Shown one piece after another: positions 1 to 37,867 of a stretch of DNA of 37,867 nt. The stretch comes from Deltaproteobacteria bacterium (GTDB lineage: Bacteria > Desulfobacterota > Desulfarculia > Adiutricales > Adiutricaceae). The stretch spans positions 1 through 37,867 of the forward strand of contig JAISEK010000098.1 of NCBI GenBank assembly GCA_031264145.1. Direction: 5' to 3'. The notes under the pieces were generated by a model that was not told the DNA's origin, searched no databases, and saw only the letters and a program-made list of their open reading frames with translations. A program made the position numbers and the translations under genes. How positions within the stretch are numbered: the first letter of the stretch is position 1; each line of letters opens with the position of its first letter.

Positions 1-116
1 CGGCGGCCGGGCTGGCCCAGAAGGCGAGTCAGACGCTTCGGACGCCCGTCCCGTGCCCATGCCACCGGGGCTGGCGGGCGCCTGCCGCCCAGGGGGCCAC
101 CGTTTTGCGAATGAGG
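1..116. other. GC-rich upstream segment, no gene
   Basis: No supported coding region is visible before the mgtE promoter. Open frames running through this stretch on both strands are continuations of out-of-frame shadows of mgtE. Confidence 0.5.
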
Positions 117-146
117 TTGACTTTGCCAAAATCACAAGAGTAGAAT
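117..146 (+). promoter_or_regulatory. sigma70-type promoter for mgtE
   Basis: TTGACT at 117-122 and TAGAAT at 141-146 are separated by 18 bases in the only locally AT-enriched patch upstream of mgtE. This predicts a leader of about 175 bases. I looked for an M-box (ykoK) magnesium riboswitch in that leader and could not recognise its conserved elements. Confidence 0.6.
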
Positions 147-329
147 CTTCGGAGCACAAGCCCGCCTGGCCTCGGCCCCGCCTGCCCCTGGGAAGGATTT
201 CGGGTGGGCCGGGCAGATCCGGGGAACTGGCCGACCGTGGAGATCGCGCGCGACCGGGGTCCATAGATCCTGGGCCCAAATGGCCCCCAGAGCCCAGACC
301 CAAGGCCGGGGCTCCCTGGCAGGAAGATT

Positions 330-1661
330 ATGAATCCCAACCCGCTACTCAACATCGCCCCTCTCCTGGAGGAAGGCCGGGAAGCCGACCTGGCGAGCAT
401 CCTCTCGGGCCTGCACCCGGCCGACGTCGCCGAGGCCTTGAGCCCCCTGGACATGGAGGACACCATCAAGGTGATGTCCCTGCTGGATATCCAGCAGGCG
501 GCCGACGTCCTGGTCGAGCTCAGCGAGTCGGCCAGGGACCACGTGGCCCAGGGGCTGCCCAGGGACCAGCTGGCGGAGCTGGTGGCCGAGATGGATTCCG
601 ACGACGCGGCGGACATCGTCGGGGACCTCGACGGCCAGACGGCCGAGGAGGTCCTGTCGGCCATAGACTCCGAGGACTCCGAGGACGTCAGGCGCCTGCT
701 GATGTACGACGAGGAGACCGCCGGCGGCCTGATGCAGGTCGAGCTGGTCTCGGCCCAGGACACCCAGTCCGTGAGCCAGGTCATAGAGAGGATCCGTGAG
801 CTGAGCAAGAAGGTCGCGGACTTCGGCCACGTGTTCGTGGTCGACCGCAACGGCGGCCTCCGGGGCGTCGTCAGCCTCAAGGACCTGGTCCTGGCCGCCC
901 CGGGGACCTCCATGGCCGACCTGGTCCAGAACCCGGGCCTGGTGGTGAGGGTCGACGAGGACCAGGAGGCCGTGGCCCAGAAGTTCCAGAAATACGACGT
1001 CCGGGCCGCCCCGGTGGTCGACAGCCAGAACCGCCTCCTGGGCCGGATAACCGTCGACGACATCATCGACGTCCTCCACGAGGAGACCGACAAGGACTTC
1101 TACCGCCTGGCCGGATCGTCCGAGGAGGAGATATACACCAGCGGGACAGTCAGGACCGCGGCCCTGAGGCTCCCCTGGCTCCTCTTCAACCTCTGCGGCG
1201 GGTTCATCACCTCCATGATCCTCACGCACTTCGAGGCCTCGCTCCTGAAGACCGTGGCCCTGGTGACCTTCGTCCCCATGGTCATGAGCCTCTCCGGGGC
1301 CGTGGGCTCCCAGTCGGCCACCATCACGGTCCGCGGCCTGGCCATGGGCCGCATCGCCACCGGCCAGGTGCTCCGGAGCCTCTACAAGGAGCAGAAGGTC
1401 ACCGGCTTCATGGCCCTGGCCTTCGGCCTCACCATCACCCTGGTCTCAGGCACCATCCACGGGACCCTCAGGCTGGGCCTGGCCGTCGGCCTGTCCATAT
1501 CGGTGGCCATCCTCGTCTCGGCCTTCCTCGGGGCGGTCACGCCGGTCTTCTTTCGGGCCGTCCACATCGACCCGGCCCTGGCCTCGGGGCCGGTGGTCAC
1601 CTCGACCAACGACGTGGTCAGCCTCCTGATCTACACCATCATCGGGACCTCGGTGGCCTGA
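330..1661 (+). CDS. mgtE: MgtE-family magnesium transporter
   Basis: This is a 443-residue inner-membrane Mg2+ channel/transporter of the MgtE family. Residues 1-130 form the helical MgtE N domain (repeated D/E-rich segments such as HPADVAEAL and [11 protein letters not shown]). Residues about 130-255 form two CBS domains (DEETAGGLM opens the first). The C-terminal 180 residues hold about five hydrophobic segments, including the pore-region motif [13 protein letters not shown]. Family knowledge: the cytosolic N and CBS domains sense Mg2+ and gate the dimeric pore. The length is normal. The ATG at 330 follows AGGAAG at 321-326. It stands at the head of a co-directional run into phoH, 95 bases downstream. 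Identification is secure. Confidence 0.95.
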
Positions 1662-1756
1662 GGCCCAAAACCGGAGTAACCAGCGCCCGCGAAAATGCCG
1701 CCCCGCCCCACAGATCCCGCCCACCGGCCTGGCCCGGCCAGGCCCGAGGCCCAGAG

Positions 1757-2760
<1,004 letters not shown>

Positions 2761-2764
<4 letters not shown>

Positions 2765-5094
2765 CCGACAAGAAAACCCTGTCCCCCGCCCGGTCCCGCA
2801 AGCGCCCGGCCTGGCGGGATAGGCTTGGCCAGATGGCGGCCGGCATGAGGCCCAGCCGGGGGCAGGCCAGCTTCTTCGTGGCCCTGGTCCTCATCGCCAT
2901 CCTGACCGTGGCCCTGTCCCGGCCCACGCCCGACAACTTCGTGGTCGGCCAGAAGGCCAACCACACCTACATGTGCGACAAGGACCAGAAGGTCCCGCTG
3001 AAGGGCACGGACATCGCCAGGGAGAGGGCCAGGGACGCGGTCGCCCCCATCTTCGCCCTCGACTACGGGGTCGGAGCCAGGGCCATCGAGGACTTGCGCG
3101 GGTTTTTCGCCTCTGGCCGGCTCCTGGCCGCCTCCGGTCAGGTGCTGCCGGGATACGGCGCCTTCGGGGAGGAATTCTGCCGGGCCTTCGAGCTGGGGGA
3201 AGACTGCCGGACCGTGCTGGACCTGGTCTGGCGCCGGGGCTTCGACCACGGGCTGGAGGACCAGACGGCCGCTCTGGCCATGGAGATCATGGGCCAGGGA
3301 ATCATGTCCGAGGAGGACCACCGGGGCCCGCTGGCCGGCCGGGACATCGAGATAAGCCGGGCCCTGACTGGCGCTTCCGGGGTAAGCTTCTCCTCCGTCC
3401 TGACGCTCCCCAGGGCCAGGGAGCTGGTCGGGTCCAGGACCGGCCGGCTGGGCCTGGACGGCCAGACCGCGCCCCTGGCCGACGTCCTGGCCAGGGCCCT
3501 CTTGCGCCCCAACCTCAGTCTCGACGATAAGGCCTGGGAAGACAGGAAGATGGAGGCCGAGGCGAAGGTCGAGTCGATCTACTCGCTGGCGGCCGGGGAG
3601 ATCATCGTCAGGGAGGGGGAAATAGTCTCGCCCCTGGCCGGCCAGCTCCTGGAGGGCATCCTCAAGGAGGGGGGCAGGGAGGCCGGCCTGTCCATTCGCC
3701 CCTACCTGGGCCTCCTGGTGCTCCTCTTGGTCTTTCTGGCTGTCAACCAGGCCCTGATCCACCTGGACGCCAAGGGGCCGGGGGTCGCCCCCCGCGAGAT
3801 GATCCTCATCTCCTTCCTTCTCCTGTGGTTCATAATCCTGTCCTGGTGGTCGGGGCACCTGACCAGGGGCCTCTTCCACGGCATGAAGAACTTCGACGTC
3901 CGGACCACGTTCCTGGCCATGCCCTTCCCGGCGGCGGCCATGCTGGGGGCCATCTTCCTCGGGCTCCGGCGGACGGTGTACATATGCTTCCTGGGGGCCT
4001 TCCTGGGGGCGATCGCCACGCCCCAGGTCTCGACGCTCTCGGCCTTCATCTACACCTGCAACGGCTGCATGGTCTCGATTTGGGGCCTCAGGCGCATCAG
4101 CGAGCGCTCCAGGTTCATCCCCTCGGCCTTCCTGGCCGCCCTGGTAAACTGCCTGACCATGATGGCCCTGACGTTGGCCGACGGCGACCTCCTGAGCCGC
4201 CAGTTCCTCTTCAACCTCTACGCCGCCGCCATCTCCGGGCTCTTGTCCGGCATTCTGGCCAGCGGCTTCGTCACCTTCTTCGAGGTGGCCCTGGGCCTCA
4301 CGACCAACCTGAAGCTCATGGAGCTGGGGAACCTCAACCGGCCCCTCCTGAGGGAGCTGATGCTGGCCGCCCCGGGGACCTACCACCACTCGGTCATCGT
4401 CGGCAACATGGTCGAGGCGGCGGCGGAGGCCATAGGGGCCAACCCCCACCTGGCCAGGGTCGGGGCCTACTACCACGACATCGGGAAGATCAGCAAGCCC
4501 CTCTACTTCATCGAGAACCAGACCGGCGAGAACAAGCACGAGACCCTCACGCCGACCATGTCGGCCCTGGTCCTCGTGGGCCACGTCAAGGAAGGCGCCG
4601 AGCTGGCCAGCAAGGAGAAGCTGCCCGAGGCCGTCATAGACATAGTCGAGCAGCACCACGGGACGAGCCTGATGACCTACTTCTTCCACAAGGCCAAGGA
4701 AAACCGCGGCCCCAACTCCGGCCCGATAAACGAGGGGGACTTCCGCTACCCCGGCCCCAAGCCGGCCAGCAAGGAGGCCGGCCTGGTCATGCTGGCCGAC
4801 GTCTGCGAGGCGGCCACCAGGTCCCTGACCGAGCCCACGCCATCCAAGATCCAGGAGCTGGTCAAGAACCTCATCAACCGGGTCTTCGACGACGGCCAGC
4901 TGGAGTCATCGGAGCTGGTCCTCAAGGACGTGACGGAGACCATGAGGATATTCAACAACATCCTCGTGGGCATATACCACCACAGGATAGCCTACCCCGG
5001 GATCAACAAGGACGCCCAGAACGAGCAGGCAGCCAAAAGCAAGGTCATCTACGGCCAGATGTACGACGAGGCCGGAAAGCCCCTGACCCATTAG
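2761..5094 (+). CDS. pgpH: PgpH-type membrane HD phosphohydrolase (7TM-HD)
   Basis: The 777-residue protein has the PgpH/YqfF architecture: a short basic cytoplasmic tail, one N-terminal membrane segment (about residues 37-57), a large extracytoplasmic 7TMR-HDED domain (to about 300), a block of seven membrane segments (about 315-510), and a cytoplasmic HD domain. The metal-binding HDIG is at residues 572-575 within YYHDIGK, with the upstream histidine pair in TYHHS and the downstream EQHHGT. Family knowledge: characterised PgpH proteins hydrolyse cyclic di-AMP, and whether this organism makes c-di-AMP cannot be told here. The ATG at 2761 overlaps the phoH stop, and the phoH-pgpH-ybeY order is a common conserved cluster. 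Confidence 0.93.
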
Positions 5095-5391
5095 GCCACC
5101 GAGTCTACGAATCGGCGGGCGACGCCCCCAGCGGCCCTTGGCCTCGCCGGAGGCGGGCCAGGGGCCTTTTGCCGGCCATGGGCGGGCCAGGGGCCGCTCC
5201 CCCGGGCTTTCCGGCAGGCCGCGCCGGCCGCTGGCGTGGACCCAGCGAGGTCGGCCGGGTGACTCTGCCGGCGTCGGGCCTCCTGGGCGAGTTCCAGGGG
5301 ATGCCCGCCTGGATCGCGGCATCCCTGCCGGCGGCTCCCGCGCGGCGCGGGCTGCCGGCGGCCAGAAGACGAAAGGGACGGGAACGGCCGA
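5095..5391. other. GC-rich spacer between pgpH and ybeY
   Basis: This is an unusually long gap inside a normally tight cluster. It holds a short direct repeat (GCGGGCCAGGGGCC, near 5153 and 5182). A low-complexity Pro/Gly/Arg open frame at 5138-5395 has a TGA overlapping the ybeY ATG, but its composition looks like random GC-rich DNA and I do not call it a gene. Confidence 0.5.
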
Positions 5392-5823
5392 ATGACCATC
5401 GCCATAGTCGAGGAATGCCCGGGCCCCAGCCCGCACAAGATCAGGAGACGCCTGGGCCGTCTCCTGAGGGAGCTGGGCTACGCCGGCCATGGCCTTTCCG
5501 TCTGCCTGACGGACGACGAGGGCATCAGGCGGCTGAACAGGGACTTCCGGGACAGGGACGCGAGCACCAACGTCCTGGCCTTCCCCGACACGCCCCTGGC
5601 CCTGGGGCAGCCGAGATATCTGGGCGATCTGGTCCTGTCGCTCCCGACCGTGGAGCGCGAGGCCGCCGAGCAGGGCCAGGAGACCGGCTATCTGCTGTAC
5701 TTCTACCTGACCCATGGCCTCCTCCACCTCCTTGGCTTCGACCACGAGAAGGGCCCCGCGGAGGAACGGGAGCAGGAGGAGGAGACCTTGAGGCTCATGG
5801 CCCTCATCAGGCACGATCCCTGA
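5392..5823 (+). CDS. ybeY: YbeY endoribonuclease / rRNA maturation factor
   Basis: The protein is 143 residues, the usual YbeY size. The zinc site H-x3-H-x5-H is present as THGLLHLLGFDH, with histidines at residues 108, 112 and 118, preceded by LNRDFRDRDASTNVLAFP, the other conserved family block. Family knowledge: YbeY is a single-strand endoribonuclease in the cytoplasm involved in 16S rRNA 3' processing and ribosome quality control. Its partner phoH lies two genes upstream. The ATG at 5392 follows the GGGACGGGAACGG stretch, a weak ribosome binding site. Confidence 0.95.
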   Translation: MTIAIVEECPGPSPHKIRRRLGRLLRELGYAGHGLSVCLTDDEGIRRLNRDFRDRDASTNVLAFPDTPLALGQPRYLGDLVLSLPTVEREAAEQGQETGYLLYFYLTHGLLHLLGFDHEKGPAEEREQEEETLRLMALIRHDP

Positions 5824-5888
5824 GTCCCTCCGCCATTCTGGGCGGGGGAGGCGGGTCCGGGGGCTCCCCCGGCCGCCGGCCAGGTCCA

Positions 5889-6112
5889 GGTCCAGGCCCG
5901 CGGCCGGGGCGCCGGCAACGCGACGCGGCAAGGCAAGACCGGCCTTGGCCCCAACGAGGCCTATCTTCCGCCCCGGGCCGCCATACTTCCCCGCCGGCCA
6001 GGTCCAGGCCCGCGGCCGGGGCGCCGGCAACGAGACGCGGCAAGGCAAGACCGGCCTTGGCCCCAACGAGGCCTATCTTCCGCCCTGGGCCGCCATACTT
6101 CCCCGCCGGCCA
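5889..6112 (+). repeat. 112-base perfect-period tandem duplication before glgC
   Basis: Two adjacent copies, 5889-6000 and 6001-6112, differ at only two positions that I can see (CGCGACGCGG versus CGAGACGCGG, and CCCCGGGCC versus CCCTGGGCC). The array fills the ybeY-glgC spacer and ends 22 bases before the glgC start. I see no coding sense in it. Confidence 0.9.
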
Positions 6113-6134
6113 CGCCCGGCGCCAAGGAGTGCCC

Positions 6135-7412
6135 ATGAAGAACGTCATCGCCTTGATCATGGCCGGCGGCAAGGGCGAGCGCTTGATGCCCCTGACCAAG
6201 TCCCGCTCCAAGCCGGCCATCCCCTTCGGGGGCATATACCTGCTGGCCGACCTCTCCCTCTCCAACTGCATCAACTCCGAGGTCTACAAGATCCTGGTCC
6301 TCCCCCAGTACAAGGCCCAGACGCTCATCCAGCACCTGGAGTCCGGCTGGAACATCTTCAGCCAGCCCCTGGGGCACTTCCTCAGAATCGTCCCGCCGCA
6401 GATGATGGCCGGCGACAAGTGGTACCAGGGCACGGCCGACTCCATCCGCCAGAACCTGGAGATGATCGAGGCCGAGTCGCCCTCCCACCTCCTCATCCTG
6501 TCGGCCGACCACGTCTACAAGATGAACTACGCCGGCTTCAAGCGCTACCACGAGGCCAACCAGGCCGACGTGACCATAGCCGTCATCGAGACCGCCAGGA
6601 GCCAGGCCAAGGAATACGGGGTCCTGCAGGTTGACGGAGACTTCAGGGTCACTGGCTTCCAGGAAAAGCCCAAAATCCCGGCCACCATCCCCGGCCACCC
6701 GGACCAGTGCCTGGCCTCCATGGGCATCTACGTCTTCACGGCCCAGGTCCTGGTGGATCTCCTGAGGAAGGACGACCGCCCTGACTTCGGGAAGGACATC
6801 CTGCCCAGCATCCTCAAGACCCACAAGGTCATGGCCTACCCCTACCGCCGGGAGAACCGCATAGAGGAGGTGGTCTTCTTCACCGACGAGGGCGGCAGCC
6901 GGGCCGAGCGCCCTGTGGAGGTGGCCCCTGATTCCGGCTACTGGCGGGACGTGGGCAACCTCGACTCCTACTGGAACTCCAACATGGATCTCTGCGGGCT
7001 GTCCCCCTATTTCAACCTCTACGGGGTCCGCTGGCCCATGCGCACCTCCCAGCGCCAGTTTCCACCGGTCAAGACCCTCTCGGTGACCGAGCCGGACGGC
7101 AGCCTCCTCCACGGGAGGGCCCGGGACTCCCTGGTCTCCCACGGCTGCGTCATCGGCGGCGGCCTGGTCAGGAACAGCGTCTTGTCCTACAACGTCTCCG
7201 TCCACAGGGGCGCCGAGATCGACGAGTCGGTCATCATGGAGAACGTGGACATCGGCCGCTTCTGCAAGATCAAGAAGGCCATCATCTCCGACAACGCGAG
7301 GATCCCGGCCAAGACCACCATAGGCTTCAGCCCGAAGGACGACCGCCGCCGCTTCTCGGTCACCCCCAGGGGCATCGTCGTGGTCACCAAGGAGGACTTC
7401 GGCGAGGCCTGA
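6135..7412 (+). CDS. glgC: Glucose-1-phosphate adenylyltransferase
   Basis: This is ADP-glucose pyrophosphorylase, which makes ADP-glucose from ATP and glucose-1-phosphate for glycogen synthesis. The 425-residue length matches bacterial GlgC. The N-terminal nucleotidyltransferase motif is MAGGKGERLMPLTKSRSKPA. The family block WYQGTADSIRQN and the sugar-phosphate site GFQEKP are intact, and the last 130 residues show the left-handed beta-helix pattern (VIMENVDIGRFCKIKKAII). The ATG at 6135 follows AAGGAG at 6124-6129. No other glycogen gene lies in the window. A long open frame extends this reading upstream through pgpH, but that part is an out-of-frame shadow. A terminator follows at once. 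Confidence 0.95.
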   Translation: MKNVIALIMAGGKGERLMPLTKSRSKPAIPFGGIYLLADLSLSNCINSEVYKILVLPQYKAQTLIQHLESGWNIFSQPLGHFLRIVPPQMMAGDKWYQGTADSIRQNLEMIEAESPSHLLILSADHVYKMNYAGFKRYHEANQADVTIAVIETARSQAKEYGVLQVDGDFRVTGFQEKPKIPATIPGHPDQCLASMGIYVFTAQVLVDLLRKDDRPDFGKDILPSILKTHKVMAYPYRRENRIEEVVFFTDEGGSRAERPVEVAPDSGYWRDVGNLDSYWNSNMDLCGLSPYFNLYGVRWPMRTSQRQFPPVKTLSVTEPDGSLLHGRARDSLVSHGCVIGGGLVRNSVLSYNVSVHRGAEIDESVIMENVDIGRFCKIKKAIISDNARIPAKTTIGFSPKDDRRRFSVTPRGIVVVTKEDFGEA

Positions 7413-7428
7413 CCGCCGGGTCCGGCGG

Positions 7429-7454
7429 CCAGGGCATATCAGCCTGGTTTTTTT
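7429..7454 (+). terminator. Rho-independent terminator after glgC
   Basis: CCAGG (7429-7433) and CCTGG (7443-7447) form a stem with a nine-base loop, followed by seven T (7448-7454). A second GC-rich inverted repeat (CCGCCGG/CCGGCGG, 7413-7427) lies directly upstream and may strengthen it. Confidence 0.75.
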
Positions 7455-7477
7455 GGGTATTTTTGGGCATCCCCCCC

Positions 7478-7507
7478 TTGACATCGTGGCCCGTGGCCCG
7501 TTATAAT
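7478..7507 (+). promoter_or_regulatory. Consensus sigma70 promoter of the envelope gene run
   Basis: A perfect TTGACA (7478-7483) and a perfect TATAAT (7502-7507) are separated by 18 bases. The site lies between the glgC terminator and an AT-rich leader of about 200 bases that leads into the ankyrin gene. It is the best promoter in the window and probably drives the co-directional genes from 7719 onward. Confidence 0.8.
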
Positions 7508-7718
7508 AATGGATAGCAGATGTTTAATTTAGTTTAAAAATATTGAATTACATTTTTTAGGCACACAAGTCTATTTTACAATTCTTTTTATGCATCATTT
7601 TTTATCTTCATGGTCAATGACAACTCACATATGATGCCATACATTAAGCTTCAGATTCTATGCCCCTATGCCGAAGGCTGACCTTCAATTCCCCCGATCC
7701 AGACAGACGAGGTCCCAA

Positions 7719-9059
7719 TTGTCCATTTTGCCAAAAACAGCCGCGTTTCTCGCATTCATCCTGGCCCTCCTCGCCGGCCCGTTCCTCTGGGCGCCCACGG
7801 GGGAGGCCCAGGATGAACCGTCCCAGGAGGCGGCCCCGGGGCCCGCCGGGGACCAGGGCCAAGCGACGCCGGGGGAGGAGCCCCTGGCCCCTGGGGCCGA
7901 CGGCCCGCCCGAGGGCGACGAGTGGATTGAGTTCTGCGGCTCGGCCGGTCCCGACGAGATACGGAAGGCCATAGCGGACGGCGCCGACGCCAACCATGTC
8001 GCCCCTGGCGGGCTGACCCCGCTCCTGTCCGCGGCGGCCTTCAATCCCGACGTGGCGGCGGTGGAGGCCCTTCTGGACGCCGGGGCCAACATCGAGGCCG
8101 TCGAGGGCCGCTTCGGCCTCAACGCCCTGATGCTGGCCGCCTCCCACAACCCCCTGCCGGCCATGGTCGACCTGCTGGTTGCCAAGGGCATCCCCGTCGA
8201 CCGGCAGAACTTCCAGGGCGGCACGGCCCTCATCCAGGCCGCCTCCAGCAACCCCAACCCGGCCGTCTCCGAGGCCCTCGTCCGGGCCGGGGCCGACCTG
8301 GAGACCAGGGACTCCCTCGGGGCCACCCCCCTGATGCATGCGGCCGGCTACGGGAACGCCATGGTCATCCGCAGGCTGCTGGAGCTCAAGGCCGACCCCC
8401 TCAAGGCCGACGAGGCCGGCGACACCGCCCTGGCCTGGGCTGCCCGCAGCAACGTGGACTCCGGGGCCGTCTTCGAGCTCCTCAGGGCCGGGGCCGACCC
8501 GAAGACCAGGAACCTGAGGGGCTTCAGCCCCCTGTACCATGCGGCCGTCAACCCCAACTCCGACGTGCTGGCCATTCTCCTGGAGGCCTCCGGCGGCGAC
8601 CTGTCCCTCCTCAGGTCGCCCGAGAGCTCGGCCCTTTTCGCCGCCACCTACTTCAACCCCAACGTCAACGTGGCCAGGCGCCTCATCGCCCTGGGCGCCG
8701 ACGTCAACGAGCCCCACACCGACGGCATGACCATCCTCATGGCCTCCATCGTCAACCCCGAGCCGGCCATGACCAAGCTCATCCTGGCCCAGAGGGCCGA
8801 TCCCAACGCCACGGACTCCTTCGGGCGCACGCCCCTGATGCTGGCGGCGGCCCTGGCCAGAGACCCCATGGTCGTCAGGCTCCTCCTGGGGGCCGGGGCC
8901 GACCCCGCCCTCAAGGACAAAGAGGGCAAGACGGCCGTGGACTATGCCGAGGGCAACGACACCAAGGCCGTGTCCCAGCTGTTCGACAGGTTCAGGGACG
9001 ACGACGCGACGGAGGAGGAGGAGGCGGAGGCGGAGGCTCCCCAGCCAGGGGCCGAGTGA
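7719..9059 (+). CDS. Secreted ankyrin-repeat protein
   Basis: The 446-residue product starts with a signal peptide (SILPKTAAFLAFILALLAG, ending near GEAQD) followed by an acidic Pro-rich linker. From about residue 70 to 430 it is a continuous ankyrin array of roughly ten units, with repeated TPLMHAA, TALIQAAS, LLDAGANIE and LLGAGADPALKDKEG motifs. A short Glu-rich tail ends it. Ankyrin arrays bind proteins, and the partner is unknown. TTG at 7719 is chosen because GAGGT (7709-7713) sits five bases before it and the signal peptide then begins correctly. The ATG at 7668 in the same frame has no ribosome binding site. The likely location is the periplasm or cell surface. Confidence 0.85.
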   Translation: MSILPKTAAFLAFILALLAGPFLWAPTGEAQDEPSQEAAPGPAGDQGQATPGEEPLAPGADGPPEGDEWIEFCGSAGPDEIRKAIADGADANHVAPGGLTPLLSAAAFNPDVAAVEALLDAGANIEAVEGRFGLNALMLAASHNPLPAMVDLLVAKGIPVDRQNFQGGTALIQAASSNPNPAVSEALVRAGADLETRDSLGATPLMHAAGYGNAMVIRRLLELKADPLKADEAGDTALAWAARSNVDSGAVFELLRAGADPKTRNLRGFSPLYHAAVNPNSDVLAILLEASGGDLSLLRSPESSALFAATYFNPNVNVARRLIALGADVNEPHTDGMTILMASIVNPEPAMTKLILAQRADPNATDSFGRTPLMLAAALARDPMVVRLLLGAGADPALKDKEGKTAVDYAEGNDTKAVSQLFDRFRDDDATEEEEAEAEAPQPGAE

Positions 9060-9176
9060 GCCTCCGGCGGCCCCGGGAAACCGCCTTGGGCCAGGCAAGG
9101 ACGCCAGTTCGCAAGGAATTGGCCAACCATGGCCGCAGATTGCCGACTTTTTGGGTCTTGGACCAAGGATGACTCG

Positions 9177-10031
9177 ATGGACCAGAACGATTCCCCAAGG
9201 GCGCGACTTCTCCCCTGCCTCGTCCTGGCCGGCCTCATGGGCCTGGCCAGCCTCCTTATGGCCCGGCCCGGACCGGCCCTGGCCCGGTTCGCCGGGGATC
9301 TGGCCTTCTGCGGGGAGAGGGTGCCGCTTTCCAGGACCGAGGTCCACGAGAGCATCGACCAGGAGCTGCTGCTCCTCTCCGAGGCCAAGAGCAGGGTATG
9401 GCTGACCCTCAGGCGCTCCGAGCGCTTCCTGCCCGTGATAGACCAGGCCCTCCGGCAGAGCAAGGTCCCCCTTGACTTCCGCTACCTGCCCATGGCCCTG
9501 ACCAACCTGGCCCCTGACTTCCGCTCCGGCGGCCGCCAGGGCCTCTGGCGCCTTTCCGAGCCCGAGGCCGTCTCCATGGGCCTCTTGGTCAACAAGGACG
9601 TCGACGAGCGGCTGGACCCGGTGGCCTCCTCGCTGGCCTCGGCCGAGAGGATCGCCGCCCTGGGGAAGTCGGCTGGCGGCTGGACCATGGCCCTGGCCTC
9701 CTTCCTGGACCCCTCCGCCGTCTCGGCGGCGGTGGCCCAGGCGGGGCAGGAGGGCGGGGACTTCTTCTCCCTGTACGTGCCAGAGCCCCTGGACAAGGCC
9801 GTGAGCCTGGTCCTGGCCGGCAAAATCCTCTACTCGGCGCCCGAGGACTACGGCTACCGCCTGACCCAGGCCTGGCCGGTCCTGGCCAACGGCCGGCGGC
9901 GGATCGAGGCCGCCCAGGACATGAGGGCCCTGGCCGGATCGCTCAAGGTGGACTACAGGACCTTCAGGGACATGAACCCCCACATCCTGGGCGACTCGGC
10001 CCCGGCCGGGTCCTATCTCAACGTTCCCTAG
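9177..10031 (+). CDS. MltD-like protein lacking the catalytic glutamate
   Basis: The 284-residue protein has an N-terminal hydrophobic signal segment (LLPCLVLAGLMGLASLLMA). Its central part follows the MltD/Slt lytic transglycosylase domain: VPLDFRYLPMAL, GRQGLWRLS, DERLDPVASS and WTMALASF all align with family blocks. The family motif YLALVES becomes YLPMALT here, so leucine 108 replaces the catalytic Glu. It ends with the MltD-type segment leading to LNVP, without clear LysM domains. I infer a non-cutting peptidoglycan binder or scaffold. ATG 9177 is preferred over ATG 9129 because AAGGA (9165-9169) precedes it by seven bases. Confidence 0.75.
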   Translation: MDQNDSPRARLLPCLVLAGLMGLASLLMARPGPALARFAGDLAFCGERVPLSRTEVHESIDQELLLLSEAKSRVWLTLRRSERFLPVIDQALRQSKVPLDFRYLPMALTNLAPDFRSGGRQGLWRLSEPEAVSMGLLVNKDVDERLDPVASSLASAERIAALGKSAGGWTMALASFLDPSAVSAAVAQAGQEGGDFFSLYVPEPLDKAVSLVLAGKILYSAPEDYGYRLTQAWPVLANGRRRIEAAQDMRALAGSLKVDYRTFRDMNPHILGDSAPAGSYLNVP

Positions 10032-10043
10032 GCGGCGGGATCC

Positions 10044-10616
10044 TTGCCCGTCCTCCTCGCCCTCATCCTAGCAGCTGGCGTGGCCCTGGCCGTGGTCTAC
10101 AACCGCCTGGTGGTCCTCAGGAACCGCGTCGGCAACGCCCTGGCCCAGATCGACGTCCAGCTGAGGCGCCGCCATGACCTGGTGCCCGGCCTGGTGGAGT
10201 CGGCCAGGGCCTTCCTGGTCCACGAGCGGTCCGTCCTCGACGAGGTAGCCCGCCTCAGGGCCGCGGCCGCGCCATCCCTGGACCGCCAGGGGCCAGGCCA
10301 GCCCGCGGCCGGCCTGGTCGAGGGCGATCTGGCCCTCTCCGGGGCCGTGGGGCGCCTAGTCGCGGTGGCGGAGTCCTATCCCGGGCTAAGGGCCGACGGG
10401 ACCATGGCCCGCCTCATGGAGGACCTGACCAGCGTGGAGAACAGGGTCGGCTTCGCCCGCCAGGCCTACAACGACGCGGCCATGAGATACAACCTGGCCA
10501 GGGAATCCTTCCCGGCCCTTCTCTTCGCCTCCCTCTTGGGCTTCGGGGAGGCCAGGCTCTGGTGGGCGGCCCCTGGGGACCGTGCCGGCCAGCGCCGGGG
10601 GGGACAAAAACTATGA
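10044..10616 (+). CDS. LemA-family membrane protein (first copy)
   Basis: The 190-residue protein has one N-terminal membrane segment (LLALILAAGVALAVVYN) followed by the LemA signature NALAQIDVQLRRRHDLVPG and a helical coiled domain with AVAESYPGLRA and ENRVGFARQAYNDAAMRYN. LemA proteins are membrane-anchored with a helical bundle, often encoded beside M48 proteases. Their molecular role is poorly defined. The start is TTG at 10044 after a weak GGCGGGA, because no ATG lies before the membrane segment. Its TGA overlaps the ATG of the second lemA (ATGA). Confidence 0.85.
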   Translation: MPVLLALILAAGVALAVVYNRLVVLRNRVGNALAQIDVQLRRRHDLVPGLVESARAFLVHERSVLDEVARLRAAAAPSLDRQGPGQPAAGLVEGDLALSGAVGRLVAVAESYPGLRADGTMARLMEDLTSVENRVGFARQAYNDAAMRYNLARESFPALLFASLLGFGEARLWWAAPGDRAGQRRGGQKL

Positions 10617-11212
10617 CTGCAGCCCTGCTCGTGGCCTTGCCCATCCTGGCCATCCTGGCCGGACTCGGGGGCCTGGCCGGCCTGATATACAACCGCCTGG
10701 TCAAGGCCTCCAACGCCCACAAGATGGCCTTGGCCCAGATCGACGTGCAGCTGAAGCGCCGCTACGACCTCATCCCCAACCTGGTGGAGGCCGCCCGGGC
10801 CTACCTGGCCCACGAGCGCCTGACCCTGGAGGACGTGACCAGGGCCCGGAACCTGGCCGCCGGGGCCAGGGAGGAGGCCAGGGACGGGGCCGCCGGGGCC
10901 CTGGATCGCCTGGCCGCTGCCGACGGTGCCCTCAACGGCCTCCTGGGCCGCCTGATGATGGTCTCGGAAAGCTACCCCGAGCTCAAGGCCGACCGCGCCA
11001 TAGCCGACCTGGTCAGGGAACTCAACAACACCGAAAACGCGATCAGCGGGGCCAGGGCCACCTACAACGCGGCGGTCAGGGACTACAACCAGGCCATCGA
11101 GCTCTTCCCCAACGTCATTATGTCGGGCCTTATGGGCTTCAGGAAGGCCCCCAGCTGGGCCCTGGCCGACCAGGGGGAGGCCGCCCCGGTCCGCTTCTCG
11201 CTGGGGGGCTAG
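10613..11212 (+). CDS. LemA-family membrane protein (second copy)
   Basis: The 199-residue protein is clearly homologous to the preceding gene: an N-terminal membrane helix, then MALAQIDVQLKRRYDLIPN, MVSESYPELKADRAI and ENAISGARATYNAAVRDYN. It is closer to typical LemA (IPNLVEAARAYLAHE) than copy one. The start ATG at 10613 overlaps the previous stop and follows a G-run. Together the two look like an ancient tandem duplication that has since diverged. Confidence 0.9.
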   Translation: MTAALLVALPILAILAGLGGLAGLIYNRLVKASNAHKMALAQIDVQLKRRYDLIPNLVEAARAYLAHERLTLEDVTRARNLAAGAREEARDGAAGALDRLAAADGALNGLLGRLMMVSESYPELKADRAIADLVRELNNTENAISGARATYNAAVRDYNQAIELFPNVIMSGLMGFRKAPSWALADQGEAAPVRFSLGG

Positions 11213-11234
11213 GCCCGGTCCGAGGTATTTCGCC

Positions 11235-12350
11235 ATGACCAGAGGATCTTCCGACTTTTTCGGTCAGCAGGACAAAAACCGCCGCTGGAGCATCTTCTTC
11301 GCCGCGTTCTTCGCCCTGAACTATCTCGTGCTCTTCTCGGCCGTGTTTTTTGCCGTCCGGATAATCGCGATCTCGCAGAGCCGCTTCGGCCGGCCCACGC
11401 CCCACTACCTCAACCTGGCCGGCCTGGTCGTGGCCCTGACGATCGCCGCGTTCCTTTTCGCCATCTCCGTCCTCAAGTTCCTGTCAATCAGGTCCAACGG
11501 CAGCACCTACGTGCCCTCCCTCCTCAAGGCCGTGCCCCTGGGGGACGAGGGAATCTCCAAGGGCCCGGGCGGCCGGGCTCAGGAGCTGATAGTGCGCAAC
11601 GTGGTCGGGGAGCTGGCCGTGGCCGCGTCCATCGAGGAGCCGGACGTCTACATCCTGCCCGGCGAGCAATCCATCAACGCCATGGCCTCGGGCCTTGATC
11701 CCGACGACTCCTCCATCGTCATCACGGGAGGGGCCCTGGACCGTCTGGACCGCGACGAGCTCCTGGCCCTCATGGCCCACGAGTTCAGCCACATCGCCAA
11801 CAGCGACACCAGGCACTTCACCCTCATGGCCGGCTGGCTCCATGGGTTCTTCTGGCTTTCCTCGGAAAGCTACAAGCTGATGCTGCTCCCCGGCATGACT
11901 GTCCTGGGCCTCTTCCTCTCGTCCATCGGCTTTTTCGGCTCGATCTTCGGCAAGATCTCCCAGGCCGCCTTCTCCCGCCGGCGGGAGAGCCTGGCCGACT
12001 CCCAGGCCAGCCAGCTCACCCGGAATCCAGGGGCCCTGGCCAGGGTCTTGCGCAAGATCGGTGGCCTCCCCCCCCCGCGCCGCCGCCGCTCCCCGCTGTT
12101 CCTCCCAGAGCTGAGCCACTTCTTCCTGGCCGAGCCCAGACACAGGAAGAGGGGGCTCCTTTTCGGCCTTCTTGATTCCCACCCGCCCCTGCCCCAGCGC
12201 ATCTGGGATCTCGATCCCCTTTGGGACGGCTATTACTGGGACTTCGAGGAAAACCCGGTCCACTTCCTCGACGATCCCGCCCCCTTGAGCCTATGGCCGT
12301 CCCAGGCCACGACCGCCAAATCCAGATCCGTCATGCTGCCAATGCTTTGA
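11235..12350 (+). CDS. M48-family membrane metalloprotease (HtpX-like)
   Basis: The 371-residue integral membrane protein has two N-terminal hydrophobic segments (about residues 22-52 and 62-85) and a third pair around 195-235 after the active site. The zinc motif HEFSH has H182, E183 and H186, and the third ligand is probably E251 in RRRESLADSQA, as in M48 enzymes. The C-terminal SHPPLPQRI is also an M48 signature. Family knowledge: HtpX-type proteases degrade damaged membrane proteins from the cytoplasmic side. Its position 22 bases after two lemA genes repeats a common lemA-M48 pairing. The ATG at 11235 follows GAGG at 11222-11225. This is not the canonical 290-residue HtpX but a longer lemA-associated form. 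Confidence 0.88.
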   Translation: MTRGSSDFFGQQDKNRRWSIFFAAFFALNYLVLFSAVFFAVRIIAISQSRFGRPTPHYLNLAGLVVALTIAAFLFAISVLKFLSIRSNGSTYVPSLLKAVPLGDEGISKGPGGRAQELIVRNVVGELAVAASIEEPDVYILPGEQSINAMASGLDPDDSSIVITGGALDRLDRDELLALMAHEFSHIANSDTRHFTLMAGWLHGFFWLSSESYKLMLLPGMTVLGLFLSSIGFFGSIFGKISQAAFSRRRESLADSQASQLTRNPGALARVLRKIGGLPPPRRRRSPLFLPELSHFFLAEPRHRKRGLLFGLLDSHPPLPQRIWDLDPLWDGYYWDFEENPVHFLDDPAPLSLWPSQATTAKSRSVMLPML

Positions 12351-12386
12351 GGCGGCCGGAGGCCGCCAATCCCCTAGGAGCCGTCC

Positions 12387-15227
12387 GTGACCGAAGCCAA
12401 CAAGAACGTCTACCTGATGGACGCCAGCGCCTTCATCCACCGATCCTTCCACGCCCTGCCCAACATGTCCACCAGGGCCGGCCAGCCGACCGGGGCGGCC
12501 TTCGGCTTCACGAACACCCTCCTAAGGCTCCTCAGGGACAGCCGCCCGGCCTACCTGGGGGTGGTCTTCGACAGCCGGGGCCCGACCAGGCGCCACGAGC
12601 TATACCCGGCCTACAAGGCCAACCGCCCGGCCATGGACCCTAACCTGGCCGCCCAGCAGGCCCCTATAAGGGAAATCGTCGGGGCCCTTGGCCTGCGCGG
12701 CCTCGAGGAGCCGGGCTTCGAGGCCGACGACATCATAGCCTCCATGTGCCGACTGGCCGTCTCCGAAGAACGCAAGGTCGTCATCGTCTCCGGAGACAAG
12801 GACTTCTACCAGCTCCTCTCGCCCATGGTCTCCATGTACGACCCTGACCCCAAGAAGAGCTCGGCCATGACCCTTGAGGGCTTCAGGGACCGCTTCCACA
12901 TAGAGCCGGCGGCCTTCCTGGACGTCCAGGCGCTTATGGGCGACACGAGCGACAACATCCCCGGGGTCCCCAATGTCGGCCAGGTGACGGCCCTAAAGCT
13001 CATCGGCTCGTTCGGGAGCCTCGATGAGGTCTACCGGAACCTGGGCAAGATTACCCAACCCAAGCTCAGGGCCAACCTGGCCGCGAACGAGGAGTCGGCC
13101 CGCCTCTCCCTCCAGCTGGCCAGGCTGGGGAAGGGCCTGCCCCCGATGGCGGCCATCGAGGACCTGCGCCCCCAGGGCCCGGACATGGAGGGACTCCAGA
13201 GGGTCCTTTCCGGCCTCGAGTTTCACAAGTTCCTCTCCGAGATCCGCTCCCATGGGATCCCTTGGCTGGAGGGGGCCCAGTCTGGGCCCACCCTGGGCAC
13301 CGGCGCCGCCAGGCCCATGGTGACCAGGCTCTTCGGCCCAGGCTCGGCCCGCTACCTGGAGGAACATCCAGGGGAGGGGCACTCCGGCCCCGAGACCGTG
13401 CTGGTCGATGGCCCGGAGGGCTGGGACCGGCTCCTGGTGGCCATGGGCGAGGCGCGAGAGGGCCGGAGGCCCATCGGCCTGGCCCCCGAGACCTCGGCCG
13501 AGAGCGGGATCCTGGCCGGGCTGGCCCTCTCGACCCACCCAACGCTGGGGTTCTACGTCCCCCTGGGCCACCAGGGCCACGAGAACCAGGATCCGGCGGA
13601 GGCCGCCCTGAGGCTCTCCCCGTTCATCGCCGGCGGCCAGCCCGTCAAGGTGGTCCACGACGTCAAGGCCTTCCTCCGCCAGGCCCCAGGGATGGCCCTG
13701 GAGCCGCCACCCCAGGCCGACGGCGGACAGGAGCCCTTCGAGGACCCCATGCTGGCCGCCTACCTCCTGAACCCCGACGACCGGAACGATCTGGCCTCCC
13801 TGGCCATAAGGCACCTGGGCCGGGAGCCGATCAGCCTGGCCCAGCTCCTGCCCGGGACCAAGAAGCCGGCCCTGGCCGCGAGCCCTCCCGCCTTGGTCGC
13901 CAAGTACACTGCCTGCAAGGCCGCCGCTGGCCTGGAGCTGTGGCCGGTCCTGGCAGGGAAGCTCTCCGAGGAAAAGGCCCTGGAGATCCTCTACCGGGAG
14001 CTGGAGCTCCCGCTGGCCGGGCTCCTGGCCAGGATAGAGGCGACCGGGGTCCTGGTCGACCCGGTGGCCCTGGGGGAGCTGTCGGCCGAGCTGGGAAAGA
14101 CCATGGGCGAGCGGGCCGAGGCCATATTCGCCAAGGCCGGCAAGCATTTCAACCTGGCCTCGCCCAAGCAGCTCTCCGACGTCCTCTTCCTGGATCTGAA
14201 GCTCCCCACCGGCAAGAAGACCGCCGCCAAGACCAGCTTCTCCACCGACAACGAGGTCCTCACGGAACTGGCCCTCCTCTACCCCATCGCCTCGGAAATA
14301 CTGGCCTGGCGCGAGGTGTCAAAGCTCAAAAACACCTACGCCGACAAGCTGCCCCTGGCCATAAACCAGGCCACCGGTCGCATCCACACGTCCTTCAACC
14401 AGGCCCTGACGGCGACCGGGCGGCTCTCCTCGTCCGAGCCCAACCTCCAGAACATCCCGGCCAAGTCGGAGGAAGGCCGCAGGATAAGGGCGGCCTTCAT
14501 GGCCAAGCCAGGATGGCGGCTCCTGTCGGCCGACTACTCCCAAATCGAGCTGAGGGTCATCGCCCACTTCTCCGGGGACAAGGCCCTCATCCAGGCCTTC
14601 GAGGACGATGAGGACATCCACGCCCAGACGGCCTCCGAGATATTCGGCACCCAGCCCGGCAAGGTGCCCCCCGACCTCCGGCGCCAGGCCAAGACCATCA
14701 ACTTCGGCATCATCTACGGCCAAGGCCCCTTCGGCCTGGCCAAGCAGCTGGGCGTGCCCCAGTCCGTGGCCAAGGACTTCATAGACCGCTACTTCAGGCG
14801 GTTCCCCGGCGTGAAGGCCTACATGGATAGGACCCTCGCGGCGGCCGTCAAGGCCGGCTTCGTGTCCACCTGGTACGGCCGCCGCCGCTACCTGCCCGGC
14901 CTGTCCTCGGCGGGCGCCGGCAGGCGGGAGTCCGAGCGCATGGCCATCAACACCCCAATCCAGGGCACGGCCGCCGACATCATCAAGATGGCCATGCTCA
15001 AGGTAGACCGCCGCCTGAGGAGGGAGGGCCTTGAGTCCCGCATCATCATCCAGGTCCACGACGAGCTGGTCCTGGAGGTGCCCGAGGCCGAGCTGGCGGC
15101 GGCCAGCGCCCTGGTGGCCGAGGAGATGGCCGCGGTTGGCCGCCAGCCCATCCTTTCCGGGGCCGAGCCCCTTAAGGTGGCCCTGAAGGTGGACGTGGCC
15201 GACGGCCTGGCCTGGGTCCACGCCTGA
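12387..15227 (+). CDS. polA: DNA polymerase I with inactive proofreading site
   Basis: The 946-residue protein has a 5'-nuclease domain (residues 1-290, GDKDFYQLL and LMGDTSDNIPGVP), a 3'-5' exonuclease-like domain (about 330-530) and a complete family A polymerase domain. Motif A DYSQIELR has D716, motif B is KTINFGIIYG, and motif C VHDEL has D892. In the exonuclease domain the three metal-binding Asp positions appear lost: the first motif reads GLAPETSAE (A366 for Asp, Glu kept), the second reads HDVKAFL (F429), and the third reads YTACK (K511). It should fill gaps and remove primers but not proofread. The start is GTG at 12387 with TAGGAG at 12375-12380. Confidence 0.95.
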   Translation: MTEANKNVYLMDASAFIHRSFHALPNMSTRAGQPTGAAFGFTNTLLRLLRDSRPAYLGVVFDSRGPTRRHELYPAYKANRPAMDPNLAAQQAPIREIVGALGLRGLEEPGFEADDIIASMCRLAVSEERKVVIVSGDKDFYQLLSPMVSMYDPDPKKSSAMTLEGFRDRFHIEPAAFLDVQALMGDTSDNIPGVPNVGQVTALKLIGSFGSLDEVYRNLGKITQPKLRANLAANEESARLSLQLARLGKGLPPMAAIEDLRPQGPDMEGLQRVLSGLEFHKFLSEIRSHGIPWLEGAQSGPTLGTGAARPMVTRLFGPGSARYLEEHPGEGHSGPETVLVDGPEGWDRLLVAMGEAREGRRPIGLAPETSAESGILAGLALSTHPTLGFYVPLGHQGHENQDPAEAALRLSPFIAGGQPVKVVHDVKAFLRQAPGMALEPPPQADGGQEPFEDPMLAAYLLNPDDRNDLASLAIRHLGREPISLAQLLPGTKKPALAASPPALVAKYTACKAAAGLELWPVLAGKLSEEKALEILYRELELPLAGLLARIEATGVLVDPVALGELSAELGKTMGERAEAIFAKAGKHFNLASPKQLSDVLFLDLKLPTGKKTAAKTSFSTDNEVLTELALLYPIASEILAWREVSKLKNTYADKLPLAINQATGRIHTSFNQALTATGRLSSSEPNLQNIPAKSEEGRRIRAAFMAKPGWRLLSADYSQIELRVIAHFSGDKALIQAFEDDEDIHAQTASEIFGTQPGKVPPDLRRQAKTINFGIIYGQGPFGLAKQLGVPQSVAKDFIDRYFRRFPGVKAYMDRTLAAAVKAGFVSTWYGRRRYLPGLSSAGAGRRESERMAINTPIQGTAADIIKMAMLKVDRRLRREGLESRIIIQVHDELVLEVPEAELAAASALVAEEMAAVGRQPILSGAEPLKVALKVDVADGLAWVHA

Positions 15228-15285
15228 GGCCGGCCACATGGGCAAGCCAAGGACCCGGCGGGCTGGGCCGCGCCCCCCGCTCGAC

Positions 15286-15759
15286 ATGGCCCGCGTCAAG
15301 GGCTCGGACACCAAGATCGAGACCAGGCTCAGGAAGCTTCTCTGGCGGGAGGGCATCCGCTACAGGAAGAACTACCGGCTGCTCCCAGGGACGCCCGACA
15401 TCGCCATCACGAGCCACAAGATAGCCGTCTTCTGCGACGGGGAGTTTTGGCACGGCAAGGACTGGGAGACCCGCAGGCTCTCCATCCGCAGGAACCTGGA
15501 CTTCTGGACGGCCAAGATAGAGAGGAACATGAGCCGGGACAGGGAGACCGAGAGGCTCCTGAGGGGCCTCGGCTGGCAGGTCCTGCGCTTCTGGGGCACC
15601 GACATCCAGAAGAACATTTCCACATGCATCGATGAGGTGAAGGAAGCCATATTCAAGGCGAAGACAGCCAAACTGTCGGCCTGGGAGCCCTCACCTGACG
15701 ACGATGGCTGCCATGGCCGGCCGCCAGACGGCTCCCAGAAGGCACCCGGCAGTGGCTAG
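15286..15759 (+). CDS. Vsr-like very short patch repair endonuclease
   Basis: The 157-residue protein matches the Vsr mismatch endonuclease fold family: RVKGSDTKIETRLRKLLW, LPGTPDIAI with the catalytic Asp, VFCDGEFWHGKDWE, FWTAKIERNMSRDRE and GWQVLRFW. The cysteines that bind structural zinc in E. coli Vsr are replaced (CDGEFWHG and FWGTD instead of HGCFWHH and VWEC), which puts it in a zinc-less subgroup. Vsr normally nicks T:G mismatches made by cytosine methyltransferase activity, and no such methylase is in the window. ATG 15286 matches the usual family start; ATG 15238 in frame would add 16 Arg/Pro-rich residues. About 35 C-terminal residues are non-conserved, and the TAG stop lies inside the left 82-base repeat. 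Confidence 0.8.
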   Translation: MARVKGSDTKIETRLRKLLWREGIRYRKNYRLLPGTPDIAITSHKIAVFCDGEFWHGKDWETRRLSIRRNLDFWTAKIERNMSRDRETERLLRGLGWQVLRFWGTDIQKNISTCIDEVKEAIFKAKTAKLSAWEPSPDDDGCHGRPPDGSQKAPGSG

Positions 15760-15837
15760 TACCTTGTTTTCCTTGGAATGTCGGACAAAGTCGGCTCATT
15801 TTTCTCAGTGTCAAATCCGGCCGAATCTGATTAGTCC
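15756..15837 (+). repeat. Left 82-base terminal inverted repeat
   Basis: The segment beginning CTAGTACCTTG and ending GATTAGTCC is the reverse complement of 18540-18621 at 75 of 82 positions, with no gaps. It starts in the last codons of the vsr-like gene and contains the spaced pair GTCGG-ACAAA-GTCGG. Confidence 0.95.
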
Positions 15838-16241
15838 AAGGTATCCACACCCCAATGTCAACAACTTAAGCCAATCTTGGCACCCAGTCTCAGTATCCAG
15901 TACAAAATAAATAATGCGTGCTGCTCCTTAGTTAGCGGGCCATGGACGAGTGCCATTTTCTCATCTGAGGGCTGGACGCCTTAATTTGTTGACATTGGGC
16001 TGGAACCCGGACATCTAACGATGGCGTCCAAATATCCACTCCTTCATGGCCACTCCGGACATTCGCAGAAAAGGCGCGGGCGTCCTCTGCGATAAACCCA
16101 ACGTCAAATTGAGACAAAGATCGTGTCTGCGACGTGGAATCAGACTCCCTTGTTTCATCTTTTCAACGGCGATCGCATCGACGATCATTGCCTGATCATT
16201 TCCGAAAAACATGCAGCCCTTGCTGCTAAGGAAGCCAGTAA
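15838..16241. promoter_or_regulatory. Leader region of the ATPase-HNH operon
   Basis: About 400 bases of intermediate GC without a convincing gene. CCCAATGTCAACAA (15851-15864) and its exact reverse complement (15986-15999) face each other; with one mismatch the match extends to 20 bases (15851-15870 with 15980-15999). They enclose about 110 bases. This may be an operator pair, a foldback leader or the remains of a nested insertion. No clear -35/-10 pair stands out. Confidence 0.5.
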
Positions 16242-17624
16242 ATGATAGAACGCCTGAAACTCGCCAATGTCGGCCCTGCCCAGGAAATGGAGCTTGAATT
16301 TGCTCCAAGGCTAAATGTCTTCACCGGCGACAATGGCTTGGGCAAAAGCTTTATCTTGGACATAGCATGGTGGTCATTAACCAGAACTTGGCCAGCGGAA
16401 ATCGGCCATAAATTGACGACGGGCTTAAAGGCTTTCCCCTACTCAGACCGCAAAAACGAAGCTGCCATTGAAGCCCTATTGTTGGATGATTCCCAAAAGA
16501 AATTTGGCTTTGCGTCCAAGTATAATCACCACATTCAAGGATGGGATAGCAAATGGGAGCCCCAAAGCTGGAAAATTAAAAACCCTGGCGATCCGAAACG
16601 CCCTGGACTTGCCATATATGTCATGTCAGACGGCAGTTTCGCGGTCCAGGACTATCACCGCAACCCCATATACTGGCCCTGGCAGATTCCAAAAAAAGCC
16701 GAGGAACAGGGACCTTTTGCTGCAATGAAGGATTTGGCGACCATGACCAGTGCCACGGCCTTTGTTTTTAACGCCCATGAAGTGTGGAATGGGTTAGACG
16801 CTGGGGATATTTCAGGCGAGAGGTGGATTTTATGCAACGGGCTTATTAGAGATTGGGCTGGCTGGCAGAAGGAACGAGGCGAGCCATTCGAGTATTTAAA
16901 GTCAGTTTTAAAAGAACTGTCCCCGCCTAATCACCCACCGATCGTTCCGGGAAAACTGACCAGAGTCAGCCTGGGCGATGTACGGGACATGCCGACGGTT
17001 AAAATGCCATATGGCCAAGAAATCGCCCTTGTTCACGCTTCCTCTGGTCTCAAGCACATACTGGCTCTGGCGTATCTTCTAGTCTGGACCTGGCATGAAC
17101 ACAAGATTGCGGCAGAACTGCGTGGAGAGGAAACAGCATCGTCCATCACTTTCTTGATTGATGAAATAGAGTCACATATGCACCCCAGCTGGCAGAGAAA
17201 AATAGTCGGATCCATGCTCAAAGTTGCGAAGATCCTCAACGAGGATATCGATGTTCAAATTATAGCCACCACCCATGCCCCTCTGGTCATGGCCTCTATT
17301 GAGCCACTGTTTGATGATAGACAGGATGCCTGGTTTGACCTTGATTTGGAAGATAGCGAAGTCGTTCTTAGCCGTCGGGAATTTGAAAAGCAAGGGGACG
17401 CCAATAACTGGCTTACCAGTGAAGCCTTTGATTTATCCAGCCCTGTTTCTGAGGAAGCGCAGATAGTCATAAAAGAGGCGAGGATGCTTCTCGACAAGAA
17501 AGATACAGCGACTGCCGATGAAGTGTGGGCTGTACACAAAAAATTGGCAAAAACCTTACCGTATGATAGTGACTTTTTATCAACCTGGCGTTATTTCTGG
17601 AAAAAACAAGGATATATGCAGTGA
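16242..17624 (+). CDS. AAA/ABC-type ATPase of a Septu-like defence pair (PtuA-like)
   Basis: The 460-residue protein is an SMC/ABC-like P-loop ATPase of the AAA_15/AAA_21 kind. It starts MIERLKLANVGP and has Walker A GDNGLGKS with K35. The signature-like HASSGLKHILALAYLL comes next, then Walker B FLIDEIESHMHP with D307 and E308, and a switch histidine in IIATTHAPLV. There is no membrane segment. Such ATPases paired with an HNH nuclease are anti-phage modules (Septu PtuA-PtuB and relatives); which subtype this is cannot be told by eye. ATG 16242 follows AAGGA (16228-16232). Its TGA overlaps the GTG of the nuclease gene. The base composition is foreign to the neighbours. Confidence 0.8.
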   Translation: MIERLKLANVGPAQEMELEFAPRLNVFTGDNGLGKSFILDIAWWSLTRTWPAEIGHKLTTGLKAFPYSDRKNEAAIEALLLDDSQKKFGFASKYNHHIQGWDSKWEPQSWKIKNPGDPKRPGLAIYVMSDGSFAVQDYHRNPIYWPWQIPKKAEEQGPFAAMKDLATMTSATAFVFNAHEVWNGLDAGDISGERWILCNGLIRDWAGWQKERGEPFEYLKSVLKELSPPNHPPIVPGKLTRVSLGDVRDMPTVKMPYGQEIALVHASSGLKHILALAYLLVWTWHEHKIAAELRGEETASSITFLIDEIESHMHPSWQRKIVGSMLKVAKILNEDIDVQIIATTHAPLVMASIEPLFDDRQDAWFDLDLEDSEVVLSRREFEKQGDANNWLTSEAFDLSSPVSEEAQIVIKEARMLLDKKDTATADEVWAVHKKLAKTLPYDSDFLSTWRYFWKKQGYMQ

Positions 17625-18214
17625 TTCCTGTAATATTAAAACCAGAGCCACCTGATTTCGATCAAAAGGTGCGTCAACCTGGGTATATATGGCTGGCCGG
17701 TAAAGGAATCGATTCAAACGGTGCGCCTCCAAAGGGCACAAAGCTTAAAGATTTGTGGCGAAAATCATATGGCCAACTGTACGATGCGTATGGAGGAGTT
17801 TGCGCATATTTAGCCATCTATTTTGAACATTGTATCGGCGCTGGATCAACGGATCACTTTATACCGAAATCCATCCACGCCGGCAAGGCATATGAATGGG
17901 GCAACTATCGCTTATCGTGCCGCGACGCTAATGCCCTGAAGAATAAATATGATGTTCTGGACCCGATCGGGTTGAGGCCAGATACTTTTGTCTTGAATTT
18001 AGTAGACGGCGAGATATCTCCTAGTCCGGCTTTAAATACTGCGGAGAAAAGCGCTGCTGAAAAAACCATAGCCCAGCTGAAATTAGACAGCCCTCGGCAT
18101 CGATGCATGCGGGCGAGACACTTTGCAAGATACTTGCGCAATAAGGATGATCAATTCTTGCGAGAGGAATCGCCTTTCGTCTGGTATGAGGCAAATAGGC
18201 AGCGACTATTATAA
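17621..18214 (+). CDS. HNH endonuclease of the ATPase-HNH pair (PtuB-like)
   Basis: The 197-residue protein contains an HNH core: STDHFIPKS with D78 and H79, then YEWGNYRLSCRDANALKNK with N95 and N104, the usual beta-beta-alpha metal layout. A block around GGVCAYLAIYF lies upstream where related proteins carry a cysteine-containing turn. The C-terminal 60 residues are helical and basic (RHRCMRARHFARYL). I infer that the ATPase controls its cutting of nucleic acid. The start is GTG 17621, overlapping the ATPase stop (GTGA), with AAGGA at 17608-17612. The coupling strongly implies a two-subunit complex. Confidence 0.78.
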   Translation: MIPVILKPEPPDFDQKVRQPGYIWLAGKGIDSNGAPPKGTKLKDLWRKSYGQLYDAYGGVCAYLAIYFEHCIGAGSTDHFIPKSIHAGKAYEWGNYRLSCRDANALKNKYDVLDPIGLRPDTFVLNLVDGEISPSPALNTAEKSAAEKTIAQLKLDSPRHRCMRARHFARYLRNKDDQFLREESPFVWYEANRQRLL

Positions 18215-18539
18215 ACTTAAATTAATATTAAAGCAAATATAATATTAAGTTTTAAATTATGAGTTTTATATTTATATTAACTATATAATCAACATTATAA
18301 GTAATTAAATTTTGTAATAAATATTTTTATGATAATATTGTTGCTATTTTATACTAAATATATGTCTAAATTTTTTTAAATTGGTTAAAAAGGAATAATT
18401 TAAGCCTATTACGCAGCTAATTGATTAATTATATACAGATATAAAGACCTTAAAAAGTCACAATTGCAGATAAACATGAGAGAATATCAAGTTAAATTGT
18501 CTCATCACGGCCCACAATTAACAAGTTGACTATGTGCTA
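18215..18539. other. AT-rich tail of the cassette
   Basis: This stretch contains almost no GC and no gene. An AT-only inverted repeat (AAACTTAA at 18213-18220 and TTAAGTTT at 18245-18252) just after the HNH stop could act as a weak transcript end. Confidence 0.5.
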
Positions 18540-18621
18540 GGACTAATCAGATTAGGCCGGATCTGAAGCTAAGAAAATTGAGCCGACTTTGTCCGACATT
18601 CCAAGGAAAACAAGGCACTAG
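18540..18621 (-). repeat. Right 82-base terminal inverted repeat
   Basis: This is the reverse complement of 15756-15837 with seven mismatches. It contains a perfect small palindrome, CTAATCAGATTAG (18543-18555), which is imperfect in the left copy. Confidence 0.95.
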
Positions 18622-18849
18622 AGGCAAGCCAACCAAGACCAGATCAGCCCCCATGGCAATCGTCCACTGAATCTTCGCAAAAAAACCACATATTTCCCCC
18701 TTCCCTATCCTGCCCAAATCACTATAATGCCCTTAGGCCCGCCCAAGGCCACATGGACGCCCCCGTGCGGGGCCGCGCCATGGGCGCTGACCCCTGGACC
18801 GCGGCGGGCCGGCCGAGAAGGCCGTCCAGGCATTACCGAGGTACACACA

Positions 18850-21597
18850 TTGCGCGACAAGCACCATAGCGGCCGGCCCGAGCTTGACCAGGGCCTCATA
18901 GCCGAGCTCGAGGAGCGGGCCGTCGGCCTGGACCTGGGTGAACTGTCCGACGGCTCCGAGATTGAGCCGTCCCTGGGCCCCCAGCCCCAGCCCGACGGCC
19001 CTGGCCTCGGCGGCCCGGACGTGGAGGAGGAGGACCTGGGACTGGGCCTGGACGAGGGCCCCGGAAGGCCAGGGGCATCAGCCAAAAGGGCTGGGCGCCT
19101 CAAAAAGACCGGGGACGGCGGCAAGGCCGGGGGGAACGCCGCTCGGCTGCCCCTGACCCCAAGGCCCAAGACGGGCCGGAGCCTGTTTTTCCGGATCGCC
19201 ATGGGCCTGTTCTGGGCCTTTCTGGGCCTGGCCATAGCGGGCCTAGCGGCCATTTTCATGTGCTACGCCTACTTCTCCCAGGGCCTGCCCAGCGTCGACG
19301 GCCTCAGGAGGGGCTACCAGCCAAAGACGGTCACCTTCTTCTACAGCCTCGATGGCCAGGTCATAGGGGAATACAGCCACGAGCGACGCATCATCAGGCC
19401 GCTGTCTGCCATGCCCGAGCACCTCAGGCAGGCCTACCTGGCCACTGAGGACGCCAACTTCTACCACCACGGCGGCATAAACCCGGTGGCCATCGTCAGG
19501 GCGGCCTACAACACCTTCTTCGAGGACCGCCTCCAGGGCGCCTCGACCATAACCCAGCAGCTGGTGCGCTCGATCCTTCTTTCCAACGAGCGCCGGCTCG
19601 AGCGCAAGATAAAGGAGATTATCCTGGCCTTCCGCCTGGAGTCGGTCCTGGGCAAGGACAGGATCCTTGAGCTTTACCTGAACCAGATATACCTGGGGCA
19701 GGGGGCCTATGGGGTCGAGGCGGCCGCCCAGACCTACTTTGACAAACACGTCGAGCAGCTGACCGTGGCCGAGTCGGCCATGCTGGCCGGGATCACCCAG
19801 TCGCCCCAGGGCAAGAACCCCATAACCAGGCCCGACGAGGCCAGACGACGCCAGCTGTACTCCCTGAGCCGCATGAGGGAGGTGGGCTATCTGACTCCAG
19901 GGGAGGTCCAGGAGGCCGCGGACGAGATCCTGAACATCGTGGGCGAAAGGCAAAACCCCAACACCACGGTGGCCCCGTACTTCACCGAGCACGTCCGGAG
20001 AATCCTGGCCGAGAGGCTGGGAGAGGAGAGCCTGTACAACGACGGCTGGCGGGTCTTCACGACTTTGGACGTCAAGGCCCAGGAGGCGGCCGACGCAGCC
20101 GTGGCCAGGGGCCTTTGGGAGTACGCCAGGCGCAGGGGCTTCAGGGGCCCGGTCCTCAAGCTCGGCGGCCAGGCCGAGGTGGCCGACTTCAGAGCATCCG
20201 TGGACCGCCGGCTGCCATCGGGCACACTGCTCCCTGACCGCCTCTACCAGGCCGTCATACTGGAACTCCTGGAGAACCAAGCCCTGAGGGTGGCGGTCGG
20301 CAACTTCGAGGGGACGATCGACAAAAAAGGTCTTGAGTGGATACTCCCTAAAGGGTCCCTGGCCAAGCAGCTGGCCCCAGGCGACGTGGTCTGGGTCAGG
20401 CTGGCCCCACCTGGCGGGGAACCAGCCCAGCCTAGCGACAGGCAGGCGGCCCTGGCCAGCATCGCCAGCGGGCAAGGCGGACAGGATCGCCGGTTTTTCC
20501 TGGAGCAGAGGACCGACGTCCAGGCCGCCCTGCTGTCGATGGATCTGGCCGACGGCGGCGTCAGGGCCATGGTCGGGGGACGGGACTTCGGCGAAAGCCA
20601 GTTCAACCGGGCCACCCAGAGCCAGCGGCAGCCGGGCTCATCATTCAAGCCCATCGTCTACACTGCGGCCATGGACAACGGTTTTACCCCTGGATCGGTC
20701 ATGATCGACGGCCCGGTGGTCATCGACGACCCAGGCTCCCAGCGGCGCTGGAAACCCCTAAACTCCGACCAGAAGTTCTTGGGGCCTATGACCCTGTACA
20801 ATGCCCTGGTGGCCTCCCGCAACCTGGTCTCGGTCAAGGTGCTGGAGCGCATCGGCTTCGAGGCCCTGGACAAAACCGCCCGCGACATGGGCATCACCAC
20901 CAGTCTCCCCCACAGCCCGCCTGTGGCCCTGGGTGCCCACGGGGTGACGATGCCGGAGATGATCACGGCCTACTCCTCCTTCCCCAACCTGGGCCTCCGA
21001 GTGGATCCTCGGTACATCACCAGGATCGAGGACCGCGACGGCAACGTGGTGGCCTCCTTCGAGCCCTCCTTCCACCAGGCCATCAGCCCTGGCACGGCCT
21101 GCGTCCTGACGTCGATGCTCAGGGGTGTCGTCGCCCAGGGCACGGGCACCTCGGTCAAGCCACTGGCGAGGCCCGTGGGCGGCAAGACAGGGACCACCAA
21201 CGACGCCTCGGACGCCTGGTTCGTGGGCTTCACCCCAGAGCTGGTCACCGCCGTCTGGATGGGGACAGACGAACTCAAGCCCCGTGCCGTGGGCGAGGTC
21301 GGCGGCCGGGCCTCCGGGCCTATTTTTCTGTACTACATGCGGGAAGCGCTCAAGGACGTCCCGCTGGCGGACTTCAAGGTGCCCCCAGACGCGGTCATGA
21401 CCCCCGGCGGCGCCTTCGGCATCTGCTACAAGGAGGGCACCGTCGGCACCGGCATCTCCGAGACCGCCGTCTCGGCCACTCCTGAGGAGGAATTCCTCAA
21501 GCAGGACCTGGAGGAGGAATATACAGAGATGGCGACAGAGGACTACGCCGCCCCGGCCCCCGAAGGATTAGCCGCTCCGCCAGCCGACCACCAGTGA
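18850..21597 (+). CDS. mrcA: Penicillin-binding protein 1A (bifunctional GT51/transpeptidase)
   Basis: This class A penicillin-binding protein of about 915 residues polymerises and crosslinks peptidoglycan in the periplasm. An acidic, low-complexity cytoplasmic tail (about 110 residues) precedes a membrane anchor (MGLFWAFLGLAIAGLAAIF). The GT51 domain has EDANFYHHGG with catalytic E200 and the block STITQQLVR. The transpeptidase domain has GSSFKP (S597, K600), SRN and KTGTTN (K779). I chose TTG 18850 because GAGGT (18839-18843) precedes it. The in-frame ATG at 18727 has no ribosome binding site and overlaps a TATAAT (18723-18728) that may be this gene's -10. The start remains uncertain; the gene does not. 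Confidence 0.92.
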   Translation: MRDKHHSGRPELDQGLIAELEERAVGLDLGELSDGSEIEPSLGPQPQPDGPGLGGPDVEEEDLGLGLDEGPGRPGASAKRAGRLKKTGDGGKAGGNAARLPLTPRPKTGRSLFFRIAMGLFWAFLGLAIAGLAAIFMCYAYFSQGLPSVDGLRRGYQPKTVTFFYSLDGQVIGEYSHERRIIRPLSAMPEHLRQAYLATEDANFYHHGGINPVAIVRAAYNTFFEDRLQGASTITQQLVRSILLSNERRLERKIKEIILAFRLESVLGKDRILELYLNQIYLGQGAYGVEAAAQTYFDKHVEQLTVAESAMLAGITQSPQGKNPITRPDEARRRQLYSLSRMREVGYLTPGEVQEAADEILNIVGERQNPNTTVAPYFTEHVRRILAERLGEESLYNDGWRVFTTLDVKAQEAADAAVARGLWEYARRRGFRGPVLKLGGQAEVADFRASVDRRLPSGTLLPDRLYQAVILELLENQALRVAVGNFEGTIDKKGLEWILPKGSLAKQLAPGDVVWVRLAPPGGEPAQPSDRQAALASIASGQGGQDRRFFLEQRTDVQAALLSMDLADGGVRAMVGGRDFGESQFNRATQSQRQPGSSFKPIVYTAAMDNGFTPGSVMIDGPVVIDDPGSQRRWKPLNSDQKFLGPMTLYNALVASRNLVSVKVLERIGFEALDKTARDMGITTSLPHSPPVALGAHGVTMPEMITAYSSFPNLGLRVDPRYITRIEDRDGNVVASFEPSFHQAISPGTACVLTSMLRGVVAQGTGTSVKPLARPVGGKTGTTNDASDAWFVGFTPELVTAVWMGTDELKPRAVGEVGGRASGPIFLYYMREALKDVPLADFKVPPDAVMTPGGAFGICYKEGTVGTGISETAVSATPEEEFLKQDLEEEYTEMATEDYAAPAPEGLAAPPADHQ

Positions 21598-21600
21598 CAG

Positions 21601-21620
21601 TCGCCTGGACAGCCAGGCGA
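21601..21620 (+). terminator. Hairpin after the PBP1A gene
   Basis: TCGCCTGG, loop ACAG, CCAGGCGA form a perfect eight-pair stem four bases after the stop codon. The following T-run is short (TGGGTTT), so it is a terminator-like stem rather than a textbook one. Confidence 0.55.
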
Positions 21621-22149
21621 TGGGTTTCAGGATCCACGCCCTCCGTCTCCACTTAAAGCTTTCCTGTGTTCTGGCTTTGCGCATATTACGCCAAGCTAGA
21701 AATATTTATAAACGCCAGCTGGAATCCAGGCTGCTCAAGGGCATTTTTGTAGCAATATACGGCAAAATAACCAGCGGCAATGCGGTTCTTTACAGATAAC
21801 AGTCTAGATTTATTAAAAGTTTCCCAATTCGCCGGACTATAGAAAACAGCTGAAGCCATTTAATTCGCTACCCCTAATGGTCGCTGCTAGCATTCAGCAT
21901 GGGAATATTTGCGATTTTAGACCATAAATGCCGTTGTTTTGGGCGTTTCGCTACTTAGATTATGTATCCGTTTACCGGGAGGTAGGCAAGGGCAGCCAGG
22001 ACAGCCTTATTCCTCTGATGATACTTATTACCTCTTTCTCTCATTCCCCCCCTATGTATATATATCGCTCCTCTCCACGTACCCACCCCCTGAACGGATA
22101 CTTATACCCAATGCCTAAAAGATCTGCCATGTCCTGTCCTGTCGCAAGT
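21621..22149. other. Degraded intergenic DNA
   Basis: Mixed-composition sequence with no supported gene. An open frame from 21928 overlaps the following pseudogene in another phase and is not coding by composition. It may hold further decayed parts of the mttB-like gene, but I cannot read any. Confidence 0.45.
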
Positions 22150-22700
22150 GCTCAAGGCCCATCGCTGGCATATTTGGCAAATCATTCAGGTCTTCAGTAT
22201 ACTCGATTCCCTGCCGAGGCGGAGGCACTCTCTCTGACAGCAAGGAGACTGATTACGCCGCCGGTTCTGAATCAGCCATGGTCATGTTGGCCACCCTTGC
22301 CTCAGGCATGGATTTCATCATCCACGCCTGTGGCATATTGGATTCCTTCAACATCATCGGTTATGAGAAATTTATGCTGGACGAACAGATAATAATGGCT
22401 GCACAGCACATGCTGGCAGACCTCAAGCTTGACGACCACGCCTTCGGTCTAGAGGCCATTATGAGCGTCGAGCATGGCGGCCAATATCTGGTGACAGCCC
22501 ATACTGTCAAGAATATGCGTAAGGCACTCTTTGTTCCTGGCCTGTCCCTTCACGGTGGTTACGGGGTATGGGTCAAAGCAGGCCGCAAGACTTTAACAGA
22601 ACTGGCTAGAGAAGCCGTTAAAAAACGTCTGGAAACGTATACACAGCCGCCTCTTGAGCCAGAGTCCTCAGCACTTGTTGAAAAATATTTACTCCGCTGA
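22150..22700 (+). pseudogene. Trimethylamine methyltransferase (MttB-family) C-terminal remnant
   Basis: From 22206 a frame reads IPCRGGGTLSDSKETD, then AAGSESAMVMLATLASGMDF, followed by GILDSFNIIGYEKFMLDEQI and a typical MttB C-terminus to the stop at 22700. The block RGGG-x-L-x-DSK is characteristic of the MttB superfamily, corrinoid-dependent methyltransferases of methylated amines. Only the last third of a 480-500 residue protein is present. Just upstream the homology seems to jump to another frame (SLAYLANHSGL near 22160-22195), implying a frameshift, and the N-terminal two thirds are gone. The open part alone could be read from ATG 22278 as 140 residues, but that would be a fragment. 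Confidence 0.72.
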
Positions 22701-23244
22701 ACTATATATACTCTTTTTTTAATAATAATTATATAATAATTGACATCTTAAAATAAATTTATTACATCTAAAAAATATATTAGATATATAATAATCTTTA
22801 TTTTCATTCAATACGATCATGAAAATGACAGACTATACATGTAATATGGAGTAAAAAAGTTTATATCAGCTTCTTTTGATATATAACAATCGTGTAGACG
22901 ATATTATACACAAAATAGATATTTTAGTACATTCAACACACGAAAGCCGTGCCACATAATAAATTCATATTGATAAAAGTTATAATCTATAACAGTTAAT
23001 AATAGACGATAGCATTATCAAATCAAGTTTTTAGCTTTATTAAATACTTGTTAAGTTATATCAATATTTTGAAGACATAAAAGAATACAAAAATAATCAA
23101 TATCTGTTTATGTACTATTTTAAGCAATAATAATAGATAATAATTAATTTATAAAAGCATAATAACATATATTATAGTATTAAATTATTGGTATTGGTGC
23201 GCCAAGAGGTAATTAACCGCTTGACACGATACTAGCGGTTCTAT
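22701..23244. other. AT-rich desert
   Basis: More than 500 bases of almost pure AT with no gene. Near its right end AACCGCT (23215-23221) and AGCGGTT (23234-23240) form a seven-pair stem with a twelve-base loop. It lies just past the stop of the leftward regulator gene and may serve as its transcript end, though no clean T-run follows. Confidence 0.5.
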
Positions 23245-24171
23245 CTATGTCTCGGCGATGACGTCCCCCATGCCCTTTATGTCGTAACCACGCATGAACT
23301 GGAACTGGGCCTGGAACTCCCTGCGGCGAAGTATGTCCATAATCTCCATGACCACTGGGGAATCCATGTCCTCGCTCTTGATGACCATGTCGTAGCGCTC
23401 GTTCTGGAGCGCCAGGAAATCGACCCCATCGACCTGGCTGGCCGCCTTGAGATCACCAACCCCGAAATCGGCCTCCCCGCGCCCAACTGCCCCGGCCACC
23501 GAGAGATGGGAGAGCTCCTCCCTCTGGTAGCCGACGATGTCCCTGCCCCGAAGACCCATCAGCCGCAAATGCTCGTCCAAGAGGACCCTCGAACCGGCCC
23601 CCTTCTCCCTGTTGACCATGGCCAGATCGGGCCTCTTGAGGTCTCCCCAGGACTTGAGGCCCTTGGGGTTTCCGGAGGCCACGTAGAAGCCCTGGACCCG
23701 CCCGGCCAGATGGATGACGGTGGCAGGGATGCCCGGCAAGAGCCTTCGGACGAAGGGCACGTTATACTTGCCGCTGTCGCCGTCCCAGAGGTGGGCGGTG
23801 GCCGCCTGGACTTCCCCATGATAGAGGGCCACCAGGCCCCGGTAGCTGCCCACGTATGAGCGCAGGGCCTGGGGACCAGGCTTCCCGCTACGGCCAAGAA
23901 AACCGGTCAGGACGTCAAGGAGGGCATCCTGTCCGCAAATGATGAAACCCTGACCTCCAGCCTTGCCGCCTTTTTCCTGGCGCTCCTCCTGGCTGTGGCC
24001 CTTCCGGGAGTCGTTGATGTACCTCTCGACGTCGGAACGGGAAAAACGCATCTTGCGCCCGACCTTGTAATGGTTGAGCTCACCCCTCTTGACCAGCTCG
24101 TAAACGGTGTTCTTGGCAACGCGCAGCAAATCGGCCACGTCCTTGGCCGTAAGGGTCGTCCGCTCGTCCAT
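23245..24171 (-). CDS. HTH regulator with periplasmic-binding-like domain (molybdate-type)
   Basis: The 308-residue protein has an excisionase/MerR-type helix-turn-helix at residues 5-55 (LTAKDVADLLRVAKNTVYEL, ending VGRKMRFSRSDVERYI). A basic linker follows, then a PBP-like ligand domain resembling ModA-type anion-binding folds (GFIICGQDALLDVL, LAMVNREKGAGSRVLLDEHL, GRGEADFGVG). Such one-component regulators usually sense the anion whose transporter they adjoin. It is transcribed divergently from modA-modB, which supports a molybdate or tungstate sensor. Start: ATG at 24171 has GGAGG seven bases upstream on its strand; an in-frame start at 24222 is possible but lacks one. Confidence 0.85.
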   Translation of the reverse strand: MDERTTLTAKDVADLLRVAKNTVYELVKRGELNHYKVGRKMRFSRSDVERYINDSRKGHSQEERQEKGGKAGGQGFIICGQDALLDVLTGFLGRSGKPGPQALRSYVGSYRGLVALYHGEVQAATAHLWDGDSGKYNVPFVRRLLPGIPATVIHLAGRVQGFYVASGNPKGLKSWGDLKRPDLAMVNREKGAGSRVLLDEHLRLMGLRGRDIVGYQREELSHLSVAGAVGRGEADFGVGDLKAASQVDGVDFLALQNERYDMVIKSEDMDSPVVMEIMDILRRREFQAQFQFMRGYDIKGMGDVIAET

Positions 24172-24566
24172 ACTGTGCCTCCGCCTGGTCTTCCAGCCAA
24201 TAGGGCCACTCTTTCCGACCACATGAATATATCACCATCGGGGGGGCAGGGCCAGGCAAAAACGAACACAGGCCCTCTCCCCCGGCGGAAACCGGGAGAC
24301 TTCCCCAATCCACTTTGGTTTTCGCCCCCTCTTCCGGCCCTGGCCCGGTCCGGCACGGACGGCCGTCAACGCCTAGGTGCCAGACAGGGAGCGGGCCCCT
24401 GCCCCTGCTCTGGTGACCGCCCCGGCAGACCGTCCAGGAAAAGCAGTTATTGCCCGCAGCCCCATTTTGGCAAGGGCAGGGACTCCAGACTGCCCGCATG
24501 TCGGTTCCGATATCCAACACGGCTGTTCGTGCCTGCGTTGGACAGCTCCAGTTCAGTTCCAATACC
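24172..24566. other. Divergent intergenic region between regulator and modA
   Basis: Around 400 GC-rich bases with no supported gene. Regulator-binding sites would be expected here, but I could not point to a convincing operator. Confidence 0.4.
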
Positions 24567-24596
24567 TTGACATCGCTAGCCAAAACGCATTAGAAT
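24567..24596 (+). promoter_or_regulatory. sigma70-type promoter of modA-modB
   Basis: TTGACA (24567-24572) and TAGAAT (24591-24596) have an 18-base spacer, the same layout as the mgtE promoter. It predicts a leader of about 200 bases before modA. Confidence 0.7.
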
Positions 24597-24603
24597 CAAT
24601 CCA

Positions 24604-24803
24604 ACTTGTTTATTGTCGGCTAGTTTAGTCCGGCCAGGCCACCCCCTGACCCAAGCAGCCTTTCCAGGCCATGACGAAGGGAAACGGAAAGCGACTAAAC
24701 CGGACAGCCATCAGGCAGCCGACACCCCAAAATGGCCCCCCAGACGGGCTGGGGCCAAATCTCCCCCAGGGCCTGTGCCTTGGGGGCCGCTGGTGGGAAC
24801 CAC
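24604..24803 (+). promoter_or_regulatory. Strongly folded leader of modA-modB
   Basis: A long-range stem, GTTTAGTC (24623-24630) with GACTAAAC (24693-24700), encloses 62 bases. It is followed by GGCCCC/GGGGCC (24734-24739, 24750-24755), a ten-pair hairpin with one G-U (24763-24772 and 24777-24786, loop CTGT), and TGGT-GGGA-ACCA (24791-24802) covering the ribosome binding region. This suggests control by folding. A molybdenum-cofactor riboswitch is one possibility but I cannot match its consensus by eye. Confidence 0.5.
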
Positions 24804-25562
24804 ATGAAAAAAATAACCCTGCTCCTGGCCCTCGTGGCCATCCTAGTCCCCTCGCTCGCTCTGGCCGATGAGTTCCAGGTGGCCGTGGCCAGCAACTTCC
24901 AGGCCCCGGCCGAGCTCATCGCCGCCCAATTCGAGGCTGACACCGGCCACAAGGCCATCCTGTCCTTCGGGGCCACCGGGGCCTTTTACGCCCAGATCCA
25001 GAACGGCAGCCCGGTGGCCGTCTTCCTGGCGGCAGACGCCAAGACACCCAAGAAGCTGGAGGACGAGGGCCTGGCAAAGGCCGGGAGCATCTTCACCTAC
25101 GCGCAGGGGGCCCTGGTCCTCTGGTCGGCCACAGAGGGCTACGTGGACGACCAGGGCCAGATCCTCAAGACCGGTGACTACAAGCACCTGGCCGTGGCCG
25201 ATCCGGCCAGGGCGCCTTACGGGGAAGCGGCCTACGAACTCCTGAGGGCCTGGGATCTCCTGGCGGGCCTGGAAAAGGATCAGCGTCTGGTCACAGGCGA
25301 GAACATCTCCCAGACCGTCCAGTTCGTTGAGACCGGCAACGCCGAGCTGGGCCTGGTGGCCCTGTCCCAGGTCTGGAAGGACGGCCAGTTCAAGGGAGGC
25401 TCGGGCTGGAAGGTCAGCCCGGATCTGTACTCGCCAATCCTCCAGGACGTGGTCATCCTCAAGGCGGCCGAGAACGACACCGCCGCCCAGGCCTTCGCCG
25501 ACTACCTCAAGGGCGACAAGGCCAGGGAAATCATCCTGTCATTCGGCTACACGCTTGATTAG
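24804..25562 (+). CDS. modA: Molybdate ABC transporter substrate-binding protein
   Basis: The 252-residue protein begins with a signal peptide (KKITLLLALVAILVPSLALA) and continues as a periplasmic ModA: VAVASNFQAPAELIAAQFEA, LSFGATGAFYAQI, VAVFLAADAKTPKKL, APYGEAAYELL and GENISQTVQFVETGNAELG are the family blocks around the oxyanion site. It delivers molybdate (or tungstate) to the ModB permease. The motif FGATG in place of the common FGSSG is a mild variant at the anion pocket. ATG 24804 starts the signal peptide; a frame open from 24732 upstream is leader RNA, not protein. Confidence 0.93.
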   Translation: MKKITLLLALVAILVPSLALADEFQVAVASNFQAPAELIAAQFEADTGHKAILSFGATGAFYAQIQNGSPVAVFLAADAKTPKKLEDEGLAKAGSIFTYAQGALVLWSATEGYVDDQGQILKTGDYKHLAVADPARAPYGEAAYELLRAWDLLAGLEKDQRLVTGENISQTVQFVETGNAELGLVALSQVWKDGQFKGGSGWKVSPDLYSPILQDVVILKAAENDTAAQAFADYLKGDKAREIILSFGYTLD

Positions 25563-25608
25563 CGTCCCGCCCGGCCCCCCCACCGGCGGGGCCGGGCACT
25601 TCACCTGG

Positions 25609-26322
25609 ATGCGCCCCTTGTCCCTGTCCCTTACCCCGGCCGAGCTGTCCACCATAAAGCTGTCATTGAAGCTGGCCACCTGCACGATGGCCATAAGCCT
25701 CCTTTTGGGCTCGCCCATCGCCTGGTGGATCAGCCGGCGCGACACCCTCCCCAGGCGCCTGGTGGCAGCCGTGGCCACCATGCCCCTGGTAATCCCCCCG
25801 ACCGTCCTGGGCTTCTACCTCCTCTTTTTCATGGGGCCTTTCGGGCCCATAGGCAAGATCTTCAAAGCCCTCAACCTCCAGCTTCTGCCATTCACCTTCA
25901 GTGGCCTGGTCGTGGCCTCAGTCATCTGCTCCATGCCCTTCGTCATCCAGCCGCTCTCGAACGCCTTCGTGGCCCTGGGCGAGCGTCCACTTGAGGCGGC
26001 CTCGACATTGGGCGCCGGCACCCTGGACGCCTTCCTCTCCGTCATAGCACCACAGGCCAAGCCGGCCTTCCTCACGGCAGCCATCATGAGCTTTGCCCAC
26101 GCCATCGGCGAATTCGGGGTGGTCCTAATGATCGGGGGCAACATCCCCAACGTGACCAGGGTCCTGTCGATGCAGATTTACGTCTACGTCGAGAACATGG
26201 ACTACGATAGGGCCCACATCCTGGCCGGCGGCCTGGTGGTCTTCGCCGTCCTCTCAATGCTGGCCATGCAGATCCTGAACCCACGCCAAACTGACAAGAC
26301 GGGCGAACGGGCCCACAGATAG
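25609..26322 (+). CDS. modB: Molybdate ABC transporter permease
   Basis: The 237-residue inner-membrane permease has five to six hydrophobic segments, beginning near residue 12. The EAA coupling loop reads EAASTLGAGTLDAFLSVIAP, followed by the ModB block GEFGVVLMIGGNIP and TRVLSMQIYVYVE. It forms the membrane channel of the ModABC importer. The ATG at 25609 lies 46 bases after modA; the ribosome binding site is weak, so coupling with modA is likely. The ATPase gene modC, which normally follows, is absent: after the TAG at 26322 the DNA turns AT-rich. Confidence 0.92.
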   Translation: MRPLSLSLTPAELSTIKLSLKLATCTMAISLLLGSPIAWWISRRDTLPRRLVAAVATMPLVIPPTVLGFYLLFFMGPFGPIGKIFKALNLQLLPFTFSGLVVASVICSMPFVIQPLSNAFVALGERPLEAASTLGAGTLDAFLSVIAPQAKPAFLTAAIMSFAHAIGEFGVVLMIGGNIPNVTRVLSMQIYVYVENMDYDRAHILAGGLVVFAVLSMLAMQILNPRQTDKTGERAHR

Positions 26323-26743
26323 GCGCCCTCCCTTTCCCAAAGACATCACCAGGCCGAAGCCCCCTCCCTATTCCCCCACAATGTCCCCCGGTACAAGGCC
26401 AATATCGATCCTCCCAATAATAGCCGTATACAGTTAATTTAGCTATAAATAATACTATAATAAAAATATTATTATTTATACATATATTTAAAACTTAACA
26501 CTTGAATATAACAGACAATATATATTATTGACTGTCAAGCAGGCAGTATGGCAGACAAAGAAAACCTGGGCCACACATCTCCGGATCTTGGGCCGGACCA
26601 GGGACGGATCTGGTGGCGCAAGGCTGGTACGAGCGGTCGCCCAAGTATAAGGGAGGAAGGATGACAGGCCAGGGGATTACATGGCAGGCCGGCCGGTGGA
26701 TGGCCCAGGGGCTAGAAAAAGGGGCCATCCACCGGGAAAAGGC
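26323..26743. other. Spacer after modB
   Basis: The first 80 bases are C-rich, then about 120 bases are nearly pure AT (26430-26525), then mixed sequence. There is no recognisable gene and no trace of modC on either strand. Confidence 0.5.
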
Positions 26744-26968
26744 TCACTTGACGTTGGAGAGCTTGAGCTTTGTAACGAAAGAACGCAGAATGTCCGCCAT
26801 GCTGACGCCGTTCTTGGCGGCATAGATCTTCAGCTTGGTGTGCTCGGCCCGGCTAATGTCAAAATTTACCCTGATCAGGGGAACGTTGTCCGGGGTTCCG
26901 GCCCTTTTGGGGCCAGGCTTATTGGCCCGGGGTGTTTTGGATTTGGATACAGTAGCGGTTTTTGGCAT
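26744..26968 (-). CDS. Small ribbon-helix-helix DNA-binding protein
   Basis: The 74-residue protein has a Lys/Pro-rich disordered N-terminus (to about residue 27) and a C-terminal ribbon-helix-helix: a strand around LIRVNFDIS, a helix from RAEHTKLKIYAAKNG, and a second from SMADILRSFVTKL. Proteins of this shape (ParG/CopG type) act as dimeric repressors or partition/antitoxin proteins. No toxin or ParA partner is adjacent. The start is well supported by GAGGT six bases upstream on its strand (AAGAGGT, about 26974-26980). It sits alone among AT-rich DNA and is probably a relic of a mobile region. Confidence 0.75.
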   Translation of the reverse strand: MPKTATVSKSKTPRANKPGPKRAGTPDNVPLIRVNFDISRAEHTKLKIYAAKNGVSMADILRSFVTKLKLSNVK

Positions 26969-27518
26969 TTTTACCTCTTTTCTTTCATATAGTCACCTGA
27001 GACAGGCACTAGGCCACATATGGCCGGGGTGGATTTCCTTGACCCAAAAACGGATCAGGAGCAAAAAGCACTTACAAAGGAGCTAACCAAGACCTTAGAG
27101 ACTGGGGCTGGCCTATTGTCGGGAGGTTTTTTCCAACCTTTCCTTAATTTGAGACCAGCAAGCTTCTATATATAATACTCAGAGTGACATTAAATAGCAA
27201 CCATAAAATGTTTGAATTTTTTTTCAATTAGCCCTGATAAGAGACTGGCTTCGGCTTCCATTAGCAAAAGGCCAGGAAAAAAGCGGAATAAAAGTATTTT
27301 TGATTTGCCTATATTAAAGCCTGGTCAACTGTCAGTGCCTAGTTAGTGAAAATTTTTTCTCTTAATATCAGCCGGGTTACAAGGGATAAAGCTTGGAGGA
27401 TATATCGGGAATCCCTTTTTGAAGTCTCGCTTGGGAAACCGCCAGAAAGATTTTTAAGATCATACTGGCATGAAAAAGCAAAATAATTTCTTATAGGGGA
27501 TAATAGCAAAAATTTCTC
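26969..27518. other. Mixed AT-rich spacer
   Basis: I see no supported gene. Short open frames here (for example 27339-27557 on the minus strand) lack a ribosome binding site and coding character. Confidence 0.45.
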
Positions 27519-27579
27519 TTGACTTGAAAAAAATTTGATGCATAATATGGATAACACGCTAAGGAGCCAACCTCCTTAG
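27519..27579 (+). promoter_or_regulatory. Promoter with immediate hairpin (possible small RNA start)
   Basis: TTGACT (27519-27524), 16 bases, then TG-containing CATAAT (27541-27546). The predicted transcript begins right at a perfect eight-pair hairpin, CTAAGGAG (27559-27566), loop CCAAC, CTCCTTAG (27572-27579). What it transcribes is unclear: the next 500 bases hold only an unrecognised open frame (27699 or 27738 to 28004, 101 or 88 residues). Confidence 0.5.
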
Positions 27580-27994
27580 GACTCAGGAGAGAAAATTATT
27601 CTGCTGGGCCACGACACGTTAGTTTTCTGCCACAATTCGACTAAACATTCGGGGTGGATTACATTTCAGCCAAATCTGTCGAAACATAGCTTACAGGTTT
27701 GGCTGATGATCAATGGTATTCAAACCCAAGTTTGCCAATGTTGGGCATAAGAAAGCTTATACAGGGCCTCTTCGGAAAACAAGGCGCTTTGGCCGTAAAA
27801 AACTCCACTCCTTTCATTCTGGACGTTTTTTTTAATAAAAAACGAAGAAAAACCAAATTTGCTGTTTTCGGGACAGCCAGGACAGATGGCCGCATCAATG
27901 TCAGACTAAATGGCCGCGCAAGTGACCGACTTGTACCGACCTTTCCCTGCGGGCCTCACAATCCCGGACTGTTTCCTGCTTTTCAATCCCTAGC
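27580..27994 (+). other. Unrecognised transcribed region
   Basis: An open frame from TTG 27699 (or ATG 27738) to 28004 encodes a basic peptide (FFNKKRRKTKFAVFG, TDGRINVRLNG). I recognise no family in it, its start has at best a weak AGG, and it may be non-coding. Confidence 0.25.
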
Positions 27995-28060
27995 CCGGCC
28001 TTAAGCCGGATTTAATCCCAGCCGTTTTGAACGGCCAACTACAAAGCCTCAAAGTGGCTT
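27995..28060 (+). promoter_or_regulatory. Three consecutive hairpins before the HTH gene
   Basis: CCGGC-CTTAA-GCCGG (27995-28009), GCCGTT-TTG-AACGGC (28021-28035) and AAGCC-TCAAAGT-GGCTT (28044-28060) are perfect stems in a row, ending about 20 bases before the ribosome binding site of the Cro/C1-like gene. They could be operators for that regulator or an RNA leader. Confidence 0.5.
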
Positions 28061-28093
28061 AGGCTTTACCGATGAGGCAGAGAGAGGATCAAC

Positions 28094-28303
28094 ATGTCAT
28101 CCATCAATTCCATCCAGGCTCTTAAGAAGTATCGCGAGGACCACCTCATCAGCAAGTCCGAGCTGGCGCGCAAGGCTGGCCTCTCCCCCCAAACCATCGA
28201 GCGCGTCGAGAACGGCGGCCCCTGCCGCATGGACACCCTGCGCAAGATCGTCGTTGCCCTGGGGATCCAGTTTGAGGACCTCAACATCAGCCTCAACGAC
28301 TAG
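28094..28303 (+). CDS. Small Cro/C1-type helix-turn-helix regulator
   Basis: The 69-residue protein is a complete single HTH_3 domain: ALKKYREDHLISKSELARKA, then GLSPQTIERVENG, MDTLRKIVVALGI and a short end. It should bind an operator as a dimer. The GC-rich composition matches the host genome. ATG 28094 follows AGAGAGGA (28079-28086). It stands alone, with hairpins upstream and a terminator downstream, so autoregulation is likely but its targets are unknown. Confidence 0.85.
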   Translation: MSSINSIQALKKYREDHLISKSELARKAGLSPQTIERVENGGPCRMDTLRKIVVALGIQFEDLNISLND

Positions 28304-28323
28304 CAGGTCCGAGGTTGCAACAA

Positions 28324-28372
28324 GGGGTCAGGCTGGCCCGGTCATACCGGGCTGGTTGGCCCCATTATTTTT
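28324..28372 (+). terminator. Terminator after the HTH gene
   Basis: The perfect stem GCCCGGT-CAT-ACCGGGC (28336-28352) is nested in an outer GGGG/CCCC pairing (28324-28327 with 28360-28363), followed by ATTATTTTT. Confidence 0.65.
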
Positions 28373-28828
28373 AGCCGTCCGAGCCGACACTCGGCGGCCC
28401 CGGGCGCCCGCCTTCGCTCCTAAGCCTTGGCTTGCGACCTCGAGGCGACTACAAATCCCCTCAGAAAATGTTGCGGCCGACCAGCCGCAGCTAGTCCCGG
28501 TCCTGGCTATGGGTTTTTGACGGAAAACATCGTCGGCTGCCCCTGCCTTAAGGCAGGATACCGCAAGGGTCCGGGTTGGCCTTGGGGAGCGTACCACGCC
28601 GGCTACTATGTCATCAGGTCAAATACCAACGGCAGGATGCCCCCTCAGCCCTGCCCTCTTGAAGCCACGATCATAGGGGATGAGCAACAACCTGTCCGTG
28701 GCGCGGCACCGTATGGCGCATCGAGGAAACCAATCAGAGCCGTTATGGTTCTTTTCACCCGGCCCGCTTCCACCAAGAGAAGGGGCAATTCCTCCTCTGG
28801 CTCAAGCCCGAGGTTTCCTGGCTAGAAG
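28373..28828. other. GC-rich unresolved region
   Basis: The base composition looks like coding DNA but no single frame is convincing. One frame near the end reads VWRIEETNQSRYGSFHPARF and then QEKGQFLLWLKPEVSW, but a stop (TGA at 28681) lies just upstream and no family comes to mind. This may be a frameshifted gene remnant. Confidence 0.35.
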
Positions 28829-29848
28829 ATGATGAAAAAAATATCAAAACGTTCATTTTTGATACTCATTCCTCTAGTGATCGGCTTATGGCTCTGGTTT
28901 TCTGCGGAAAGCCAGACCCAGAACAAGCCGGCCTCCTCTCAAAACAGCTCCACCGCCTCAGGGCAGCTCAGCGCCCAGGCCAGCCCAGCCCCAGAGACCG
29001 CCCAGACTGCCGCCAGCGTGGCCCCGGCGGAGGGGCAGTCCAGCAACACCATCACCGTCGAGCAGTTGCTGGCCGCCCTGGAGGCCCAGGCCAAGGAGAA
29101 TGACCCAAGGGCCATGCTGGCGCTTGGGAACCTCTACGAGCGGGGCATCAACAATAACCCCAAGCGCAACCTGGGCACGGCGCTTGGCTGGTACCAGAAG
29201 GCGGCCGCCCTGGAAGAGCCCGTGGCCTACTTCAACGTCGGCACCTGCTACGAGGTCGGACTTGGCACCGCCCCTGACCAAAAGAAGGCCCTCGACAACT
29301 TCGTAAAGGCCGCCGACAAGGGCCTGGCCCAGGCAGAGCTTAAACTGGCCAGCCTGTATCTCAACGGCCAGGATGTCCCCCTGTCCATCCCCATGGGCAT
29401 GGACTACCTGACCAGGGCGGCCGACCAGGGCTTCGTCCAGGCCCTCATGGAGTTGGGGGCGATTGAGTACTACGGCCTCTTTGAGCAGCCGCGGGACCTG
29501 ACCAAGGCCAGGGACAACTTCACCAAGGCGGCCAATGCGGGCGAGCCGGTGGCCATGAAGAACCTGGCGGCCATGAACATAGCCGGCGAGGGCATGGAGG
29601 CGAACAAAGCCCAGGGCCTGACCTGGTACATTCTGGCCCAACAGTTCGGCTTCAACCCCCCTGACCTGCAGACGACCATCGACGAGGTCAAGGGTGGCCT
29701 CAAGGCCAACGAGATAAGCCAGGCCGAGAAGAACGCCCAGGACTGGGCGGACAAATTCAAAGCCAGGGTGGAGGCGGAACAGGCCATAAACAAAGCCCAG
29801 GCCGAAGCGGCCTCGACAGTCGGGAACGCTTCCCAGTCAGCCGAATAA
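28829..29848 (+). CDS. Exported SEL1-repeat protein
   Basis: The 339-residue protein has a basic start and one hydrophobic segment (FLILIPLVIGLWLWF), a Ser/Ala/Gln-rich linker (about 30-75), and then five or six SEL1-type repeats: ALGNLYERGI, GWYQKAAALEEPVAYFNVG, NFVKAADKGLAQAELKLAS and YLTRAADQGFVQALMELG. The C-terminal 80 residues are helical and charged. SEL1 repeats are protein-binding solenoids common in envelope and stress proteins. Two ATG codons occur in a row (28829 and 28832) with only a weak GAAG before them, so the exact start is ambiguous by one residue. A terminator follows. Confidence 0.82.
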   Translation: MMKKISKRSFLILIPLVIGLWLWFSAESQTQNKPASSQNSSTASGQLSAQASPAPETAQTAASVAPAEGQSSNTITVEQLLAALEAQAKENDPRAMLALGNLYERGINNNPKRNLGTALGWYQKAAALEEPVAYFNVGTCYEVGLGTAPDQKKALDNFVKAADKGLAQAELKLASLYLNGQDVPLSIPMGMDYLTRAADQGFVQALMELGAIEYYGLFEQPRDLTKARDNFTKAANAGEPVAMKNLAAMNIAGEGMEANKAQGLTWYILAQQFGFNPPDLQTTIDEVKGGLKANEISQAEKNAQDWADKFKARVEAEQAINKAQAEAASTVGNASQSAE

Positions 29849-29860
29849 GGCCTCTTTCTG

Positions 29861-29892
29861 AGCCGGCCCCTCAGAGGCCGGCTTTTTTTTTA
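29861..29892 (+). terminator. Rho-independent terminator after the SEL1 gene
   Basis: AGCCGGCC (29861-29868), loop CCTCAGA and GGCCGGCT (29876-29883) form an eight-pair stem directly followed by nine T. It separates the gene from a convergent neighbour that ends at 29898. Confidence 0.9.
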
Positions 29893-29897
29893 TTCTC

Positions 29898-30719
29898 TCA
29901 GAACAGGCCAACCTGCTGGAGCTTGGAAACGAAGCGACTCATCAGGGCCCTAAGGTTGCTGGCCAGCTCGGTCGATGGCTTTTCCCTGGATAGTTTTTCA
30001 TAATCGTCCAGCTCTGGAGCGATGGCCATCTTTACCCTTTTCCGGAGCAGGGCAAGCTCGTGTTTGGCGTCCGAACCCAGCTTGTCGTTTAGCTTTCTCA
30101 CTTCCTCTTGGTACTGCTCGACTGCCTCGGACAGCTTCTGCTCCAGTAGGCCATTCTTGCTGACGGACTCCGAGAGGAGCGAGGACAGCCTCCTGACCTC
30201 CTTCTCCTGGGTCAAGGTGGAGTTGCGCTCGGCTACCAACTTGCGCTCAAGATCGTCGACCCTGTTGTTTACGCTGGACAGGTTGCCGCTCATGGACTCA
30301 TAGTCCTTGGTCAGGCGGTCATTTTCCGACACGTAGAAATTGCAGTCGTTTTCCTTCTTCATGAGCCTGTTTTCAAGATCCTCGTTATCCCGGTGGAGTT
30401 TCTTGGACTGCTTCTCATAGTTCATGATCTTTTGGTTTGCCGTGCCCAGAAGGCTCTCCAGTTCCTCGACCTGGCTGGAGAGATTTATCAAATCCTTGGT
30501 CAGGCGCTCCTTTTCCTGCTCCAGGTCCTCACAGGCCTTGGAGGATACCCGCAGGTTAGCCTCAATCTGTCTTTGGCTCAGGACGGATTTTTTTATCAAC
30601 TCGTTGTAGGCCACTTCGAGATTGCGCAGGTAATCAGTCAGGATGCGCATTGACTCCAATGGGTCGAACCCGGCCGGCAACAGGTCACTGGCTTGGCGAT
30701 CTATGCTTTCGTCCTTCAT
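29898..30719 (-). CDS. Coiled-coil protein of unknown function
   Basis: The 273-residue soluble protein is almost entirely long charged helix: heptad-like segments run from about residue 25 to 215 (DLEQEKERLTKDLINLSSQV, SVNNRVDDLERKLVAE). A short globular end follows (residues 230-273). There is no signal peptide or membrane segment. I recognise no family; cell-division or scaffold proteins look like this, but so do many others. The start at 30719 is preceded by a second copy of the same start region, giving a mini-ORF MKDESIP whose TGA overlaps this ATG. A longer in-frame extension to 30908 has no helical character and no ribosome binding site. Confidence 0.7.
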   Translation of the reverse strand: MKDESIDRQASDLLPAGFDPLESMRILTDYLRNLEVAYNELIKKSVLSQRQIEANLRVSSKACEDLEQEKERLTKDLINLSSQVEELESLLGTANQKIMNYEKQSKKLHRDNEDLENRLMKKENDCNFYVSENDRLTKDYESMSGNLSSVNNRVDDLERKLVAERNSTLTQEKEVRRLSSLLSESVSKNGLLEQKLSEAVEQYQEEVRKLNDKLGSDAKHELALLRKRVKMAIAPELDDYEKLSREKPSTELASNLRALMSRFVSKLQQVGLF

Positions 30720-30741
30720 GGGATGCTTTCGTCCTTCATGG
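30703..30741 (-). repeat. 20-base tandem duplication at a start codon, with mini-ORF
   Basis: ATGCTTTCGTCCTTCATGG occurs at 30703-30721 and again at 30723-30741. On the minus strand this repeats the start ATGAAGGACGAAAGCAT, so the upstream copy encodes MKDESIP-stop and its TGA overlaps the ATG of the real gene. Confidence 0.85.
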
Positions 30742-32161
30742 AAAAAATGAAATCGTCCCTTGGCTGTCCGACAGGACACGGCCGGAGGGACTCCATCCTT
30801 ATCCGGCATGGGCAAACTTTGAGCCAGCCAGGATAAGCGCGGGGCGGCCTTGTCAGGACCAGGCTGACCCGGCGAGTCCAAAAGCGTATCCACCCACTTT
30901 ATGGACAACTTAAAACATTAACCAGCAAAAACAGAATGTTAAAACATTTGTGGACTTACTTAAAGGTCTGACAGATCCAGGACAGGTCCGCCACGGCCTG
31001 CCAGTGACGTCTGGCCGAATTGGCACTGACTGGTCGAGAGACCCAAGCCAGAGACCGCCATTTGGTGGCCTACAGTCCTGACAGCCAGGGGGCAACCAAT
31101 CCTGGTCAGCCATTATACACTCATAACGTTCTATTTAACAAGGGTATATTTAATTAAATCCGCTTATCGGACCCTTTTTTTTCTTCCTTCAAAGGCATTT
31201 TATCATAACTATCCAAAAAAATTAATAATTTTTTTTAGTCCCGGTGCGGATACTTCTTTTTTTATCCAAGCCAAGGTTCCATACTCCTTTTTTTCAAAAA
31301 CTCTCTTACGGGGACTGACGTCTCCACGCTTTGGCGGCCCAGGCGTACACCCAAAGCTTCCTGAAGAAACACTCTTGGTCAAAGGATGTGTTTAGGGCAA
31401 GGAAAAAGACAACTCAAAGCCGTGTGCAGCCACTGGCTCCATTTTCTACTCCAAAGGCCAATTCATCAAATAGCAATCATTTTTAATTAAACTTATTTTT
31501 TTAGTGTCTAATTTTTTGAACTTAAACATCATGACTCCTAAACATTTACATTGTATTAATTATACTATTATTATAAATAACTATTACCCTAATGCCTAAA
31601 TTTATATTGATTTGATCTGGGCCCAAAATTACCAGGGCCAGGCGGCAAGGCTTGACATTTCCCTGCTTCGACCTTACTTTTCCAAGTAGGCCCAGGAGGG
31701 CCGTGGTCCTGCCGGCCCGCCGGGGATACCTTCTGCTCGTGAGCTGCTCATAGGCAAGCCGTTTGAGCTCCAAAATATGGAGTTCCAGTGTTGACAGGTT
31801 TAAGCCCTAACGAAATGTCTAGCTGCGATGCTCGCACTATGACACCTCCGAGTGTCGCCTCAGCTCGTAGTTCAGGCAGATTTGGTGTTAAGTTTGTCCC
31901 CTAGGTGATGCCAACGTTGGGACCATTATAAAGGTATATTGAGCAGCTAATTTAAGAATAATTATTCAAAACAGTATCGACCTGTATATATTTTTTGCCT
32001 ATAAATTATAAATTTTGTATCTCATATTGATAGAATAAATTTATTATTATAGTTATAATATACCATATTTATCTTAAAATACAGTATTGACTTCCAGGGT
32101 TTGACATCTTTCGAACCTAAATTCCCCACAGCCATGGCTCTGGGTTTTTCAGGAAATCCCA
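30742..32161. other. Long spacer between coiled-coil gene and clpB
   Basis: About 1.4 kb with no supported gene, mostly AT-rich. A GC-rich patch at 31614-31760 gives a 75-residue minus-strand frame (31546-31773, TTG start, no ribosome binding site; YPRRAGRTTALLGLLGKVRS) that I do not recognise and take as a relic. A foldable element lies at 31821-31865. I see no CIRCE element or heat-shock promoter for clpB. Confidence 0.5.
31821..31865. other. Possible three-way-junction RNA fold
   Basis: AGCTG (31821-31825) pairs with CAGCT (31861-31865), enclosing two hairpins: GCGA-TGC-TCGC (31825-31835) and GACAC-CTCCGA-GTGTC (31841-31856). A TTGACA lies upstream at 31791-31796 but without a clear -10. 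Confidence 0.35.
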
Positions 32162-34786
<2,625 letters not shown>

Positions 34787-34892
34787 GACTCGCCCTTCCG
34801 GCAAGGCAAAGGCCTGACCGGCCCCAAAAACACGCCATGACGCCCGGCCATATTGGGCAACCCCTTTGGCCGGGCCTTTCTGGAGGCGGCTA

Positions 34893-36260
34893 TTGAGTGC
34901 CCTTGGACCACTGCAAGAAGCCGACTGCCTCAGTCAGGCCGATCTCATAGCCGCCATATCCACGGCCATCGGGCCGGGAGCGGTAGGCATTGTGAGGCTC
35001 TCAGGCCAGGGAGCCGCCTGGGCCCTGGAAAAAGCCTTCGTCTCTCAGACCAGCCCCGTTTCCAGGCCAAGGTCCATGGTCTTTGGAAAACTGGTCCACC
35101 CGGCGACGGGGGCGATCCTCGACCACGTTCTGGCCGCCTTCTTCCCTTCCCCCTGCTCCTTCACAGGCGAGGACACAGCCGAAATCTTCTGCCATGGTGG
35201 CCACACCGTGCCGCGCCTGATCCTGGAGGCCTTTCTGGCCACCGGGGCCAGACTGGCCAATCCTGGGGAGTTCACCCAGAGGGCATTCCTGAACGGCCGC
35301 CTTGGCCTGGACCAGGCCGAAGCCGTGGCCGAGCTGGTGGCCGCCCAGAGCGAGGCAGAGGCCGCGCTGGCAACCAGCCACCTGGAGGGTGCCCTCTCGC
35401 ACCGCATTAGGCCGGCAATGGAGGGGCTTCTGGGCCTCAAGGCAGAGCTGGCAGCCATCCTGGACTTCGAGGAGGACTGGGACGAGGCGAAAAGTTCTAG
35501 CCTTCTGGCGAAACTGGATGATCTTATGGCCGAATTGACGGTCCTTCGCAACATCCGAGCATGCTCCCGGGTATTCCGCGACGGCCTGAGACTGGTCCTC
35601 GCCGGACGCCCCAACGCTGGTAAATCCAGCCTCTTCAACGCCCTCGTGGGCCGTGACCGGGCTCTGGTCAGCCCCAGGCCTGGCACCACCAGGGACTTCT
35701 TGGAGGCGGCAATTAGTTGGGAAGGCCTGAGGGTGGAACTGGTCGACACGGCGGGACTGGGCGATTGCCCAGAGGACGAGCTTGAGGCTCGGGGCCAGGA
35801 ATTTGCAAGGCAGGAACTGGAAGAGGCCGACGTAGTCATTTGGCTGCACCCGGCCAACGCCCCAGGGGCAGGCCCGCCACCGGGCCTACCGGCAGCCAAG
35901 GTCCTGGAGGCCACGAGCAAGGCCGACCTGGCTGACGGCCGGTCCTCCCCGGAAAGACCATCCTTTTCGGCCTTGACCGGTCAAGGCCTTGACAATCTGA
36001 AGACACTGGTCCTGGAAATGGCCGGGATAGTTCCCGGCCGGCAGCCGGAGGCTGTCCCCAACCTAAGGCAGCAAAAGGCTCTTGAGGAATGCCTGAAATG
36101 TCTCTCCCTGGCCCGCCAGGCCCTCTTGGGATGCCAGCCCCCGGACATAATCTCCCTGGAGATTGGGGACGCCTTGGATAGCCTTGGCCAAATAACAGGC
36201 CAAATCCTGTCCGAGGACCTCCTGGCCGAGGTCTTCGATCGCTTCTGCGTGGGCAAGTAG
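34893..36260 (+). CDS. mnmE: tRNA modification GTPase MnmE
   Basis: MnmE (TrmE) with MnmG modifies the wobble uridine of several tRNAs. The 455-residue protein has the N-terminal tetrahydrofolate-binding domain (IAAISTAIGPGAVGIVRLSG), a helical domain, and an inserted G domain. G1 is GRPNAGKSS (K244), G3 is VDTAG, and G4 is SKAD where NKxD is usual. The protein ends with the family tail FCVGK with its essential Cys. I chose TTG 34893 because GGAGG (34882-34886) stands six bases before it and the extra upstream codons to 34866 have no support. No mnmG lies next to it. Confidence 0.94.
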   Translation: MSALGPLQEADCLSQADLIAAISTAIGPGAVGIVRLSGQGAAWALEKAFVSQTSPVSRPRSMVFGKLVHPATGAILDHVLAAFFPSPCSFTGEDTAEIFCHGGHTVPRLILEAFLATGARLANPGEFTQRAFLNGRLGLDQAEAVAELVAAQSEAEAALATSHLEGALSHRIRPAMEGLLGLKAELAAILDFEEDWDEAKSSSLLAKLDDLMAELTVLRNIRACSRVFRDGLRLVLAGRPNAGKSSLFNALVGRDRALVSPRPGTTRDFLEAAISWEGLRVELVDTAGLGDCPEDELEARGQEFARQELEEADVVIWLHPANAPGAGPPPGLPAAKVLEATSKADLADGRSSPERPSFSALTGQGLDNLKTLVLEMAGIVPGRQPEAVPNLRQQKALEECLKCLSLARQALLGCQPPDIISLEIGDALDSLGQITGQILSEDLLAEVFDRFCVGK

Positions 36261-36853
36261 AAACGCCTTTCCTGGCCAAACCCCGCCTGGCCCCCGGAGA
36301 CGCAGCCACTCGTGCCGGCCAGATAGCTCAGGCTCCAGGGCAAAACGTCAAATCCAACCATGAAAGTAAAATAAAAAACAAATTTCACTAATATATTTTA
36401 TTAATAAAATTTATAAGTTAAAACTTATTAATGCAAGTCTTAAAGTAATACATATTAATAATATAAATAATCTATTATATATAATTTATATAATTTTTTT
36501 GTTCTATATTATTAAAAATATTAATATATATACAAATTATGCGTTAAAATTTAATTTAAATTTTTGACGAATTCTATTAATATATTATTTATAATATATT
36601 CAATATTAATAATTATATTATTTATTAAAGCATCATAATTCTTGCATAAATACCAGCTTTATGATACGTAAAAAGACTAAAAAAATATTTTGGCTTAATA
36701 AAAGTAGACGCTTTTGCCCTGGGCTAGGCTCATTTTTTTCTTGACTGCAAAGCAGTAAAATACTAAAATTTCTTTTGGACCTAAATCACCTGGGCCAAAA
36801 CAAGTCAGGATCAGGGCAGGCTCACCGTAGTCAGCCATTATTTCCGTCCATGA
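36261..36853. other. AT-rich spacer upstream of tRNA-Phe
   Basis: After about 100 GC-rich bases, 36360-36690 is almost entirely A and T. No gene is supported on either strand. Confidence 0.55.
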
Positions 36854-36929
<76 letters not shown>

Positions 36930-36948
36930 TTCGCCTTTTTATAGCCTC

Positions 36949-37036
36949 TCATGGCTTGTCATGGCTTTTAAGCCACCCACGAAACCCCTTGCAAATCAAG
37001 GGGTTTCGTTTTTCATGGGTGTCATGGTTTTCATGG
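36949..37036. repeat. Five phased TCATGG repeats between tRNA and integrase
   Basis: TCATGG occurs at 36949, 36959, 37013, 37022 and 37031, in two groups with 9-10 base spacing, about one helical turn. The groups flank the large hairpin at 36980-37008. They could be arm-type recombinase or excisionase sites. Confidence 0.55.
36980..37013 (+). terminator. Strong terminator after tRNA-Phe
   Basis: CGAAACCCCTTG (36980-36991), loop CAAAT and CAAGGGGTTTCG (36997-37008) form a perfect twelve-pair stem followed by five T. Flanking CACCCA and TGGGTG can extend it. Confidence 0.9.
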
Positions 37037-37060
37037 CCGCTATACAAGCGCAAAATTTTA

Positions 37061-37118
37061 GGGTAACATCTGGGGTAACAGACAAGCGGAGGGCCCCAAA
37101 ATGAAGGTCGTGTTACCC
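37061..37118. promoter_or_regulatory. GGGTAACA repeats around the integrase start
   Basis: GGGTAACA occurs at 37061-37068 and 37073-37080, with the inverted copy TGTTACCC at 37111-37118 just inside the reading frame. They bracket the ribosome binding site (GGAGG, 37088-37092) and ATG 37101, as an operator would. Confidence 0.45.
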
Positions 37119-37497
37119 CTGACAGAGCTTAAGATACGGAATCTAAAGCCAAAAGATAAAAAATATAAAATTTTTAACGGCGGCTCGTCCGGGCTTTATC
37201 TTGAGACCTTGCCAAGTGGGACGAAAAGCTGGAGAATCCAACACGGCGCCAAAAAAAAACGAATGCCGGCATTCCCTGGGGCATTGGCCGGATATAAGTC
37301 TTGGCGATGCCAGGAAGATGGCCGCTGATTTCAGGAAAGAGCTTAGGAATGGCAAGGCGCGCGAGACGCGCGAGACGCGCGAGACGCGCGAGACGAAGGA
37401 AGACGGCACCATAGCCCATCTTTGCCAGGAGTGGAAGGCCAAGTTCTATCCATCGCTGGCCAGGAGGTCGTGGTCCAGCTCCATTAACAAAATTTGA
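37101..37497 (+). pseudogene. P4-type tyrosine integrase, frameshifted and truncated
   Basis: The N-terminal arm-binding domain of a P4-like island integrase is recognisable: LTELKIRNLKPKDKKYKIFN and GLYLETLPSGTKSWRIQ from ATG 37101. The frame then breaks at a run of nine A (37250-37258) and continues one base on as SLGHWPDISLGDARKMAADF, EDGTIAHLCQEWKAKFYPSL, to TGA 37497. The catalytic C-terminal domain (R, H-x-x-R, Y) is missing, so it cannot recombine even if the frameshift were bypassed. Its position about 170 bases after tRNA-Phe is standard for these elements. It is the left end of a genomic island. Confidence 0.85.
37359..37394 (+). repeat. Four 9-base repeats in the integrase remnant
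   Basis: GCGCGAGAC is repeated four times without change (37359-37367, 37368-37376, 37377-37385, 37386-37394), giving four RET units in the protein linker between the arm-binding and core-binding domains. Confidence 0.9.
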
Positions 37498-37541
37498 CGC
37501 CTGAGACTTTGCTAGGTATAATGATCTAACTTTATACCTAG
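37494..37541 (+). promoter_or_regulatory. Promoter with overlapping inverted repeat before the IS transposase
   Basis: TTGACG (37494-37499), 17 bases, TATAAT (37517-37522) form a near-consensus promoter. The inverted pair CTAGGTATA (37512-37520) and TATACCTAG (37533-37541) overlaps the -10 and touches the ribosome binding site, so binding there could block both. The integrase stop lies within the -35. Confidence 0.65.
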
Positions 37542-37551
37542 GAGGTCTATT

Positions 37552-37867
37552 ATGGACGATATAAATTTGAATGACTTTTATTGCAGAAATAATGGCTGCA
37601 AATTTTACAATATACGCCGTTCTGGCAACATATCTATCCGTGCCAGATACGTAAAAAATCATGACAGCGTTCTTCTGTACTGTCGATGTTGTAACAAAAC
37701 ATTCCCGACTACTCACGGGACCGCTTATTTTCGCTCCAGAACGCCCATAAATGTCATTAATCTTATCGTACAGCTATCCGCTGATGGATTTGGGTTAAAT
37801 GCTACTTGTAGGGCAACATGTGTCTCTAAAACTACTGCGATTAGATATATAAAAAATGCCGCCAATC
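37552..37867 (+). CDS. IS transposase, zinc-ribbon N-terminus (partial)
   Basis: The frame from ATG 37552 runs off the window. It shows a zinc ribbon (YCRNNGCKF and YCRCCNKTF), the block THGTAYFRSRTP, and a helix-turn-helix (LSADGFGLNATCRATCVSKT, then AIRYIKNAA), the layout of IS1-like and related transposases with a DNA-binding head. GGAGGT (37541-37546) supports the start. The low GC differs from the integrase beside it, consistent with a later insertion. The DDE catalytic part lies beyond the window. Confidence 0.7.
   Translation, partial: MDDINLNDFYCRNNGCKFYNIRRSGNISIRARYVKNHDSVLLYCRCCNKTFPTTHGTAYFRSRTPINVINLIVQLSADGFGLNATCRATCVSKTTAIRYIKNAAN

What the first reader, a model, noticed from the sequence alone, without database searches (positions are those of the whole stretch)
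15756..18621. Defence gene pair packaged in 82-base inverted repeats
A 2.9-kb unit with only an ATPase gene and an HNH nuclease gene is bounded by two ungapped 82-base inverted repeats (75 of 82 identical). There is no transposase inside, the GC content differs from both flanks, and the ends share the tetranucleotide CTAG. This resembles a non-autonomous transposon or MITE-like carrier dedicated to one immune module, an arrangement I do not know as a described class.
Basis: partly seen in the sequence, partly recalled or inferred. Interest (0 to 1): 0.85.

Follow-up and report, generated by a model that had tools for sequence, protein, structure and literature searches.

The report
Septu defence genes in transposon-derived cassette
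Two anti-phage (Septu) genes sit between mirror-image ends copied from a small jumping-DNA family that litters the same genome, so they form a transposase-less mobile cassette: a known kind of element with a new sort of cargo, seen here only once.

Summary
Window 15756-18621 is bounded by ungapped inverted repeats (75/82; 77/85). It holds only a Septu pair, ptuA (ATPase) and ptuB (HNH), with motif residues intact. The repeats are not private. They are the "right-end" half of a resident MITE family of about 20 copies (about 112-125 bp, CTAG...CTAG). The outer 47 nt are also the terminus of IS630 (Tc1/mariner-like) transposase copies in the same genome. IS630 inserts at TA, preferentially within CTAG, which fits both junctions. 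In two same-genus relatives polA and the PBP1 gene are adjacent, without vsr or Septu, and the best available relatives of ptuAB (58 loci scanned) lack comparable inverted repeats. The unit is therefore most likely a non-autonomous IS630-derived cassette (a "mobile insertion cassette") that carried a Septu system into the site at the vsr stop codon. Nor is there evidence for a class dedicated to immune modules, since no second cargo unit was found in this genome. Defence cargo and two same-type ends make it a somewhat unusual member. Present mobility and anti-phage activity are inferred, not shown.

The parts
15756..15840 (+). Left terminal repeat, 85 nt. Outer 47 nt match the IS630-copy terminus; the remainder matches the MITE core
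15757..15758 (.). TA of the left CTAG, one copy of the presumed target duplication
   Evidence: sequence; comparison with MITE junctions
15850..16003 (+). Nested copy of a second small palindromic repeat family (CCCAATGTCAAC...GTTGACATTGGG)
   Evidence: inverted repeat I3; other copies 72-78% identical in L147, L177, L178
16242..17624 (+). ptuA, Septu ATPase, 460 aa; Walker A GDNGLGKS (29-36), Walker B DE 307-308
   Evidence: PADLOC PtuA E 2e-154; conserved residues
17621..18214 (+). ptuB, Septu HNH nuclease, 197 aa; H79, N95, N104 intact; overlaps ptuA by 4 nt
   Evidence: PADLOC PtuB E 6e-59; NCBIfam PtuB below cut-off
18215..18536 (.). Non-coding tail, 20% GC
18537..18621 (-). Right terminal repeat, 85 nt, of the same end type as the left one and inverted
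18619..18620 (.). TA of the right CTAG, second copy of the presumed target duplication
   Evidence: sequence

Best explanation
A non-autonomous IS630-type (Tc1/mariner-like) transposable cassette, of the kind called a mobile insertion cassette, whose cargo is a two-gene Septu anti-phage system. Each end carries about 85-97 nt of a resident MITE, always the half that matches the 3' (transposase-stop) end of the cognate IS630. A cognate transposase acting in trans would bind the two inverted ends, cut the unit out and insert it at TA within a CTAG, duplicating TA. Here the target was the CTAG that includes the stop codon of a vsr gene, between polA and a PBP1 gene. Once inserted, PtuA (ATPase sensor/scaffold) and PtuB (HNH nuclease) would act as a Septu system; an E. 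coli Septu cleaves tRNA-Tyr on infection. Shown by sequence: the repeats, their identity with MITE and IS630 ends, the CTAG/TA junctions, intact ptuAB, and same-genus relatives without the unit. Inferred: movement as one unit, the trans-acting transposase, the origin from two inverted MITE copies that lost their inner ends, and the defence activity.
For: (1) The 20-base terminus occurs 51 times in the own genome at up to 3 mismatches; the reversed control occurs 0 times. Most occurrences pair into MITEs of 112-125 bp with CTAG at both ends and unrelated flanks. (2) The outer 47 nt of both arms align ungapped from the CTAG (36 and 37 of 47 identical) with the end of C12:1-988, whose transposase passes NCBIfam's IS630 cut-off (131.5 against 100 bits) and is DDE_3 at 2e-25. 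Related transposase 3' parts at C53 and C12:18152 carry similar ends, and C100:5061-6014 is an internally deleted relative with CTAG at both ends. (3) IS630 inserts at TA, preferentially in CTAG (Tenzen and Ohtsubo 1991, as cited in PMC2170065). (4) Both arms continue into MITE core that is absent from the C12 IS copy. (5) In same-genus G005 and G003, polA and PBP1 are adjacent, without vsr or Septu. (6) ptuA/ptuB are intact with conserved motif residues.
Against: No second copy of the unit and no base-exact empty site of a close strain was found. The CTAG palindrome hides whether the duplication is TA or CTAG. No intact transposase with these exact ends was found: the C12 copy is cut by the contig end and needs a -1 frameshift at an A8 run, and the others are decayed. 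The arms are 91% identical to each other but at most 81% to any resident MITE tested, so the unit is old or came from elsewhere. vsr is also missing from the relatives, so a larger island containing the unit could have arrived together.
Confidence: 0.8

Rival explanations
1. Two independent MITE insertions happen to flank a Septu island that arrived by another route (perhaps together with vsr); the 2.9-kb unit never moved as one.
For: The genome is rich in these MITEs. vsr next to the unit is also missing from the relatives.
Against: Each arm lacks the inner ~27 nt and the inner CTAG that nearly all solo copies keep. The arms share derived bases (TTTTCCTTG, GGACAAAG, ATCCGGCC) and are closer to each other (91%) than to any resident MITE tested (64-81%). 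The GC change falls close to the arms.
Confidence: 0.13
2. The arms are ordinary regulatory or structural repeats (terminators, REP-like elements) with no transposition history.
For: Each arm contains a weak, inward-pointing terminator-like stem.
Against: The same ends occur on transposase genes and at CTAG targets with unrelated flanks. There is no Rfam match.
Confidence: 0.03
3. A sub-case of the best explanation: the unit moved once but is now a fixed, immobile remnant kept only for its defence genes.
For: The two arms have diverged by 9%, and no intact transposase with matching ends is seen in the assembly.
Against: Four MITE copies are about 95-98% alike, implying later transposase activity; the C12 copy stops at a contig end, as multi-copy IS often do.
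Confidence: 0.4

Closest known systems
Mobile insertion cassettes (MIC / MICE; e.g. MIC231 of Bacillus cereus, qnrS2 MICE of Aeromonas plasmid pAC3, PMC5444012)
   Same: IS-type inverted ends around passenger genes, no transposase, movable only in trans
   Different: Ends are of the IS630/MITE type, both arms are the same end type and 85 nt long, and the cargo is a phage-defence system
TIME-COMP composite non-autonomous elements (PMC4133298)
   Same: Miniature elements at both ends mobilise the DNA between them
   Different: TIMEs are Tn3-derived and complete; here each flanking MITE lacks its inner end and the family is IS630
IS630 / Tc1-mariner insertion sequences (IS630, ISY100)
   Same: TA target within CTAG; terminal repeats shared with resident IS630-family transposase copies
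   Different: No transposase inside the unit
Septu (PtuA/PtuB)
   Same: Two-gene ATPase + HNH module with conserved motifs
   Different: The module itself is ordinary; only its packaging differs from the other ptuAB loci examined
Defence cargo of Tn7-like transposons (PMC8649781)
   Same: Defence genes carried by a transposon
   Different: Tn7-like elements are large and encode their own transposition genes

Membership tests
Mobile insertion cassette (MIC) | Ends are terminal inverted repeats of a known IS family | tested here: met
   36-37 of 47 nt ungapped identity with the terminus of a resident IS630 copy
Mobile insertion cassette (MIC) | Passenger genes present, no transposase inside | tested here: met
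   Only ptuA/ptuB
Mobile insertion cassette (MIC) | Cognate transposase available in the genome | tested here: inconclusive
   C12 copy truncated by contig end and frameshifted; other copies decayed
Mobile insertion cassette (MIC) | Transposes when transposase is supplied | not testable with these tools
   needs an excision/transposition assay
IS630-type insertion | TA duplication at the target, CTAG preferred | tested here: inconclusive
   CTA|...|TAG at both ends of the unit and most MITEs; three MITE ends read ATA|G, favouring TA over CTAG, but the palindrome hides it
MITE | Short (up to several hundred bp) and without coding sequence | tested here: not met
   Unit is 2866 bp with two genes; the solo relatives do meet it
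MITE composite (TIME-COMP-like) | A complete miniature element at each end | tested here: not met
   Arms match only about 85-97 of 124 nt; inner ends absent
Septu | PtuA ATPase with Walker motifs plus PtuB with HNH residues, adjacent | tested here: met
   PADLOC hits; conserved G29-K35, D307-E308 and H79/N95/N104
Septu | Protects against phage | not testable with these tools
   no assay
Retron I-A (Eco7/Ec78 type, which also uses PtuAB) | Reverse transcriptase and retron RNA beside ptuAB | tested here: not met
   No reverse transcriptase gene in the unit or directly beside it; no Rfam match

The most novel reading that the evidence does not exclude
MITE families can acquire and carry single small immune modules as transposase-less cassettes, so that the host's own IS630 transposase shuffles phage defence between genomes, and such cassettes recur unrecognised because they lack a transposase to flag them.
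Probability: 0.12. Interest if true: 0.65.

Novelty: new member of a known kind. Interest (0 to 1): 0.38.

Why it matters
Defence genes are known to travel on large mobile elements. This is a clear sequence-level case of a minimal defence system held between ends of a host-resident MITE/IS630 family, which transposase-based searches for mobile elements would overlook. It gives exact ends and a predicted target for a simple excision test. One case does not establish a class.

Tried and rejected
Other cargo units in the same genome: a sequence-profile search with the terminal repeat and inspection of solo ends gave only MITEs, broken MITEs, unpaired ends and IS630 remnants; the one other long paired unit (C100, 953 bp) is an IS remnant. 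Same MITE in relatives: none of 62 other genomes of the class. The 85-nt arm matched no plasmid record, and a degenerate 24-mer of the arm matched no viral contig. Inverted repeats around 58 ptuAB-type loci elsewhere: nothing comparable, longest hits 31 nt or less. A DNA search for an empty site with joined flanks found no relative matching across the junction; protein synteny was used instead. Rfam: no match. A composite with two complete MITEs was rejected because the inner ends are missing.

Full report
WHAT IS THERE. A left-versus-right flank comparison gives E = 1.3e-29. Between them are two genes with a 4-nt overlap: 16242-17624 is PtuA (PADLOC E 2e-154) and 17621-18214 is PtuB (E 6e-59), the Septu anti-phage system. 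No transposase is present. GC is 44.6% inside against about 66% outside; the last 322 bp before the right arm are only 20% GC. Across 57 PtuA and 54 PtuB relatives the Walker A and B residues and the HNH residues H79/N95/N104 are conserved and intact here. The closest relatives found in the one genome-collection scan are about 50% identical in PtuA, and none of the other 36 family genomes has a comparable PtuA, so the module looks foreign to this lineage.

WHAT THE REPEATS ARE. The 85-nt arm finds 18 places in the own genome, its own two included, and its terminal 20-mer finds 51 at up to three mismatches against zero for the reversed control. Most places pair into MITEs of 112-125 bp that begin and end with CTAG and have unrelated flanks. 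The MITE has two different ends. One continues GGAATGTCGGA.AAAG.CGGCTCAATTT, the other GATTTGACGGG. Both arms of the Septu unit are of the first type, and both continue into the MITE core to about position 85-97, then stop; neither has the second end. The arms are 91% identical to each other but 64-81% to the resident MITEs tested, and they share bases the MITEs lack, so they diverged together from the resident copies.

THE AUTONOMOUS PARENT. The GGAATGTC-type end is also the end of IS630-family transposase copies. Contig C12 begins inside one: its protein passes NCBIfam's IS630 cut-off (131.5 against 100 bits), and the element ends at 988 with a terminus that matches both Septu arms ungapped over 47 nt (36 and 37 identities). 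Transposase 3' parts at C53 and C12:18152 have similar ends. C100:5061-6014 is an internally deleted, decayed relative with CTAG at both ends. IS630 inserts at TA, preferentially in CTAG, with TA duplication (Tenzen and Ohtsubo 1991, cited in PMC2170065). The junctions read CTA|G...C|TAG. Three MITE ends read ATA|G, which favours TA rather than CTAG as the duplicated sequence, but for the Septu unit the palindrome makes the two indistinguishable. The C12 transposase reads through only with a -1 shift at a run of eight A (L145:273-280), which could be programmed or a lesion.

THE SITE. The left CTAG provides the stop codon of a vsr-like gene that follows polA; the right CTAG lies upstream of a PBP1 gene. 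In same-genus genomes G005 and G003, polA and PBP1 are adjacent with a short spacer and neither vsr nor Septu; in G005 the region upstream of PBP1 is recognisably similar to that right of the unit. So vsr and the Septu unit are both most simply read as additions in this lineage, and their order of arrival is not resolved. None of 62 other genomes of the class holds the MITE, so it looks like a lineage-specific expansion. Among 58 ptuAB-type loci elsewhere, none had an inverted-repeat hit longer than 31 nt across the pair: among the loci examined the packaging is peculiar to this genome.

HOW IT MOST LIKELY WORKS. The unit is best read as a non-autonomous IS630-derived cassette. I infer that two MITE copies in inverted orientation came to flank a Septu module and lost their inner ends, or that one end was duplicated in inverted form; either leaves one pair of functional outer ends, so transposase in trans would move everything between them. 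PtuA/PtuB would then defend the recipient; in an E. coli Septu, PtuA Walker and PtuB HNH residues are both needed and tRNA-Tyr is cleaved on infection (PMC13096335). The movement and the defence are inferences.

COMPARISON WITH WHAT IS KNOWN. Elements with IS ends, passenger genes and no transposase are a described class, mobile insertion cassettes, and miniature elements that mobilise intervening DNA are described as TIME-COMP. Defence cargo on larger, autonomous Tn7-like transposons is described (PMC8649781). The literature searches found no defence system in a mobile insertion cassette, but the library is partial, so that absence is weak. The unit is a new member of a known kind with unusual cargo and unusual ends.

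Noticed in passing
15850-16003; L147:4651-4796 and 1946-2093; L177:1777-1924; L178:6455-6617: A second small palindromic repeat family (CCCAATGTCAACAACTT...GTTGACATTGGG, ~150 bp), one copy nested just inside the left arm and another about 72 nt inside a solo MITE end at C131.
   Followed up: partly
L012, L005 and L177 flanks of MITEs: A third repeat (CCAGAACCGGA.TTGGCCTGAATG..., seen in L012 and L177) recurs next to MITE ends; L012 and L005 also share a ~136-bp flank at 82%.
   Followed up: no
L159:2439-3557 (G000:C72): Full-length 372-aa IS630-type transposase frame without recognisable terminal repeats; an orphan or perhaps domesticated copy.
   Followed up: partly
L145:273-280: Run of eight A where the IS630 transposase changes frame by -1; possible programmed frameshift.
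   Followed up: partly
15238-15759: vsr-like mismatch endonuclease gene between polA and PBP1, missing from that site in the relatives read; whether a methylase gene accompanies it was not examined.
   Followed up: partly
18215-18536: 322-bp non-coding tail of 20% GC in a 65% GC region.
   Followed up: no
L190:3317-3892 and 4738-5232; L188:3145-4296: The polA-PBP1 spacer of more distant relatives holds other lineage-specific ORFs (two related MSTEETKK proteins; a possible beta-barrel protein), so the spot may be permissive for insertions.
   Followed up: no
15780-15795 and 18582-18597: Weak terminator-like stems in both arms pointing into the unit.
   Followed up: no
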